Shown piece by piece: positions 1-64,000 of a stretch of DNA of 64,000 nt. The position numbers were made by a program, and so were the translations under genes. Position 1 is the first letter of the stretch. Each line of letters begins with the position of its first letter. Below the pieces are notes generated by a model. The model had not been told where the DNA came from and searched no databases. It worked only from the letters and a program-made list of their open reading frames with translations. Source of the stretch: Burkholderiales bacterium (GTDB lineage Bacteria; Pseudomonadota; Gammaproteobacteria; Burkholderiales; Burkholderiaceae_C); the NCBI GenBank assembly GCA_016192425.1, contig JACPUE010000058.1:1-64000 (forward strand), written 5' to 3'.

Positions 1-317
1 CCCCCCGCTCTCGCAGCGCTGCGCGCCGCGGGCAGGGGGACGCTCCCAGCGCGGCGGGGCGGCCCTTGCGCGGGAGCCCTGGCCTGGGGCGCGCCGGTTT
101 CATGCGTCGCGGGTGCCGCGTTCGCGGAATGGGTAACTGAAATGAAGCAACACCCCCCTGTGTCGCCTTCGGCGCCTTCCCCCCGCTCTCGCAGCGCTGC
201 GCGCCGCGGGCAGGGGGACGCTCCCAGCGCGGCGGGGCGGCCCTTGCGCGGCGGCCCTGGCCTGGGGCGCGCCGGTTGCATGCGTCGTGGGTGCAGCGTT
301 CGCGTAACTGAATTCAT
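1..317. repeat. 178-bp tandem intergenic repeat upstream of oxyR
   Basis: Two near-identical copies lie head to tail with a period of 178 bp. The block beginning GCTCTCGCAGCGCTGCGC occurs at 7 and again at 185. The second copy degenerates after about 316, just before the oxyR leader. The first copy is cut by the window edge, so the array may extend left. A third, inverted and more diverged copy lies at 5461-5582. No credible gene is encoded; the antisense frames here are GC-rich shadows. The sequence resembles dispersed GC-rich intergenic repeats common in Comamonadaceae (from memory). Confidence 0.75.
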
Positions 318-389
318 GCGCCAATTTGTTGCGCTGCCACATGATCAGCGATGGCACTGCAAGTGCAGCTTGCTTACACTGTGAAACCC

Positions 390-1358
390 ATGACCCTCAC
401 CGAACTCAAATACATCGTTGCCGTGGCCCGCGAAAAGCACTTTGGTCGCGCGGCCGAGGCATGCTATGTATCGCAGCCCACCTTGTCGGTCGCCGTCAAG
501 AAGCTGGAAGAAGAACTGGACGTCAAGCTCTTCGAGCGCAGCGCCAGCGAAGTCAGCGTCACCTCGCTGGGCGAGGAAATCGTGCGCCAGGCGCAAAGCG
601 TGCTGGAACAGGCCGCCGCCATCAAGGAAATCGCCAAGCGCGGCAAAGACCCGCTGGCAGGCGTGCTCACGCTGGGCGTGATCTACACCATCGGCCCCTA
701 CCTGCTGCCTGACCTGGTGCGCCACGCCATCAAGCGCACGCCGCAAATGCCGCTCATGCTGCAAGAGAACTTCACCGTCAAGCTGCTGGAGATGCTGCGC
801 ACCGGCGAAATCGACTGCGCCATCCTGGCAGAGCCTTTTCCCGACACCGGACTGGCCATTGCGCCGCTGTACGACGAACCCTTCATGGCCGCCGTGCCCA
901 GCACCCACCCGCTGGCGCAGAACAAGAGCGTGTCGGCCCACGAACTCAAGGCCGAAAACATGCTGCTGCTGGGGACAGGCCATTGCTTCCGCGACCATGT
1001 GCTGGAGGTCTGCCCCGAGTTTGCACGCTTTGCCAGCAACGCCGAAGGCATCCGCAAGACCTTTGAAGGATCGTCGCTGGAGACCATCAAGCACATGGTG
1101 GCCGCAGGCATGGGCGTGACCCTGGTGCCGCGCCTGGCCGTGCCGCGCGATGCGCTGCAAGGCGCCACCGTGCGGCGCCGCAAGAGCGACGAGCCGCACA
1201 TCTGCTACCTGCCCATCCGCGAATCCGACGGCAGCGCCCCGCCCATGCGCCGCGTGGTGCTGGCCTGGCGGCGCAGCTTCACGCGCTACGAGGCCATTGC
1301 CGCCTTGCGCAACGCCATCTACGCCTGCGAACTGCCTGGCGTCTCGCGTCTGTCCTGA
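390..1358 (+). CDS. oxyR: OxyR, peroxide-sensing LysR-type regulator
   Basis: A 322-aa LysR-family protein. The N-terminal winged helix spans about residues 1-60 ([20 protein letters not shown] and [13 protein letters not shown]). The effector domain contains [14 protein letters not shown], which matches the OxyR redox site: two cysteines nine residues apart, like Cys199 and Cys208 of the E. coli protein. The ATG at 390 is preferred over an in-frame ATG at 351 because translation from 390 begins with the canonical MTLTELKY. The protein activates peroxide-defence genes when the cysteines form a disulfide. The next gene is a Dps ferritin, a typical OxyR target. Confidence 0.93.
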
Positions 1359-1477
1359 AACGCTCCGAACGCCCGCGCGCGCAGGGTTTTTGCCGCGCGG
1401 TGCGGGGTGCCTGCGCTACAGTGTTCCCATGCCTGCGTGGCAAGCCTTTTCTGCACCACCACCTCCCAGGAGAAACC

Positions 1478-1978
1478 ATGGCCAAAGCCCCCAAGACCAC
1501 CGCGCCCAGCATCCACATCGGCATCAGCGACAAGGACCGCTCCGCCATCGCCCAGGGCCTCGCGCGCCTGCTGGCCGACACCTACACGCTGTACCTGACC
1601 ACGCACAACTTCCACTGGAACGTGACCGGGCCCATGTTCAACTCGCTGCACGCCATGTTCATGGCGCAGTACACCGAACTGTGGAATGCCGTGGACCCGA
1701 TCGCCGAGCGCATCCGCTCGCTGGGCCATGTGGCGCCGGGCTCCTACGCCGAATTCGGCAAGCTCGCCAGCGTGCCCGATGCGCCCGCCAAGCCGCCCAA
1801 GGCGCTGGACATGGTGCGCATCCTGGTCGAAGGCCACGAGGCCGTGGCACGCACCGCGCGCAGCCTGTTCGCGGTGGTGGACAAGGCCGGCGACGAGCCC
1901 ACGGCCGACCTGCTGACCCAGCGCCTCACGGTGCACGAGCAGACGGCCTGGATGCTGCGCTCGCTGCTCGAAGACTGA
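1478..1978 (+). CDS. dps: Dps-family mini-ferritin
   Basis: A 166-aa Dps/ferritin-like protein that would oxidise and store iron and protect DNA from peroxide. Family residues are visible: the ferroxidase histidine in [12 protein letters not shown], acidic residues in AVDPIAERI, and a C-terminal helix with [15 protein letters not shown]. The ATG at 1478 is preceded by CCAGGAGAAACC, a good ribosome-binding site; an in-frame ATG at 1400 would only add GC-rich leader. The gene lies 119 bp behind oxyR and probably has its own promoter, perhaps OxyR-controlled (inference). Confidence 0.92.
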
Positions 1979-1995
1979 TTGCCCGCGAGCCCCGC

Positions 1996-3519
1996 ATGAG
2001 CCCCCGCCGCACCCCAGTGGCTGCGGCGCCCGCGCCGGGCGCCGAGATCGAGCTCAAGCTCGCCCTGCCTGCGGGCGGCGGTGCGGCCCTGTTGCGCAAG
2101 CTGGCGGCCATACCCGCGCTGGCGCGCGTGGCGCCGGTGCGCCAGCAGCTGCACAACCAGTATTTCGATACCCCGGCCCAGGACCTGCGCGCGCGCCGCG
2201 CCGCCTTGCGGCTGCGCCGTGTGCAGGGGGCGGGCCAGGGCAAGCAGTGGCTGCAGACCCTCAAGACCGCCGATGCCGAGCTCTCGGCCCTGAGCCAGCG
2301 CGGCGAATGGGAAACGCCCGTGCCCGGCCCCGCCCTGCAGCCCAAGGCCCTGCGCGCCGCACCCCCGTGGCGGCGGCTGGACCCCGACGGCACGCTGCTG
2401 GCAGCCCTGCAGCCCTGCTTTGCCACCGACTTCGAGCGCACCTGCTGGACGCTGCGCCAGCGCGGCGGCGTGGTCATCGAGCTGGCGCTGGACCAGGGCC
2501 ACATCCACGCGGGCGGGCGCAGCGCGCCCATTGCCGAGCTGGAGCTGGAACTGCTGGCCGGCCCGCCCGAAGCCCTGTTCCGCCTGGCGGCGCAGATCGC
2601 GCGGCGCGTGCCCGTGCTGCCGCTGTCGGCCAGCAAGGCGCAGCGCGGCTTTGCCCTGGCGCAGGGCCTGCTCGACGCGCCGCGCCGCGCCCGCCCTGCG
2701 GCGCTGGGGCCCCGGCCCGCGCTGCAAGACCTGGCGGCCGCGCTGCTGGGCGAAACCTTCGACCAGTTCTGCACCAACCTGCATGGGCTGCTGCACATTG
2801 ACCACCCCGAGCTGGTGCACCAGGCGCGTGTGGGCTGGCGGCGCTGGCGCTCGGCGCTGCGGCTGTGCCTGCCCGACCTGGCCCTGCCGCCGCCCACCTG
2901 GCCCGGCCTGGAGCCCCTGCTGGGCTTGCTGGGCGAGCTGCGCGACCTGGACGTGGCCTGCACCCAGACCCTGCCCGCCGTGCAGGCGTCCTGTGTGGAC
3001 GGCTCGCCCGCCCGGGCTGCCGACTGGGAACGCACGGCGCAAGCCTTTCAGCAGGCCGCTGCCGTGCAGCGCAAGGCCGTGCGCCTGGCGCTGCAGGCAC
3101 CCATGACCGGCCAGGCACTGCTGGGCCTGGTGCAATGGATTGCGGCACTGCCGCAGGCCGCGCCCGCCACGCCCCAGCCCGCCCGGCGCTGGGCCCGCCA
3201 GCGCACCGAGCGCCTGCACCAGCGCTGGAAGACGGCCCAGCGCCAGGCCTGCGACCCCGCCAGCCTGCACCGCGCCCGCCTGCTGGCCAAGCGGCTGCGC
3301 TACACCGTCGAAGCCTTGCAGCCCCTGCTGCCGGACGCTGCCCAACGCTGGCACGCCCAGGCCCTGCAGGCCCAGCAGCAGGTGGGCCGCCTGCGTGATC
3401 TGCAAATGGCCGCCCTGCTGGCCGCGCGGCTGCAGGCACCGGCCGAAGTGGTGGCGTTCTTGCGCGGCCATGCGTCGGGCTGGGCGCAGGCCCAACTGCC
3501 AGACGGCACCAGCGCCTGA
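1996..3519 (+). CDS. CYTH-CHAD domain protein (inorganic triphosphatase-like)
   Basis: A 507-aa protein. The N-terminal CYTH domain starts with EIELKLAL, the metal-binding ExExK signature, and continues through LRLRR and the tunnel acidic motif PIAELELELL. The C-terminal half is a CHAD domain rich in histidine and arginine helices (VHQARVGWRRWRSALRL, LHRARLLAKRLRYTVEAL). CYTH domains hydrolyse triphosphates and CHAD domains bind polyphosphate, so a role in polyphosphate or triphosphate metabolism is likely. The frame is open from 1150, but the first sensible ATG after the dps stop is 1996, 17 bp downstream. Confidence 0.85.
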   Translation: MSPRRTPVAAAPAPGAEIELKLALPAGGGAALLRKLAAIPALARVAPVRQQLHNQYFDTPAQDLRARRAALRLRRVQGAGQGKQWLQTLKTADAELSALSQRGEWETPVPGPALQPKALRAAPPWRRLDPDGTLLAALQPCFATDFERTCWTLRQRGGVVIELALDQGHIHAGGRSAPIAELELELLAGPPEALFRLAAQIARRVPVLPLSASKAQRGFALAQGLLDAPRRARPAALGPRPALQDLAAALLGETFDQFCTNLHGLLHIDHPELVHQARVGWRRWRSALRLCLPDLALPPPTWPGLEPLLGLLGELRDLDVACTQTLPAVQASCVDGSPARAADWERTAQAFQQAAAVQRKAVRLALQAPMTGQALLGLVQWIAALPQAAPATPQPARRWARQRTERLHQRWKTAQRQACDPASLHRARLLAKRLRYTVEALQPLLPDAAQRWHAQALQAQQQVGRLRDLQMAALLAARLQAPAEVVAFLRGHASGWAQAQLPDGTSA

Positions 3520-3588
3520 GCGCACGCCAATCGGCGGTATAAACCGGGGCGCGCGCCCGGCGGCGCTGTCTTCCCTTTCCCCTTGCCC

Positions 3589-4458
3589 ATGACCACCTTG
3601 CCCCACAGCCGCTTTGCCCTGTACCTCGACCTGATCCGCTGGAACCGCCCCGCCGGCTGGCTGCTGCTGCTGTGGCCCACGCTCAGCGCGCTGTGGGTGG
3701 CGGCGGGCGGATTCCCTGGCTGGCACCTGCTGGCGGTGTTCACGCTGGGCACCATCCTCATGCGCAGCGCAGGCTGCTGCGTCAACGACGTGGCGGATCG
3801 CGACTTCGACCGCCACGTCAAGCGCACGGCACAGCGCCCCATCACCAGCGGCGCGGTGTCGGTGCGCGAGGCGCTGGGCGTGGGTGCGGCGCTGGCGCTG
3901 GTGGCCTTTGCCCTGGTGCTCACCACCAACACGCCCACCGTGGCCTGGTCGCTGCCGGCGCTGGGGGTGACCATCCTTTACCCGTTCACCAAACGCTTCT
4001 TCGCCATGCCACAGGCGGTGCTGGGCGTGGCGTTCAGCATGGGCATCCCCATGGCCTTCACCGCCGTGCGCGGCGAGGTGCCCTGGCTGGCGCTGTGGCT
4101 GGTGCTGGGCAACCTGCTGTGGGTGCTGGCCTACGACACCGAATACGCCATGGTGGACCGCGATGACGACCTGAAGATCGGCATGAAGACCTCGGCCATC
4201 ACCCTGGGCCGCTTCGACGTGGCGGCCATTCTGGCGTTCTACCTGGGTTTTGTGCTGATTTGGGCTGTAGCGCTTGCTCCGTTTGCGCTGGGTGCTATCT
4301 TTTATGTAGCGCTTGCCGCTGTGCTGGCGCAGGTGGCCTGGCATTGGCACCTGATCTGGGGACGCACCCGCGAGGGGTGCTTCCGCGCCTTCCGCGAGAA
4401 CCACTGGATTGGGTTCACGGTGTTTCTGGGGATCGTGGCCAGTTACGCCCTGCGCTGA
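3589..4458 (+). CDS. ubiA: 4-hydroxybenzoate polyprenyltransferase UbiA
   Basis: A 289-aa polytopic membrane enzyme that prenylates 4-hydroxybenzoate in ubiquinone synthesis. Both aspartate-rich motifs are present: [15 protein letters not shown] in the first half and [12 protein letters not shown] in the second. About eight hydrophobic segments are visible. The ATG at 3589 gives [21 protein letters not shown]; a TTG two codons upstream is the only nearby alternative. A stretch at about 4259-4310 inside the gene resembles the intergenic repeat found just downstream. Confidence 0.93.
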
Positions 4459-4515
4459 ATGCTATCAAAACAATAGCTGCCAGCACTTATGGAATAAGCG
4501 CTATAGGCCAAAAAT
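4459..4515. repeat. Hairpin intergenic repeat between convergent ubiA and proC
   Basis: The sequence holds GCTATCAAAACAATAGCTG followed by a stem AGCACTTAT/ATAAGCGCT (4482-4490 with 4494-4502, one mismatch, loop GGA) and GGCCAAAAATG. It resembles a short palindromic repeat that I recall as frequent between genes in Comamonadaceae genomes. It sits exactly between two gene 3' ends, so it may serve as a bidirectional terminator (inference). Confidence 0.6.
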
Positions 4516-4518
4516 GCT

Positions 4519-5355
4519 TCAAGCGCCGAACTCGTTACCCAATTCATGGGCGCGCTGCTCGGCGGCGTGCATGGCGCGCTCGAAGCTGGCGCCCACGCCA
4601 TCCTTTTCCAGCGATTGCAGCGCCGCGTAGGTTGTGCCGCCCTTAGAGGTGACGCGCTGGCGCAGCACCTCGGGCGGCTCGTCGGAGCGGCGCGCCAGTT
4701 CGGAGGCGCCCACAAACGTACCCACGGCGAGCTGGTGCGCCTGTGCCGGGCTCAGGCCCATGGCCGTGCCCGCGCGGGCCATGGCCTCCAGAAAATAGAA
4801 CACATAGGCCGGGCCCGAGCCGGAGAGGGCGGTCACGGCGTCGAGCTGTTTTTCGTGCTCCACCCACAGGAATTCGCCCGTGGTGGCCATGATGGCTTCC
4901 ACGCTCTGGCGCTGCGCGTTGTTCACGCCTGCGCGGGCGAACAGCGCGCTCATGCCCTTGCCTACGAGCGCGGGGGTGTTGGGCATGGTGCGCACGATGC
5001 AGTCGCTGCCCAGCCACTGGGCGATGCTGTCCGAGCGGATGCCTGCGGCCACGCTCAGGTGCAGGGCATGCTGGGTGTGCGCACGCGCCTGCGCGGCGGC
5101 GTCCTTGAAGGTCTGCGGCTTGACGGCCCAGACCACGATGCCCGCGCGTGCCAGCTGCGGGCCGGGGGCGGGCAGGGCCTCGATGCCGAAGCTCTTGCGC
5201 AGCGCCGCGCGGGCCTCTTCCCAGGGTTCCACCACCTCGATCTGGCTGGCCGGGTGGCCCTGGCGGATCAGCCCGCCAATGATGGCGCTGGCCATGTTGC
5301 CGCCGCCGATGAAGGCGATCACGGGGAGTGGGGAGGATGCGGGGCTGGTGCTCAT
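4519..5355 (-). CDS. proC: Pyrroline-5-carboxylate reductase
   Basis: A 278-aa enzyme for the last step of proline synthesis, NAD(P)H-dependent reduction of pyrroline-5-carboxylate. The Rossmann motif is IAFIGGGNMASAIIGGL near the N-terminus; VRTMPNTPALVGKG and the C-terminal signature TALSGSGPAYVFYFLEA are clear. The frame is open up to 5481 but the ATG at 5355 gives the usual short N-terminus (MSTSPASSPLPVIAFIGGG). It is convergent with ubiA. Confidence 0.94.
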   Translation of the reverse strand: MSTSPASSPLPVIAFIGGGNMASAIIGGLIRQGHPASQIEVVEPWEEARAALRKSFGIEALPAPGPQLARAGIVVWAVKPQTFKDAAAQARAHTQHALHLSVAAGIRSDSIAQWLGSDCIVRTMPNTPALVGKGMSALFARAGVNNAQRQSVEAIMATTGEFLWVEHEKQLDAVTALSGSGPAYVFYFLEAMARAGTAMGLSPAQAHQLAVGTFVGASELARRSDEPPEVLRQRVTSKGGTTYAALQSLEKDGVGASFERAMHAAEQRAHELGNEFGA

Positions 5356-5460
5356 GGTGCGGTGCGAAGTGGCAACTACAGGGGCCACGATGGTAGCGCC
5401 AATAGAAACAGAGTCGGCGCTCAGCGCTATCTCTCTCGGCGTATGCAACCGGCGTGGCCA

Positions 5461-5582
5461 GGGCCAGCAGCCACCGTGCAAGGGCCGCCCCGCTGCACTG
5501 GTGGCGTCCCCCTGCCCGCAGCGCGTAGCGATGCGAGAGCGGGGGGAAGGCGCCGCAGGCGACTCAGGGGGGTATTCCTACC
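5461..5582 (-). repeat. Inverted third copy of the GC-rich repeat seen at 1-317
   Basis: Read on the minus strand this contains CGCCTTCCCCCCGCTCTCGC, then GGGCAGGGGGACGC and GCGGGGCGGCCCTTGC in the same order as the units at 1-317, with scattered differences. It lies between glpK and proC and carries no gene. The region 5390-5440 beside it has short AGCGCTATCT-like pieces related to the 4459 repeat. Confidence 0.65.
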
Positions 5583-7076
5583 CTACTCCAAAGTGGCTTG
5601 GCGCACCGCGTGCTCCCAGCGCGCCATCAGCTCCTGCGCGCGGGCAGCGGGCAGGGTGGGCACGAAGCGGCGCTCGGCGCGCCACAGGCGCGAGAGCTCG
5701 TCGGTGCTGCCGTACACACCGCTGGACAGCCCGGCCAGGTAGGCGGCGCCCAGCGCCGTGGTTTCGATCACGGCGGGCCGCACCACCGGAATGCCCAGCA
5801 GGTCGGCCTGGAACTGCATCAGCAGGTCGTTGATGCAGGCGCCGCCGTCCACGCGCAGCTCGCTCACCGGCTGGCCGCCTGCGGCCACGGCGTCGCGGCT
5901 CATGGCCAGCAGCAGGGCCGCGCTCTGGTAGGCGATGGATTCGAGCGCCGCGCGCGCGATGTGCGCCAGCGTGGTGCCGCGCGTGAGGCCGGTGATGGTG
6001 CCGCGCGCGTCGGGCTTCCAGTAGGGCGCGCCCAGGCCGGTGAAGGCGGGCACCATCATCACGCCGCCCGAGTCGGGCACGGTCAGCGCGAGCGACTCGA
6101 CCTCGCTGCTGGTGGAAATGGCGCGCAACCCGTCGCGCAGCCACTGCACCACGGCGCCGCCCACGAACACGCTGCCTTCCAGGGCGAATTCGGGTTGTCG
6201 CCCAGGTTGCGCTGCGCTGGTGGTGAGCAGGCCGTTGCGCGATGTTTGGAAGGTCTGGCCCGTGTGCATGAGCATGAAGCAGCCCGTGCCGTAGGTGTTC
6301 TTGGCCATGCCCGCGGAAAAGCAGGCCTGGCCGAACAGTGCGCTCTGCTGGTCACCCGCCACGCCGCCGATGCGGATGGGGTGGCCCAGCAGGTCGGCGG
6401 CGGTATCACCGAAATGGCTGCTCGACGGCAGCACCTGGGGCAGCAGCGCCTTGGGGATGCGCAGCAGTTCGAGCAGTTCATCGTCCCACTGGTTGGTGCG
6501 CACGTTGAAGAGCATGGTGCGCGCGGCGTTGCTCACGTCGGTCACGTGCACCGCGCCGTGGGTGAGCTTCCACATCAGCCAGCTGTCCACCGTGCCGAAG
6601 GCCAGTTCGCCGCGCTCGGCCGCCTCGCGCGCGCCGGGCACGTGGTTCAGCATCCACTGCAGCTTGGTGCCTGAAAAATAGGCATCCACCAGCAGCCCGG
6701 TCTTGGCCTGGATGCTGTCGGCATGGCCCTGCGCGCGCAATTGCGCGCAGGCGGGTTCGGCGCGCCGGTCCTGCCAGACGATGGCGTGGTGCACGGGCTG
6801 GCCGGTCTTGCGGTTCCATAGCACCGTGGTCTCGCGTTGGTTGGTGATGCCCACGGCCCGCACGTCGCTGGCCGCAATGCCGGCCTTGGCCAGCGCCTCG
6901 CGCGCGGTGGCGAGCTGGGTGCGCCAGATTTCCAGCGGGTCGTGCTCCACCCAGCCGGGCTGGGGGTAGATCTGGGGCAGTTCGAGCTGCGCCTGGGCCA
7001 CGATGTGGCCCAGCTCATCGAACACGATGCTGCGCGAGCTGGATGTGCCTTGGTCGAGTGCAAGCAGGTAGGTCAT
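5583..7076 (-). CDS. glpK: Glycerol kinase
   Basis: A 497-aa FGGY-family kinase that makes glycerol 3-phosphate from glycerol and ATP. The N-terminus [20 protein letters not shown] carries the phosphate-binding loop, and [14 protein letters not shown] plus the C-terminal [17 protein letters not shown] are typical. Full length. It is the third gene of a leftward unit glpR, glpV-like, glpK; the gap to the preceding binding-protein gene is 44 bp. It complements the rightward glycerol transporter and GlpD. Confidence 0.96.
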
Positions 7077-7120
7077 AAATGCAATGAAATAATGGTGAAC
7101 AGGCTCTCAGGGATCTATTT

Positions 7121-8851
7121 TCATCGAACCCGCCACTCTTTCCACGATTTCAATAAATCTCCATAATTGATGGTTTCTCCACGTGGTTTTTCATTGTCGA
7201 GTTTTTCCCACGGAGCACCTAATTTGGTAATCCATTGCTTGGCGTCTTTGATGGGATTCAGGCGCGGTGCGCAACGGGACATGCCCGTTTGTTCTAGCGA
7301 CGCCATTGTCCGGTCCATCTCTTCTGCCAGGTTATTCATCGCCTCTTGGGGCGAACGCTCTCCATGGACGGCCTTGGCAATGTTTTTCCACCAGAGTTGA
7401 GACAATTTTGGATAATCAGGGACATTGGTTCCTGTCGGTGTCCAGGCAACCCGGGCTGGACTTCGATAAAATTCAATCAACCCGCCGTATTTTGCAGAAT
7501 TTGCTGTGAAATAATCATGTCGAAGATCACTGTTCCGTATGAAAGTCAATCCCACAATTGATTTCTTCAAAGAAACGGTTTTGGATGTTACGAATTGCGC
7601 ATACAGCCACGCGGCAGCCGTGCGGTTGGCGTCGTGGTTTTTGAAGAAAGTCCACGAGCCGACGTCCTGGTAGCCGTTCTGCATGCCTTGCTTCCAATAG
7701 GGGCCTACCGGGCCGGGGGCCATGCGCCACTTGGGCGTGCCGTCGGCGTTCACCACGGGCAGGCCGGGCTTGGTCATGTCCGCCGTGAAGGCGGTGTACC
7801 AGAAGATTTGCTGGGCGATCTGGCCCTGGGCGGGCACGGGGCCGGCTTCGCCGAAGGTCATGCCGGTGGCTTCCTTGGGCGCGTACTTCTTCATCCAGTC
7901 CACGTACTTGGTGAGCGCATAGACGGCTGCAGGCGAGTTGGTCGCGCCACCCCGGGCCACGGAGGCGCCCACAGGAGTGCATTTGTCCACGCTATCGACT
8001 CTGATCCCCCATTCGTCCACGGGTCGGCCATTGGGGTAGCCTTTGTCGGCCGCGCCTGCCATGGAAAGCCAGGCATCGGTAAAGCGCCAGCCCAGGGATG
8101 GATCCTCCTTGCCATAGTCCATGTGGCCGTAGATGGGCTTGCCGTCGATCTGCTTGACGTCATTGGTGAAGAACTCGGCGATGTCTTCGTAGGCGCTCCA
8201 GTTCAGGGGCACACCCAGTTCGTAGCCATATTTGGCCTTGAACTTGTCCTTCAGGTCCTTGCGGTCAAACAGGTCGGCACGGAACCAGTACAGGTTGGCA
8301 AACTGCTGGTCGGGCAACTGGTAGAGCATTCCGTCCGGCGCTCTTGTGAATTTGGTGCCTATGAAATCGTTCAGATCCAGGAATGGGCTGGTGAATTCCT
8401 TGCCTGCCCCTACCATGTAATCTGTCAGGTTGAGTATCTTGCCGTATCGATAGTGGGTGCCAATCAAGTCGGAATCACTGATCCAGCCGTCAAATGACGA
8501 CTTGTTGGACTGTGTTGACGCCATTAATTTTTCAACCACGTCACCTTCTTGTGCCAGGGTGTGCTTAACCTTGATTCCCGTAATTTCCTCAAAGGCTTTT
8601 GCCAATGTCTTGGCCTCGTATTCATGCGTGGTGATAGTTTCCGAGATTACCGAAATTTCCGTCACCCCCTTGGCTTGAAGCTTATTGGCAGCCTGGATAA
8701 ACCACTTCATTTCAGCAGTTTGCTGATCCTTGTCCAGGGTGGAGGGCTGAAATTCCTTGTCAATCCATATTTTTGCCTGTGGTTCGCCGGCATAAGAGAT
8801 ATGAATGGCGCTCAAAATACATACGGCAGCTATGGTGTAATGAATGTTCAT
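7121..8851 (-). CDS. Second GlpV-type glycerol ABC transporter substrate-binding protein
   Basis: A 576-aa periplasmic binding protein, paralogous along its full length to the one at 14106-15839. The ATG at 8851 gives a signal peptide (MNIHYTIAAVCILSAIHISYA then GEPQ) and is preceded by TTGGAACAAGC. An ATG at 8878 overlapping the glpR stop as ATGA is the alternative. The central part, about 7640-8320, is almost identical in DNA to the other copy. Both ends are clearly diverged and use more AT-rich codons, suggesting gene conversion. It lies between glpR and glpK, so it may supply an alternative binding protein to the same transporter. Confidence 0.85.
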   Translation of the reverse strand: MNIHYTIAAVCILSAIHISYAGEPQAKIWIDKEFQPSTLDKDQQTAEMKWFIQAANKLQAKGVTEISVISETITTHEYEAKTLAKAFEEITGIKVKHTLAQEGDVVEKLMASTQSNKSSFDGWISDSDLIGTHYRYGKILNLTDYMVGAGKEFTSPFLDLNDFIGTKFTRAPDGMLYQLPDQQFANLYWFRADLFDRKDLKDKFKAKYGYELGVPLNWSAYEDIAEFFTNDVKQIDGKPIYGHMDYGKEDPSLGWRFTDAWLSMAGAADKGYPNGRPVDEWGIRVDSVDKCTPVGASVARGGATNSPAAVYALTKYVDWMKKYAPKEATGMTFGEAGPVPAQGQIAQQIFWYTAFTADMTKPGLPVVNADGTPKWRMAPGPVGPYWKQGMQNGYQDVGSWTFFKNHDANRTAAAWLYAQFVTSKTVSLKKSIVGLTFIRNSDLRHDYFTANSAKYGGLIEFYRSPARVAWTPTGTNVPDYPKLSQLWWKNIAKAVHGERSPQEAMNNLAEEMDRTMASLEQTGMSRCAPRLNPIKDAKQWITKLGAPWEKLDNEKPRGETINYGDLLKSWKEWRVR

Positions 8852-8874
8852 GCTTGTTCCAATTGCGTGAATGG

Positions 8875-9663
8875 TCATGCACGGGCTTCTTCTGCCGATG
8901 CAACAACCAAATGCACGTCGGCGTTTTCCAGCAGCGCCGGAAAGGGGGCGGGCGGGGGTTCGTCGGTGAACAGCCGGTCGATCTGGTCCAGCGAGGCGAG
9001 CTGCACCATGGCCGGGCGGTTGAACTTGCTGTGGTCGGCGGCCAGCCACACCTCGCGGGCGTGTTCCACGATGGTTTGCGCCACCTTCACTTCGCGGTAA
9101 TCGAAGTCGCGCAGCGTGCCGTCGTCTTCGATGCCCGAGATGCCGATGATGGCAATGTCCACGCGGAACTGGCGGATGAAGTCCACCGCCGCCTCGCCCA
9201 CGATGCCGCGGTCCCGCGTGCGCACCACGCCCCCGGCCACGATCACCTCGCAGTCCGGGTTGGCGCACAGGATGGCGGCCACGTTGAGGTTGTTGGTGAT
9301 GACGCGCAGCCCCTGGTGGTGCAGCAGCGCCTTGGCAATGGCCTCGGTGGTGGTGCCGATGTTCAGGATCAGCGAGCAGTGGTTGGGCACAGCCTGCGCC
9401 ACGGCGCGGGCGATGCGTGCCTTGCCTGCGGAGTTGAGGGTTTCGCGCTGGTTGTGCGCGATGTTCTCCACCGTGGAGCTGGGCAGGCGCACCCCTCCAT
9501 GGAAGCGGCTGAGCAGGCCTTGTTCTGCCAGGCGCTGCACGTCGCGGCGCACCGTCTGCAGGGTCACGCCCAGGGTTTCGGCCAACTGCTCGACGGTGGC
9601 CGATTTGCGGGCGCGCAGTTCTTCCAGCAGCAGGATTTGGCGGGGGTTGGTGTTCACGCTCAT
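8875..9663 (-). CDS. glpR: DeoR-family glycerol regulator GlpR
   Basis: A 262-aa DeoR-family repressor. The N-terminal winged helix is RQILLLEELRARKSATVEQL with SVTLQTVRRDVQRL-type recognition residues. The sugar-phosphate isomerase-like sensor domain contains LNIGTTTEAIAKALL and the typical GG and D residues. It is expected to bind glycerol 3-phosphate and control both glp units. It faces the glpS operon across an AT-rich gap. Its stop (8875-8877) is interlocked as ATGA with a possible start of the next gene. Confidence 0.9.
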   Translation of the reverse strand: MSVNTNPRQILLLEELRARKSATVEQLAETLGVTLQTVRRDVQRLAEQGLLSRFHGGVRLPSSTVENIAHNQRETLNSAGKARIARAVAQAVPNHCSLILNIGTTTEAIAKALLHHQGLRVITNNLNVAAILCANPDCEVIVAGGVVRTRDRGIVGEAAVDFIRQFRVDIAIIGISGIEDDGTLRDFDYREVKVAQTIVEHAREVWLAADHSKFNRPAMVQLASLDQIDRLFTDEPPPAPFPALLENADVHLVVASAEEARA

Positions 9664-9839
9664 GGCCTCGGTGTGGCGGTTGCGATACTGTAAAGCGAAA
9701 AAAAAGGAAAAATTTAAGGGTAAACCTTAGGTCTATTCGCGCAAAAAAGAACAAAAATGAAAAAATACGAAAACCAACGCGCCGTCATCTGCCCGCAGCA
9801 AGCGTGCAGGAACGTCGGGTTGCTGCAAAGGGTGAGCAC
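9664..9839. promoter_or_regulatory. Divergent glp control region
   Basis: This 176-bp gap separates glpR from glpS and is conspicuously AT-rich at 9695-9775 in a GC-rich genome. It has A-tracts, a short inverted repeat TAAGG-N5-CCTTA (9715-9729) and spaced CGAAAA-like elements (9696 and 9768). The divergent promoters and GlpR operator are probably here. I cannot name the operator with certainty. Confidence 0.5.
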
Positions 9840-10919
9840 ATGGAGCTGGTATTGGAGTGCATCCACAAAAAGGTGGGTGCACAGACCTGGTTGTACGACA
9901 TGGACATGGCGTTGCGCAGCAACGCGGTGACCGTGCTGCTGGGCGCAACGCAGGCAGGCAAGACCAGCCTGATGCGCATCATGGCGGGGCTGGATGAGCC
10001 TACCGGTGGCAAGGTGCGCGTGGATGGCCGCGATGTGACCGGCACGCCGGTGCGCGAGCGCAACGTGGCCATGGTCTATCAGCAGTTCATCAACTACCCC
10101 TCGCTCACCGTGGCCGACAACATCGCCTCGCCGCTCAAGCTGCGCGGCGAAGCGGACATCGCCAAGCGCGTGCGCGAGCTGGCCGAGCGCCTGCACATCG
10201 AGATGTTCCTGGATCGCCTGCCGGCCGAGCTGTCGGGCGGGCAGCAGCAGCGCGTGGCACTGGCGCGCGCGCTGGCCAAGGGCGCGCCGCTGATGCTGCT
10301 GGACGAGCCGCTGGTGAACCTGGACTACAAGCGGCGCGAGGAGCTGCGCGAAGAGCTCTCGCAACTCTTCGCAGCGGGCCAGTCCACCGTGGTCTATGCC
10401 ACCACCGAGCCCGCCGAGGCGCTGCTGCTGGGTGGTTACACCGCCGTGCTGGACGAAGGGCGGCTGCTGCAGTACGGCCCCACGGCCGAGGTGTTCCACG
10501 AACCGTGCTCGCTGCGCGTGGCGCGCGCTTTCAGCGATCCACCCATCAACCTGGTGCCCGCCGTGGCCGTCGGCGCAGGCCTGCGCCTGCAAGGCGGGCT
10601 GGAACTGGCGCCACGCCAGCCGCTGGCATCCAACAGCACATCCGACCTGACCGTGGGCCTGCGCGCCAGCGCACTGCGCGTGCACCAGCGCACCGGCGAT
10701 GTGGCGCTGCAGGGCGAGGTGGAGCTGGCCGAGATTTCGGGTTCCGACACCTTTGTGCACGTTGCCACGCCGCTGGGTGAAGTGGTGGCGCAGCTCACGG
10801 GGGTGCATTATTTCGAACTGGGGTCTGCTGTGACACTGTATTTCGACCCGGCGCACATCTACGTGTTTGCCAGCCACGGCGCGCTGATGCTGGCGCCGCT
10901 GCGCACGGGAGGCTGCTGA
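9840..10919 (+). CDS. glpS: Glycerol ABC transporter ATP-binding protein GlpS
   Basis: A 359-aa ABC ATPase of the sugar-transporter type with a C-terminal TOBE-like domain. Walker A is GATQAGKT, the signature LSGGQQQR is intact and Walker B is LMLLDEP. The H-loop position reads VVYATTEPAEA, with threonine where histidine is expected. The ATG at 9840 follows AAGGGTGAGCAC. Gene order matches the glpSTPQUV locus described for glycerol uptake in Rhizobium leguminosarum. GlpS probably pairs with GlpT, whose degenerate motif is complementary. The next gene starts 2 bp downstream. Confidence 0.88.
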   Translation: MELVLECIHKKVGAQTWLYDMDMALRSNAVTVLLGATQAGKTSLMRIMAGLDEPTGGKVRVDGRDVTGTPVRERNVAMVYQQFINYPSLTVADNIASPLKLRGEADIAKRVRELAERLHIEMFLDRLPAELSGGQQQRVALARALAKGAPLMLLDEPLVNLDYKRREELREELSQLFAAGQSTVVYATTEPAEALLLGGYTAVLDEGRLLQYGPTAEVFHEPCSLRVARAFSDPPINLVPAVAVGAGLRLQGGLELAPRQPLASNSTSDLTVGLRASALRVHQRTGDVALQGEVELAEISGSDTFVHVATPLGEVVAQLTGVHYFELGSAVTLYFDPAHIYVFASHGALMLAPLRTGGC

Positions 10920-10921
10920 CC

Positions 10922-12883
<1,962 letters not shown>

Positions 12884-12891
<8 letters not shown>

Positions 12892-13696
12892 ACCCCGCTT
12901 CCAGAAGCGCACGCTGTTCCTGATTGCCTACCTGGTCTTTGCCATCCTGCCCATCTACTGGATGGTCAACATGAGCTTCAAGACCAACGAGGAAATCCTG
13001 TCGAGCTTCTCGTTCTGGCCCCAGCACTTCACCTGGGACAACTACAAGACCATCTTCACCGATCCGTCCTGGTACTCGGGCTACATCAACAGCCTGATCT
13101 ACGTGGCCATCAACATGGTCATCTCGCTCACCGTGGCGCTGCCTGCAGCCTATGCCTTCAGCCGCTACCAGTTCCTGGGCGACAAGCATGTGTTCTTCTG
13201 GCTGCTGACCAATCGCATGACGCCGCCCGCGGTGTTCCTGCTGCCGTTCTTCCAGCTCTACACCACCGTGGGGCTGATGGACACGCACATCGCCGTGGCG
13301 CTGGCGCACCTGCTGTTCAACGTGCCGCTGGCGGTTTGGATTCTGGAAGGCTTCATGAGCGGCATCCCGCGCGAAATCGACGAGACGGCCTACATCGACG
13401 GCTACAGCTTCCCGCGCTTCTTCCTCACCATCTTCCTGCCGCTCATCAAGGCGGGCGTGGGCGTGGCGGCGTTTTTCTGCTTCATGTTCAGCTGGGTGGA
13501 GCTGCTGCTGGCGCGCACGCTGACCAGCGTGAATGCCAAGCCCATCGTCGCGACGATGACGCGCACGGTGTCGGCCTCGGGCATGGACTGGGCCACGCTG
13601 GCCGCCGCCGGGGTGCTGACCATCGTGCCCGGTGCCATCGTCATCTGGTTTGTGCGCCACTACATCGCAAAAGGTTTTGCGATGGGCCGGGTTTGA
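12884..13696 (+). CDS. glpQ: Glycerol ABC transporter permease GlpQ
   Basis: A 270-aa permease, partner of GlpP, with six predicted membrane segments. The EAA loop is EIDETAYIDGYSFPRFF followed by LPLIKAG. The start overlaps the glpP 3' end by 8 bp, typical of tightly coupled permease pairs. It is not the phosphodiesterase that carries the name GlpQ in E. coli. Confidence 0.87.
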
Positions 13697-13709
13697 TCAA
13701 GGAGTTGCC

Positions 13710-14018
13710 ATGTTCGAATGGATGGCCTGGACCACCCCGGTGGCCGTTTTCTTCACCTGCATCGTGTGCATGCTCATCGGCATGACGGTGTGGGAAATCA
13801 AGTGCCCGACGTCCGAGCGCAAGGGCTTTCTGCCCATTGCCACCACGCGCGGGGACCGGCTTTTCATCGGCCTGCTGACGGCGGCCTACATCAACCTGGC
13901 CTGGGTGGGCCTGGGTGAAAAGATGGCGCAGTGGTTTTCGCTGGAGGCCGAACCCACCGTGTGGATCAGCTTCGTGCTGTCCATGCTGGTGCTGGGGTTC
14001 ATCCTGCGCAAAGGCTGA
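13710..14018 (+). CDS. glpU: Small membrane protein GlpU (DUF2160-like)
   Basis: A 102-aa protein with three hydrophobic segments (about residues 6-26, 47-67 and 80-98) and a short polar loop IKCPTSERKGFLP. It sits between the permeases and the binding protein, the place occupied by glpU in rhizobial glycerol loci. Its molecular role is unknown. The ATG at 13710 follows AAGGAGTTGCC, a strong ribosome-binding site. Confidence 0.82.
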   Translation: MFEWMAWTTPVAVFFTCIVCMLIGMTVWEIKCPTSERKGFLPIATTRGDRLFIGLLTAAYINLAWVGLGEKMAQWFSLEAEPTVWISFVLSMLVLGFILRKG

Positions 14019-14105
14019 GTTCATTTTCGTGGAATGCCGGCCCGAACCTCCCCCGTGGCCGGGGTTCATGGTTGTCAACGGGGAGTCCCATTCAGGAGAC
14101 AAGTG

Positions 14106-15839
14106 ATGAAAGTGCAATTGAAGGCCGTGGCGTTTGCCGCAACGGCGCTGGTTCTGGGCCAGGCAGCCTGGGCAGGGGAGGCCGAGGCGAAGAAGTGGAT
14201 CGATGGCGAGTTCCAACCCTCGACGCTGAGCAAGGACCAGCAGATGTCCGAGATGAAGTGGTTCATCGAAGCGGCCAAGAAGCTGCAGGCCAAGGGCGTG
14301 AAGGAGATCTCCGTCGTCTCGGAAACCTTGACAACGCACGAATACGAATCCAAGACCCTGGCCAAGGCGTTTGAGGAGATCACCGGCATCAAAGTCAAGC
14401 ACGACCTGATCCAGGAAGGCGATGTGGTCGAGAAGCTGCAGACCTCCATGCAGTCGGGCAAGTCCATCTATGACGGCTGGATCTCGGACTCCGACCTGAT
14501 TGGCACGCACTACCGCTACGGCAAGATCATGAACCTGACCGACTACATGTCTGGCGCAGGCAAGGAATTCACCAACCCAGGGCTTGATCTCAAGGACTTC
14601 ATCGGCACCAGTTTCACCACCGCGCCGGACGGCAAGCTCTACCAGTTGCCCGACCAGCAGTTTGCCAACCTGTACTGGTTCCGTGCCGACCTGTTTGAGC
14701 GCAAGGACCTGAAGGACAAGTTCAAGGCCAAATATGGCTACGAGCTGGGCGTGCCCCTGAACTGGAGCGCCTACGAAGACATCGCCGAGTTCTTCACCAA
14801 TGACGTCAAGCAGATCGACGGCAAGCCCATCTACGGCCACATGGATTACGGCAAGAAGGATCCCTCGCTGGGCTGGCGCTTTACCGATGCCTGGTTGTCC
14901 ATGGCCGGCAGTGCCGACAAGGGGATTCCCAACGGTATGCCTGTCGATGAGTGGGGCATCCGTGTGGCCGACGACAAGTGCACGCCGGTGGGCGCCTCCG
15001 TGGCCCGGGGTGGTGCGACCAACTCGCCTGCAGCCGTCTATGCGCTGACCAAGTACGTGGACTGGATGAAGAAGTACGCGCCCAAGGAGGCCACCGGCAT
15101 GACCTTCGGCGAAGCCGGCCCCGTGCCCGCCCAGGGCCAGATCGCCCAGCAAATCTTCTGGTACACCGCCTTCACGGCCGACATGACCAAGCCCGGCCTG
15201 CCCGTGGTGAATGCCGACGGCACGCCCAAGTGGCGCATGGCCCCCGGCCCCAACGGCCCGTACTGGAAGCAAGGCATGCAGAATGGCTACCAGGACGTCG
15301 GCTCGTGGACCTTCTTCAAGGATCACGACGCTAATCGCACGGCTGCCGCGTGGCTGTATGCGCAGTTCATCACGGCCAAGACCACTTCCCTCAAGAAAAC
15401 CGTGGTGGGCCTGACGCCGATCCGCGAATCGGACATCCAGAGCAAGGCCATGACCGACATGGCGCCCAAGCTCGGCGGCCTGGTGGAGTTCTACCGCAGC
15501 CCGGCACGCGTGGCCTGGACGCCGACCGGCACCAACGTGCCGGACTACCCCAAGCTGGCCCAGCTGTGGTGGAAGAACGTGGCCCAGGCGGTGACCGGCG
15601 AGAAGACCCCGCAGGGCGCCATGGACACGCTGGCCGACGAGATGGACCAGGTGATGGCACGCCTGGAGCGTGCTGGCATGGAGCGTTGCGCGCCCAAGCT
15701 CAACAAGAAGGAAGACGCCAAGAAGTGGCTGAGCGACAAGCAGGCGCCATGGGCCAAGCTGGCCAATGAAAAGCCCAAGGGTGAAACCATCAACTACAAC
15801 ACGCTGCTCCAGGCCTGGAAGAACGGCAAGGTGCGCTGA
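14106..15839 (+). CDS. glpV: Glycerol ABC transporter substrate-binding protein GlpV
   Basis: A 577-aa periplasmic binding protein, unusually long for the family. The signal peptide is MKVQLKAVAFAATALVLG with cleavage near QAAWA/GEAEA. The ATG at 14106 follows CAGGAGACAAG. It shares almost its whole sequence with the paralog at 7121-8851, with DNA identity highest over about 14640-15330. An 87-bp gap containing a GC-rich hairpin (GAACC/GGTTC arms near 14043-14066) precedes it and could stabilise the message upstream of this highly expressed component (inference). Confidence 0.9.
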   Translation: MKVQLKAVAFAATALVLGQAAWAGEAEAKKWIDGEFQPSTLSKDQQMSEMKWFIEAAKKLQAKGVKEISVVSETLTTHEYESKTLAKAFEEITGIKVKHDLIQEGDVVEKLQTSMQSGKSIYDGWISDSDLIGTHYRYGKIMNLTDYMSGAGKEFTNPGLDLKDFIGTSFTTAPDGKLYQLPDQQFANLYWFRADLFERKDLKDKFKAKYGYELGVPLNWSAYEDIAEFFTNDVKQIDGKPIYGHMDYGKKDPSLGWRFTDAWLSMAGSADKGIPNGMPVDEWGIRVADDKCTPVGASVARGGATNSPAAVYALTKYVDWMKKYAPKEATGMTFGEAGPVPAQGQIAQQIFWYTAFTADMTKPGLPVVNADGTPKWRMAPGPNGPYWKQGMQNGYQDVGSWTFFKDHDANRTAAAWLYAQFITAKTTSLKKTVVGLTPIRESDIQSKAMTDMAPKLGGLVEFYRSPARVAWTPTGTNVPDYPKLAQLWWKNVAQAVTGEKTPQGAMDTLADEMDQVMARLERAGMERCAPKLNKKEDAKKWLSDKQAPWAKLANEKPKGETINYNTLLQAWKNGKVR

Positions 15840-15946
15840 CCCTGGTGCGCTGGCAGGGGTGGGCGCCAGAGGTAGCCCGCCCTCTGCCTTGCGCAGCCTT
15901 TTCTCTCTATCCCACACACGGTATCCAGGCGCTTTACGGTTTCCCC

Positions 15947-17554
15947 ATGACGCAAGACCACACCCCATTGCCCACCTCCCGCGCCGCGCTCTTGGCGCGG
16001 CTGGAGGAGGCGCGTACCTACGACCTGGCCGTCATTGGCGGCGGCGCCACTGGCCTGGGCGTGGCGCTGGATGCGGCGGCGCGCGGGTTCAGTGTGGTGC
16101 TGGTGGAGTCGCATGACTTTGCCAAAGGTACGTCCTCGCGTGCCACCAAGCTGGTGCATGGAGGGGTGCGCTACCTTGCGCAAGGAAACATCGCACTGGT
16201 GCGCGAGGCTTTGCACGAACGCACCACCTTGCTGCGCAATGCGCCGCACCTGGCCCAGCCTCTGGCGTTTGTGATGCCCTCGTACCGGTGCTGGGAGGCG
16301 CCCTTTTACGGAGTGGGGCTCAAGATGTACGACGCCCTGGCCGGCAGTGCCGGTCTGGGCGCGACGGAATTTCTCGGGGTGCAGCGCACCCTGCAATGCC
16401 TGCCCACGGTGCGGCCTGACGGCCTCAAGGGCGGGGTCAAGTATTGGGACGGCCAGTTTGACGACGCTCGGCTGGCCCTGGCGCTTGCACGCACGGCGGC
16501 CCGCCACGGAGCGTTGCTGGTCAACTACTGCGCGGCGCGCAAGCTGGTGCACGAAGGTGGAAAAGTCAGTGGCCTGCTGTGTGAAGACACCGAGAGCGGC
16601 AAGGCCTACAAGATCAGCGCCCGCTGCGTGGTCAATGCCACAGGAGTATGGGTCGATGCCCTGCGCCAGCAAGACAGCGAGGCAGGCAACCGCCCGGTGC
16701 GGCCTATTGTGGCACCCAGTCAGGGCGTACACGTGGTCGTCGATCAGGAGTTTCTTCCCACTGACCACGCACTCATGGTTCCCAAGACGGCTGACGGCCG
16801 GGTGTTGTTTGCTGTCCCATGGCTGGGCAAGGTCATCCTGGGGACGACCGACAGTCCGCGCAACGACCTGGACCGCGAACCCGAGCCCTTTGCGCACGAA
16901 TTGCAATTCATATTGGGCGAATCGGCGCGCTATTTGCGCCGCGCCCCCGGGCCTGGAGACATTCGCAGCATCTGGGTGGGACTGCGCCCCCTGGTGAAAC
17001 CCGAGGACGACGATGGCAACAACACCAAGAGCCTGAGTCGGGAGCACACCGTGCTGGTCAGCCGCAGCGGACTGGTCACCGTGACTGGCGGCAAGTGGAC
17101 CACCTACCGGGCGATGGCCGAAGATGTCCTGGACAAATGCTTTGAGAAGGGACTGCTGCCAGAGCGTCCCGCAGGCGCTACGCTGCGGCTGCCCTTGGTC
17201 GGGACTCCGGACGGCCCTGTGCGGCATCGCATGTGCGATGCGCAGGGATGGCATTCCTACGGAAGCGAAGAGGCCTATGTGCGGTCACTGCCGGGTGCGC
17301 AAACGCAGCTGGGCGGCCAGGTGAGCGAGGCCATGGTACGCTTCGCGGCGCGCTATGAATATGCCCGCACGGTCGAGGATGTCCTGGCCCGTCGCAGGCG
17401 CGTGCTGTTCCTTGATGCCCGGCTGGCGGCTTCACTGGCCCCCGAAGTGGCGCGCATTCTTCAAGAGGAAACCGGTGCAGACCCAGGTCTGGAGGCGTTT
17501 TTGCGCCTTGCAGAGCGCTACGTCACCCTTCCTTCTGCACAGTCTGCTGCATAA
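15947..17554 (+). CDS. glpD: Glycerol-3-phosphate dehydrogenase
   Basis: A 535-aa FAD-dependent enzyme that oxidises glycerol 3-phosphate to dihydroxyacetone phosphate and feeds electrons to ubiquinone at the inner membrane. The FAD motif is DLAVIGGGATGLGVALDAA, followed by KGTSSRATKLVHGGVRYL and, further on, VTVTGGKWTTYR. The frame runs from 15845 but MTQDHTPLP at 15947 is the natural start. It ends the glycerol unit; ribosomal genes begin 183 bp downstream. Confidence 0.94.
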   Translation: MTQDHTPLPTSRAALLARLEEARTYDLAVIGGGATGLGVALDAAARGFSVVLVESHDFAKGTSSRATKLVHGGVRYLAQGNIALVREALHERTTLLRNAPHLAQPLAFVMPSYRCWEAPFYGVGLKMYDALAGSAGLGATEFLGVQRTLQCLPTVRPDGLKGGVKYWDGQFDDARLALALARTAARHGALLVNYCAARKLVHEGGKVSGLLCEDTESGKAYKISARCVVNATGVWVDALRQQDSEAGNRPVRPIVAPSQGVHVVVDQEFLPTDHALMVPKTADGRVLFAVPWLGKVILGTTDSPRNDLDREPEPFAHELQFILGESARYLRRAPGPGDIRSIWVGLRPLVKPEDDDGNNTKSLSREHTVLVSRSGLVTVTGGKWTTYRAMAEDVLDKCFEKGLLPERPAGATLRLPLVGTPDGPVRHRMCDAQGWHSYGSEEAYVRSLPGAQTQLGGQVSEAMVRFAARYEYARTVEDVLARRRRVLFLDARLAASLAPEVARILQEETGADPGLEAFLRLAERYVTLPSAQSAA

Positions 17555-17559
17555 GGGTG

Positions 17560-17592
17560 TTGACACACCTTGCATTCTTTGCAACAATGCAA
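17560..17592 (+). promoter_or_regulatory. Probable promoter of the spc ribosomal operon
   Basis: TTGACA at 17560-17565 is followed by a 17-bp spacer and AACAAT at 17583-17588. An exact inverted repeat TTGCATT-N9-AATGCAA (17570-17592) spans the spacer and -10 element, so a protein bound there would occlude the promoter. It lies 150-180 bp upstream of rplN, behind the unrelated glpD. Confidence 0.6.
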
Positions 17593-17737
17593 GGCTTCGC
17601 TGAGAAAAAGGCGAAATTTCTGCCCAGGAAAAGCCCTGCAAATGGTTTGCAGGGTGGACGACGGGCCCAAGACTGACTGGCTGGCTGGCGCTGCACCGTA
17701 GCGCGTGGTTTTGCCGGTGCAAGTTGGGAATATTGAA

Positions 17738-18106
17738 ATGATCCAGACAGAAACTCGGTTAGACGTTGCCGACAATACCGGCGCGAAGTCCGTCCTGTGC
17801 ATCAAGGTGCTGGGCGGTTCCAAGCGTCGCTATGCCAGCGTGGGCGACATCATCAAGGTCAGCATCAAAGAGGCTGCGCCTCGTGGTCGCGTCAAAAAAG
17901 GCGAAATCTATAGTGCTGTGGTGGTTCGTACTGCCAAGGGCATTCGCCGCAGCGATGGTTCGCTCGTCAAGTTTGACGGCAATGCCGCAGTGCTGCTCAA
18001 CAACAAGCTGGAGCCCATCGGCACCCGCATCTTCGGCCCCGTGACGCGCGAACTGCGCAGCGAGCGCTTCATGAAGATCGTGTCCCTGGCTCCTGAAGTT
18101 CTCTAA
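17738..18106 (+). CDS. rplN: Ribosomal protein L14
   Basis: 122 aa, standard length. [17 protein letters not shown] is the L14 N-terminus, and [20 protein letters not shown] is conserved. It begins the spc operon, as in E. coli, but the S10 operon is not upstream here. L14 binds 23S rRNA and contributes to a subunit bridge. The next gene follows after 10 bp. Confidence 0.97.
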
Positions 18107-18116
18107 AGGACGCGCC

Positions 18117-18437
18117 ATGAACAAGATTCGCAAGGGCGATGAAGTGATCGTGCTGACTGGGCGCGACAAGGGCAAGCGTGGCACTGTCGCGCTGCGCAAG
18201 GATGACTCCCACCTGGTGGTGGAAGGCATCAACCTGGTCAAGAAACACGTCAAGCCCAATCCCATGAAGGGTACGACCGGCGGCATCGTTGAAAAAGCCA
18301 TGCCGATCCACCAGTCGAATGTGGCGATCTACAACGCTGCAACGGGCAAGGCAGACCGCGTGGGCATCAAGCTGCGGGCTGATGGTTCGCGTGTGCGCGT
18401 GTTCAAGTCCAGCGGTGCTGAAATCAAGACGGCCTAA
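18117..18437 (+). CDS. rplX: Ribosomal protein L24
   Basis: 106 aa with a KOW motif at the N-terminus ([20 protein letters not shown]) and [14 protein letters not shown]. Assembly initiator of the 50S subunit. Start preceded by AAAGGACGCGCC. It lies between rplN and rplE with short spacers. Confidence 0.97.
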
Positions 18438-18447
18438 GGGGTAAGAA

Positions 18448-18987
18448 ATGGCACGACTCCAACAACATTACCGCGAAAAAGTCGCACCCGAACTGATGAA
18501 GCAGTTCGGCTACACCTCGCCCATGCAGGTGCCCCGCCTGACCAAGATCACGCTCAACATGGGCGTGAGCGAAGCGGTGGCGGACAAGAAGGTCATGGAC
18601 AACGCAGTGGCTGATCTGACCAAGATTGCTGGTCAAAAGCCTGTGGTGACCAAGGCCAAGAAAGCTATCGCAGGTTTCAAGATCCGTGAGGGCCAGGCCA
18701 TTGGCTGCATGGTGACGCTGCGTGGCGTTCAGATGTACGAATTCCTGGATCGTTTTGTCACCGTGGCCCTGCCGCGCGTGCGTGACTTCCGTGGTGTTTC
18801 CGGCCGCGCATTCGACGGCCGTGGCAACTACAACATCGGTGTCAAGGAACAGATCATTTTCCCTGAGATCGAGTACGACAAGGTCGATGCACTGCGTGGT
18901 CTCAACATCAGCATCACCACGACGGCCAAGACCGACGACGAGTGCAAGGCACTGCTCGCCGGCTTCCGTTTCCCGTTCAAGAACTGA
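18448..18987 (+). CDS. rplE: Ribosomal protein L5
   Basis: 179 aa, full length; [18 protein letters not shown] and [20 protein letters not shown] are L5 hallmarks. It binds 5S rRNA. In E. coli ribosomal protein S8 represses the operon near this gene; I did not find a clearly comparable RNA site here. Confidence 0.97.
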
Positions 18988-18995
18988 GGCGGCGT

Positions 18996-19301
18996 ATGGC
19001 AAAAGCAGCTCTGATCCAGCGCGAACTCAAGCGCGCAAAACTGGCGGCAAAGTATGCAGCGAAGTACGCTGAACTCAAGGCCGCCGCATCCGATGTGAAG
19101 CGCACCGAAGAGGAGCGTGAGGCAGCCCGTCTGGGCCTGCAAAAACTCCCGCGCAACTCCAACCCCACGCGCCAACGCAACCGTTGCGAGATCACCGGTC
19201 GTCCGCGCGGCACGTTCCGCCAATTCGGCCTGGGTCGCGCCAAGATCCGTGAACTGGCGTTTGCCGGTGACATCCCCGGTGTCACCAAGGCCAGCTGGTA
19301 A
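18996..19301 (+). CDS. rpsN: Ribosomal protein S14 (long, zinc-free form)
   Basis: 101 aa, starting [13 protein letters not shown] at 18996, 8 bp after rplE. It ends [20 protein letters not shown] plus a short tail ending in KASW. It is the long form with a single cysteine, lacking the CxxC zinc ribbon of the short paralog. Confidence 0.97.
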
Positions 19302-19321
19302 GCAGTCAGGAGAGATTGAAC

Positions 19322-19717
19322 ATGAGCATGAGTGATCCCATCGCTGACCTGCTGACCCGCATCCGCAACGCGCAGATGGTGTCCAAGGCCACTGTGTCGG
19401 TGCCCTCTTCCAAGGTGAAGGTGGCCATTGCCCAGGTGCTGAAGGACGAAGGTTACATCGACGGCTTCCAGGTGAAGACCGAAGGTGGCAAGTCTGAAAT
19501 TGAAATTGCCCTGAAGTACTACGCTGGCCGTCCGGTCATTGAGCGTATCGAGCGCGTGAGCCGCCCTGGCCTGCGCGTCTACAAGGGCCATGACTCGATT
19601 CCCCAAGTCATGAACGGCCTGGGTGTGGCCATTGTGACCACCCCCAAGGGTGTGATGACTGATCGCAAAGCACGCGCAACCGGTGTCGGTGGCGAAGTGC
19701 TCTGCTATGTGGCCTAA
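19322..19717 (+). CDS. rpsH: Ribosomal protein S8
   Basis: 131 aa. [18 protein letters not shown] starts at 19322, preceded by AGGAGAGATTGAAC; an internal ATG at 19328 would remove two residues. The C-terminus [11 protein letters not shown] is typical. It binds 16S rRNA and is the usual translational regulator of the spc operon. Confidence 0.97.
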
Positions 19718-19741
19718 CACGAGGCATGGAGGAAAACTGAA

Positions 19742-20275
19742 ATGTCCCGAGTAGGAAAACAACCCGTGGCCATCCCCGCAGGCGTGGAGGTGTCCATCAA
19801 AGACGACCAGATCTCCGTCAAGGGTTCTGGCGGTACCCTGTCGCTGGCGCAGAACGTGCTGGTCAAGGTTGCCAGCAATGAAGGCAAGCTGGTTTTTGCG
19901 CCGATCAACGAATCGCGCGAGGCCAATGCCATGAGCGGAACCATCCGCCAGTTGGTCAACAACATGGTGGTGGGCGTGAGCAAGGGCTTCGAAAAGAAGC
20001 TCAGCCTGGTTGGCGTGGGCTACAAGGCCACAGCAGCCGGTGCCAAGCTGAATCTGGCAGTGGGGTTTTCGCACCCCGTGAACATCGAGATGCCTGCCGG
20101 TATTGCAGTCGCCACTCCGACTCCAACGGAAATTGTGATCAAGGGCGCAGATCGCCAGCGCGTGGGCCAAGTGGCCGCTGAAATCCGTGCGATCCGTCCT
20201 CCCGAGCCCTACAAGGGCAAGGGTATCCGCTACGCGGACGAGAAGATCACGATCAAAGAGACCAAGAAGAAGTAA
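19742..20275 (+). CDS. rplF: Ribosomal protein L6
   Basis: 177 aa, [19 protein letters not shown] at the start and the conserved [14 protein letters not shown] near the end. The start is preceded by GGAGGAAAACTGA. Confidence 0.97.
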
Positions 20276-20286
20276 GGAGCTGCATC

Positions 20287-20652
20287 ATGCTGAACAAAAA
20301 AGAGCAGCGTCTCCGCCGTGCACGCCAGACCCGCATCCGCATTGCGCAGCAAGGCGTGGCGCGTCTGACGGTCAACCGCACAAACCTGCACATCTACGCT
20401 GCCGTCATCTCCGAAGATGGCGGCAAGGTGCTGGCCAGTGCTTCCACCTTGGAAGCCGAAATCCGCACTTCGCTGGGTGGTTCGGGCAAGGGTGGCAATA
20501 CGGCTGCAGCCCAACTTATCGGCAAGCGCATTGCCGAGAAGGCCAAGGCAGCAGGCGTGGAGAAGGTGGCATTTGACCGTTCGGGCTTTGCGTACCATGG
20601 CCGCGTCAAGGCATTGGCCGACGCGGCACGTGAAGCAGGCCTGCAGTTCTAA
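20287..20652 (+). CDS. rplR: Ribosomal protein L18
   Basis: 121 aa. The basic N-terminus ([19 protein letters not shown]) and the C-terminal [20 protein letters not shown] identify L18, which binds 5S rRNA together with L5. Start preceded by AAGGAGCTGCATC. Confidence 0.97.
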
Positions 20653-20669
20653 GCGGATCGGAATACAAA

Positions 20670-21188
20670 ATGGCTAAATTTCAACCCCGAGTGCAAGACG
20701 AAGGTCGCGACGACGGCTTGCGCGAAAAGATGATTGCGGTCAACCGCGTCACCAAAGTCGTCAAGGGCGGTCGCATCCTCGGCTTCGCAGCACTGACGGT
20801 CGTTGGCGATGGCGATGGTCGCGTTGGCATGGGCAAAGGCAAGTCCAAGGAAGTGCCCGCAGCCGTGCAAAAGGCAATGGAAGAAGCACGCCGCAACATG
20901 GTGAAGGTGTCCCTGAAGAGCGGCACCATCCACCACCAGGTGACGGGTCACCATGGCGCAGCTTCCGTGATGATGGCTCCGGCCCCCAAGGGTACCGGCA
21001 TCATCGCTGGCGGTCCGATGCGCGCTGTGTTCGAAGTGATGGGCATGACCGATATCGTGGCAAAGAGCCACGGTTCGTCGAATCCCTACAACATGGTTCG
21101 CGCCACCTTCGATGCACTGACCAAGTCCACCACGGCAGCGGAAGTGGCGGCCAAGCGCGGCAAGTCGGTCGAAGACCTTTTTGCCTGA
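20670..21188 (+). CDS. rpsE: Ribosomal protein S5
   Basis: 172 aa with [19 protein letters not shown] and [17 protein letters not shown], the double-stranded RNA-binding fold of S5. S5 contributes to decoding accuracy. Confidence 0.97.
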
Positions 21189-21201
21189 CGGGAGAACCTA
21201 G

Positions 21202-21384
21202 ATGTCTACGCAACAAACCATCAAGGTCCAACTGGTGCGCAGCCCCATTGGTACCAAAGAGTCCCACCGCGCCACCGTGCGCGGCCTGGGCCTGCGCAAG
21301 CTCAATAGCACCAGCGAACTGCAGGACACCCCTGCAGTGCGCGGCATGATCAACAAGATCAGCTACCTGGTCAAGATCGTCTGA
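21202..21384 (+). CDS. rpmD: Ribosomal protein L30
   Basis: 60 aa. [20 protein letters not shown] and [20 protein letters not shown] are diagnostic. It sits between rpsE and rplO as usual. Confidence 0.96.
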
Positions 21385-21394
21385 AAGGTTCATG

Positions 21395-21826
21395 ATGGAA
21401 CTCAATAGCATCAAGCCTGCAGAAGGTGCCAAGCACGCCAAGCGCCGTGTGGGCCGCGGTATCGGTTCCGGCCTGGGCAAGACTGCGGGTCGTGGCCACA
21501 AGGGCCAGAAGTCCCGCGCAGGCGGCTACCACAAAGTGGGCTTCGAAGGCGGTCAAATGCCTTTGCAGCGCCGTCTGCCCAAGCGCGGCTTCAAGTCGCA
21601 GTCGCTGCGCTTCAACGCAGAAGTGACCTTGGCTGATCTGTCCAAGCTGGGTCTGCCCGAAGTGGATCTGCTCGCTCTCAAGCAAGCAGGCCTGGTCGGT
21701 CAACTTGCCAAGACCGTGAAAGTCATCAAGACGGGCACGATCACCACGCCCGTCAAGCTCAGTGGCATTGGTGCCACGGCAGGCGCCAAGGCAGCTATCG
21801 AAGCCGCTGGCGGCTCTCTGGCCTGA
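21395..21826 (+). CDS. rplO: Ribosomal protein L15
   Basis: 143 aa. The glycine-rich region [20 protein letters not shown] is the L15 signature. Two adjacent ATGs exist (21392 and 21395). The second is chosen because AAAGG at 21384-21388 then has a normal 6-nt spacing, and MELNSIKPA is the usual N-terminus. Confidence 0.95.
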
Positions 21827-21842
21827 CCTGGGGTAGCAATCC

Positions 21843-23156
21843 GTGGCAACGAGCGCAGCCTCCATTGCAAAAACCGGCAAGTACGGCGACCTGCGTCGCC
21901 GACTGGTCTTTTTGCTGCTGGCATTGGTCGTCTATCGCATCGGGGCTCATATCCCGGTGCCAGGCATCGATCCTGGACAGCTCAAGCAGCTGTTCAGCGG
22001 TCAGCAAGGCATCTTGAACCTGTTCAATATGTTTTCTGGCGGTGCGCTCTCGCGGTTTACCGTGTTCGCGCTGGGGATCATGCCGTACATTTCGGCGTCG
22101 ATCATCTTGCAACTGATGACTTATGCCGTACCGACCTTCGAGCAATTGAAGAAAGAGGGTGAGGCAGGTCGTCGCAAGATCACCCAATACACCCGTTATG
22201 CCACATTGGGTCTGGCCATTTTCCAGTCCCTGGGCATCGCTGTCGCGCTGGAAAGCACGGCGGGTCTGGTGCTGGCACCGGGTTTTGGTTTCCGCCTGAC
22301 CACCGTGGTCAGTTTGACTGCGGGCACCATGTTCCTGATGTGGCTGGGGGAGCAGATCACTGAACGTGGTCTGGGTAACGGTATCTCGATTCTCATCTTT
22401 GCAGGTATCGCCGCTGGTCTGCCCAGTTCCATCGGTGGATTGCTGGAGTTGGTGCGCACAGGTGCAATGAGCATTGTTGCGTCCATCTTCATCGTGACGC
22501 TGGTGTGTCTCGTTACTTATTTCGTGGTGTTTGTCGAGCGAGGTCAGCGCAAGATACTGGTGAACTACGCAAGGCGCCAGGTAGGCAACAAGGTGTATGG
22601 TGGGCAGTCGTCCCATTTGCCCTTGAAGCTGAACATGGCCGGCGTGATTCCTCCGATCTTTGCATCGTCGATCATCCTGCTTCCTGCCACGGTGGTGAAC
22701 TGGTTCAGCTCTGGCGACTCGATGCGTTGGCTGAAGGACATTTCGGGAGCGCTGACCCCAGGGCAGCCGGTGTATGTGATGTTCTATGCCGCAGCGATCA
22801 TCTTCTTCTGCTTCTTCTATACGGCACTGGTATTCAACAGCCGGGAGACTGCAGACAATCTGAAGAAGAGCGGTGCGTTCATCCCCGGTATCCGACCAGG
22901 CGATCAGACGGCCAAGTACATTGATAAAATTCTGCTTCGACTGACTCTGATTGGTGCAATCTATATCACTCTGGTCTGTCTGCTGCCTGAATTTTTGATC
23001 ATCAAGTACAACGTACCATTCTATTTTGGCGGCACCTCGCTGCTGATCATTGTGGTCGTGACCATGGATTTCATGGCACAGGTACAGAACTACATGATGT
23101 CCCAGCAGTATGAATCCTTGCTGAAGAAAGCAAACTTCAAACCTGGTGGTATGTGA
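21843..23156 (+). CDS. secY: Preprotein translocase subunit SecY
   Basis: 437 aa, ten hydrophobic segments, forming the Sec channel in the inner membrane. It starts with GTG ([20 protein letters not shown]). The first signature is in [13 protein letters not shown]; the plug and second signature region [20 protein letters not shown] are present. It is embedded in the ribosomal operon as in most bacteria. Confidence 0.97.
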
Positions 23157-23291
23157 GGCGCCCCTCGCGGGGCTGGGTAATAGGGAGCACCAGGCAAACA
23201 CCGGTGCAAGTTGGTTTGGCCCAAACAAAATGGGTCACAGTGTTTCAGGCAGAGCTTGCCCGAGCGCTAGATCTGGTTTTAGGAGAATGAA

Positions 23292-23405
23292 ATGAGAGTT
23301 TCGGCTTCGGTCAAAAAAATCTGCCGCAACTGCAAGATCATCCGCCGCAAAGGTGTGGTGCGCGTGATCTGCACGGACCTGCGTCACAAGCAGCGTCAAG
23401 GTTGA
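23292..23405 (+). CDS. rpmJ: Ribosomal protein L36 (zinc-ribbon form)
   Basis: A 37-aa protein beginning [15 protein letters not shown]. Three cysteines and a histidine (C11, C14, C27, H32) form the zinc ribbon. The ATG follows TTTAGGAGAATGAA. Only 135 bp separate it from secY, too little for infA (about 72 codons), which often lies here in related bacteria. Confidence 0.95.
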
Positions 23406-23429
23406 TCAGGAAAGCATTAGAGGACGCAA

Positions 23430-23795
23430 ATGGCACGTATCGCTGGTATCAATATTCCGCCGCATCAGCACGCTGAGATCGGTCTGACCGCCATCTATGG
23501 CATCGGTCGCACCCGCGCACGCAAGATCTGCGAAGCTTGCGACATCGCATATTCGAAAAAGGTCAAGGATCTGACGGACGGCGATCTCGAAAAAATCCGC
23601 GACCAGATCGCTCAGTTCACCATCGAAGGTGACCTGCGCCGCGAAACCACCATGAACATCAAGCGACTGATGGACATCGGTTGCTACCGTGGTTTCCGTC
23701 ATCGCCGCGGCCTGCCCGTGCGCGGACAGCGCACACGCACCAACGCCCGCACCCGCAAGGGCCCGCGCAAGGGTGCTGCTGCTCTGAAGAAATAA
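23430..23795 (+). CDS. rpsM: Ribosomal protein S13
   Basis: 121 aa. [20 protein letters not shown] and the basic C-terminus [18 protein letters not shown] are S13 hallmarks. It contacts the 50S subunit and P-site tRNA. It starts the alpha-type cluster with rpsK, rpsD, rpoA and rplQ. Confidence 0.97.
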
Positions 23796-23811
23796 AGACT
23801 GAAAGAACGCT

Positions 23812-24216
23812 ATGGCTAAGTCTCCTGCCAATAACGCCGCACAGCGCGTGCGCAAGAAGGTTCGCAAGAACGTTTCGGACGGCATTGCCCACGTGCATGC
23901 TTCGTTCAACAACACCATCATCACCATCACGGATCGCCAGGGCAACGCATTGTCCTGGGCCTCTTCGGGTGGTCAGGGTTTCAAGGGTTCGCGTAAATCG
24001 ACGCCCTTTGCCGCTCAGGTCGCTTCCGAAATGGCTGGCCGTGCCGCCATGGAGCAAGGCATCAAGAACCTGGATGTCGAAATCAAGGGTCCCGGCCCTG
24101 GCCGTGAATCCTCGGTGCGCGCTCTGGGCGCGCTGGGTATCCGCATCACCTCGATCTCCGACGTGACGCCGGTTCCCCACAACGGCTGCCGCCCTCAAAA
24201 GCGTCGCCGCATCTGA
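23812..24216 (+). CDS. rpsK: Ribosomal protein S11
   Basis: 134 aa. [20 protein letters not shown] and the C-terminal [18 protein letters not shown] are diagnostic. It lines the mRNA exit region of the 30S platform. The 92-bp gap to rpsD contains a small CCGCAATGGTTTGCGG hairpin. Confidence 0.97.
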
Positions 24217-24308
24217 TTTTTTCGAAGCCCACCGCCGCCTGCGAACGCTCACGCGACCCAGGCGGCTCCCGCAATGGTTTGCGGTAGCTGATATCAAAGG
24301 ACACTCAA

Positions 24309-24932
24309 GTGGCACGTTACCTCGGCCCCAAGGCCAAACTCTCCCGCCGTGAAGGCACCGACCTGTTCCTCAAGAGCGCTCGCCGCTCCATTGCGGACAA
24401 GTGCAAGTTTGACTCCAAGCCCGGCCAGCATGGCCGTACCTCGGGGGCTCGCACTTCCGACTACGGTCTGCAATTGCGTGAAAAGCAGAAGGTCAAGCGC
24501 ATGTACGGCGTCATGGAAAAGCAGTTCCGCCGTTACTTCGAAGAAGCTGACCGCCGCAAGGGCAACACCGGCGCCAACCTGCTCTCCCTGCTGGAGTGCC
24601 GCCTGGACAACGTCGTGTACCGCATGGGCTTTGGTTCTACCCGTGCCGAGGCGCGCCAGCTCGTGTCGCACAAGGCCATCACGGTCAACGGCGTGGCAGT
24701 CAACATTCCTTCCTACCTCGTGAAGGTGGGTGACGTGGTTGCCGTGCGCGAAAAGTCCAAGAAGCAGGCCCGTATCGTCGAGGCGCTGCAACTGGCGCAG
24801 CAAGTGGGCATGCCCGCTTGGGTGGATGTCAATGCCGACAAGGCCGAGGGCGTGTTCAAGAAGGTGCCGGACCGTGATGAATTCGGCTCCGACATCAATG
24901 AATCGCTGATCGTCGAACTGTACTCTCGCTGA
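24309..24932 (+). CDS. rpsD: Ribosomal protein S4
   Basis: 207 aa, GTG start ([20 protein letters not shown]). The S4 RNA-binding domain includes [20 protein letters not shown]. It is a primary 16S rRNA binder; in E. coli it also represses the alpha operon. Confidence 0.97.
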
Positions 24933-24966
24933 TCTGCGGGTAGTCATAGCACGTAAATCGTTCCTG

Positions 24967-25044
24967 TACCGCGAGGCATCGCGGTATAGGCGCTTCACCA
25001 GCCTTACCGGTGTAACGAGCTGGGGGTATTGAGAGGAAGTCTGA
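24967..25044 (+). promoter_or_regulatory. Structured leader between rpsD and rpoA
   Basis: A perfect 8-bp stem TACCGCGA-GGCA-TCGCGGTA occupies 24967-24986. A second pairing, CCAGC with GCTGG (about 25000-25024), follows just before the rpoA ribosome-binding site. The 112-bp gap is the longest within the alpha cluster, which fits a regulatory RNA element setting rpoA output (inference). Confidence 0.45.
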
Positions 25045-26037
25045 ATGCAAACAAATCTGCTGAAACCCAAGACGATCAATGTCGAGCAGCTCGGCCCCAA
25101 CAAGGCCAAGGTCGAACTCGAGCCTTTCGAGCGTGGCTATGGCCACACGCTGGGCAACGCCATTCGGCGCGTGCTGCTCTCGTCCATGGTGGGTTATGCA
25201 GCGACGGAAGTGACGATTGCAGGCGTGCTGCACGAGTACTCGTCGATCGATGGCGTGCAGGAGGATGTGGTCAACATTCTGCTGAACCTCAAGGGCGTGG
25301 TCTTCAAGCTGCACAATCGCGACGAGGTCACCCTCAGCCTGCGCAAAGAAGGCGATGGCGTTGTGACGGCGCGCGACATCCAGACTCCGCATGATGTGGA
25401 AATCATCAACCCGGACCATGTGATTGCCCACCTCTCGCAAGGCGGCAAGCTCGACATGCAGATCAAGGTGGAAAAGGGCCGTGGCTACATCCCCGGTAAC
25501 CAGCGCCGCTATGCCGACGAGGCCACCAAGACCATCGGCCGCATTGTGCTGGACGCTTCGTTCTCGCCCGTGCGCCGCGTGAGCTACACCGTGGAAAGCG
25601 CCCGTGTGGAGCAGCGTACCGATCTGGACAAGCTGGTGCTCGAAATCGAAACCAACGGCGCCATCGTTGCTGAAGAAGCAGTCCGTGCATCGGCCAAGAT
25701 CCTGGTCGAACAGCTTGCCGTGTTTGCGCAGCTGGACGGCGGCGACATCTTCGAGGCCCCTGCCGCCGGCACACGTGCCGCTGGTGCCAGTTTCGATCCG
25801 ATCCTGCTGCGCCCCGTGGATGAGCTCGAACTCACTGTTCGCTCGGCCAACTGCCTCAAGGCAGAGAACATTTATTACATCGGTGACCTCATCCAGCGCA
25901 CCGAGAACGAGTTGCTCAAGACCCCCAACCTGGGTCGCAAGTCGCTCAACGAGATCAAGGAAGTCCTGGCTTCGCGCGGTCTCACGCTGGGTATGAAGCT
26001 TGAGAACTGGCCTCCGGCCGGGCTCGACAAGCGTTGA
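25045..26037 (+). CDS. rpoA: RNA polymerase alpha subunit
   Basis: 330 aa. The N-terminal assembly domain has [20 protein letters not shown]. The C-terminal DNA- and activator-binding domain has [20 protein letters not shown] and [13 protein letters not shown]. Standard length and position before rplQ. Confidence 0.98.
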
Positions 26038-26125
26038 AGTTATAATTTATGGTTCCCTCGCGGGACAGTGCCTTGGGCAGTACCTGATCCGGCTGCCCAA
26101 TTGAACAACATACAAGGAAAGCACC

Positions 26126-26524
26126 ATGCGCCACGGAAACGGCCTTCGCAAACTCAACCGCACCAGCGCACATCGCCAGGCGATGCTGCGCAACATGATG
26201 AATTCGCTCATCGAGCACGAAGCCATCAAGACCACGCTGCCCAAGTCCAAGGAACTGCGCCGCGTGATCGAACCCATGATCACCCTGGCCAAGGTCGACT
26301 CCGTGGCCAATCGCCGCCTCGCGTTCAACCGCCTGCGTGACCGCGACAGCGTCACCAAGCTGTTCAACGACCTGGGCCCCCGCTTCAAGACCCGTCCCGG
26401 TGGTTACACCCGCATCCTGAAGATGGGCTTCCGCGTGGGCGACAACGCTCCCATGGCCCTGGTGGAACTGGTCGAGCGCGCGGAAATTGCAGTCCCCTCT
26501 GCAGATTCTGCAGCAGCGGCCTAA
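26126..26524 (+). CDS. rplQ: Ribosomal protein L17
   Basis: 132 aa; [20 protein letters not shown] is the conserved L17 start. It ends the ribosomal cluster; tRNA-fMet begins 26 bp after the stop. Confidence 0.97.
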
Positions 26525-26550
26525 AAAATAGGTTACAATAACTCTCTTGC

Positions 26551-26627
<77 letters not shown>

Positions 26628-26656
26628 ATAAAATCAAGCACTTAGCTTGTCGTCAA

Positions 26657-26679
26657 GGCTCACTTCGGTGGGCCTTTTT
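26657..26679 (+). terminator. Rho-independent terminator after tRNA-fMet
   Basis: Stem GGCTCAC (26657-26663), loop TTCG, stem GTGGGCC (26668-26674) with one G-T pair, then five T residues. It ends transcription from rplQ and the tRNA. Confidence 0.85.
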
Positions 26680-26961
26680 GTTTTGTGTCGAGGTTTGTGA
26701 CGAGGTCTGTGTCGTCACAATTGCGGGCCTCAGTGCTAGTGACCATTGGGTATGCGTCGAGTATCCGGAGTCAAGAGCTCAAGAGCTCAAGACGTCAAGA
26801 GTGGTGGAGCTTCGCATGCTACTAAACATAGCTCCAGCGCCGTTGGCCTCAAAGTAGGACCGGCGCATCTACTTCGGCATTGCAGCGGGAGCTGACTTTC
26901 GAACCTCCCTGGCGAACGACCCGTCTCGGCGGCACACCCGTCATTTAGGGTCGGCCTATCG
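26680..26961. other. Non-coding gap with an 8-bp tandem repeat
   Basis: This stretch separates the tRNA terminator from the 3' end of the SLATT gene and holds no convincing ORF. At 26771-26802 four 8-mers run in tandem: TCAAGAGC twice, then TCAAGACG and TCAAGAGT. I found no repeat of the tRNA 3' end that would mark an attachment site. Confidence 0.6.
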
Positions 26962-27543
26962 CTACGTCGTAGTCCCAGCGTTGCTACGCAATTGCTTCGG
27001 CAACATCTTGTTCAGCTCCTCGTCGGTGAAGAAAAGCTCCTCCGCATTCTTGAGCGCCTCTTGCGCATCGCTGTAGGCCTTGCTGTTGGTTCTCGGCGCG
27101 GCCTTGTAGATGTCTTCCAACTCGGCGTTCAGGCGGTCGCGTTGCTGGCGAACTTCCTCGACCGGTCGCCCGTCTTGCAGGTCGACCAGCAGGCTGAGGA
27201 GAGCCTCGCGTGCGCCCCACAGCTTTGCACCGACCTCGGTGTGCAGCTGCGCCTGCTCGCCCAGGGATGCCTCTTTGAAGTACAGGGCGCAGCCGGCCAA
27301 GATGGCCGACAGGACCGCACCGACCGCCGTCGCGGCCTCGCTCTTGCCAAAGAGTGCTACCAGCAGGCTGGTGGTCGTCGCTGCCGACAGCACGATTTCG
27401 ATGAGCTTGATGCGCTTGTACTTGGTGACATAGCCGTCTGCCATCTTCTGATGGGTCTTGTGCGTGTACGCGGCACGGCCATACATCTCGCGCAGCTGCC
27501 CCTCCAGGACGATGGACGGATTAGCTGGGGAAGTCGATGCCAT
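26962..27543 (-). CDS. SLATT-type two-TM effector protein of a CBASS-like operon
   Basis: A 193-aa protein. After a polar helix (LREMYGRAAYTHKTHQKMAD) two hydrophobic segments lie at about residues 47-65 and 70-89, followed by a charged, probably coiled-coil region. This is the layout of SLATT domains, the two-TM effectors that accompany SMODS nucleotidyltransferases. The ATG at 27543 is chosen because ACAGGGGCATCT precedes it. It overlaps the upstream CD-NTase gene by 23 bp; ATG 27579 is an alternative. Probable role: membrane disruption on sensing a cyclic nucleotide (inference from the pairing). Confidence 0.72.
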   Translation of the reverse strand: MASTSPANPSIVLEGQLREMYGRAAYTHKTHQKMADGYVTKYKRIKLIEIVLSAATTTSLLVALFGKSEAATAVGAVLSAILAGCALYFKEASLGEQAQLHTEVGAKLWGAREALLSLLVDLQDGRPVEEVRQQRDRLNAELEDIYKAAPRTNSKAYSDAQEALKNAEELFFTDEELNKMLPKQLRSNAGTTT

Positions 27544-28399
27544 AGATGCCCCTGTAGAGTTGTTTTGCGCTGTAGTCATAGTTGTTCTGCTGGTATTCGA
27601 TGGCTTCTTTCGTACGCAGTTCGGCCTGGCGGGCCTTGTACTGGAAGCCGCTGCCGTACACCCAAGAGCCGCTGCCCGGCGCCGTCCAATACGTCTTGCC
27701 GGCATCCTGGCCCGCCAGGAAGGCGAAGAAGTCCCTGGTCATCCAGTCGTAGTAGACGTAGGACTTGTCCTTGTACGCCCAGCCATTGATGAACTGGTAG
27801 GCCAAGGTGTCGATGAGCATCCCGCTCATAGAAACGTTGTTCTGGTCGCGCCACGCACGAGCCATACGCGCCAGCTCCACCAGGTTGCCGTTGCACTCGA
27901 TATTCCGCGTGCTAAAGGCCGTCATTTCCTGCTTCGGCTTGCAGGCGCGCCAAGAGCCGCCGTTGTTGGTGTCGGCGAACGTGTAGCCACCTTCTGTGTT
28001 CAGGAACGCCGGCAGGACCTCGAACTTCACGCCATCATCAAACCGAAGAACAACGACCTGCCCATCCCCACCGATTTCGGTGACCGAGTAGGTCTTCTGG
28101 ATTGACGCGCGCACATGGGCCAGCAGGGCCGACTGCCCGTTGCCGGCGTGACCGTTGAACCGGGCGTACAGCTCGTTGGGCAGCTCGTACAGCAAGTCGA
28201 CGTCGCTCACGCTCGGGATGGCCGTCGAACGCCCGTAAGAGCCCACGTAGAAGCGGTAGCTCGTCTTCGAGTCGAGGCCGCGCAGGTCAGCGTTCAGCTG
28301 GCCAACGATGCGGCCTGTGCGGTAGCCAATAGAACTACGCTTCTCCGTGCCGATGCGGATGTTCCCGCAGAAAGTTTGGAACCAATCACCTACTCCCAT
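27521..28399 (-). CDS. CD-NTase (SMODS-type cyclic oligonucleotide synthase)
   Basis: A 292-aa DncV/cGAS-like nucleotidyltransferase. The polymerase-beta motif GSYGRST lies at residues 53-59, the two metal-binding aspartates are in SDVDLL (D66, D68), and a third acidic residue is in KFEVLPAF (E127). Such enzymes make cyclic di- or trinucleotides after phage infection and activate an effector. Here the effector candidate is the overlapping SLATT gene. No E1/E2/JAB, HORMA or TRIP13-type gene is present, so the core resembles type I CBASS. The upstream gene ends 35 bp before this start. Confidence 0.82.
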   Translation of the reverse strand: MGVGDWFQTFCGNIRIGTEKRSSIGYRTGRIVGQLNADLRGLDSKTSYRFYVGSYGRSTAIPSVSDVDLLYELPNELYARFNGHAGNGQSALLAHVRASIQKTYSVTEIGGDGQVVVLRFDDGVKFEVLPAFLNTEGGYTFADTNNGGSWRACKPKQEMTAFSTRNIECNGNLVELARMARAWRDQNNVSMSGMLIDTLAYQFINGWAYKDKSYVYYDWMTRDFFAFLAGQDAGKTYWTAPGSGSWVYGSGFQYKARQAELRTKEAIEYQQNNYDYSAKQLYRGIYGIDFPS

Positions 28400-28434
28400 T
28401 GAGCCTCCCTAGGCTGCGTGTTGATACTGACCGC

Positions 28435-31104
28435 TCAAGTTTTAACGCCAGACAGGTCTTCCAGCAGACCACGTGCTTGGTCGTACCCCGGCAGGTCGGC
28501 GCGCAGGCTGCGAACCAGCTCATCGACGTGCTCAGCAACCTGGGCACGGATGGTGTTTTCGGACGGGCTACCGACCGGCCGAAGGCGCATGAATGGAATG
28601 CCGGCGGCTGCGAACAGGCGGTCCTTCTTGTTGTCATTCCGTTGCTGGCGCTCGGTGTCGTGCCAGACCGAATCGACCTCGATGGCCAACATCGGCAGGT
28701 ACGTCGTCGAAGACACAACGACGATGTCGACGCTCGCCCGAAGGTAGTAGCCGAAGTCGTCTTCGCTCACCAGCTCCTTCATCCGGTCGAAGCTCATGAC
28801 GCTCTGCAGCGAGCAGTTTGGGAACACGAGGTGGTTGGGGCACAGCTGCACCAGCACCTGGTAGATGGTGAATTCGCGCTGGCTGTTGAACACCTGCTTG
28901 ACCGCGCTCGTTCCCTGGGAGCGAACAATCCTGCCAATGACCGCGTGCTGAGACTCGCGTTCAAGCAGCGGTGCGATGTGCGGGTTGATGCGGAAGGTCT
29001 TGTCCGTGACCAAGAGCATCCCAAGCTCGACCAGCTTGTCGTAATGTCGACCGGCCCAGGTCAGGTCCATGCCGGCGTACTCGGCCACCTCGGCCAGGCC
29101 GTTGTAGCTCTTGATGCTGGCGAACACGCTGAGCAGCTTGCGCGCAGGTGCGGTCAGCGACGGCCAACGACTCACCGCCGTCCGCTCGAACTGGTCGCGC
29201 TTGTTCAGCGTGGCAAGGCGCGCCTTCGCATCCGTCAAGAGCTGCTGCACCACATCGCTACGACTCGACGTCGGCATCTCCTCTTGAAGCTTGTCGACGA
29301 ACTGCTGCACTTGGCCCAGGTCCTCGGACCGCGCCCAAAGCAACTTGGCGTTCTTCACGCTGACGTCGGGCAAGTTCTCGGCAGTGTCGATGTCGATGAG
29401 GTAGTAGTGCAATGCATCGTCAGGGTCGCCCGCGACCTGCTCGAGGTAGCCCAGGCGGAACGAATGCTTCTTCTCAAGAAGGTCATCACCGAAGTCGCGG
29501 GCCAGCGGCAGCAGTTGGGCCCGTACCTTGTCGCCAAGTTTGGACAGCGCGTCGAAGATGTCCCCTACGACCTCGAGCCACATGCGCCGGGTCTTCTCGG
29601 CCATCTGCTCACGCACCGCCGACAGCTGCTCGAGTGCATCGAGTACCGGCCAGGCCTCGGGCTCATCAAGGTCCTCGCCGCTGAGGTCGCCTGAGTAGTA
29701 GTTCTGCGGCATTGGCACGCCAGCACTTGTCGCTCGATGCATGGCGTCGAGCAGCAGGCGCATCCGACCGGCCACACCTTGGATGACGTAGGCCGCCGCG
29801 AGCTGGAAGGACAGGCTCTGCTCGCATAGCCAGGCAAGGCCCGGCATGTCCTGGTCGCCGTTGTCTTCGTCCTCCAACGGGGAGTACTGGGTGCTGGCGG
29901 TGAAAATCCGATAGAGGCTCTCGAGCTCGGCTCGCCGTGTGAAGTCCTCGGACGAATGTTCGTACAACCGCAACAGCAGGTCACCGACCGACGTCATGTG
30001 CAGCCCTGACATTCCAACGTAGATTTCCCGCACCCCGTCGGACAGCGTCATCGTCAGCTGCACCCCGAACCAATGCGCGTCAGCGTCGGCGAACCGCATC
30101 AAGGCGCGCACCGCGAGCGACAAATGCTCGTCCACGTCGGCGGGCACGGCCGACAGGGCACAAAGCACACGGCGAAGCCCTTCACAGGCATCGCAGGCGA
30201 ACGGCTCTGAGAAGCGCTGCAACAGGTCGGCGAAGCCCTCTCCGGGGGTGTGCCCGAGCATCCACATGAAGGCCCAGGCGCGCGGTGTCAACTGCAGTTG
30301 CGCACGGCCCGACGATTCGTCCTTGGGCAAGGCGATGAGGGTGCCCTCGCTCGGGCATGGAAGCCGGAGAAGCGCGTCACCAACTCGCCCGTAGTCCCAC
30401 GGGTCCGCCATCATCAGGTCGAGGTCCAGCTTCAGCACGGTGACGAGTGCACGGCCCTCTTCATCGAGGGCTTCGCCCAGCTCTGCCGCCGCATAAGCTT
30501 CGCTGAGCGCCAAGGTGAGGTCTGGAAGGGCCGCCAGCGTCTCCTGGTCAGCGGCCGACATCTCCTCGCCCCGTCGCCCCTCCTGGGCCCTCAACAGCAT
30601 CAACGCGCGCCTGCGAAGCTTCCGCAGCCAATCGACATTCGTCAGCTCCATACAGGCACGCGACAGGCGCCGGAACGCTTGTGCGCAATCGTCAATCGAC
30701 CAGCCCAGCGTGTCGAGGTACAGGTCGAACTCGAGCTGCAGCGTATGCAGCGCCTCGACGCGGCCGGCCAGTTCCTTGAGCGCGCCCTCGTACTCCTCGC
30801 GTACCTCCCTTGCCAGCTCGTAGGGGGACCGAATGCCGGGCGGATAGAGGCCAAGAATCTTTGCCCGCAACAGCCACACCTCGGCGGATTTCCGGTCGTC
30901 CTTGTGGATGGCCGTCAGCGGCACGCGACCCAACGCAAGGATTTCGGCCCATGCCTTGTTGTCAATGTGCGCTCGAGCCGATGCCTGCATGTCCGCCAAG
31001 CGGAACTGCGGCTCCGGCGGGGCATCCGGTTCAACGGCTACTGCGTTGACCGCTGCCGCGACAGCGGTTGTTGCCTGTGGCTTATTCTTGGACTTCTTGC
31101 TCAT
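28435..31104 (-). CDS. Large protein with winged-helix region and C-terminal DUF2726-like nuclease fold
   Basis: 889 aa. The first 600 residues are alpha-helical in character and unrecognised. A helix-turn-helix-like stretch (NGLAEVAEYAGMDLTWAGRH) lies near residue 680. The C-terminal 100 residues carry SVDIVVV (about 791-797), LAIEVDS (E809, D811), WHDTERQQRND and KKDRLFAAAGIPFMRLRP. This matches the DUF2726/PD-(D/E)XK-like pattern. The ATG at 31104 interlocks with the upstream stop as ATGA. Position inside the CBASS-like operon suggests a nucleic-acid-targeting defence role (inference). Confidence 0.65.
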   Translation of the reverse strand: MSKKSKNKPQATTAVAAAVNAVAVEPDAPPEPQFRLADMQASARAHIDNKAWAEILALGRVPLTAIHKDDRKSAEVWLLRAKILGLYPPGIRSPYELAREVREEYEGALKELAGRVEALHTLQLEFDLYLDTLGWSIDDCAQAFRRLSRACMELTNVDWLRKLRRRALMLLRAQEGRRGEEMSAADQETLAALPDLTLALSEAYAAAELGEALDEEGRALVTVLKLDLDLMMADPWDYGRVGDALLRLPCPSEGTLIALPKDESSGRAQLQLTPRAWAFMWMLGHTPGEGFADLLQRFSEPFACDACEGLRRVLCALSAVPADVDEHLSLAVRALMRFADADAHWFGVQLTMTLSDGVREIYVGMSGLHMTSVGDLLLRLYEHSSEDFTRRAELESLYRIFTASTQYSPLEDEDNGDQDMPGLAWLCEQSLSFQLAAAYVIQGVAGRMRLLLDAMHRATSAGVPMPQNYYSGDLSGEDLDEPEAWPVLDALEQLSAVREQMAEKTRRMWLEVVGDIFDALSKLGDKVRAQLLPLARDFGDDLLEKKHSFRLGYLEQVAGDPDDALHYYLIDIDTAENLPDVSVKNAKLLWARSEDLGQVQQFVDKLQEEMPTSSRSDVVQQLLTDAKARLATLNKRDQFERTAVSRWPSLTAPARKLLSVFASIKSYNGLAEVAEYAGMDLTWAGRHYDKLVELGMLLVTDKTFRINPHIAPLLERESQHAVIGRIVRSQGTSAVKQVFNSQREFTIYQVLVQLCPNHLVFPNCSLQSVMSFDRMKELVSEDDFGYYLRASVDIVVVSSTTYLPMLAIEVDSVWHDTERQQRNDNKKDRLFAAAGIPFMRLRPVGSPSENTIRAQVAEHVDELVRSLRADLPGYDQARGLLEDLSGVKT

Positions 31105-32774
31105 GCGCCCTCCTCGATGCGGTCGATGTCCAGGTAGATGGCGTGCCCAAAGGCGAACGACCACACGCCAGGCAGCTTTTCGATGACTCCTTCAGTGGAA
31201 ACCAGGTGCGGCATCACGCCGACATACATCTCCAGCCCAAGCTCCGCAAGCTTCAGCCGCAGCCCCTCGCCGTCGCCTGCATAGCAGAGGTACGGCAGCG
31301 GGTCATCACGGTCGACGAACTGACCGAGCTGCTGCATCTTCTGGATGCGGATGGAGGCGCTGAAGTCTTCGATGGCATCGCGAATGCCCTCGACCTGGTC
31401 GGGGGTTAGGTCTCGCGGCGTCCGGTAGCGCACGAAGTCCACGCGCGGCATCAGCGCGCGGATAAGGGTGTCATCGACGGCCTTGGCCAGCTTCGCCCGC
31501 GGCGGTGAGGCAAATAGCTTGTTGGGGTCCTTCAGCTTCAGGTGCTCGGCCAACGTCATGACGAAGCCGACTTTCACCTCGGGAACCTTTTCCTGCTCGA
31601 TGCCCGTCTCGGCGCAGAACGAGTCCCAGTCGTGGCCAGCGTCGTTCAGCGCATGGAAGACTCGATGCAGATCGACGCGGTAGGTGTCATCCGGGCCGCT
31701 CAGGTACTTCAGTTGCTTCGTGACGTGGTGGTGCATCACCTTTCCGCCGAGGATGCGCCTCGCCAAGCGGTAGCGACGAAGAAGCTTCTCGGACTCGGCC
31801 TCGGTGAGCATCGAGTGAGTCTGCCCAGGTACATAGTCGTCGGGGTGCAGGGTCGTCATCTGCCACACGTAGCGGCCCTTGCCGACACACCAGGCGGCCT
31901 CCTCCAGGGAAATTTCCGGCGGCTGGCCCTTCGCCTCATCCATTACGGCCAGCTCGAGCTGGGACCAGCACGTCATCTCGTCGCCGCGGGCGATTTCGAA
32001 CCCGTCGCCTGGCACCAGCTCGTTGTCCTCGCGAAGGAGCACCAGCTCGGAATTGCAGGTGTCGTCGGGCGTGACGGACTGCGGGATGGCCGGCAGCCTC
32101 GCCAACACTTCGGGTCCGTGTCGACCGCAAATCTGGAGCGTGGCCACCCCGTCCAGGATGGCCTTGTCGGTTTCCTCCAACCGCCTGCGGACCATCTCGA
32201 ACGCCGCCGGCGCCTCGGTCAGCCAGTCCTGCGTGCCGCCCAGCGGAGTGATGGACAGTGCCGGCACCATGTTAGTCTCGCCAGCGATGCTGTCCTTCTT
32301 CGGCTCCGGCACGCAGACCAGGATGAAGTCGCTGCCGAACCGAACCTCGAACACCTTGGTAGGCTTGACCTGATGCCAAGCCTCGAGCCACTCGGCGAGC
32401 CGCGGCGCGAGCTCGTGCCAGCTGGAGAACTCCTCCTCCGGCGCCTTGACCACCATAGTGAGCTTGAGCTTCGGGGTGAGCGGCTCCCGATTGAGGGCGT
32501 GCCAGCTGGACCGGCCGAGGATGCGGGACGCGGCGTCCAGCGCTGCCGTGTGCTTGAGAGCGACGCCCGTGTCGCTCAGAGCTTTGCGCAGGCGCTTGGC
32601 CAGGAGCTTGGGGTCTTCATCGGGCTGGGGCTGGAGGCCTTCGACGACCTTGAGCGCGGCCTCGGAAGTGAAGCGGGGCACCTTGAGATGGACGTAGGTC
32701 CACAGGGCTGCGGCCGTAGCCTGCAGGTCTTGAGGGGAGGCGGGATGCGCCGTCGGCGCAGCAGTGGTTGCCAT
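31101..32774 (-). CDS. Unknown 563-aa protein with glyoxalase-related N-terminal motif
   Basis: First gene of the four-gene operon; ATG at 32774 after TAGGAGTTCATCC, a strong ribosome-binding site. Residues 40-85 (LAKRLRKAL, ALKHTAALDAASRILG, SSWHALNR) resemble the short helical motif that Pfam calls glyoxalase-related. The rest is unrecognised: acidic, no membrane segments, no obvious catalytic motif. Its stop interlocks with the next start as ATGA, so the two large proteins are probably made in equal amounts and may form a complex (inference). Confidence 0.6.
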   Translation of the reverse strand: MATTAAPTAHPASPQDLQATAAALWTYVHLKVPRFTSEAALKVVEGLQPQPDEDPKLLAKRLRKALSDTGVALKHTAALDAASRILGRSSWHALNREPLTPKLKLTMVVKAPEEEFSSWHELAPRLAEWLEAWHQVKPTKVFEVRFGSDFILVCVPEPKKDSIAGETNMVPALSITPLGGTQDWLTEAPAAFEMVRRRLEETDKAILDGVATLQICGRHGPEVLARLPAIPQSVTPDDTCNSELVLLREDNELVPGDGFEIARGDEMTCWSQLELAVMDEAKGQPPEISLEEAAWCVGKGRYVWQMTTLHPDDYVPGQTHSMLTEAESEKLLRRYRLARRILGGKVMHHHVTKQLKYLSGPDDTYRVDLHRVFHALNDAGHDWDSFCAETGIEQEKVPEVKVGFVMTLAEHLKLKDPNKLFASPPRAKLAKAVDDTLIRALMPRVDFVRYRTPRDLTPDQVEGIRDAIEDFSASIRIQKMQQLGQFVDRDDPLPYLCYAGDGEGLRLKLAELGLEMYVGVMPHLVSTEGVIEKLPGVWSFAFGHAIYLDIDRIEEGA

Positions 32775-33242
32775 GGATGAACTCCTAGAGAGCATCGAGG
32801 GACGGCACGCGTTGTCCGGCTCTCCAAGTGGAGGTCATCGAGCCGGGGAAAGGGGACTCTCGCAATCCAACTGGCTTTGCCGTGCCGGACAGGGTCCGGT
32901 GCGTGCACTGACGGGCGCCAACTTGCCCACGATTCGGCTTGAACCGCAGGTAGATCGTAAGAAGGAGCGGCTACCGGTGTCAACTACTAATGGAGCACCT
33001 TCGTCAGGTCTCACTTACGCCTGACATTCAGCTTTGCGAACTCGAGTGACTGCACCCAGACTTAAACCGACGTCAACATTGCACCACGATTGCACGCCCA
33101 GGCAAACATTTCTAGAATTTGCCGCCCACAACCATCCACCGGAGGATCGAGTCCCATGCGCCACTGATGCGGCCGTCAACGCGACGGCAAATCTCCACTG
33201 CCCCCACGACGCGGGGGAGCTCTTAGCATCTTTGGACCATGT
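32775..33242. other. Intergenic region between the defence operon and a truncated ABC-F gene
   Basis: Holds the upstream regions of two divergent units. No gene is supported. A CCCCC-N8-GGGGG hairpin lies at about 33201-33218, just ahead of the ABC-F start. No clear -35/-10 pair could be assigned for the leftward operon. Confidence 0.45.
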
Positions 33243-34148
33243 ATGGCGATTTCTCATCTCTCCCTGGAGGGCGTGTTCTACGTCCTGCCGAACTGCGAAA
33301 CGCTTTTTTCCGATCTCAACGAAAACTTTGACCAGCGGCACACCGGCCTGGTCGGACGCAATGGCAGCGGCAAGACCGTTCTGGCGCGCATTCTTTCGGG
33401 CCAACTGCAGCCCACCCGTGGGCGCTGTGTGCGAACAGGTGCAGTGCATTACCTCGCCCAACAGGTCAGCCCACGCGCGGACACCACCGTTGCCGATGTG
33501 GCAGGCGTGCAAGGCGTGCTGGATGCGCTCAAGCGCATCGAGGCCGGCAGTTCCGCGCTGGCGGATTTCGACGTGGTCGCCGATCGATGGGACATCGAAC
33601 AGCAGCTTGGGCAGGCACTGGCGCAGCAAGGTCTCAAGCACCTGGATGCCAGCACACCGGCCGGCGTGCTCAGCGGCGGTGAGGCAATGCGGGTGACCTT
33701 GATTGGCGCCCAACTGTCTAACGCGGATTTCCTCATCCTGGACGAACCCAGCAACCACCTTGACCAGCACAGCCGTCGGGCCTTGATCGAATGGCTGCAT
33801 CACTGGGAGCGCGGACTGCTGGTGATCAGCCATGACCGGCAGTTATTGGCGCACATGGATCGCATCGTCGAGTTGTCCTCCCTGGGCTTGCGAAGCTACG
33901 GGGGCAACTATGCTTTCTATGCGCAGGCCAAAGCACAGGAAAAGCAAAACGCACTCGCCGAACTCGACCGCGCCAAGCTCGATCGACGGCGCGAAGAGCA
34001 GTCCATGCGGCAACAGCGCGAACGTCAGGAGAAGCGCCAGGCGCGAGGCACACGCAGTGGCAAGCAGGCTAACCAGGCCAAGATCCTGCTCGATCGCCAA
34101 AAGGAGCGCAGCGAACAATCCATGGGGAAACTGCGCCGACTGCAAGCG
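33243..34148 (+). pseudogene. ABC-F ATPase gene, truncated after its first ATPase domain
   Basis: The first 300 residues are a normal ABC-F N-terminal half: Walker A GLVGRNGSGKT, signature LSGGEAMR, Walker B LILDEPSNHLD, then the charged inter-domain linker (RRREEQSMRQQRERQEKRQA). At about residue 302 the sequence switches to the antisense of a multicopper oxidase. The reading frame stays open to 35060 only by chance. The second ATPase domain is missing. ABC-F proteins act on ribosomes and need both domains, so this copy is probably dead. Confidence 0.8.
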
Positions 34149-34919
34149 GATGCGCACCTTGTCGTTCAAGCGCACATTGAGCGATTCAATGCCGGGAAAA
34201 ATGCGGCTGTTCCAGGCCCAGAGATTGAAATCCAGCATGGTCATCGTCTTGGGCGTGTAGCTGCCGGGGTCGATGTCGAAGGCATTGAGCAAGAAGCAAA
34301 AGTCCCGCTGCACCTCGTCGATCAGCGGGTGCCTGGACTTGGGATGGGTAACCCAGAAACCCATCATCCCCATGGCCATCTGCGTCATTTCATCCGCATG
34401 GGGGTGGTACATGAAGGTCCCTGGACGCCTCGCCACGAACTCGTACACGAACGTCTTTCCTGGCTGGATTGCAGGTTGGGTCAACCCGGCCACGCCATCC
34501 ATGCCACTGGGCAGGCGCTGTCCGTGCCAGTGGATGCTGGTGTGCTCGGGCAGCTTGTTGGTGACGAAGATCCGCACACGGTCACCCTCCACCACCTCGA
34601 TGGTGGGGCCCGGGCTTTGGCCGTTGTAGCCCCACAGATGGGCCTTGAAGCCCGGCGCCATCTCGCGCACCACGGGTTCGGCGACCAGGTGGAATTCCTT
34701 GACGCCCTGGTTCATCCTCCAAGGAAGCGTCCATCCGTTCAAGGTCACGACAGGGTTGTAGGGGCGGCCGCTATTGGGCACCAATGGGGCCATGGTCTGC
34801 GCCGAGCCCTGAATGACTGGCTCTGGCAGTCCCGCCATGGCCACGCGGCTGACCGCGCTGGCTGCGACAGCTCCACCAGCGATACCGGCAAACTTGAAAA
34901 AATCTCTTCTGGATGTCAT
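34148..34919 (-). pseudogene. Multicopper oxidase, 3'-truncated
   Basis: The N-terminal half (about 257 residues) of a Tat-exported copper oxidase. The Tat signal is MTSRRDFFKFAGIAGGAVAA. The first copper motifs are HWHG in HTSIHWHGQRLP and HPH in GTFMYHPHADE. After KVRIR the sequence becomes antisense ABC-F DNA, so the C-terminal motifs (HxxHxH, HCH) are absent. The ATG at 34919 follows AGGTGCAAGCA; 34952 is an alternative. The gene sits 16 bp downstream of tolC, consistent with a former periplasmic copper-detoxification operon. Confidence 0.82.
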
Positions 34920-34935
34920 TGCTTGCACCTGGTGC

Positions 34936-36372
34936 TCAGTGGGCTTCGTCACCGCCGCTGGATGCGGGGGGAGCTGCAGATAGCGAGACGTTGGCGGGGC
35001 GGCCGATCAGCGAGGCCTGAAGTGCCGCGTCCGCCAGCCAGAACTGCTGCTCCGCATTGATTGCCGCCATGACGGTATTGATCTGCTCGCGTGCATCGGC
35101 CAGCAACTCGAACACGCCAATGATCATTCCGTTGTAGCGAAGCTGGTTTTCCTCTGAGATCAGCTTGCGCAATGGAATGACCTCGTCTCGGTGATGGCGG
35201 GCTATATCGAACGCGGTTCTGTAGGCCGAATAGTTCTCTCGCAAATTCGAGGCCGCCGAGCGCACCGTCGCTTCAAGCTGGTTGGCGGCCGCCAGCGTTC
35301 GCGCATTCCAGGCATCGCGCTGCATGCCTCCCCAATCAAAGAGAGGCAGGCGGATACCAATTTCATAACCACGGGAATTGGAACGGGCACCTGCCGCATT
35401 GTCGAACTGGGTATCACGGCGGACCGCCATTTCGATGTCCGTCATGCTGGTGACGACATTCAGGCGCTGCGCCTTGCCAGCGGCATCCAGAGCACTTTGG
35501 GCAAGGCGGATATCCAAGCGCGCCCGGGTTGCCAAGGCACCGACCGCCTGCGGTTCCAGCGCTTGCCGTGGCAGATCGGGCAACCGATCAGGAAGCTGAA
35601 GCAATTGAGCCTGCGATGCATCCAGACCGAGCAAGCGGATCAACTCTTCTCGGCTGGAAATTGCCTGGTGCCTTGCTGTGGCCAGACGCGTGGCTGCATC
35701 AGCGTAAAAAACCTGCTCACGGGCACGGCTGAGGCGGCTGAAGTTGCCTACGGATTGCATCCGACGGGCCAATTCGGCACTGGCTTCAGCACTTTGAAAC
35801 ACCTGCTGGGCATACTGGTGCATCTGCTGGGCGGCGACCGCTCGCACCCACGCCTGCCGGACACGGGTGATGTGGTCCACGACTTCACTCGCCAAGCGCA
35901 ACCGTGCCTGCTCCAGTCGCGTGGATGCAATCTGCTGACGTGCGGGAAGCGTGAGTAGATCAAGCAGGCCGAAGGACAGCGCCCGCCCCAACTCCAGCTC
36001 ATCACCCGTAACAATGCGCTCAAAGCCCAACACAGGGTTGGCGATCCGCCCTGTCTGCACGGCCTCCGCGGACTCGGCCCATCCTTGAGCCAGTAATGCC
36101 TGCAAGGCCTGACTGTTCACCAAAGCCAATCTGACTGCCTCACTTTGACCAAGGGGAGCCGACAGGAGCTTCTGGGCGGTTTCAATGCGCTGTTGACGTT
36201 CCTCCACGCTGCGCGCAAGCACAAGCTTGCCATCTGCGAAGGCCGTTACTTCATTGTTCACCCGGTCAATGCTCTGCTCCGGGCTTATGCTGGCACAGCC
36301 CGACAGAACAACAATCGCTGAACCAGCCAAGGCCAGCCTGGCTCTATGCTGCGGCAATCGAATCCACATCAC
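34936..36372 (-). CDS. TolC-family outer-membrane lipoprotein, copper-island type
   Basis: 478 aa. The lipoprotein signal ends in VLSGCASIS. Two repeats of long helices (ARQQIASTRLEQARLRLASE and the IGIRLPLFDWGGMQRDAWN region) are typical of outer-membrane efflux proteins. The start ATG (36372) interlocks with the stop of the upstream small gene as ATGA. Operon order small gene, tolC, multicopper oxidase, divergent from copRS, suggests copper export or periplasmic copper handling. Confidence 0.82.
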   Translation of the reverse strand: MMWIRLPQHRARLALAGSAIVVLSGCASISPEQSIDRVNNEVTAFADGKLVLARSVEERQQRIETAQKLLSAPLGQSEAVRLALVNSQALQALLAQGWAESAEAVQTGRIANPVLGFERIVTGDELELGRALSFGLLDLLTLPARQQIASTRLEQARLRLASEVVDHITRVRQAWVRAVAAQQMHQYAQQVFQSAEASAELARRMQSVGNFSRLSRAREQVFYADAATRLATARHQAISSREELIRLLGLDASQAQLLQLPDRLPDLPRQALEPQAVGALATRARLDIRLAQSALDAAGKAQRLNVVTSMTDIEMAVRRDTQFDNAAGARSNSRGYEIGIRLPLFDWGGMQRDAWNARTLAAANQLEATVRSAASNLRENYSAYRTAFDIARHHRDEVIPLRKLISEENQLRYNGMIIGVFELLADAREQINTVMAAINAEQQFWLADAALQASLIGRPANVSLSAAPPASSGGDEAH

Positions 36373-36728
36373 GGCCTTCCTTGCTTATTGGAGCCAGTGC
36401 GGGGGCTGGTGGTCGAAGGCGCCTCAAGAGAACTGTTCGCAGCGGCCTCCTTGGCGTAGGAGCGCCAGCCCCCGATTCGACCGACTTGATCGTTTGCCTC
36501 ACGCCAGGACTGCACAGGCTGGTCGGCATAAGGCTGGTACTTTCCGAGCTCGGAAACGTATTCCAGTTCGCCGGACATTGAATTCAGGGTCTTGGCGGGA
36601 TAGGGCAAATCGGTCTGTGCTGAAACGGCAGTAGCGACCCATGCAAGCATCCAGGGGAGCTTTGTTGCTGACTGGCTTAGCGAGGTGGAGAGCCGCCTGG
36701 GCGACCCACTGTGAATCTCGATTTTCAT
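36369..36728 (-). CDS. Small periplasmic protein of the copper operon
   Basis: 119 aa. The signal peptide ends WMLAWVATAVSA/QTD. The mature part has LNSMSGELEYVSELGKYQPY and ends in a low-complexity serine/threonine tail. I do not recognise a named family. It is the first gene behind the CopR-box promoter and is coupled to tolC, so it probably belongs to the copper response. Start 36728 (MKIEIHSG). Confidence 0.65.
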   Translation of the reverse strand: MKIEIHSGSPRRLSTSLSQSATKLPWMLAWVATAVSAQTDLPYPAKTLNSMSGELEYVSELGKYQPYADQPVQSWREANDQVGRIGGWRSYAKEAAANSSLEAPSTTSPRTGSNKQGRP

Positions 36729-36771
36729 GGGTCTGATTCTTGAACTATGCCCATGACACAAAGCTGTGCGT

Positions 36772-36794
36772 CAGATTACATCTCTGTTATCTGC
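36772..36794. promoter_or_regulatory. Candidate CopR box 1
   Basis: A dyad CAGATTAC-N5-TGTTATCTGC, with half-sites GATTACA and TGTTATC (one mismatch), lies between the divergent small-gene/tolC/oxidase unit and copRS. The same 23-bp sequence with two internal changes recurs, inverted, at 46853-46875 upstream of the DUF2789-cusCBA genes. A weaker copy lies at 44178-44200 before the P-type ATPase. Confidence 0.7.
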
Positions 36795-36852
36795 ATGTCA
36801 GACGACTCAAACCTCGTCAAACTATCACCATGGCAGCATGTGGAGCACCGTC

Positions 36853-37536
36853 GTGAAGATATTGATTGTCGAAGATGAGCCCAAAACGGGTGAATATCTG
36901 CTCCAAGGCCTGGGTGAGGCCGGATTCGTCGTGGACTTGGCCCAGAACGGTATTGACGGCCTGCACCTTGCACGGCAGGGTACCTACGATCTGGTGATCC
37001 TGGATGTGATGCTTCCAGGGCTCAACGGCTGGCAGGTCCTGCAATCGATGCGCAAGCACGACTTGCAGATGCCAGCCATGTTTCTCACCGCCAGAGACCA
37101 AGTGGAGGACCGGGTGAAGGGTTTGGAATTGGGCGCCGATGACTATCTGGTCAAACCGTTCTCGTTCGCCGAACTGTTGGCGCGCGTGCGAACCATCCTG
37201 CGGCGCGGGCGCAGCGCAACGGAGAGCACGACGCTGAGCGTGGCAGACTTGGAACTGGACTTGCTTCGGCGCCGCGTCACCCGCGCCGGCAAACGCATCG
37301 ACCTGACCGCCAAGGAATTCGGCCTTCTGGAGTTATTGATGCGGCGCAGCGGCGAAGTGTTGCCGCGTTCATTGATTGCCTCGCAGGTGTGGGACATGAA
37401 TTTCGACAGCGACACCAATGTGATCGAGGTCTCCATGCGCCGCCTGCGCATCAAAATCGACGAAGGACAGGATGTCAAACTGATCCAAACGGTACGTGGC
37501 ATGGGCTACGTTCTGGAAGCGCCCGAGGAACAGTGA
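36853..37536 (+). CDS. copR: Copper-responsive response regulator (CopR/CusR type)
   Basis: 227-aa OmpR-family regulator. The receiver domain begins [15 protein letters not shown], the phospho-aspartate lies in [14 protein letters not shown] and the conserved lysine in [10 protein letters not shown]. The C-terminal winged helix includes [19 protein letters not shown]. The GTG at 36853 is preferred, with GGAG upstream and the usual family N-terminus; ATG 36838 is an alternative. The kinase gene follows with no gap. Confidence 0.88.
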
Positions 37537-38931
37537 GTGCTACGCCGCTTTTCACTCACCAGCCGCTTGACCGCTTTTTTCACGTCGGTGGCCGCTGCCG
37601 TCGTGCTTGGATTGGGCCTGTTGTTCTTGATTGCAACAGATCGGCATTTTCAGGAACTGGACCGTGCTGCACTAAGAGACAAGAAGCTCCTGATCGAGAG
37701 CATTCTGGCCCATGCCAATTCTTCAGAGGACGCCAAGTGGCGACTGGAAGATGCCTTGAGCCATCACCATGGCCTCTATGCTGTAGTGAACGACTCCCAA
37801 GGAAACACACTTTTCCAATCGGCAGGTTTCCATTTACCCGAACGCTCACATTCGGGGCATCCATCTCCGGACGGCTACTCTCTCCAAGCATGGAAGAGTG
37901 GTCAAAGCGAATTTCACGCGATTCATTTTCAGGCTCGCACGAGGAGCGCACCGGCAACAGATCTCGATGTCTTTGTTGCCATCGATATTGAGCACCACAA
38001 GCAGTTTCTATCGGATTTGCGGCGAAACCTTGCGATCTATGCTGCCATTGCAACGCTGATCAGTGGCTTGCTGGGCTGGCTGGCCGCTCATCAAGGCATG
38101 GCGCCACTGCGCGCGATGAAGACACGGGCTGCCACGGTCACCGGGCAGCGGCTAGAAGGGCGTATGCCCGTTGAATCCGTCCCTGTCGAAATGGCGGATC
38201 TGGCGCGAGAACTCAACCATATGCTGGATCGGCTGCAAGAAGACTTCCAGCGCCTCTCGGATTTTTCATCTGATCTGGCGCATGAACTCCGCACGCCGAT
38301 CAGCAATCTTCTCACGCAGACCCAGGTGACTCTGTCTGCCAAAAGAGACGCAGATACCTACCGCGACACACTCGCGTCCAATGCGGAGGAGTTACAGCGC
38401 TTGGCCCGAATGGTGGCCGACATGTTGTTTCTCGCCAAGACGGAACGCGGGGTCGATCTGCCCCACAAGGAGTGGTTTTCCGCTGCGGCCGAGGTGCAGG
38501 CGCTTTTAGAGTTCTATGAAGCAGTCGCCGAGGAAAAAGGAATCGATTTGCGTGCGCATGGCGATGGTGACATTCAGGGTGATCGACTGATGTTCCGCCG
38601 CGCGGTAAGTAATTTGCTCTCCAATGCGATACGACATACACCCGACGAGGGAGATGTTCAAATTTACGTTTCGAGAGATGAAGACGCGATCAAAGTGATT
38701 GTTGAAAATACAGGCAAAGAGATTGAACCCAAGGATCTCTCTCGATTGTTCGACCGCTTCTATCGTGCCGATCCTTCCAGAACACATCCTGGGTCAGATG
38801 GCGCAGGTTTAGGACTCTCCATTACCAAAGCCATCGTCGAAGCACATGGGGGGACTGTATCGGCTCACTCCTCTCAGGGGAGAACGCGCTTCACGTTGGT
38901 ATTCCCATTCCCGCGACCTCTGGACGTTTGA
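37537..38931 (+). CDS. copS: Copper sensor histidine kinase (CopS/CusS type)
   Basis: 464 aa, GTG start directly adjoining the copR stop. Two membrane segments (about 12-34 and 167-187) enclose a periplasmic sensor with histidine-rich stretches such as SHHHGLY. A HAMP domain follows. The H-box is SDLAHELRTPISNL and the ATPase motifs are NLLSNAIRHTP and GAGLGLSITKA. It would sense periplasmic copper or silver and phosphorylate CopR. Confidence 0.88.
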   Translation: MLRRFSLTSRLTAFFTSVAAAVVLGLGLLFLIATDRHFQELDRAALRDKKLLIESILAHANSSEDAKWRLEDALSHHHGLYAVVNDSQGNTLFQSAGFHLPERSHSGHPSPDGYSLQAWKSGQSEFHAIHFQARTRSAPATDLDVFVAIDIEHHKQFLSDLRRNLAIYAAIATLISGLLGWLAAHQGMAPLRAMKTRAATVTGQRLEGRMPVESVPVEMADLARELNHMLDRLQEDFQRLSDFSSDLAHELRTPISNLLTQTQVTLSAKRDADTYRDTLASNAEELQRLARMVADMLFLAKTERGVDLPHKEWFSAAAEVQALLEFYEAVAEEKGIDLRAHGDGDIQGDRLMFRRAVSNLLSNAIRHTPDEGDVQIYVSRDEDAIKVIVENTGKEIEPKDLSRLFDRFYRADPSRTHPGSDGAGLGLSITKAIVEAHGGTVSAHSSQGRTRFTLVFPFPRPLDV

Positions 38932-39426
38932 ACGCATCGATCAGCTTTTCCTGGTTTGCTTGAGGCTTCACGGAACTGCAGCTATCGAACTTTGCGTACG
39001 GCCGCTATATCGCCGATATTGGTCAGTCGTGATGCGAGCATGACCGGCTGCAACCGCTGCGACGCGGTCTGGTTCCCTGAGGCTTCCGACGGACCTTATT
39101 TGTTGGAGTCACTGGTATTCTGGGCAATTAAAGTCGTAAACATAGGCCTAGCATCCATGCGGGTTTCCAGGCGATCGATTCTTGTGGGGTGCCGACTAAA
39201 GTCGTAAACACCCAGAGCTCCCGGAATCTAAAGTCCTGTTGGAAGCAGGTGCGACCAGAAGCTTTGTCCGGCAGTTGATCTGGACTGACTTGGGGCACTT
39301 GACTCTTCCGGAAGTTATGGTGGCGGCTGTTGCTCTTTGAATCGCCCGGGGCGGTTCATGGAGCATGCACGGCATGAACAGAAAATGCAAACTGACTCAG
39401 TATCGCAAACGCGATACAGTCCAATC
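38932..39426. other. Gene-free stretch with IS-end remnants
   Basis: No credible CDS. Two exact 14-bp direct repeats TAAAGTCGTAAACA lie at 39129-39142 and 39197-39210. Read on the minus strand they begin TGTTTACGAC, and their 68-bp spacing resembles the multiple terminal repeats of IS21-family ends. A near-palindrome at 39338-39358 (TGAATCGCCC/GGGGCGGTTCA) resembles an IS3-type terminal repeat. Both look like leftovers of lost insertion sequences. Confidence 0.45.
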
Positions 39427-39708
39427 ATGAAAACAGCCACAATCCCGCCAATTCGCATCGAGTTAGCATTTCGCCAAGAGATCGAGCAATCGCTTGGAGA
39501 TGGCGAAACCATGGCTTCGTTGGTCGAAAGTGCGGTACAAAAAGAGGTGTCTCGCCGCCGCGATCAAACCGAGTTCGTGCGTCGTGGCTTGGCTTCAATT
39601 GCGCGGTCAGAGGCGGATGGCGACTGGATTCCAGCGGAGACCGTTTTGGCCAAACTTGAAGCAAAGGTTGCTGCTGCGCGAAAGGGGCAAGGGGGCCTTA
39701 GCAAGTGA
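39427..39708 (+). CDS. Putative antitoxin of a ParD/RelB-like pair
   Basis: 93 aa: MKTATIPPIRIELAFRQEIE, then ETMASLVESAVQKEVSRRR, a ribbon-helix-helix-like N-terminal pattern. The charged C-terminal region has IPAETVLAKLEAKVAAARKG. Its stop overlaps the GTG of a ParE/RelE-like gene (GTGA at 39705-39708), the standard antitoxin-toxin arrangement. The frame is open from 39337 but MKTATIPP is the sensible start. Confidence 0.65.
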   Translation: MKTATIPPIRIELAFRQEIEQSLGDGETMASLVESAVQKEVSRRRDQTEFVRRGLASIARSEADGDWIPAETVLAKLEAKVAAARKGQGGLSK

Positions 39709-40022
39709 ATTATCAGATCGTTTTCAGCCGCGAGGCCGAGGTGGATCTTAGAAGATTTTTTGATTTCGCCTTTGGGTGAAAACTAAACAGTCCGACTGGT
39801 GTTCTTGAGAATCCAACTAATGCGATTGAGGCAATACGGCAGGCGTGCCAATTTTTGGCCATTTGCCCGTTTAGTTGCCGCAAAACAGATGATGGGCCAT
39901 TTGTGCGAGAGCTGATTTTTCCTTTTGGTGCAGCCGGGTATGTCGTGCTATTTGAAATCAAGGCTGCTGGTCGAGTCCACATCGGCACCATTCGGCAACA
40001 GAGAGAAAGCGACTACCACTGA
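39705..40022 (+). pseudogene. ParE/RelE-like toxin with an internal stop codon
   Basis: From GTG 39705 the frame reads VNYQIVFSREAEVDLRRFFD, the ParE-family N-terminus. It meets TGA at codon 25 (39777-39779) and continues in the same frame with LNSPTG, NPTNAIEAIRQACQF, RELIFPFGAAGYVVLFEI and HIGTIRQQRESDYH to a TGA at 40022. The total length (318 bp, 106 codons) is right for the family. A single nonsense change, perhaps CGA to TGA, disrupts it while the antitoxin stays intact. Confidence 0.7.
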
Positions 40023-40055
40023 GTGGTCAAACACTACCCCTGAGGGACACTTGAT

Positions 40056-40172
40056 CCCCGCCTTGGTTCCCCCGCCCGAGAGGGCCAAGCCGATTCGTGG
40101 ATTCTGAGAGCCATCACGCGGGTTGCAGAAGAACGCCACGCGCGCATCCACGGCCCTGGCACTGGCCGACAT
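40056..40172 (-). pseudogene. Fragment resembling a patatin-like phospholipase N-terminus
   Basis: A short frame contains CNPRDGSQNPRIGLALSGGG followed by TKAG, which matches the start of patatin-like phospholipases (the GGG oxyanion motif). The similarity stops there and no serine GXSXG motif follows, so this is at most a scrap left by rearrangement. Confidence 0.4.
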
Positions 40173-40574
40173 CTACCTTTGCCAGGGGCAATTGCTGGGA
40201 CAGGTGCACCCGTAAGGGCGGAAATCGGGCCTGAAGGCCCCGCGAACTGCCCAAATGGGCGGCGCGAGAGACCAAAACATCCAAACAACTGAGTCGTTCA
40301 GTGCCCCATGGCAAATTTCGACAGCTTGTTCAGCGTTGCCCTAAGATTTGCTCCGAGGACGATGGATCGCACGCCATACCCATACCAAGGGAGCAAAGTA
40401 GTTCCGAACTGACTGTCTGGCAACATCACAAATGTTCATGGTGCCAGCGTACCTTTGCCTGCGTCAATACGCAACACAATCTCAACAGGCATGGTAGCCC
40501 TCCCTCCTGCATCAGCCACCAGTAGGTCAGCCTGCGCAAATGGCTTTCGACCACTTCTGCGCAACACCAGCGTA

Positions 40575-40769
40575 ATCACCCAATTGCAGGCTCTCGGCGC
40601 GTGAATAAATATGTTTAAGCCAGCCAGCGATTTGCTCCGGCGACCAGAACATGCGCAGTTTGGCAGCGACGTTGCGAGCCAACGCACCGTTGTCTCTCAG
40701 CTTGCAGCGCTTGGGCCGCCGCGCTTGAACCCAAGTCGTGAAGTCGGCTTGGCTTGCTCGGTAACCGCC
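40575..40769 (-). mobile_element. IS30-family transposase fragment
   Basis: The minus strand encodes GGYRASQADFTTWVQARRPK, CKLRDNGALARNVAAKLRMF and WSPEQIAGWLKHIY, the N-terminal region typical of IS30-type transposases. The catalytic DDE core is missing and no start or terminal repeats were found. The rest of 40173-40574 holds nothing I recognise apart from a CGGGCCTGAAGGCCCCG hairpin. Confidence 0.65.
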
Positions 40770-40775
40770 CAGGAG

Positions 40776-40901
40776 CTACCTCTCGTCCTTCGCACGATCC
40801 TGCATGTGAGTCCTCTGCCACTTTGAAGAGAAGTAGCCGAGGATCATGACGCCACTGAAAACCATGGTGCCAATGAAGATGGGGTCCGAAAGTGCTTTCA
40901 T
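40776..40901 (-). CDS. Small single-span membrane protein
   Basis: A 41-aa ORF starting MKALSDPIFIGTMVFSGVMI, continuing LGYFSSKWQRTHM and ending KDER. Residues 8-25 are a clear membrane segment followed by basic residues. The ATG at 40901 is preceded by AAGGACACATC, a well-spaced ribosome-binding site. Function unknown; it lies in rearranged DNA between a hypothetical gene and an IS30 scrap. Confidence 0.5.
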   Translation of the reverse strand: MKALSDPIFIGTMVFSGVMILGYFSSKWQRTHMQDRAKDER

Positions 40902-40987
40902 GATGTGTCCTTGTAGCCCTACGCAGCATTCTGGTCAACTCGAATGTGTTCCATGGAGCAGTTTGAAGCTGGCAGCACCATGGTTGA

Positions 40988-41695
40988 TCACTCCGATACA
41001 GATGGAGACTGGCTTCCTTCGCAAGCCATCATTGCCAAGGAGGAAGAAACGGTCGTTGGCTCTCGACTTTGATCGCGCAGCCAGCTCGCTCTGTCATACA
41101 CAAAGCCCGGGAATTGCTGTGACAACGTGGTTTTGTGCAAGATGAGGTTGCGGGCCAGGTGGGCCACTTCTGCGACCTCTTGCTCGTTGCGCACTTCAAG
41201 CGGTGCCACCAGGGTCACACCCATGGCCCAACTGAGACGCTCCCATTTCCATGACGGGCGAACTTCCAAGTCGATCCCATCCCGCATCAACCGCGCTTCA
41301 ATCTGGAATAGCTTGGCGTAGTATTGGCTCTGCGCCTCCGAAGGCTCGCGACTGGTGTAACTGCTCCGCTTTTTTCGCTGGCCCGATTTGCCAACCATCT
41401 TGTAGTTTTGGGTTCCCCCTTCGAACAACCAGCGATCCCGGGGATCGTCACCAGACTCTTCCCAAGCCAGGGAGCAGATGGCTTCGCTGTAAATGTCCCG
41501 AGGATGCCGCCACCACACCATGACGCGCCGTCCATTGAGGATGAAGCCCACGTCATCCCAGTACGAAAGGCTGTCGGGCCCCATGTTCCAGTACGCATGA
41601 GGGATGTACAGGCCACCCTCTGACAGGCGCCACTGGTGCGTGCGGTGGTACTCCCGCATGCGCCTGCCCAGAGACTCATAATGCGGATTCTTCAT
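40988..41695 (-). CDS. Hypothetical protein, 235 aa
   Basis: No recognised family. The protein is rich in tryptophan, tyrosine and arginine: DSLSYWDDVGFILNGRRVMV, WWRHPRDIYSEAICSLAWEE. No signal peptide or membrane span. The ATG at 41695 follows AAGGATCCAC, a good ribosome-binding site, and the frame spans the full length, so it is probably a real gene. Its neighbours are toxin-antitoxin-like pieces. Confidence 0.5.
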   Translation of the reverse strand: MKNPHYESLGRRMREYHRTHQWRLSEGGLYIPHAYWNMGPDSLSYWDDVGFILNGRRVMVWWRHPRDIYSEAICSLAWEESGDDPRDRWLFEGGTQNYKMVGKSGQRKKRSSYTSREPSEAQSQYYAKLFQIEARLMRDGIDLEVRPSWKWERLSWAMGVTLVAPLEVRNEQEVAEVAHLARNLILHKTTLSQQFPGFVYDRASWLRDQSREPTTVSSSLAMMACEGSQSPSVSE

Positions 41696-41766
41696 GTGGA
41701 TCCTTACCCAAAAGAGCGGTGTGAACACTCAGCGCAATTGTTCAGGGCACAACCTGCGAGGGATGT

Positions 41767-42072
41767 ATGGCGATGACAAAAGCCCGGACTGCCACCACGA
41801 ATGATATGGGCGACAGAGAGCAGCAGGATCTGCTGCAGGACTGGGATCGCATGGCTCCCGTGGGGGCTGAATTCGGCAGTCCAGACTATGAGCGCCTCGA
41901 AGAGCTCGACCACCTTGCCATCCTGGCCAAAGGAAGCCTGCTTGCAGCCCGCCGCTGGCTGGATGCTCCCAACCAGGCACTGGAGGGCATGACGCCTGAA
42001 GAGGTGGCCAAAACTCCAGAGGGTTTTGCGCGGGTGCGGCAGTTGCTGACCTCGTCAGCAAAGGCACGATGA
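41767..42072 (+). CDS. DUF2384 (MbcA/ParS/Xre-type) antitoxin-like protein
   Basis: 101 aa. The C-terminal motif ARRWLDAPNQALEGMTPEEV, then AKTPEGFARVRQLL, is the DUF2384 signature found in Xre antitoxins that neutralise RES-domain toxins. The N-terminal DNA-binding part is short. No RES toxin gene is adjacent; the 235-aa gene on the other strand lacks RES features, so this appears to be an orphan. Confidence 0.65.
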   Translation: MAMTKARTATTNDMGDREQQDLLQDWDRMAPVGAEFGSPDYERLEELDHLAILAKGSLLAARRWLDAPNQALEGMTPEEVAKTPEGFARVRQLLTSSAKAR

Positions 42073-42095
42073 CACGCCCAACGGATAGAAGTTGA

Positions 42096-42599
42096 TCAGG
42101 GTAGTCGAGGCTTCTTGCGACTTTCTTCGCTCTGAAGCAAGTCCTGTCGTGCATCTTCACCCATGGCAGAAAGCGGTGCTGGAGCCAGATTCTCCGGTTG
42201 GAGTGTCTCGACGCAGACGGTATGCCCATCCTGCGTCAAGAACTCCACCTCATAAGCAGCACCTTGCCCATGGACGTGAACCACCACACCCAATGCGCCT
42301 GAATCCAGCGCATGTTCGGGTAGAGGTCTTTTGAGGGCGACTGCGGTGTGTTCCTGCAGCATCTCCAATACCTCTGTCAGGTGTGCGCAGAGTTCTTCGA
42401 CGGTTTCACCTTGGGTGTACGCACCTGGGATTCCTGGCACATTGCCCACCAGCAATCCCGTGTCTGGATCACGTTCGATCTGGATGGACGGGACACCAAG
42501 GCCAGCGCTTTGCTCCTGCAGGAACTTTGTAATGCATGGGTCCGAGGCTTGGATCGTTTGCACGCAGCCATCGACCATCCCGGTGAGGGGGATGACCAT
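42096..42599 (-). CDS. HicB-like domain fused to a DUF4926-like domain
   Basis: One open frame of 167 codons. Residues 35-80 (IQIERDPDTGLLVGNVPGIP, YTQGETVEELCAHLTEVLEM) are a HicB-type antitoxin core. Residues 80-140 (HTAVALKRPLPEHALDSGAL, GVVVHVHGQGAAYEVEFLTQ) match the DUF4926 pattern. The fusion point MLQEH would be both the end of HicB and a natural DUF4926 start. The first 34 residues match nothing, so the true start is uncertain. It may be a deletion-made fusion. Confidence 0.5.
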   Translation of the reverse strand: MVIPLTGMVDGCVQTIQASDPCITKFLQEQSAGLGVPSIQIERDPDTGLLVGNVPGIPGAYTQGETVEELCAHLTEVLEMLQEHTAVALKRPLPEHALDSGALGVVVHVHGQGAAYEVEFLTQDGHTVCVETLQPENLAPAPLSAMGEDARQDLLQSEESRKKPRLP

Positions 42600-43050
42600 C
42601 TATTTCCTTTCGGGCTGGCTGGGGCAGAAATTTCCCTCCGTGGATCTTCTGGGCCATGACGCGGGGCATTTGCTGGAACTGCTGTTCGGTTGGGGGGGCG
42701 ATCCGCATTTCGGCCCATTCCACATCCTCAGCTATGTGTTTATTGGTGGCGGCTTCTGGCTGCTGGCAGAAGCATGGCCGGTGCTGTATGCGGCTCAGCG
42801 TGCGGGTCAATTGGCGCGGACAGGCCCTTACGCGCGGCTGCGCCACCCGCAGTACATCGGCTTCGTGTTGATCATGCTGGGCTTCCTGCTGCAATGGCCG
42901 ACCTTGCTGATATTGCTGATGTTTCCCGTCTTGATGGTGATGTATGGCCGATTGTCCTTGGCGGAGGAACGTGAGAGCGCGATGCGCTTCGGCAAGGACT
43001 GGCAAGACTATGCAAGCCAAGTCCCGCGCTTTTTTCCCCGGCTGGGGTAG
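42592..43050 (+). pseudogene. Isoprenylcysteine methyltransferase-family membrane protein, 5'-truncated
   Basis: 152 codons beginning MTIYFLSGWLGQKFPSVDLL. Full-length relatives in copper islands, as I remember them, have 60-70 more N-terminal residues ending in a PLTIYFLSGWL-like segment. The remaining part contains FHILSYVFIGGGFWLLAEAW, GPYARLRHPQYIGFVLIMLG and a C-terminal EERESAMRFGKDW, typical of the family. The upstream DNA belongs to the HicB-like gene on the other strand, so the junction is at about 42592. An acceptable ribosome-binding site (GAGGGG) could still allow a short product. Confidence 0.6.
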
Positions 43051-43091
43051 AAAATTCTGGCCGCCGGTTCTCTTCTTTCTCGGAGGTGTCC

Positions 43092-43184
43092 ATGAGTGCA
43101 GTTCCTCCATCCTTAGGTGCCAAGGCTCGTCATACGGTCCTTGCGGCGCATTCGCACGGCAACCGTGGATGTGTGAAGGCCTGA
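43092..43184 (+). CDS. Possible 30-aa small ORF
   Basis: ATG at 43092 follows CGGAGGTGTCC, a strong ribosome-binding site, and encodes MSAVPPSLGAKARHTVLAAH plus ten residues before TGA. It ends 7 bp before the cytochrome c start, so it may be a leader peptide or a gene remnant. No family recognised. Confidence 0.3.
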   Translation: MSAVPPSLGAKARHTVLAAHSHGNRGCVKA

Positions 43185-43191
43185 GTTGCCC

Positions 43192-43695
43192 ATGCGCTCG
43201 AACACGGTGAACCTGGCCTTGGGCGGATTGCTAGCCGTGCTCCTGGCTGCGGCAGGTTGGTATGCGTTGAGCGCGAAAGGTGCATGGACTGCCGCGCCAG
43301 AACCCTATGCGCTTCGTCCCGATGACCCACAGACGGTGCAGGCCGGCGCTCGCATCTATGCACAGCATTGCGCAGCTTGTCACGGAGTCCGTGGCCAGGG
43401 GCAACCGAACTGGCGTGAACACGGACCGAACGGTCTGTTGCCGGCGCCGCCACACGATGAAAGCGGGCACACCTGGCACCATCCTGATGCACAGCTTTTC
43501 GCCATCACCAAGCATGGTTTGGCCCAGATGATCCGGCAGCCTGGATATCGCACCGACATGCCCATCTATGACGGGGTTTTGAATGATGCGGAAATTGTTG
43601 CCGTGCTGTCATGGATCAAGGCGCAGTGGCCACGGGAAATCCGTGCACGCCATGACCAACTCAATGACCAGTACCACAAATCACTGGAGCACTGA
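43192..43695 (+). CDS. Periplasmic mono-haem cytochrome c
   Basis: 167 aa. An N-terminal signal/anchor (LALGGLLAVLLAAAGWYAL) is followed by the haem-binding CAACH at residues 60-64 and a probable axial methionine in RTDMPIYDGVL. The C-terminus has EIVAVLSWIKAQWP. Such cytochromes occur beside copper-resistance genes, perhaps as electron acceptor for a copper oxidase (inference). ATG 43192 chosen; a TTG lies two codons upstream. Confidence 0.82.
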   Translation: MRSNTVNLALGGLLAVLLAAAGWYALSAKGAWTAAPEPYALRPDDPQTVQAGARIYAQHCAACHGVRGQGQPNWREHGPNGLLPAPPHDESGHTWHHPDAQLFAITKHGLAQMIRQPGYRTDMPIYDGVLNDAEIVAVLSWIKAQWPREIRARHDQLNDQYHKSLEH

Positions 43696-43756
43696 GGTGC
43701 TCCTTCAGGACAGGCCTGCTGCCGTGGCAGCGGGCCTTGAGCGGGCAGGACAACGA

Positions 43757-44080
43757 TCAGTTGGCGTAGAGCTTTTTCATTTGCTCGCGCTCGTTGATGG
43801 ATTGGCTGAGCAGTTCCTGGACAACCTGCTGCCGCGTCTTGCTGCCCGCAGTGGCCACATCGAATTTCTGCCCCATTTGCGGGGCTACCGAGTCACCGTG
43901 GAGCATCTGGTCATGGACTTTCGGATCCAGGGTGCGCTTGGCCGTGTTTTGCCCAATGTGCTCGGGCGTGATGTGAACCACATCACCATTTCCTTGATGC
44001 CATGCAGAGGTCGCTTGGGCCATGCCAGACAGAGCCATGAGGGCAACGGTGAGCGAAAAAGAAGTGGTTTTTGCAATCAT
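43757..44080 (-). CDS. Small periplasmic protein, copper island
   Basis: 107 aa. Signal peptide MIAKTTSFSLTVALMALSGM ending AQA/TSA. The mature part has histidines and methionines (NGDVVHITPEHIGQNTAKRT and HDQMLHGDSVAPQMGQ) and the C-terminus KTRQQVVQELLSQS. No family is firmly recognised. It is divergent from the P-type ATPase across a region with a CopR-like box, suggesting metal induction. Confidence 0.6.
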   Translation of the reverse strand: MIAKTTSFSLTVALMALSGMAQATSAWHQGNGDVVHITPEHIGQNTAKRTLDPKVHDQMLHGDSVAPQMGQKFDVATAGSKTRQQVVQELLSQSINEREQMKKLYAN

Positions 44081-44177
44081 CTTGAAGTCCTTGTCTATGG
44101 GTTGAGGCGGGATGTCCTGCCTGTGCGAAAGGCACGGACAGACTGTATGAATCCGCGACCAACAAAACGATGACCTG

Positions 44178-44200
44178 CAAATTACGTTTCCTTTATTTCG
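44178..44200. promoter_or_regulatory. Candidate CopR box 3 (weaker)
   Basis: CAAATTAC-N5-CTTTATTTCG aligns with box 1 at 15 of 23 positions, sharing the ATTAC and TTAT cores and their spacing. It lies between the divergent small periplasmic gene and the P-type ATPase. Confidence 0.45.
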
Positions 44201-44288
44201 CTGGCCGCGCAATGCATTTCCGCAACCCGACCTGACCCCGCGACCGGTGCCCGTTGTCACCATGGAGTTGAACCTGGAGCCACAGACC

Positions 44289-46610
44289 ATGCCAGCAAGC
44301 ACAGCGCTTATCTACCACTGCCCCATGCATCCTGAAATTCGGAAGGACCACCCGGGGCGCTGCCCCAAGTGCCAGATGCTTCTGGTGCCAGAGGGGGCGC
44401 CGATACAAGGCCATCAGCATGGTCATCAACACGGCCACGTCCATGGTGAATCACCGGTGCCGCACGCCGCATCGGCGCATGTCGATGCGCCCATCGAACC
44501 ACCGCCAGCGCCGGCTGGAACGGTATATACCTGCCCCATGCATCCTGAAGTACGGCAGGACCATCCCGGCAATTGCCCCAAGTGCGGGATGACGTTGGAG
44601 CCCATCATTCCCCTGGACGAGGAAGACAACCATGAGTTGCGCGATTTTCAGCGGCGCTTTTGGTGGACATTGCCGCTCACGGTGCTCGTGACGGTTTTGG
44701 CGATGTTCGGGCACCGTCTCGGATGGTTTGACATGAGGGTACAAACCTGGGTGGAGTTGGTGCTGTCGTTGCCTGTCGTGGCGTGGACGGGCGGGCCATT
44801 CTTTGTCCGCGGCTGGCAGTCGCTCGTCCAACGCAGTCCCAACATGTGGACCTTGATCGGTTTGGGGACGGGCGCGGCCTTCCTCTACAGCCTGGTCGCC
44901 ACGGCAGCGCCCGGCGTGTTCCCGGACTCGTTCGTTTCCATGGGCCGCGTGGCGGTCTATTTCGAGGCGGCCGTGGTCATCATCTCGCTGACCATGCTGG
45001 GCCAGATCATCGAACTCAAGGCCCGTTCACAGACCTCCGCCGCGATCAAGGCACTGCTCGGTCTGGCACCCAAAACTGCGCGTCGCATCAATACCGACGG
45101 CAGCGAGGAAGACGTGCCGCTGGCCCATGTGCATGTCGGCGACCTGCTGCGCATCCGTCCCGGCGAGAAGGTGCCTGTCGATGGCGTGGTGACCGAGGGC
45201 CACAGCGCCGTGGACGAATCCATGCTGACGGGCGAGCCCGTGCCTGTGACCAAGCGCATCGGCGACAAGGTGATCGGCGCCACGCTGAACACCAGCGGAG
45301 CCCTGGTGATGCGCTCCGAGAAAGTGGGCGCGGCCACCATGCTGTCGCAGATCGTGCAGATGGTGGCCAACGCCCAGCGCTCCAAGGCCCCCATGCAGCG
45401 CATGGCCGACGTGGTGGCCGGCAAGTTCGTGGTGGTAGTGGTGCTGATCGCGTTGGCCACCTTCCTGGTCTGGGGCCTGTTCGGACCCGAGCCGAGCTGG
45501 GTCTTCGGCCTGATCAACGCGGTGGCGGTGCTCATCATCGCCTGCCCATGTGCTCTCGGCCTGGCCACTCCCATGTCGGTGATGGTGGCCACCGGCCGCG
45601 CCGCCACCCAGGGCGTTTTGTTCCGCGACGCCGGCGCCATCGAGAAGATGCGTGAGGTAGACACCCTGATCGTGGACAAGACCGGCACGCTGACCGAAGG
45701 CAAGCCCGCGTTCGACACGGCCGTGGCGGCCACGGGCTACACGCCCGACGAGGTGCTGCGCCTCGCTGCCAGCCTGGACCAGGGCAGCGAGCACCCGCTG
45801 GCCGACGCCATCGTCAGCGCCGCGCGCGCCAAGGGGCTGGAGCTGGTCAAGCCTGCCGATTTCGAGTCCGGCAGCGGCATCGGCGTGCGCGGCACGATCG
45901 AGGGCCGGCGCCTGGTCCTGGGCAACACCGCCTTGATGCAGCAAGAGGGTGTTGCCACCGATGCGCTCAAGGCCGACGGCGAGCGGCTGCGCGGCGACGG
46001 CGCCAGCGTGATGCACCTGGCCGTGGACGGGCAGCTGGCAGGCATTCTGGCTGTGACCGACCCCATCAAGTCCACCACACCGGATGCGATCCGGACGCTC
46101 CATGCCAGCGGCCTGCGCATCGTGATGGCGACCGGCGACGGCCTGACCACGGCCAAGGCCGTGGGGGCCAGGCTCGGCATCGACGAAGTGCATGGAGAGG
46201 TCAAGCCTGCCGACAAGCTGGAGCTTGTGGACAAGCTTCAGAGAAGCGGCCATATCGTCGCCATGGCCGGCGATGGCATCAACGATGCCCCCGCGTTGGC
46301 CAAGGCCGACGTCGGCGTGGCCATGGGCACCGGCACCGACGTGGCCATGAACAGCGGCCAGGTCACGCTGGTCAAGGGCGACTTGCGCGGTATCACGGCA
46401 GCACGGGACATTTCCGTCGACACCGTCCGGAACATGCGCCAGAACCTGCTCTTCGCTTTTGTCTACAACGGCATCGGCGTGCCGATTGCCGCTGGCGTGC
46501 TGTATCCGTTCACCGGGTGGCTTCTGTCCCCTCTGATCGCGGCATTGGCGATGAGCCTCAGTTCGGCGTCGGTGATTTTCAATGCGCTGCGACTGCGCCG
46601 TGGCCATTGA
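44289..46610 (+). CDS. Copper/silver-translocating P1B-type ATPase
   Basis: 773 aa. The N-terminus has two heavy-metal-binding motifs, YHCPMHPE with CPKCQM and YTCPMHPE with CPKCGM, separated by a histidine-rich linker ([14 protein letters not shown]). The core has the membrane CPC in [13 protein letters not shown], the phosphorylation motif [17 protein letters not shown] and [11 protein letters not shown]. This architecture fits Cu(I)/Ag(I) exporters of the SilP/CopF type. ATG 44289 has GGAG nine bases upstream; GTG 44247 and ATG 44262 are alternatives. It pumps metal from the cytoplasm to the periplasm. Confidence 0.9.
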
Positions 46611-46637
46611 TGGTGTAGGCACCTCCCCGCAAAAACC

Positions 46638-46850
46638 ATGAATGCCGCTCTTCTCGAATCCGTGCTGACCTGCCCGCACTGCGGCTTCGCACGGCAGGAA
46701 TCGATGCCCACGAATGCCTGCCAGTATTTCTACGAATGCCGCCAGTGCAAGGCACTTCTGCGACCTCGCCCGGAGGATTGCTGCGTGTTTTGCTCGTTCA
46801 GATCCATGCCTTGCCCGTCGGTACAGCTGCAGCGCAGTTGCTGCAGTTAG
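46638..46850 (+). CDS. GDCC-type cysteine-rich small protein (copper-island copy)
   Basis: 70 aa with cysteines in LTCPHCGFARQE, CRQCKA, EDCCVFCSF and RSCCS. It belongs with the GDCCVxC small proteins, although the glycine of GDCC is glutamate here. A relative lies at 62945-63166 behind merTP. Both follow metal-transport genes, so a metal-binding or delivery role is likely (inference). Confidence 0.75.
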   Translation: MNAALLESVLTCPHCGFARQESMPTNACQYFYECRQCKALLRPRPEDCCVFCSFRSMPCPSVQLQRSCCS

Positions 46851-46852
46851 CC

Positions 46853-46875
46853 GCAGATAACAGAAAAGTAATCTG
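46853..46875. promoter_or_regulatory. Candidate CopR box 2
   Basis: The reverse complement reads CAGATTAC-N5-TGTTATCTGC, identical to box 1 at 36772 in both outer parts. It lies 119 bp upstream of the DUF2789 gene, which leads into cusCBA. The chance of two such 18-of-18 outer matches in this window is negligible, so it is a shared operator. Confidence 0.72.
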
Positions 46876-46993
46876 AGGCTCATCCTTCTATCAGGCCGGC
46901 CTGTCGAGAATGGCTGTATGGGATGGCGCTGCGGATCAAGCGCGCCGCCAGAACACGGCTGACACCGTGAAAAACACTGAGGGAATCAACGCC

Positions 46994-47239
46994 ATGGATT
47001 CGACCTACCATCGGTTCACCGAGCTATTTCAACAACTGGGGCTGGCCTCTGACACCCGGAGCATCCAGGAATTCCTGGCGCGCCACAGCCCACTCCACCC
47101 ATCCATCCGACTGGAAAACGCCCCTTTCTGGAGCGAAGCGCAATCGTCCCTGCTGCGGGATGAAATATTGCTGGATGCGGATTGGGCGGAGGTCGTTGAC
47201 CAATTGAACACTGCCTTGCGTGGATCGGAAGGTAAGTGA
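46994..47239 (+). CDS. DUF2789 family protein
   Basis: 81 aa, MDSTYHRFTELFQQLGLASD, then the conserved FLARHSPLHPSIRLENAPFW and DEILLDADWAEVVDQLN. Cytoplasmic, function unknown. It precedes cusC with an overlapping TGATG (47237-47241), so it is part of the efflux operon. The frame is open from 46910; the start at 46994 gives the normal family length. Confidence 0.78.
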   Translation: MDSTYHRFTELFQQLGLASDTRSIQEFLARHSPLHPSIRLENAPFWSEAQSSLLRDEILLDADWAEVVDQLNTALRGSEGK

Positions 47240-48513
47240 TGCCCGCGATCCGCTTGAGACTATCCGTCGGCGCCGCTGTGCTGGCACTCGTTTTCAGCCA
47301 GGCAAGTTTCAGCCAGGAGGTGCGGCTCGGTGCCCATCTGGAAGGGCTGTTGGTTGCGGCGCGGGAGGGCAATCCAGAGTTCGCCGGCATGCAGTTCGAA
47401 GCCGATGCCGCCGCAGAGCGGGTGCTGCCCGCCGGGGCCTTGCCCGACCCCAAGTTCGGCATGGAGCTGCGCGACATCACCCGGATGGGCGAGCGCAATC
47501 CGACGCTGCTGCCAGGGCGGGTCGGCAGCACACGCTACATCTTCACGCAGGAGCTGCCATGGTTCGGGAAACGGGGCCTCAAGCGTGAAGCCGCTGAACT
47601 GCAGGCAGAGGCAGCGCGGGGACGGGTGGCGGGTACCTGGAGCGAATTGGCCGCCAAGATCAAGACGGCCTACGCTCAGCTTTACTACCTTGACCAGAAT
47701 GAACGGCTCACCCGGGAGATCCTGGATCTGATGGCACGCCTGGAGAAGGTGGCCCAGGTGCGCTATGCCAGCGGACTGGCGGCGCAGCAGGACGTGATCC
47801 GCGCGCAGCTGGAGCAGACCAGCATGCGCAATGAATTGATCGCACTTGAAGCGGAACGCAGCCAGCTGCAGGCGCGGTTGAAAGCGCTCGTGGGGCGTCC
47901 CGCCAGCGAGACGTTGGCCACGCCGGAGCGCATTCGCACGCTTCCTGCGTCCGAGAGCATGCGCTTCGATGTCCTGGAGCAGCGTGCGCGGGCCAGTAAT
48001 CCGCTGTTGAGAACCGAGGAATCGCAGATCCTCGCCGCCGAAAAGAACCGCGAACTCACCTACAAGAACCGCTATCCGGACTTCATGGTGGGGCTCTCGC
48101 CCATCCAGTACGGCAAGTCGATCCGCGAATGGGAACTGATGGTCGAGGTCACCATTCCGCTGCAGCAGGATACCCGGCGCGCGCAGGAACGGGAGGCGCA
48201 GGCCATGCTGGAGGCCGCGCGCTCGCGCCGCGAAGTCGCCACCAACCAGGTGCTCGCCGATCTATACGAAAACGTCGCTGGCCTGGAGGCAGCGCGCCGC
48301 ACGCTGGCATTGACCACGGAGAGCCTGCTGCCCCAGTCGGAACTGACCTACCGGTCTGCATTGGCAGGCTATGAATCGGGCAAGGTGGACTTCGCCACGC
48401 TGCTGGATGCCCAGAGGCAGATACGCCAGGCCAAGCTCAACCAGGTCAAGGCAGGTGTGGCCGCGCAAACGCGGCTGGCAGACATCGAGCGCATCGTTGG
48501 AGAAGAACTGTGA
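47239..48513 (+). CDS. cusC: CusC-type outer-membrane efflux protein
   Basis: 424-aa TolC-family protein. Cleavable signal MPAIRLRLSVGAAVLALVFS with SFSQ at its end. Long helical repeats (EKVAQVRYASGLAAQQDVIR, AGYESGKVDFATLLDAQRQI) form the periplasmic channel. First of the three efflux genes; its stop overlaps the cusB GTG as GTGA. It provides the outer-membrane exit for the CusBA pump. Confidence 0.85.
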   Translation: MPAIRLRLSVGAAVLALVFSQASFSQEVRLGAHLEGLLVAAREGNPEFAGMQFEADAAAERVLPAGALPDPKFGMELRDITRMGERNPTLLPGRVGSTRYIFTQELPWFGKRGLKREAAELQAEAARGRVAGTWSELAAKIKTAYAQLYYLDQNERLTREILDLMARLEKVAQVRYASGLAAQQDVIRAQLEQTSMRNELIALEAERSQLQARLKALVGRPASETLATPERIRTLPASESMRFDVLEQRARASNPLLRTEESQILAAEKNRELTYKNRYPDFMVGLSPIQYGKSIREWELMVEVTIPLQQDTRRAQEREAQAMLEAARSRREVATNQVLADLYENVAGLEAARRTLALTTESLLPQSELTYRSALAGYESGKVDFATLLDAQRQIRQAKLNQVKAGVAAQTRLADIERIVGEEL

Positions 48514-50114
48514 CAACAAATCTCAAGGTGGGCGCGCTCGTGCTGGCGGCCACGACACTGGCCGCGGGCGGCGGTTACTGGTACGGCCAGCGGCAATCCG
48601 CCGCGCACGAGGCGACGCAAGCGGTTTCGACAGTGGGTTCGGCAAGTGACAAGAAGGAGCGCAAGGTTCTGTATTACCGCAATCCGATGGGGTTGCCCGA
48701 TACCTCACCCACGCCCAAGAAGGACCCGATGGGGATGGACTACATCGCGGTCTATGAAGGCGAGCAAGAGCCGGATGCTGGGAGCGCCCATCAGATCAAG
48801 ATCAGCACCGACAAGGTCCAGAAGCTCGGGGTTCGTGTCGAGGCCGCCAGTTTGCGCTCCCTGGACAAGATGGTGCGCGCCGCAGGCCGCGTGGAACCCG
48901 ACGAGCGCCTGACCTACGCCATCACGCCCAAGTTCGAGGGCTATGTGGAACGCCTGCATGTCAATGCGACCGGACAGGCCGTGGGCAAGGGCCAGCCCTT
49001 GTTCGAGGTCTACAGCCCGGAGCTGGTGTCGGCGCAGCGCGAATACGCCATCGCCGCCCAGGGGGTCGATGCCTTGAAAGGCGCCAGCGAGGAAACGCAG
49101 AACGGCATGCGCCAGCTCGCCGAATCCAGCCTGACGCGCCTGCGCAACTGGGATATTTCGGACGAACAGGTGAAGGCGCTGGCCCAGTCGAGCGCGGCGC
49201 GCCGCACGCTCACGTTCCGCTCGCCGGTGGCGGGTATCGTGACCGAAAAGAAGGCCGTGCAAGGCATGCGCTTCATGCCGGGCGACGCGCTCTACCAGGT
49301 CACCAATCTATCGTCCGTGTGGGTGATCGCCGATGTGTTCGAGCAGGACATCGGCCTGGTCAAGCCCGGCGCGAAGGCATCGGTTCGCATCAATGCCTAC
49401 CCCGACAAGGTGTTCACCGGCTCCATCACCTACGTCTATCCCACGCTCACGGCGGAAACCCGCACCGTGCCCGTGCGGGTGGAATTGGCCAATCCAGGCG
49501 GACTGCTGAAGCCGGGCATGTTTGCCCAGGTGGAACTGCCCGCCACCTCGAAGGGGTCTGTCCTGACCGTGCCGGCGTCGGCCGTCATCGACAGCGGCAC
49601 GCGCCAGATCGTGCTGGTGCAACTCCAGGAGGGCCGTTTCGAGCCCCGTGACGTGAAGGTCGGTGCCCGCAGCGAGGACCGCATCGAAATCATCGAGGGC
49701 GTGCGGGATGGCGAGATGGTGGTGGTGGCCGCCAACTTCCTCATCGATGCGGAAAGCAATCTCAAGGCTGCCGTCGGGAGCCTGGGACATGCAGGACACG
49801 GTGCGCAAATCCCCACGGAGGGTTCCACCAGTACCCAGGCCGTCACCGGCGTGGGCCACCAGGCCGAAGGCACGGTGGAGGAGGTTGACACCAAAACCTC
49901 CACGGTCACCCTGGCGCATGGCCCGGTGGCCAGCCTCAAATGGCCGGCCATGTCCATGGAGTTCAAGGTCGCCAACAGCGGCTTGCTGAAAGAGCTCAAG
50001 CCCGGCGCAGCGGTGGCATTCGAGTTTCTCGAACGCGGTCAGGGCGAATGGGTGATTACCGCCGTCAAGCCTCTGGGCAAGGCTGCGGCTAACCCTCACG
50101 CCGGCCACAACTGA
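48510..50114 (+). CDS. cusB: CusB-type adaptor fused to a CusF-like metal chaperone domain
   Basis: 534 aa. After the signal/anchor, a heavy-metal-binding motif (YYRNPMGLPDTSPTPKKDPM, GMDYIAVYEG) precedes the barrel-sandwich and membrane-proximal domains of an RND adaptor (GYVERLHVNATGQAV, RSPVAGIVTEK). The C-terminal 90 residues resemble CusF: VTLAHGPVASLKWPAMSMEF holds the His, Trp and two Met metal ligands. So the adaptor and the periplasmic chaperone are one polypeptide. A histidine tail (NPHAGHN) closes it. GTG start interlocks with cusC. Confidence 0.88.
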   Translation: MTTNLKVGALVLAATTLAAGGGYWYGQRQSAAHEATQAVSTVGSASDKKERKVLYYRNPMGLPDTSPTPKKDPMGMDYIAVYEGEQEPDAGSAHQIKISTDKVQKLGVRVEAASLRSLDKMVRAAGRVEPDERLTYAITPKFEGYVERLHVNATGQAVGKGQPLFEVYSPELVSAQREYAIAAQGVDALKGASEETQNGMRQLAESSLTRLRNWDISDEQVKALAQSSAARRTLTFRSPVAGIVTEKKAVQGMRFMPGDALYQVTNLSSVWVIADVFEQDIGLVKPGAKASVRINAYPDKVFTGSITYVYPTLTAETRTVPVRVELANPGGLLKPGMFAQVELPATSKGSVLTVPASAVIDSGTRQIVLVQLQEGRFEPRDVKVGARSEDRIEIIEGVRDGEMVVVAANFLIDAESNLKAAVGSLGHAGHGAQIPTEGSTSTQAVTGVGHQAEGTVEEVDTKTSTVTLAHGPVASLKWPAMSMEFKVANSGLLKELKPGAAVAFEFLERGQGEWVITAVKPLGKAAANPHAGHN

Positions 50115-50129
50115 TTTTCGGGAGACACC

Positions 50130-53100
50130 ATGCTTGCGAAGATCATTGACTGGTCGGGGAGAAACCGTTTCCTGGTGCTGCTGGCGACCCTGTTCGTCAT
50201 CGTCGGCGGTGTCTATGCCGTGCTCAAGACGCCGCTGGACGCGCTGCCGGACTTGTCGGACGTACAGGTCATCGTCTACACCGAATACCCGGGCCAGGCC
50301 CCGCAGGTGGTCGAGGACCAGGTCACGTACCCGCTGACCACCTCCATGCTGTCGGTCCCCAAGTCCAAGGTGGTGCGCGGCTTCTCCTTCTTCGGCGCCT
50401 CGTTCGTCTACATCATTTTCGAGGACGGCACCGACATCTACTGGGCCCGCTCGCGCGTGCTCGAATACCTCAACTTCGCCGCCGGGCGCATGCCCAAGGG
50501 CGTGACGCCGCAGATCGGGCCAGACGCCACCGGCGTGGGCTGGGTCTACCAGTATGCGCTGCTGGCCAAGGACAAGACCCTGGCCGAGCTGCGCACGCTG
50601 CAGGATTGGTACCTGCGCTACCAGCTCACCAAGGCCCATGGCGTGGCCGAGGTGGCGTCGATCGGCGGCTTCGTGCAGACCTACCAGATCACCGTCGACC
50701 CGGTGAAGCTGCGCGCCTACGGTATTCCCTTGGCCAAGGTGTCGCAGGTGGTGCGCGACTCCAACCGAGACGTGGGCGGCCGCGTGGTGGAGATGGCCGA
50801 GACCGAGTACATGGTGCGCGGCAAGGGCTACCTGCGCGGCGTTGGCGACATCGAGAACCTGGTGGTCAAGGCCGACAAGGGCACGCCGGTTCTCATCCGT
50901 GACATCGCCCGCGTGGAGTTGGCGCCCGACGAGCGCCGGGGTCTGACGGAGCTCAATGGCGAGGGCGAGGTGGTCTCGGGCATCGCCATGGCGCGCTACG
51001 GCCAGAACGCGCTGGAAGTGATTCACAACCTGAAGGAGAAGATCGCCGAGGTGTCGACCGGCCTGCCGCAGGGTGTCACCATCGAGGCGGTGTACGACCG
51101 CTCCGACCTGATTCACCGCGCGATTGAAACGCTCAAGCGCACACTGATCGAAGAAAGCCTGATCGTCGCGCTGGTCTGCGTGGTCTTTCTGATGCATGTG
51201 CGCTCAGCCTTGGTGGCGATCCTGATGCTCCCGGTGGGGGTGCTGATCGCCTTCATCTCCATGCGCCTCCTGGGCATGAACTCCAACCTGATGAGCCTGG
51301 GGGGCATCGCCATTGCCATCGGTGCCATGGTGGACGCGGCCATCGTCATGATCGAGAACGCCCACAAGCACCTGGAGCGCCTGCCCGAGGAGCACACCAA
51401 CACCGATCGCGTGGAAGCCATGATTGCCGCCTGCAAGGAGGTGGGCCCGGCTTTGTTCTTCTCGCTGCTCATCATCACCGTGTCCTTCCTGCCGGTGTTC
51501 ACGCTGGAGTCGCAGGAAGGCCGCCTGTTCTCGCCACTGGCCTATACCAAAACCTTTGCCATGGCCGGTGCCGCGCTACTGTCGGTGACGCTGGTGCCCG
51601 TGCTGATGATGCTGTTCATCCGTGGGCGCATCATGCCGGAGGCACGCAACCCGGTGAACCGGTTCCTCATCTGGATCTACCGTCCCATCATCGCCGCCGT
51701 GATGCGGTGGAAGAAACTGACGGTTGCCACGTCGATCATCGTGCTGGGCGTGTCGTTCTACCCCGCCAGCCAGCTCGGCTCGGAGTTCATGCCCACGCTC
51801 AACGAAGGCACGCTGCTGTACATGCCCGCGTCGCTGCCCGGGATGTCCATCACCAAGGCGGCCGAGCTGATGCAGACGCAGAACAAGATCATCAAGAGCT
51901 TCCCCGAGGTGGCGTCGGTGTACGGCAAAGCCGGGCGCGCCAACACGGCCACGGACCCGGCACCGACCGAGATGTTCGAAACCGTCATCAACCTCAAGCC
52001 GGAGTCCGAGTGGCGCACGGGCATGACGATCGACAAGCTGATCGCGGAGTTGGACCAGGCACTGCAGTTTCCTGGCGTGTCCAACGCCTGGACCATGCCC
52101 ATCAAGGCCCGCATCGACATGCTTTCCACCGGCATCCGCACGCCCATTGGCATCAAGGTCTTCGGCAAGGACCTGGGCGAGATGGAGCGCCTGGCGCGCG
52201 AGATCGAGACCGTGGTCAAGCAGGTGCCCGGAACGACCTCGGCGTTCGCGGAACGCATCACCGGGGGCTTTTACCTCAATATCGAACCCGACCGGGCGCA
52301 ACTGGCACGCTACGGCCTGGGGGTAGGAGAGCTGCAGGATGTCATTGGCACGGCCCTGGGCGGCGAAATGGTGACCACCACGGTGGAAGGCCGCGAGCGC
52401 TTTGGCGTGACGGTGCGCTACCCGCGCGAGCTGCGCGCCGACCCGCAGCAGATCGCCCGTGAAGTGCTGGTGCCCACCATGGACGGCGCCATGGTCCCGC
52501 TGGGACAGGTGGCGCGCGTGGAAGTCGCCAAGGGGGCACCCGGCATCCGTACCGAAAACGCGCTGCTGTCGGCCTATATCTTTGTCGACATCCGGGACCG
52601 CGACATCGGCGGTTATGTGGCCGACGCGCGCAAGGCCGTGAACGAGCAAGTTCAGTTCCCGCCCGGCTACTACGCCACCTGGAGCGGCCAGTTCGAATCC
52701 ATGGAGCGCGCGGTGCAGAAGATGAAGGTCGTCATCCCGGTCACCTTGCTCATCATCTTCCTGCTGCTGTACCTGAACTTCAAGCGCCTGACCGAAACCT
52801 TGATCGTCATGCTGTCGGTGCCGTTTGCCCTTGTGGGGGGCATCTGGCTTATGTGGTGGCTGGGCTACAACATGTCGGTGGCTGTCGCGGTGGGCTTCAT
52901 CGCACTGGCCGGGGTGGCAGCAGAGACGGGCGTCATCATGCTGATCTACCTCGACCATGCCTGGGAAGAGATTCAGGCCCGGCGCCGATCGGAAAACAAG
53001 GAGCCTGGCGTGGCCGATCTCTACGAAGCCATCATGGAAGGCGCGGTCGAGCGGGTGCGCCCCAAGATGATGACCGTGGTCGCCATCATGGCGGGCCTGC

Positions 53101-53261
53101 TGCCCATCCTGTGGGGGACGGGCACGGGCTCGGAAGTGATGAGTCGTATCGCTGCCCCGATGGTGGGCGGGATGATTTCTTCGACCGTGCTCACGCTGGC
53201 GGTGATTCCGGCGATCTACGGCCTGGTCAAACAATGGAAACTAAAAAGCGTGGTGGCCTAA
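50130..53261 (+). CDS. cusA: CusA-type heavy-metal efflux RND transporter
   Basis: 1043 aa, full length, twelve membrane segments and two large periplasmic loops. Heavy-metal RND signatures: YTEYPGQAPQVVEDQVTYPL near the start, the proton relay region GGIAIAIGAMVDAAIVMIEN, and methionines in EFMPTLNEGTLLYMP and ARIDMLSTGIRTPIG that correspond to the copper/silver methionine path of CusA. It pumps Cu(I)/Ag(I) from the periplasm through CusB and CusC. Confidence 0.93.
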   Translation: MLAKIIDWSGRNRFLVLLATLFVIVGGVYAVLKTPLDALPDLSDVQVIVYTEYPGQAPQVVEDQVTYPLTTSMLSVPKSKVVRGFSFFGASFVYIIFEDGTDIYWARSRVLEYLNFAAGRMPKGVTPQIGPDATGVGWVYQYALLAKDKTLAELRTLQDWYLRYQLTKAHGVAEVASIGGFVQTYQITVDPVKLRAYGIPLAKVSQVVRDSNRDVGGRVVEMAETEYMVRGKGYLRGVGDIENLVVKADKGTPVLIRDIARVELAPDERRGLTELNGEGEVVSGIAMARYGQNALEVIHNLKEKIAEVSTGLPQGVTIEAVYDRSDLIHRAIETLKRTLIEESLIVALVCVVFLMHVRSALVAILMLPVGVLIAFISMRLLGMNSNLMSLGGIAIAIGAMVDAAIVMIENAHKHLERLPEEHTNTDRVEAMIAACKEVGPALFFSLLIITVSFLPVFTLESQEGRLFSPLAYTKTFAMAGAALLSVTLVPVLMMLFIRGRIMPEARNPVNRFLIWIYRPIIAAVMRWKKLTVATSIIVLGVSFYPASQLGSEFMPTLNEGTLLYMPASLPGMSITKAAELMQTQNKIIKSFPEVASVYGKAGRANTATDPAPTEMFETVINLKPESEWRTGMTIDKLIAELDQALQFPGVSNAWTMPIKARIDMLSTGIRTPIGIKVFGKDLGEMERLAREIETVVKQVPGTTSAFAERITGGFYLNIEPDRAQLARYGLGVGELQDVIGTALGGEMVTTTVEGRERFGVTVRYPRELRADPQQIAREVLVPTMDGAMVPLGQVARVEVAKGAPGIRTENALLSAYIFVDIRDRDIGGYVADARKAVNEQVQFPPGYYATWSGQFESMERAVQKMKVVIPVTLLIIFLLLYLNFKRLTETLIVMLSVPFALVGGIWLMWWLGYNMSVAVAVGFIALAGVAAETGVIMLIYLDHAWEEIQARRRSENKEPGVADLYEAIMEGAVERVRPKMMTVVAIMAGLLPILWGTGTGSEVMSRIAAPMVGGMISSTVLTLAVIPAIYGLVKQWKLKSVVA

Positions 53262-53557
53262 TTCCGTCAAATACTTGAGGCTTCTCTCATCTGTTACCTG
53301 ATGGAGGGAGCATGTAGACGACGACTCTGATGGCTCCGGTCAATCTCCATGCGATTGGTGCGGGGCATTCGAGCCTATGCGCGTCATGACGGACAGATCA
53401 CCCGATTCGGTGCAGCGCATACCGGGTACATCGGCGATGTCTGTGTCGGACGTCGACGCCGAGCGCTGCACATTGTTCGCTAGCTGCGGGTAATAGACGG
53501 TAATCTAACGATGCGAGGGCGCATCCTATAAAGCCCTCAACTCGGTGGGAGACCATC
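53262..53557. other. Gap between cusA and a recombinase pseudogene
   Basis: No convincing gene. The final part, CTCGGTGGGAGACCATC, is the leader and ribosome-binding site of the recombinase pseudogene. No terminator with a T-tract is evident after cusA. This is a likely boundary between island modules. Confidence 0.4.
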
Positions 53558-54180
53558 ATGAAAACCGCAGGTAATGCCGATCATCGCGAGCCGTGGAACA
53601 AGGGAAAGATCGTCGGGCAAAAGGCACCTTTTAAGCTGAAGGACATTTGGGCGCTGCATGTCCGCCTCCAGATTGAAGGTCGGGTGCGTGAGCTGCACTG
53701 TTCAACCTAGGCATCGACAGCAAGCTGCGCGCATGCGACCTTGTGGCCCTCAAGGTCCGGGACGTGTGCCATGGAGATCAGATGGCCACACGTGTCATCG
53801 TCATGCAGAGCAAGACTCAGCGTCCGGTGCAATTCGAAATCACACAGACCACCCGAGACGCCCTGCAGACGTGGATCAAACAGGCCGGGCTGAAGTCAGA
53901 ACAATTCCTGTTTCCAAGCAGGCTCCACGATTCACCTCATCTTGAAACCCGACAGTACGCCAGAATTCTTGGGCATTGGGTCGACGACCTTGGACTGGAC
54001 CGCGCGGACTACGGCACACACTCCATGCGAAGGACCAAGGCAACGCTGATTTACCGACGAACAAAGAATCTGCGCGCAGTGCAATTGCTCCTTGGGCACT
54101 CAAAGCTGGAATCAACGGTCAGGTACCTTGGCATCGAGGTTGATGATGCCCTGGAGATTTCCGAGCAAACGGAAATTTAA
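53558..54180 (+). pseudogene. Tyrosine recombinase with a one-base frameshift
   Basis: Frame 1 begins at ATG 53558 with MKTAGNADHREPWNKGKIVG and runs through IWALHVRLQIEGRVREL. It then reaches TAG at 53708. Inserting one G after 53695 restores RELALFNLGIDSKLRACD and joins it to the downstream frame. That frame carries GTHSMRRTKATLIYRR and LLLGHSKLESTVRYLG (catalytic R, H and Y) to 54180. The intact family is about 207 aa, matching this length. A one-base deletion has therefore inactivated it. Confidence 0.82.
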
Positions 54181-54224
54181 GGGCAGTCGCCGCAATCGAT
54201 GAGACGAAAGCGCTAGCTGCCAAT

Positions 54225-54251
54225 GACCGGCTGCTTCTGGAGCAGCCGGTC
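54225..54251 (+). terminator. Strong hairpin downstream of the recombinase pseudogene
   Basis: A perfect 10-bp stem GACCGGCTGC/GCAGCCGGTC with a 7-nt loop. No T-tract follows, so it could be a weak terminator or a recombination-associated structure. The rest of 54181-54384 has no recognisable gene. Confidence 0.45.
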
Positions 54252-54384
54252 GTTCGAGTCTCAACTCCGAGCGGCTGCAATCAGCCTGAAGCTGACCAAG
54301 CAAACTAGAGTACCTGTGTGATCGACAACCGCCTGAAGCGGAGATCCTGTGGGGATCGCTACAGGGCCGATGCCCAGATGCAAT

Positions 54385-54633
54385 TCAGTCGGAGACAGAA
54401 GCGGGAGGTTCGTCGGACCTAACATGCTCCATCAGGTCTTCGACGCGGCAAGCGAAGTACTCACAAAGCTTGTCGATCGTCTCGGTTCCAGTTCCATAAC
54501 CCTTCTGGTTGAGGATCTTGGACAGCGTCATCCTGTTCAAACCGGTTGCTGCAGCTATCTCGCTGACGGTGATACGACGCGCATCAGCGAACTGTTTTTT
54601 CTCAATCATCTCGCCTAGCTTGAACCTGATCAT
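54385..54633 (-). CDS. Xre-family regulator of the integrase module
   Basis: 82 aa, MIRFKLGEMIEKKQFADARR, then a helix-turn-helix VSEIAAATGLNRMTLSKILN and a Cro/CI-like tail DKLCEYFACRVEDLMEH. It is divergent from the excisionase and integrase genes. The gap carries a 30-bp inverted repeat that is probably its operator. Confidence 0.75.
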   Translation of the reverse strand: MIRFKLGEMIEKKQFADARRITVSEIAAATGLNRMTLSKILNQKGYGTGTETIDKLCEYFACRVEDLMEHVRSDEPPASVSD

Positions 54634-54708
54634 GGGAGTAAAAAATGGCGAATGATAAAAAAAAGCATCAAATGACTTGAAAATTGTGTTTGCTTGTGTA
54701 TCATCGGG

Positions 54709-54738
54709 ATCAAGTGATAAATATTTTTATCGCTTGAT
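54709..54738. promoter_or_regulatory. Operator-like 30-bp inverted repeat of the integrase module
   Basis: ATCAAGTGATAAA and TTTATCGCTTGAT flank a 4-bp centre; the arms match at 12 of 13 positions. A related smaller dyad TCAA-N5-TTGA lies at 54668-54680. Both sit in the AT-rich gap between the Xre regulator and the excisionase-like gene. Confidence 0.65.
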
Positions 54739-54761
54739 GTAAAGATTCTACAGGAGCAACC

Positions 54762-55010
54762 ATGAATGAGCAGACCTACCTCACTACAGATGAATTGTCG
54801 TCAAGGATCAAGTATGACGTTCGGACAATCCGAGAACGTCTCAAAGACAGCGTGCTGATGGAGGGGGTGCACTATGTGCGACCGTTCGGTGGCAGAAAGA
54901 TCTTGTTTGTGTGGGAGACCATTGAACGTGACATGAAGGTCGCCTCGACCCTGTTGCCAGTTGGCATGAATGCAATCCCGATGGCCAATGGAGCAGTTCT
55001 CCATGGCTAA
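54762..55010 (+). CDS. Excisionase-like DNA-binding protein
   Basis: 82 aa: YLTTDELSSRIKYDVRTIRE, then RLKDSVLMEGVHYVRPFGGR. This is the winged-helix pattern of excisionases and AlpA-type regulators. ATG at 54762 follows CAGGAGCAACC. It overlaps the integrase start by 8 bp, so the two are co-translated. Confidence 0.7.
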   Translation: MNEQTYLTTDELSSRIKYDVRTIRERLKDSVLMEGVHYVRPFGGRKILFVWETIERDMKVASTLLPVGMNAIPMANGAVLHG

Positions 55011-56460
55011 GGTCACAGTCAGAAATGAAACCGGCAAGTTGGTGATGGACTTCACCTATCGCAATGTTCGTTGCCGTGAGCAGACAGCATTGCCTGACAC
55101 GCTGCAAAACCGAAAGCGGGTGGAGGTCGTTCTGGAAAAGATCAAGAAGGCGCTGAGGAATGGCACCTTCAAGTACCGCGATTACTTTCCTGAGAGCGCA
55201 CTAGCATCGCGCTTCGATCCAGCGGCTGCAGTCGACGTGGGCAAGTCGATGCAGTCACCTGTCAATAGCTCTTCCCCACATTTTCAAGACTTCGCAAGAC
55301 AGTGGTTTAAAGAGCACGAGATCGAATGGCGACGCAGCCATATCCGATCCCTGCGCTCCACCTTGGACGGTCGCCTGATCCCTCACTTCGGACAAAAGGT
55401 GGTCAGCAGCATCACCAAATCCGACATCCTTGCCTATCGCGCCACACTCGCCAAAGTAAAAGGTCGCGGAGACAAGGAAGGACTCTCACCCAAACGGATC
55501 AACGAGATCATTGGCACGCTTTGCCAGATCATTGACGAAGCCGCCGACCGATTCGAGTTTACGACGCCCACAACCAACATCAAACGACTGCGTGTGCGCA
55601 AGGTCGATGTGGATCCGTTCAGCCTGCAGGATGTACAGAGCATCCTGGCGACCGTCCGTGCGGACTATCGCAACTATTTCACCGTGCGCTTTTTCACCGG
55701 CATGCGCACTGGAGAAGTCCATGGCCTCAAATGGCGCTACGTCGATTTCGAGCACCGCTTGATTCGGGTCCGGGAAACCGTCGTCCTTGGAGAGGATGAA
55801 TACACCAAGACCGACGGCAGCCAACGCGACATCCAGATGAGCCAGCCGGTCGTCGAGGCCCTCGCCAAGCAGTACGAGGTGACGGGACAACTGTCCGACT
55901 ACGTGTTCTGCAACCTGATGGGCGCGCCGTTGGATAACAAGAACTTCACGGACCGCATCTGGTATCCATTGCTGCGCCATTTGGGCATGACTGAACGCAG
56001 GCCTTACCAGATGCGCCACACCGCGGCCACCTTGTGGCTGGCTTCCGGTGAGGCTCCTGAATGGATCGCACGCCAGCTCGGCCACACCTCAACAGAAATG
56101 CTGTTCAGGGTCTACAGCCGGTATGTGCCCAACCTCACGCGCCAGGACGGCTCGGCCATGGAGCGACTGCTGGCCAGTCGGCTTGCCACTGGCCAGGTGT
56201 TGCGCATGGACAGCGCAAATCTGCAGCAAGTGGGCAGCAGCAACCTGTTTGCAGAAACGGCAGCCGGTGACTTGCCGCCCATGCCCGTGCCCAAGCCACG
56301 AGGCCTTGCGCACTTGGGTATTGACGGAGCGCGTGCGCGCTGGTCAAGCACATCACAAGACATCACCCTGCCTGAAGGACGGGCGGGAGAGGACCCACAG
56401 CCCCCGCCCTGGGTTGAGATGCACGCTCGCATGACGTCGCCCCACCAAATGCACGTCTGA
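55003..56460 (+). CDS. Tyrosine integrase
   Basis: 485 aa. The N-terminal arm-binding region (VTVRNETGKLVMDFTYRN) is followed by a SAM-like domain (FARQWFKEHEIEWRRSHIRS). The catalytic domain has R in FFTGMRTGEVHGLKW, H-x-x-R in YQMRHTAATLWLASGE, the second H in QLGHTSTEMLF and the nucleophile Y in RVYSRYV. All catalytic residues are present. It is probably the integrase of the element carrying the following genes. ATG 55003 is chosen at the excisionase overlap. Confidence 0.88.
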   Translation: MAKVTVRNETGKLVMDFTYRNVRCREQTALPDTLQNRKRVEVVLEKIKKALRNGTFKYRDYFPESALASRFDPAAAVDVGKSMQSPVNSSSPHFQDFARQWFKEHEIEWRRSHIRSLRSTLDGRLIPHFGQKVVSSITKSDILAYRATLAKVKGRGDKEGLSPKRINEIIGTLCQIIDEAADRFEFTTPTTNIKRLRVRKVDVDPFSLQDVQSILATVRADYRNYFTVRFFTGMRTGEVHGLKWRYVDFEHRLIRVRETVVLGEDEYTKTDGSQRDIQMSQPVVEALAKQYEVTGQLSDYVFCNLMGAPLDNKNFTDRIWYPLLRHLGMTERRPYQMRHTAATLWLASGEAPEWIARQLGHTSTEMLFRVYSRYVPNLTRQDGSAMERLLASRLATGQVLRMDSANLQQVGSSNLFAETAAGDLPPMPVPKPRGLAHLGIDGARARWSSTSQDITLPEGRAGEDPQPPPWVEMHARMTSPHQMHV

Positions 56461-56582
56461 GCTTGCGCTAAGCCACCGTCGACACACCCATAGCCGCTGC
56501 TCCAGGCAGCGGTCTGGGCGGAGCCTTGCCGACGCTGGCCCGGCTACCTCATTCACCTTCAGTCTTCAAACGCCAGGAAACC

Positions 56583-57212
56583 ATGAACCCCATCTCTGTG
56601 CGCCGATATTCCCGAGCCCCATGTTTCGAGAGCTGTGACGTGCCACCGGCACCAGCGGCTCCACAGAACAGGTCGTTGACCTCCAGACTTGAGCAAATTC
56701 ATGGAGTCGCAAACCTGCTCGATCACCTGCCAGCCTGCGCCAACAAGAGTCTTCGTAGCTTTGTCGCAGAAGTGTTCGACAAGGCACTTCTTGCGGCGTA
56801 CTCCATACCGGCGAGGGGCGCCTGGGCGCCCGAGTGTTGCCAATCTGCAGAACATTCCCTGCTCGACTGGAGCCTTCAGATGTCCAAACGCGCCCGACGG
56901 TATCCGGCCCTGCACGCATGGGAGCGGGATGTGGCAGTCGCAGCCGCTTTGGTCGCTCCGTGTGGACTGGCGGGCTACCTGCATGACCATCCCGACCGAG
57001 ACCCTGTGCTCAGCCTGAACAGCGAGGAACGCGAAGAAATTGTCGCGCGGCGCCTTGTGATCCTCGACGCCCCCTTGCGCCGCTTGCGATCACGTGATGC
57101 CGAATGCGGCAGCACGTTGGGCGCAGTGCTCGACGTCAGTGGAGACGAAGAGCTCGACCGCCAGCAAGTCGCGCGCATCACCGCCGCCATCGGCTTCATG
57201 GCAATCCTCTGA
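56583..57212 (+). CDS. Unknown mobile-element protein (209 aa)
   Basis: No recognised family. Its helical segment SLRSFVAEVFDKALLAAYSI is loosely like ALVPFVTTVFALDELVSAYL in the gene at 57632-58228, so the two may be distant paralogs. It also has WERDVAVAAALVAPCGLAGY. ATG 56583 follows CAGGAAACC. It begins a rightward run of five genes behind the integrase. Confidence 0.55.
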   Translation: MNPISVRRYSRAPCFESCDVPPAPAAPQNRSLTSRLEQIHGVANLLDHLPACANKSLRSFVAEVFDKALLAAYSIPARGAWAPECCQSAEHSLLDWSLQMSKRARRYPALHAWERDVAVAAALVAPCGLAGYLHDHPDRDPVLSLNSEEREEIVARRLVILDAPLRRLRSRDAECGSTLGAVLDVSGDEELDRQQVARITAAIGFMAIL

Positions 57213-57252
57213 CTATGCGCCCCACACGCTGAACAACTAGACCCCTACATCC

Positions 57253-57639
57253 ATGAAACCCACATCCAATCCAATATCCAAGAACGCCTCTTCCGCTGGC
57301 TCCACCCCTACCCACTTTGTGCAGGAGCACAAGGGCCTGTGTATCTTGGCGTTACCAGCAAGCTTTCGCAAAGCGGTCCCCGCAGAGCGTTGGAATGAGA
57401 TCCATCGTGAACTGCATGCCCAAGTGCTGGAACTCATTGATCGACTGCCCGCCGCAGTGCACTTCGTCGAGCTGCCCCTGTGCGTAGCCCAGATCACCGG
57501 CGACATAGACCCGGCAGAAATCGGTCAGCGGTTGACTCAAGAGGACTTCATCCTCGAGCCCCGCGGGCGGACGGGAGAAACCAGCAGCCGTGCGACCACC
57601 CGCAGGGCAGCCTCCAAGAAAGGAGCCTCCCGTGCGTAA
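57253..57639 (+). CDS. Unknown mobile-element protein (128 aa)
   Basis: A soluble protein with HFVQEHKGLCILALPASFRK and a basic, serine- and alanine-rich tail (RATTRRAASKKGASRA) typical of a flexible nucleic-acid-binding end. No family recognised. Its stop overlaps the next gene's GTG start by 8 bp. Confidence 0.5.
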   Translation: MKPTSNPISKNASSAGSTPTHFVQEHKGLCILALPASFRKAVPAERWNEIHRELHAQVLELIDRLPAAVHFVELPLCVAQITGDIDPAEIGQRLTQEDFILEPRGRTGETSSRATTRRAASKKGASRA

Positions 57640-58228
57640 TCACCGAGCCCGACAAGGAACGCAGGACATGTTCGGAGCCCCCCAGAGTCAGCGTGCTATG
57701 CAGGTCCAGGCTGAACAACGTGCCCAGTTGCTCGGGCAACTACCGCTGCTTTCTAACCAGGCGCTGGTGCCATTCGTCACAACGGTTTTTGCATTGGATG
57801 AACTGGTCTCCGCATATCTCCTGCCTTTGCGTTCTGCGCCCCGAGAACTGGATGAAGGAGACCCGACAGCACTTTCGCAGTGTTTAGCGGCCATGGGGCG
57901 TGCCCGCCGTTGCAGAACCTTGGTCCTCAAATCCAGCTGGGAGCCCGTTGCCGTGGCGCTGTTGGTCAACCCCTGTGGCTACTACCTCTGCCTGCGCGAG
58001 CTCATGTTTGGACGTCACTACGTATCGACGCCTGACATGTACCAGCGGATCAGCCGTGTCAGAGCAGAGGTGCTGACCAAGCCCCTGCAGGCACTGTGTG
58101 AAGCCGACCCCCAGGTCGGACGTTATCTCGCCTGGATCTTGGGGTTTGGTTCCTATAAGGGGCTGGATGTCCGGCGGGCGGTCGACATGCAGAGGGCGGT
58201 GTATTGCGAGACGCTATGGATGAACTGA
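57632..58228 (+). CDS. Unknown mobile-element protein (198 aa)
   Basis: The GTG at 57632 is preferred because AAAGGAGCCTCCC lies directly upstream; ATG 57668 is an alternative. The protein is helical, with LLSNQALVPFVTTVFALDEL and LVLKSSWEPVAVALLVNPCG. It is loosely similar to the 209-aa protein at 56583. No known domain. Confidence 0.55.
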   Translation: MRNHRARQGTQDMFGAPQSQRAMQVQAEQRAQLLGQLPLLSNQALVPFVTTVFALDELVSAYLLPLRSAPRELDEGDPTALSQCLAAMGRARRCRTLVLKSSWEPVAVALLVNPCGYYLCLRELMFGRHYVSTPDMYQRISRVRAEVLTKPLQALCEADPQVGRYLAWILGFGSYKGLDVRRAVDMQRAVYCETLWMN

Positions 58229-58259
58229 CTCACTGGCATGGCCACGAAAGGAATCAACG

Positions 58260-58514
58260 ATGCACTGGGTCATTCACCTGACGCTCCTGGCGTTGAGCGC
58301 CATCAACGCGTATCTCATCTTCCGCAGGGATTGGGATCCCATGGACGCCTGGCTCTTTGTGGCGGGTGCTGCGGTGGCGCTACTCCTCGCGTTACTCCTG
58401 CATCTGCTCTTGAAGGTCAGGCCCGAGGAGCGCATCGCGCTCCTGCGCGAAGTGGCCAAGACGGCTAAAGCCGATCTGGTCGCCTTCCTGAAACTGCTTC
58501 GCTTCTGGCGTTGA
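58260..58514 (+). CDS. Small two-TM membrane protein
   Basis: 84 aa with two membrane segments, about residues 3-20 and 30-52, then a charged cytoplasmic helix (RPEERIALLREVAKTAKADL). ATG 58260 is preceded by AAAGGAATCAACG. It lies 72 bp before an AAA+/M41 protease gene that has no membrane segments of its own, so it could act as that protein's anchor (inference). Confidence 0.6.
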   Translation: MHWVIHLTLLALSAINAYLIFRRDWDPMDAWLFVAGAAVALLLALLLHLLLKVRPEERIALLREVAKTAKADLVAFLKLLRFWR

Positions 58515-58586
58515 TAGCGATCTCCATTCCATGGCGGTCGCGCGAGATGTGACCGCTGCAGAACCCCAACAGAAATTTCTACCACC

Positions 58587-60524
58587 ATGAAAACAACGAA
58601 CAACCAATTGCGCGCGCACATCAGTGAACGCAGCGCTCAGCTACGACACATCGCCGCAGAACTCAAGACCGAACTCTTTGGGATTGATGACATCATCGAT
58701 CGCGTGATCGACACAATACGGGCGTGGTACGTCCTGCCCGACGTCATCAACCGGCCAGTCATCGTGAACCTATGGGGGCTCACCGGTACGGGCAAGACCC
58801 AACTCATTCGCAGCCTGTCAAAGAAGCTCGGGTTCTATGACCGCCTGATCGAAGTTCAGATGGACGGCTATTCCAATGGAGGAGGGGTGTCGATCGGCTC
58901 CATGTTGTCAGACTCGGCGATCGCCGAGGGCACTCCCGGAATCCTCGTTCTCGATGAGTTCCAGCGGTTCAGGACCATTGACCGCGATGGGCGCGAGCGC
59001 AAGGTCGAGCACTACATGGATGTGTGGGGCTTGCTTTCCGACGGGAAATTGCCTCCCAACATCAGCTTCCTTGGGGATATGGAGCGCAGATTGGCCGAGG
59101 CTGCATATCGTGACGAACACAAGCGGGTTGGCATGAAGTCGGATGCTGACGAGGAGGATGTGGTCGTTGGGCTGTTCGCGCGAACGCCCCGTAATGATCG
59201 TTCGAAGTTCACTCTGCCGCCGTATCAGGCCCAGGAATTTAAAGCGACGTTGAAGCTCAAGGAGTCCATCATGGAAATCATGACCTGGTCTCCGCAGGAT
59301 CTCCACAGTCGCTTGGTTGCCTTCATGCAAGACCCCCATGCGTGGGAGACGGATTACTCGAAACTGCTGATTTTTGTTTGTGGCAATCTCGATGAGATGT
59401 ATGCAGATGCCGCCAGTCGTGTGGAAGACTGCGACACAGATGCTGATGTGTTCCATGCCATGACCCGCAAGCTTTCGCTCATTGATGTGAAGCGGGCGCT
59501 GAGTGAGCGCTTCAAGCCCGAGCAAATTGCCCGGCTTGGCAACAACCACGTTGTCTATCCCAGTCTGAACCGCTCGACCTACCAAAAGCTCATCGCGGTG
59601 GCGGTGCACGGGTACTTGCAGGAAATCGAAGCATCCAGTGGTCTGCGCTTTGAAGTGACCGATGCGGTCAGGGAGCAGATCTACGCCAATTCGGTGTTTC
59701 CCACCCAGGGCACCCGTCCGGTTTTCTCTTCCGTGCACAGTCTGATGAGTGCACCTCTGGTGGACTTCACACTCTGGGCGCTGGAGCAGGGCGCCACGCC
59801 CGGCCAGCTGCTGACCATCGATGTGGACTCGGACGCCGGGCTTCTGATCGCGCGCTGGGCCCACAGGACACATACCGTACCCGTAGCGTTTGAGATCAGC
59901 AGGCTTCGCCAGCGACCCGATCCAGACATGCGCGCAATCCTGGCGGTGCACGAAGCGGGGCATGGATTGATCTACACCTTGCTGTTCAAGCAGGCACCGC
60001 TGGAGATCCGCATCAACATGGCGACCTTCTCCGGGGGCTACAACAGTTTTAATGCGCTCAAAGTCAAAACCCGCGGCAATCTGCTCGATGCAGTGTGTGT
60101 TGCACTCGCGGGTCGGGCTGCCGAGGAGATGGTGTTTGGCAAGGAGTCCCTGAGCTCAGGTAGTGAGAGCGATCTCAAGCTGGCCACACAGCAAATGGCA
60201 GCCTTCATTCGGCACGCCGCGTTTGGGGAGCGCATCAGCCATGTGGATGTCAGCACGGAGGCCGGGGAAAACATCAACACGGATGTGGCCAGCACCAACG
60301 CTGAAATTGAGGCCGGTCTGCAGACCCAGTACGAGCGTGCGCAGACCCTGCTCGCTGGAAACCGAGCGATCTATCTCCGGATGGTCAATGAGCTCATCAA
60401 CGAAGGTCAGCTGGCGCCGCAGAAGATTCGAGATTGGCTGGGACTGTCGCAGTCGGAGGTGCCCAAGGATGCGTCGGAGCCATTTGAGTCGAAGCTGATG
60501 GAGTTCGAGCGCAGGGCTGCGTAA
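58587..60524 (+). CDS. AAA+ ATPase fused to an M41 (FtsH-like) zinc metallopeptidase
   Basis: 645 aa. The N-terminal AAA+ module has Walker A GLTGTGKT (residues 64-71) and Walker B ILVLDEF (about 119-125). The C-terminal peptidase has the zinc motif HEAGH at 455-459 and a third ligand aspartate in SGSESDLKLATQQM (D529), as in FtsH. Unlike FtsH there are no N-terminal membrane spans, and the two domains are separated by about 250 residues. This is probably an ATP-dependent protease acting on an unknown substrate. It is carried on a mobile element. Confidence 0.78.
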   Translation: MKTTNNQLRAHISERSAQLRHIAAELKTELFGIDDIIDRVIDTIRAWYVLPDVINRPVIVNLWGLTGTGKTQLIRSLSKKLGFYDRLIEVQMDGYSNGGGVSIGSMLSDSAIAEGTPGILVLDEFQRFRTIDRDGRERKVEHYMDVWGLLSDGKLPPNISFLGDMERRLAEAAYRDEHKRVGMKSDADEEDVVVGLFARTPRNDRSKFTLPPYQAQEFKATLKLKESIMEIMTWSPQDLHSRLVAFMQDPHAWETDYSKLLIFVCGNLDEMYADAASRVEDCDTDADVFHAMTRKLSLIDVKRALSERFKPEQIARLGNNHVVYPSLNRSTYQKLIAVAVHGYLQEIEASSGLRFEVTDAVREQIYANSVFPTQGTRPVFSSVHSLMSAPLVDFTLWALEQGATPGQLLTIDVDSDAGLLIARWAHRTHTVPVAFEISRLRQRPDPDMRAILAVHEAGHGLIYTLLFKQAPLEIRINMATFSGGYNSFNALKVKTRGNLLDAVCVALAGRAAEEMVFGKESLSSGSESDLKLATQQMAAFIRHAAFGERISHVDVSTEAGENINTDVASTNAEIEAGLQTQYERAQTLLAGNRAIYLRMVNELINEGQLAPQKIRDWLGLSQSEVPKDASEPFESKLMEFERRAA

Positions 60525-60536
60525 GAGGGTGTTGAA

Positions 60537-61763
60537 TCACTCGCCCACCTCCAACATATCGTTCCAGGAAGTCGTGTATGCCGGTGACCTGCGCTCTTGC
60601 CGCATGGCCCAGCTTGCACGCTCTCCCTTAGCCTCGATCCCAGCGCTGGCGAGCTTCAGCGTCCCTCGCCCATAGCGCTGGTTGAGTTCATCGAGCGCCT
60701 CCATCAGCCGTTCACGGGCGCAGTCTTGTGCTTCCAGGGGTTCCAGATCGAGCTCACCCTGCCGCAGCTTTGCACTGTGCAAGTCCAGCAGCATGACTCC
60801 TGCCTTGATGAAGGCATAGCCGGATCGGTAGATGCGGCGCAGCCCAGCCAATGCCGCATGGACAATGGACACCGTGTCACTGGTGGCCCGGAGCAGCGGA
60901 ACAGTGATGGACCTGGCGTACTGCGGCCCCTTGCGATACGGGCTGGTGTGAATGAACACCAGCACGTGGGCCGTGTGGCTGGCCTGCCTTCGCAGCTTCT
61001 GCGCTGCCATGCTGGCAAACGTGCTGACGGCCTGTTCCAGCGCAGGGAGGTCACTGATGGGTTGCCCAAACGACCTGGTGCAGGCGATCTCCTTCTTGGG
61101 TGGTGGTTGATCGTCCAGTCCAATGCAGGGCATGCCTTGCAGCTCCCGCACCGTGCGCTCCAGCACCACCGACCAGCGCCTGCGCACAGTGGCCGGATCA
61201 AGGCGTGCCAAATCCAGGACGGTCTCAATGCCTGCGTCCTTGAGCTGGGCCGCGATCTTGCGCCCGACACCCCAAACCTCTCCCACTTCGGTCGCTTCCA
61301 GCACCGCATCCAGTTCCTCTCGCGGCAACTGCGCGAGGTTGCAAACCTGGGCCAGTGCTGCAGGGTAGGAGCCAGGTTTGCGTTCAGCCGTCTTGGCGAC
61401 ATGGTTGGCCAGCTTGGCCAGGGTCTTGGTCGGGGCAATACCCACGCCGCAGGGAATACCTACCCACTGCAGCACGCGGGCACGGATGGCATGGGCTCGT
61501 TCGGTCATGTCGCCCGGAATGCCACCGAGGTCCACAAAGCTCTCATCAATCGAATACACCTCATGGCGGTGACCCAGCGCAGCCACCAGGCTGGCCATGC
61601 GGTCAGACATATCGCCATAGAGCGCAAAGTTGGCCGAGAGGGCCACAAGACCGGCCTCCTTCTCCAGGTGCCGGATCTCATGCCAGGGGTGTCCCATTCG
61701 CACCCCCAGTTCCTTGGCCTCGTTCGATCGGGCAATGGCGCAGCCGTCGTTGTTTCTGAATGA
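60537..61763 (-). pseudogene. umuC: UmuC-type Y-family polymerase, 5'-truncated
   Basis: The frame contains NNDGCAIARSNEAKELGVRM, YSIDESFVDLGGI, GIAPTKTLAKLANHVAK and TRSFGQPISDL. Upstream of NNDGC the sequence is unrelated (LGSFR) and reaches a TAA, so about 31 N-terminal residues are missing. These include the first metal-binding aspartate and steric gate of family DxxxFYxSCE motifs. The first ATG (61703) would give a 388-aa protein lacking them. Probably inactive. The stop lies 13 bp from the M41 protease stop on the other strand. Confidence 0.75.
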
Positions 61764-61834
61764 CCCTAACTGTTAGTAGGCTATATACGCCTATGCTCTA
61801 TCGTCAATTTGACGACTAACAATTTTTGCAGGAA
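61764..61834. other. Junction between truncated umuC and merR
   Basis: AT-rich for this genome; contains a 13-bp palindrome CGTCAATTTGACG (61802-61814) and the small palindrome CTAACTGTTAG (61766-61776). It marks the point where the mercury module meets the truncated umuC and may hold an element end. Confidence 0.4.
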
Positions 61835-62230
61835 TTAAGTGCCAGCCAAAGTGTCAATGATGGGGCATGGTCCAGATTCGACTCCGTTTTCGCAGCGCTT
61901 AGACAAGTCAGTAAGGGTCTTCTTCATGCGGCGCAGGTCAGCAATGCGGGCATCAATCTCCTTGATCTTGTGCTCAGCCAGCTCCTTGGTTTCGCAACAG
62001 TTTTTTGCTTCTTCAAAGCTAAGAAGACTGCTGGTCTCATCCAACGTGAATCCTAACGTTTGTGCGCGCTTGATGAATTTGACTCGCCGGACAACCGCTT
62101 CGCCATACTTGCGCTGCCCGCCCTGCGGGAGTAGGGGCTCAGCAATCAGACCAATGCGCTGGTAATAGCGGATCGTGTCGATCTTTACGCCTGCCGCGTT
62201 GGCAGCTCGGCCAATTGTCATGTCGTTCAT
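61835..62230 (-). CDS. merR: MerR-family metal-responsive regulator
   Basis: 131 aa. N-terminal winged helix IGRAANAAGVKIDTIRYYQR and RQRKYGEAVVRRVKFIKRAQ-type region. A long dimerisation helix leads to cysteines in AKNCCETKEL, SKRCENG and GPCPIID, positions used by MerR for Hg(II). It is divergent from merT across a 20-bp-spacer promoter typical of this family. Hg(II) is the most likely inducer, but related metals cannot be excluded. Confidence 0.82.
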   Translation of the reverse strand: MNDMTIGRAANAAGVKIDTIRYYQRIGLIAEPLLPQGGQRKYGEAVVRRVKFIKRAQTLGFTLDETSSLLSFEEAKNCCETKELAEHKIKEIDARIADLRRMKKTLTDLSKRCENGVESGPCPIIDTLAGT

Positions 62231-62248
62231 GGCATTTCCAAATAGTGC

Positions 62249-62280
62249 TTGACTCTGGACTCTAGTCCAGACTTTACATT
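62249..62280 (+). promoter_or_regulatory. MerR-type promoter/operator of merTP
   Basis: -35 TTGACT (62249-62254) and -10 TACATT (62275-62280) are separated by 20 bp, the lengthened spacer that MerR proteins correct. An 18-bp dyad TCTGGACT-CT-AGTCCAGA (62254-62271) fills the spacer. It differs from the classical GTAC-containing mer operator. Confidence 0.85.
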
Positions 62281-62314
62281 AGCCTATCCCTTGTTGGGTT
62301 GGAAGGATTTGTGC

Positions 62315-62656
62315 ATGGACATTAAAGTCAAATCTTCAATGGTCGCAGCTGCGCTGGCAGCCGTTGGCGCTTCTGCGTGTTGCGCTGGACCTCTCATCCT
62401 TTTGTCGCTCGGCATTGGCGGGGCCTGGATTGGCAACCTGACCGCGCTCGAGCCCTACCGACCCATCTTCGTGGCCTTGGTCGCGGTGTTCATGGTCATG
62501 GCTTGGCGACGGCTTTACCGCGAGCCGACGTGCGCTCCCGGAGATGTCTGCGCCATCCCTGAGGTGGCCGCGCGGCAACGAACCATCTTTTGGGTCGTGT
62601 TGGCAATGGTCTGCCTCATGGCGGCATCACCCTGGCTTCTTCCCTTCATCTTTTAA
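62315..62656 (+). CDS. merT: MerT-like mercuric ion transporter
   Basis: 113 aa, three membrane segments. The cysteine pair is in ASACCAGPLILLSLGIGG (TM1) and a second pair in PTCAPGDVCAIP (loop), both required for Hg(II) uptake in MerT. ATG 62315 follows GGAAGGATTTGTGC. merP follows after 10 bp. Confidence 0.85.
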   Translation: MDIKVKSSMVAAALAAVGASACCAGPLILLSLGIGGAWIGNLTALEPYRPIFVALVAVFMVMAWRRLYREPTCAPGDVCAIPEVAARQRTIFWVVLAMVCLMAASPWLLPFIF

Positions 62657-62666
62657 GGACACCACC

Positions 62667-62948
62667 ATGCGTTCATATCTTTTGGCCCTCTCGATTTTCC
62701 TTTCAATCAACGCTTTCGCTGGAACGCCAAAGACAGTCACCCTCGACGTAAAGAACATGACTTGTGAGCTTTGTCCCGTGACGGTCAAGAAGGCTTTGGA
62801 GAAGACGCCTGGCGTCGCAAAAGCCCAAATCGACTTCGCGAAGAAGACCGCAACCGTCACCTTTGACCCCGATGTCGCCACCGTGGCGGCTTTGGCCCAG
62901 GCCACAACCAATGCTGGATACCCCTCCACTGCGCGGGAGGTCAAGTGA
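62667..62948 (+). CDS. merP: MerP-like periplasmic mercury-binding protein
   Basis: 93 aa. Signal peptide MRSYLLALSIFLSINAFA, then an HMA fold with the metal site NMTCELCPVTVKKAL and a C-terminal AGYPST. It would pass Hg(II) to MerT. Its TGA overlaps the GTG of the next gene (GTGA at 62945-62948). Confidence 0.88.
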   Translation: MRSYLLALSIFLSINAFAGTPKTVTLDVKNMTCELCPVTVKKALEKTPGVAKAQIDFAKKTATVTFDPDVATVAALAQATTNAGYPSTAREVK

Positions 62949-63166
62949 GCAACCCGATTCAAACCGCATCGACCTTGACATGTCCCGAATGCGGCCATGC
63001 CATCAAGCTTGAGATGCCGACGGACGCCTGTCAGTTCTTTTACGAATGCGAAGAATGCAAGACCGTGATGCGCCCACTGCCGGGAGACTGCTGTGTTTTT
63101 TGCAGTTATGGAGATGTGAAGTGCCCGCCCATCCAAGCGCAATCGTCCTGCTGCGCTACTAGATAG
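62945..63166 (+). CDS. GDCCVxC-type cysteine-rich small protein (mer copy)
   Basis: 73 aa, GTG start overlapping merP. Cysteines in LTCPECGHA, CEECKTV, the signature GDCCVFCSYG, and SSCCATR. It is similar along its length to the protein at 46638-46850. Position in the merTP operon suggests Hg(II) or thiol-metal handling. No merA follows; a umuC gene on the other strand ends 1 bp away. Confidence 0.82.
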   Translation: MSNPIQTASTLTCPECGHAIKLEMPTDACQFFYECEECKTVMRPLPGDCCVFCSYGDVKCPPIQAQSSCCATR

Positions 63167-63167
63167 T

Positions 63168-64000
63168 CTAGGCTCGCGCCACAGGCATGTCACTAAATTT
63201 GGTGGTGTATTGAGGCGTAAGTCTTTCTTGCCTCATCGACCAGTCGCGGTGCGCACCCACGCCGACAGCGCTTCCTACATGGATGGCACCGCGTCCAAAC
63301 CGATCATTGATGGCATCCATTGCGGCCATCAATCTTCCGCGATCCCGTGTTTCAGGCGCACCGAAGTCAAACTCGCCTTGTGAGACGTTGTCCGGCATCA
63401 AGTCCAGCAGCATGACTCCTGCCTTGGAGAGTTTGAATCCCGGTTTGTAAATCTGGGTGACTCCCATTACAGCGGCCTGAACCAGATGCCTCGTGTCCGC
63501 CGTCGGACGGCGCAGCGGTATGACTATGCTTTTGGAGAAGTGTGGCCCCTGTCGGAAGGGGGACGTGTGGGCGAACACCAGTATCTGACCAGCCAAGCCG
63601 GATTGACGCCGCAGCTTGGCTGCCGCACGGCTGGTGAACTCGCTCACCGCCTCGATGAGAGGCTTAACTTCAGTGACGGGCTGACCAAATGAGCGGGTGC
63701 AAGCAATCTGTTTTTTAGGGCTTGGCGCGTCATCCAAGCTGATGCATGCCTCCCCCTGCAATTCTCTGACTGTGCGCTCCAATACAACGCTCCAACGATC
63801 ACGAACCATGGATGGACTCAATCTTGCGAGGTCGAGAACCGAAGTCACCCCTGCGTCACGCAGTTGCTGTCCGATGCGCCGACCGACCCCCCACACTTCG
63901 CCCACATCGGTCGCAGCCAATATGGCATCCACATCAGATCCAGGGAGGTTTAACAAGTTGCAGACCGTAGCCAAACTCTCAGGGTAACTGCCAGGCTTTC
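63168..64000 (-). CDS. umuC: UmuC-type Y-family polymerase, partial (runs off the window)
   Basis: The C-terminal part of a second UmuC: VGEVWGVGRRIGQQLRDAGV, TRSFGQPVTEVKPL, VMLLDLMPDNVSQGEFDF. The frame is still open at 64000 with KPGSYPESLATVCNL, so the N-terminal half lies outside. It is a paralog of, not identical to, the truncated copy at 60537-61763. UmuC is the lesion-bypass DNA polymerase of the SOS response; mobile elements often carry it. Confidence 0.85.
   Translation of the reverse strand, partial: KPGSYPESLATVCNLLNLPGSDVDAILAATDVGEVWGVGRRIGQQLRDAGVTSVLDLARLSPSMVRDRWSVVLERTVRELQGEACISLDDAPSPKKQIACTRSFGQPVTEVKPLIEAVSEFTSRAAAKLRRQSGLAGQILVFAHTSPFRQGPHFSKSIVIPLRRPTADTRHLVQAAVMGVTQIYKPGFKLSKAGVMLLDLMPDNVSQGEFDFGAPETRDRGRLMAAMDAINDRFGRGAIHVGSAVGVGAHRDWSMRQERLTPQYTTKFSDMPVARA

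Follow-up and report, generated by a model that had tools for sequence, protein, structure and literature searches.

A probable one-chain soluble protease with an HSP100-type AAA+ motor and an M41 zinc peptidase, encoded by an integrating element, bacterial chromosomes, and phage-like contigs

The window, a 64,000-nucleotide stretch of DNA from a Burkholderiales bacterium, contains a 6.2-kb integrating element at positions 54282 to 60527 (forward strand), defined as the blastn block that it has in common with two loci, L032 and L033 (Acidovorax facilis). The block extends from 54282 to 60511 against L032 and from 54285 to 60527 against L033, at 93 to 94% DNA identity. In both loci, the integrase lies towards one end of the same block and the flanking DNA differs. 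A diverged copy is present in Acidovorax delafieldii 2AN (L034). These observations bear out the initial annotation, which had suggested that the last two genes of the block could be carried by an integrating element. No repeat of at least 10 bases common to both ends was found in the window, L032, or L033. The genes are arranged in the order regulator, 82-aa helper, integrase, A228, B128, C199, two-TM protein, and protease.

The integrase (54988 to 56460, forward strand) is a tyrosine recombinase with an arm-binding domain (PF12167, PF00589, and PF22022; phrog_1), and matches to it at E ≤ 1e-90 were found in 21 of 299 genomes, its own included. Overlapping the integrase start is the gene of an 82-aa protein with no Pfam family (54762 to 55010, forward strand). 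A relative of this protein precedes the integrase in all 21 relative loci, and it is probably a helper in excision or DNA binding. A small Cro/C1-type regulator (HTH_26, E = 1.2e-13) is encoded divergently from the integrase at 54385 to 54633 on the reverse strand; a small divergent ORF, not always of the HTH_26 type, stands before the integrase module in 15/21 loci. The left-end motif of the element, with up to two mismatches, gave scattered matches in four of these 21 relatives (L155, L160, L167, and L169).

Three genes on the forward strand, all with uncertain starts, follow the integrase: A228 (56526 to 57212), B128 (57253 to 57639), and C199 (57632 to 58228). A228 and B128 match no Pfam family, and their dN/dS values against L034 are 0.25 and 0.29, respectively. 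A228 and C199 are related to each other, as a search with C199 recovers A228 at E = 2.9e-8. Relatives of the two proteins are encoded in further loci that share the integrase module; no relatives of either were detected in plasmids at E ≤ 0.001, and none of C199 in a close-relative scan of viral contigs. The predicted fold of C199 (model pLDDT 80) is helical, like that of HD-domain proteins. Its best VIA match is YhaM (Z 10.2, 151 residues aligned, rmsd 4.5), and the next, at Z 5 to 7, are mostly what we take, partly by presumed fold names, to be HD-domain or phosphodiesterase entries. A Foldseek search gave no match at E ≤ 0.001, and profile comparison of A228/C199 with the HD protein of locus L166 yielded nothing (probability 0.2%). 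Because the model is HD-like by VIA alone and the family alignment has no conserved HD pair, we read C199, with low certainty, as a pseudo-HD protein.

The last two genes, both on the forward strand, encode an 84-aa protein (58260 to 58514) and a 645-aa protease (58587 to 60524), exactly where the initial annotation had placed them. The protease carries a Peptidase_M41 domain (PF01434) at residues 447 to 614, above the Pfam cut-off (E = 6e-16), behind an AAA+ module, in agreement with the composition originally proposed. The intact motifs, all on the forward strand, comprise Walker A GLTGTGKT (residues 64 to 71; 58776 to 58799), the Walker B residues DE (123 and 124; 58953 to 58958), the sensor-2 arginine R377 in GTRP, which aligns to the GxRP of Clp proteins (59715 to 59717), the zinc-binding HEAGH (455 to 459; 59949 to 59963), and the third zinc ligand D529, which aligns to that of FtsH (60171 to 60173). 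Conservation was assessed in an alignment of 43 sequences, i.e., the window's protease and 42 homologues of 25 to 94% identity. Invariant residues of the ATPase are G64, G67, G69, K70, T71, D123, E124, the sensor-1 residue N267, R316 within a Clp-like arginine-finger stretch, and R377; those of the zinc site are H455, E456, H459, and D529. Given the invariance of the Walker A and B, sensor, arginine-finger-stretch, and zinc-ligand residues in these sequences, we expect an active enzyme. Furthermore, the absence of a membrane anchor, also suggested earlier, was confirmed: no 19-residue stretch reaches a mean hydropathy of 1.6, the highest value being 1.31. With dN/dS values of 0.14 against L033 and 0.10 against L034, the protease of the element is, judged by its codons, under purifying selection.

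Where our analysis departs from the initial annotation is the type of the ATPase half. When residues 1 to 435 were searched alone against the PDB, ClpE (E = 6e-8), ClpB (1e-7), Hsp104 (3e-5), and ClpC (5e-4) were recovered, and no FtsH chain appeared up to E = 1. With a profile of the 43 aligned sequences, the best-matching stretch lay within residues 433 to 634 for bacterial FtsH proteins and within 12 to 102 or 300 to 430 for Clp/Hsp104 proteins, among the best 60 of 72 matches. In the four alignments where the AAA domain of FtsH came up as a second stretch, it scored 7 to 12 bits, compared with about 98 to 100 bits for the M41 domain of FtsH. The NCBIfam matches divide the chain in the same manner, with ClpA (second AAA domain) at residues 13 to 97, ClpB at 300 to 415, and FtsH at 447 to 612; the FtsH model TIGR01241 scores 54.9 against a cut-off of 600. 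Pfam AAA families remain below their cut-offs on this half, which we therefore regard as diverged.

The predicted structure gives a corresponding picture. The AlphaFold model of the protease (pLDDT 84, pTM 0.75) is poorly predicted at residues 185 to 203 (pLDDT below 50), inside the AAA half. Residues 1 to 433 of the model align with Skd3, ClpB, ClpC, and ClpA at Z 20 to 22.6 (274 to 309 residues, rmsd 3.2 to 4.5 Å), Skd3 being the top match, tied with other Clp entries. Residues 443 to 626 align with AFG3L2 at Z 20.6 (182 residues, rmsd 3.5 Å). FtsH-type chains that align over both halves do so at rmsd 6.5 to 7.3 Å (for 3kds, Z 21.4, 386 residues, and 7.1 Å), and the top Foldseek ranks list FtsH and the ClpB NBD2 side by side. 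The protease shares with FtsH an M41 zinc peptidase that has HExxH and the distal Asp; the classic-clade AAA+ module and the N-terminal TM segments in the same chain are absent, and an NBD2-type AAA+ module with a GxRP sensor 2 is present. Sequence and model both place the AAA+ part with HSP100/Clp NBD2 and not with FtsH. From the sequence, curated-model, and structure comparisons together, the 645-aa protein is therefore a soluble fusion in which an M41 peptidase is joined to an unfoldase of the HSP100 NBD2 type.

In the window's copy of the 84-aa protein, two segments are hydrophobic, near residues 3 to 21 and 32 to 50, with 19-residue hydropathies of 1.82 (from residue 3) and 2.67 (from residue 32). 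The earlier description as a two-TM protein thus holds for the window's copy and is less secure for that of L034, the first segment of which is weak (1.25). The protein is 85 to 94% identical in the other three copies of the element. Its gene has a dN/dS of 0.22 against L034; the two closer pairs exceed 1, on very few synonymous changes that do not allow a judgement. In the initial annotation, the two proteins were envisioned as a possible split FtsH-like machine. On such a reading, the 84-aa protein would anchor an anchorless FtsH, and the pair would form a membrane quality-control protease. The protease does lack a TM segment, and in every one of the four copies of the element, the window's included, it is encoded next to the two-TM protein. 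However, apart from the HSP100 nature of the AAA half, the two-TM gene is missing from 80/83 bacterial and 17/17 viral protease loci for which 700 bp or more of upstream DNA is available. The co-occurrence anticipated for the pair is consequently preserved within the element and is not a property of the family.

Other searches for the two-TM gene gave the same result. Among 198 genomes, it was found in the window's own genome only. Together with the locus counts, this is the outcome that the initial annotation had named as refuting its proposal, a protease mostly found alone. No relatives were detected in a close-relative scan of viral contigs, and the fetched loci apart from the element copies and the window's own region gave none (two matches at E = 0.55 only). 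Small two-TM ORFs up to 700 bp upstream of the protease were counted in 3 of 100 loci. Two of these are the element's own gene and the third, in L124, has no blastp match to the 84-aa protein; the copy of L034 escaped this count, its first segment being under the threshold. We therefore reject the split FtsH, now very unlikely, on the grounds that the AAA half is HSP100-type and that the pair was not found outside the four element copies. A general two-component machine of protease and two-TM protein does not fit the distribution of the two genes in sequenced loci. Within this element, a role of the two-TM protein as a membrane tether for the fusion protease is possible.

The fusion protease is also encoded by bacterial chromosomes. 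Of 299 genomes from the bacterial family to which the window belongs, 30 encode the protease at a profile threshold of E ≤ 1e-30, the window's own genome included; one carrier has a fragment only and another a gene split over two frames. Across the phylum, 2 of 398 genomes carried it, both from the window's family and one of them the window's own genome. A scan of named genomes gave 144 encoding stretches. For comparison, the best 80 of these and six more loci were taken (86 bacterial loci in all), with four duplicates dropped. Where a genus or order was labelled among the best 80 of 144, the carriers belong to Burkholderiales, mostly to Comamonadaceae and Sphaerotilaceae.

In GC-rich loci, longest-ORF gene calling performed poorly, and genes were called instead by codon usage, with the protease genes as the training set. 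Because this calling misses small genes, the neighbour counts were redone with tblastn. Genes that we take from their sequences to be hrpA and argA neighbour the protease in 46/86 and 45/86 loci, respectively. Of the 83 loci with more than 700 bp upstream, 57 encode a conserved and basic protein, about 80 aa long, the upstream gene of which nearly always adjoins or overlaps the protease frame. All three neighbours occur together in 24/86 loci, and none of the three in 10/86. Besides the window's copy, its genome contains two further M41 matches. The first, a stronger match in an 806-aa frame, was taken as FtsH; the other is a second member of the family, 56% identical to the window's protease and situated at the hrpA/argA place.

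This second member elsewhere in the genome would suit an ordinary extra housekeeping protease, carried by chance and without a special role for the element. However, the copies in the element are under purifying selection and form a clade of their own (SH-aLRT 100) in the tree described below. We consider such a chance passenger rather unlikely.

The third setting of the fusion protease is provided by uncultivated viral contigs. A scan of these contigs with a single protein confirmed nothing. A profile scan gave 27 loci, 18 of which yielded comparable frames (L119 being cut at the contig end). These include full-length relatives, some on contigs with phage head, portal, or replication genes. 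The proteases of L112 and L113 are 70% identical to that of the window; the L112 contig encodes a major head protein and a portal protein, and the L113 contig a structural protein and a tail-fibre protein. In L116, a contig of 379 kb, the protease directly follows a clamp loader (phrog_168, E = 2e-61), with helicase/polymerase pieces before it and weak tail or structural matches after it. In L122, a portal gene lies about 5 kb upstream of the protease.

Relationships among all three settings were addressed with a quick maximum-likelihood tree of 102 rows, which is unrooted and has long viral branches flagged as unreliable. The nearest group to the element clade consists of L112, L113, and the bacterial locus L035 (SH-aLRT 100), and the element clade stands apart from the large chromosomal clade. 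The deep branches of this unrooted tree are viral. This topology, together with the head and portal genes of L112 and the position of the L116 copy, would be consistent with a phage-derived gene that aids the virus, in virion assembly or removal of host proteins, and that elements and chromosomes have captured and kept as an accessory protease. However, the tree does not establish a direction of transfer, and hallmark genes were checked on a minority of the viral contigs. Furthermore, a search of 50,697 annotated phage records turned up two pieces of the M41 domain and nothing more; for sequenced isolates at least, this speaks against a phage home. Viral descent thus appears to us possible, with the balance somewhat against it.

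The company of the integrase module raises another explanation, in which the fusion protease is anti-phage cargo of an element from a defence-carrying integrase family. Steered by the pseudo-HD and two-TM proteins, it would destroy phage or host proteins upon infection. In 4/21 loci, a strong match to a defence system is located no farther than about 8 kb from the integrase module, namely SPARTA in L149, SspC/SspD in L150, Mza in L171, and a DrmD/BrxH-like helicase in L159; in L156, there is a partial N-terminal match to HEC-06 (residues 22 to 87). In addition, a type I methyltransferase follows the element in L032. However, the other 16 integrase loci gave no such match among the proteins scanned and the families listed, L154 and L160 having contributed no protein, and the defence genes may be part of neighbouring elements. 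Neither the protease nor the two-TM gene was found in the 21 integrase-relative loci (blastp E ≤ 1e-3, stretches of 10.5 to 16 kb); the integrase module also occurs with cargo of other kinds.

For the defence test, 20 integrase-module loci were considered, 17 of which contributed the 78 proteins of the set. L154, L157, and L160 gave no protein of 200 to 1500 aa, and L149 was outside the set. The first 25 of the 65 families listed for the set were considered and were assigned to loci from separate protein scans; 20 proteins in the separate flank scans were picked by eye, for size or sequence. The loci of the chromosomal protease gave 781 proteins, and the 78 of them that served as a control matched RtcR and mad3 only (E ≤ 1e-20). 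This contrast is weak evidence because the control, drawn from chromosomal protease neighbourhoods and not from islands, is mostly core genome. The protease itself has weak PADLOC matches confined to the AAA half (best 23.8 bits, residues 6 to 101); as it has no full-length match to a defence model, we rejected it as a PADLOC-listed defence effector. Moreover, the frequent hrpA/argA place in chromosomes suggests housekeeping. The company of the integrase module with defence genes is therefore suggestive and not proof, and a defence role of the element's protease is only hinted at by it. We regard anti-phage cargo as unlikely.

Taking these comparisons together, we consider it likely that chromosomes, phage-like contigs, and the element encode a one-chain cytosolic ATP-dependent protease, in which an HSP100/Clp motor is joined to an M41 peptidase. 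The AAA+ module (residues ~1 to 433) would assemble into a ring with a central pore for the passage of proteins, and by analogy with Clp and FtsH, pore loops of the HSP100 ring would grip the substrates and push them into the M41 ring. The zinc peptidase (residues ~443 to 630) would form a chamber below the HSP100 ring and cut the threaded chain, as in FtsH. Such an enzyme would need neither ClpP nor a membrane anchor; docking to ClpP would be unnecessary because the M41 peptidase is fused in the chain. In the element, the two-TM protein, A228, B128, and C199 may choose the substrates or place the protease at the membrane. For the chromosomal form, the small basic protein encoded next to it could serve as an adaptor. 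As for the benefit to the carrier, virus support, defence, counter-defence, and stress survival may each be considered, and we give none of them even odds.

A broader proposal, which we put forward tentatively and hold to be less probable than its contrary, is that an HSP100 motor with an M41 chamber in a single soluble chain constitutes a further architectural class of AAA+ protease. Its diversification would have taken place in phages, with fixation in the chromosomes of Comamonadaceae and Sphaerotilaceae alongside a small basic adaptor. In the element, it would travel as cargo of a family that carries anti-phage genes, retargeted by the two-TM and pseudo-HD proteins.

In textbook bacterial AAA+ proteases, Clp-type motors work with the ClpP barrel, and the M41 peptidase works with the FtsH motor in the membrane. 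The protease of the window resembles FtsH, m-AAA, and i-AAA in that an AAA+ module is followed, within a single chain, by an M41 peptidase with HEAGH and a distal Asp; it differs from them in being without TM segments and in its HSP100 NBD2-type, not classic-clade, AAA+ module. ClpA, ClpC, and ClpX partner with ClpP via an IGF/IGL-type loop, and ClpB partners with DnaK. With ClpA, ClpC, ClpE, the NBD2 of ClpB, and the single-ring Skd3/CLPB, the window's protease has in common the AAA+ fold, Walker A and B, F-x-PE..R, and GxRP. In contrast to HSP100 proteins, it has a single AAA+ module without N-domain or NBD1, and a built-in peptidase takes the place of docking to ClpP. Lon and HslUV are soluble ATP-dependent bacterial proteases as well, and Lon also unites motor and peptidase in one chain. 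However, the peptidase of Lon is of the Ser-Lys type and that of HslV a Thr peptidase, whereas the window's protease uses a zinc M41 peptidase.

In agreement with the initial annotation, for which no description of the gene pair was known, we found no description of an HSP100-M41 fusion in the openly accessible full-text literature searched, including parts of PMC7824862, PMC9020784, and PMC8297831. Jumbo phages have been described to carry MoxR-vWA-metallopeptidase pairs, i.e., phage-borne AAA+ proteins with a metallopeptidase (PMC7824862); these are separate proteins with a MoxR-type AAA+, unlike the fusion protease. M41 and FtsH have 0 occurrences in the main text of that paper. We view the fusion protease as a variant within the AAA+ proteases that lies outside FtsH on AAA type and anchor, and that may have been noted elsewhere.

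If the fusion protease works as proposed, M41 chambers can be fed by a motor other than that of FtsH, and an easy soluble system for M41 biochemistry would be at hand. One would then have to ask why a Clp-M41 fusion is retained on phage-like contigs, in an integrating element, and in chromosomes alike.

The protease was not found in E. coli genomes by DNA search. Among plasmids searched with tblastn, 11 records gave matches, none of which covered 80% of the protease query; in every record, the best match fell within residues 371 to 644.

In bacterial chromosomes, the gene of the fusion protease (an HSP100-type AAA+ module joined to an M41 peptidase) is often accompanied by that of a small basic protein. 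This conserved protein of about 80 residues is encoded directly upstream of the protease frame, often overlapping it, in 57 of the 83 bacterial loci, and follows the pattern MSAKK.SRA..QGEIKKLRRMKQP...GAQRRAD. The copy in bacterial locus L021 (9534-9782, minus strand) matched no Pfam family. The small basic protein is a candidate adaptor for the chromosomal fusion protease. About 3 kb after its own copy of the fusion protease, the uncultivated viral contig L127 encodes a ClpA/ClpC-like ATPase (phrog_4871, E 1e-253), and at a similar distance (~3 kb) viral contig L129 carries two genes that we take, from their sequences, to be DnaK and DnaJ.

Immediately to the left of the 6.2-kb integrating element that carries the protease in the window lies another tyrosine recombinase, of which only a C-terminal fragment is present (53743-54180; PF00589). 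Because this fragment adjoins the left end of the element, it suggests that insertion at this site happened repeatedly. The DNA to the right (60537-63974) holds umuC, whose 388-aa product is without about 49 N-terminal residues relative to the model. A second frame (63168-63974) is presumably umuC-like, and the small genes between the two are, we assume, MerR-like and Mer-transport-like. The diverged element copy in Acidovorax delafieldii 2AN (L034) is also adjoined by DNA resembling the umuC region.

Two element proteins encoded upstream of the protease, A228 and C199 (56526-58228), belong to one family, found also in L148, L149, L150, L153, and L156. The predicted fold of C199 resembles that of HD-domain proteins; the conserved HD pair is absent from the family alignment. 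A true HD-domain protein (PF01966) is encoded shortly downstream of the same type of integrase in L166.

The loci with the helper-integrase module (an 82-aa protein and a tyrosine recombinase) possibly represent a family of small integrating elements, which merits a survey for defence genes. Near this module, SPARTA, SspCD, a DrmD/BrxH-like helicase, and Mza were noticed in L149, L150, L159, and L171, respectively. Two further neighbours, both on the plus strand, are long open frames of 1961 aa (L157:2094-7979) and 1805 aa (L161:3139-8556), for which PADLOC gave no match. Both contain a tyrosine-recombinase domain far within the frame, at residues ~1436-1597 and ~1288-1428, respectively.
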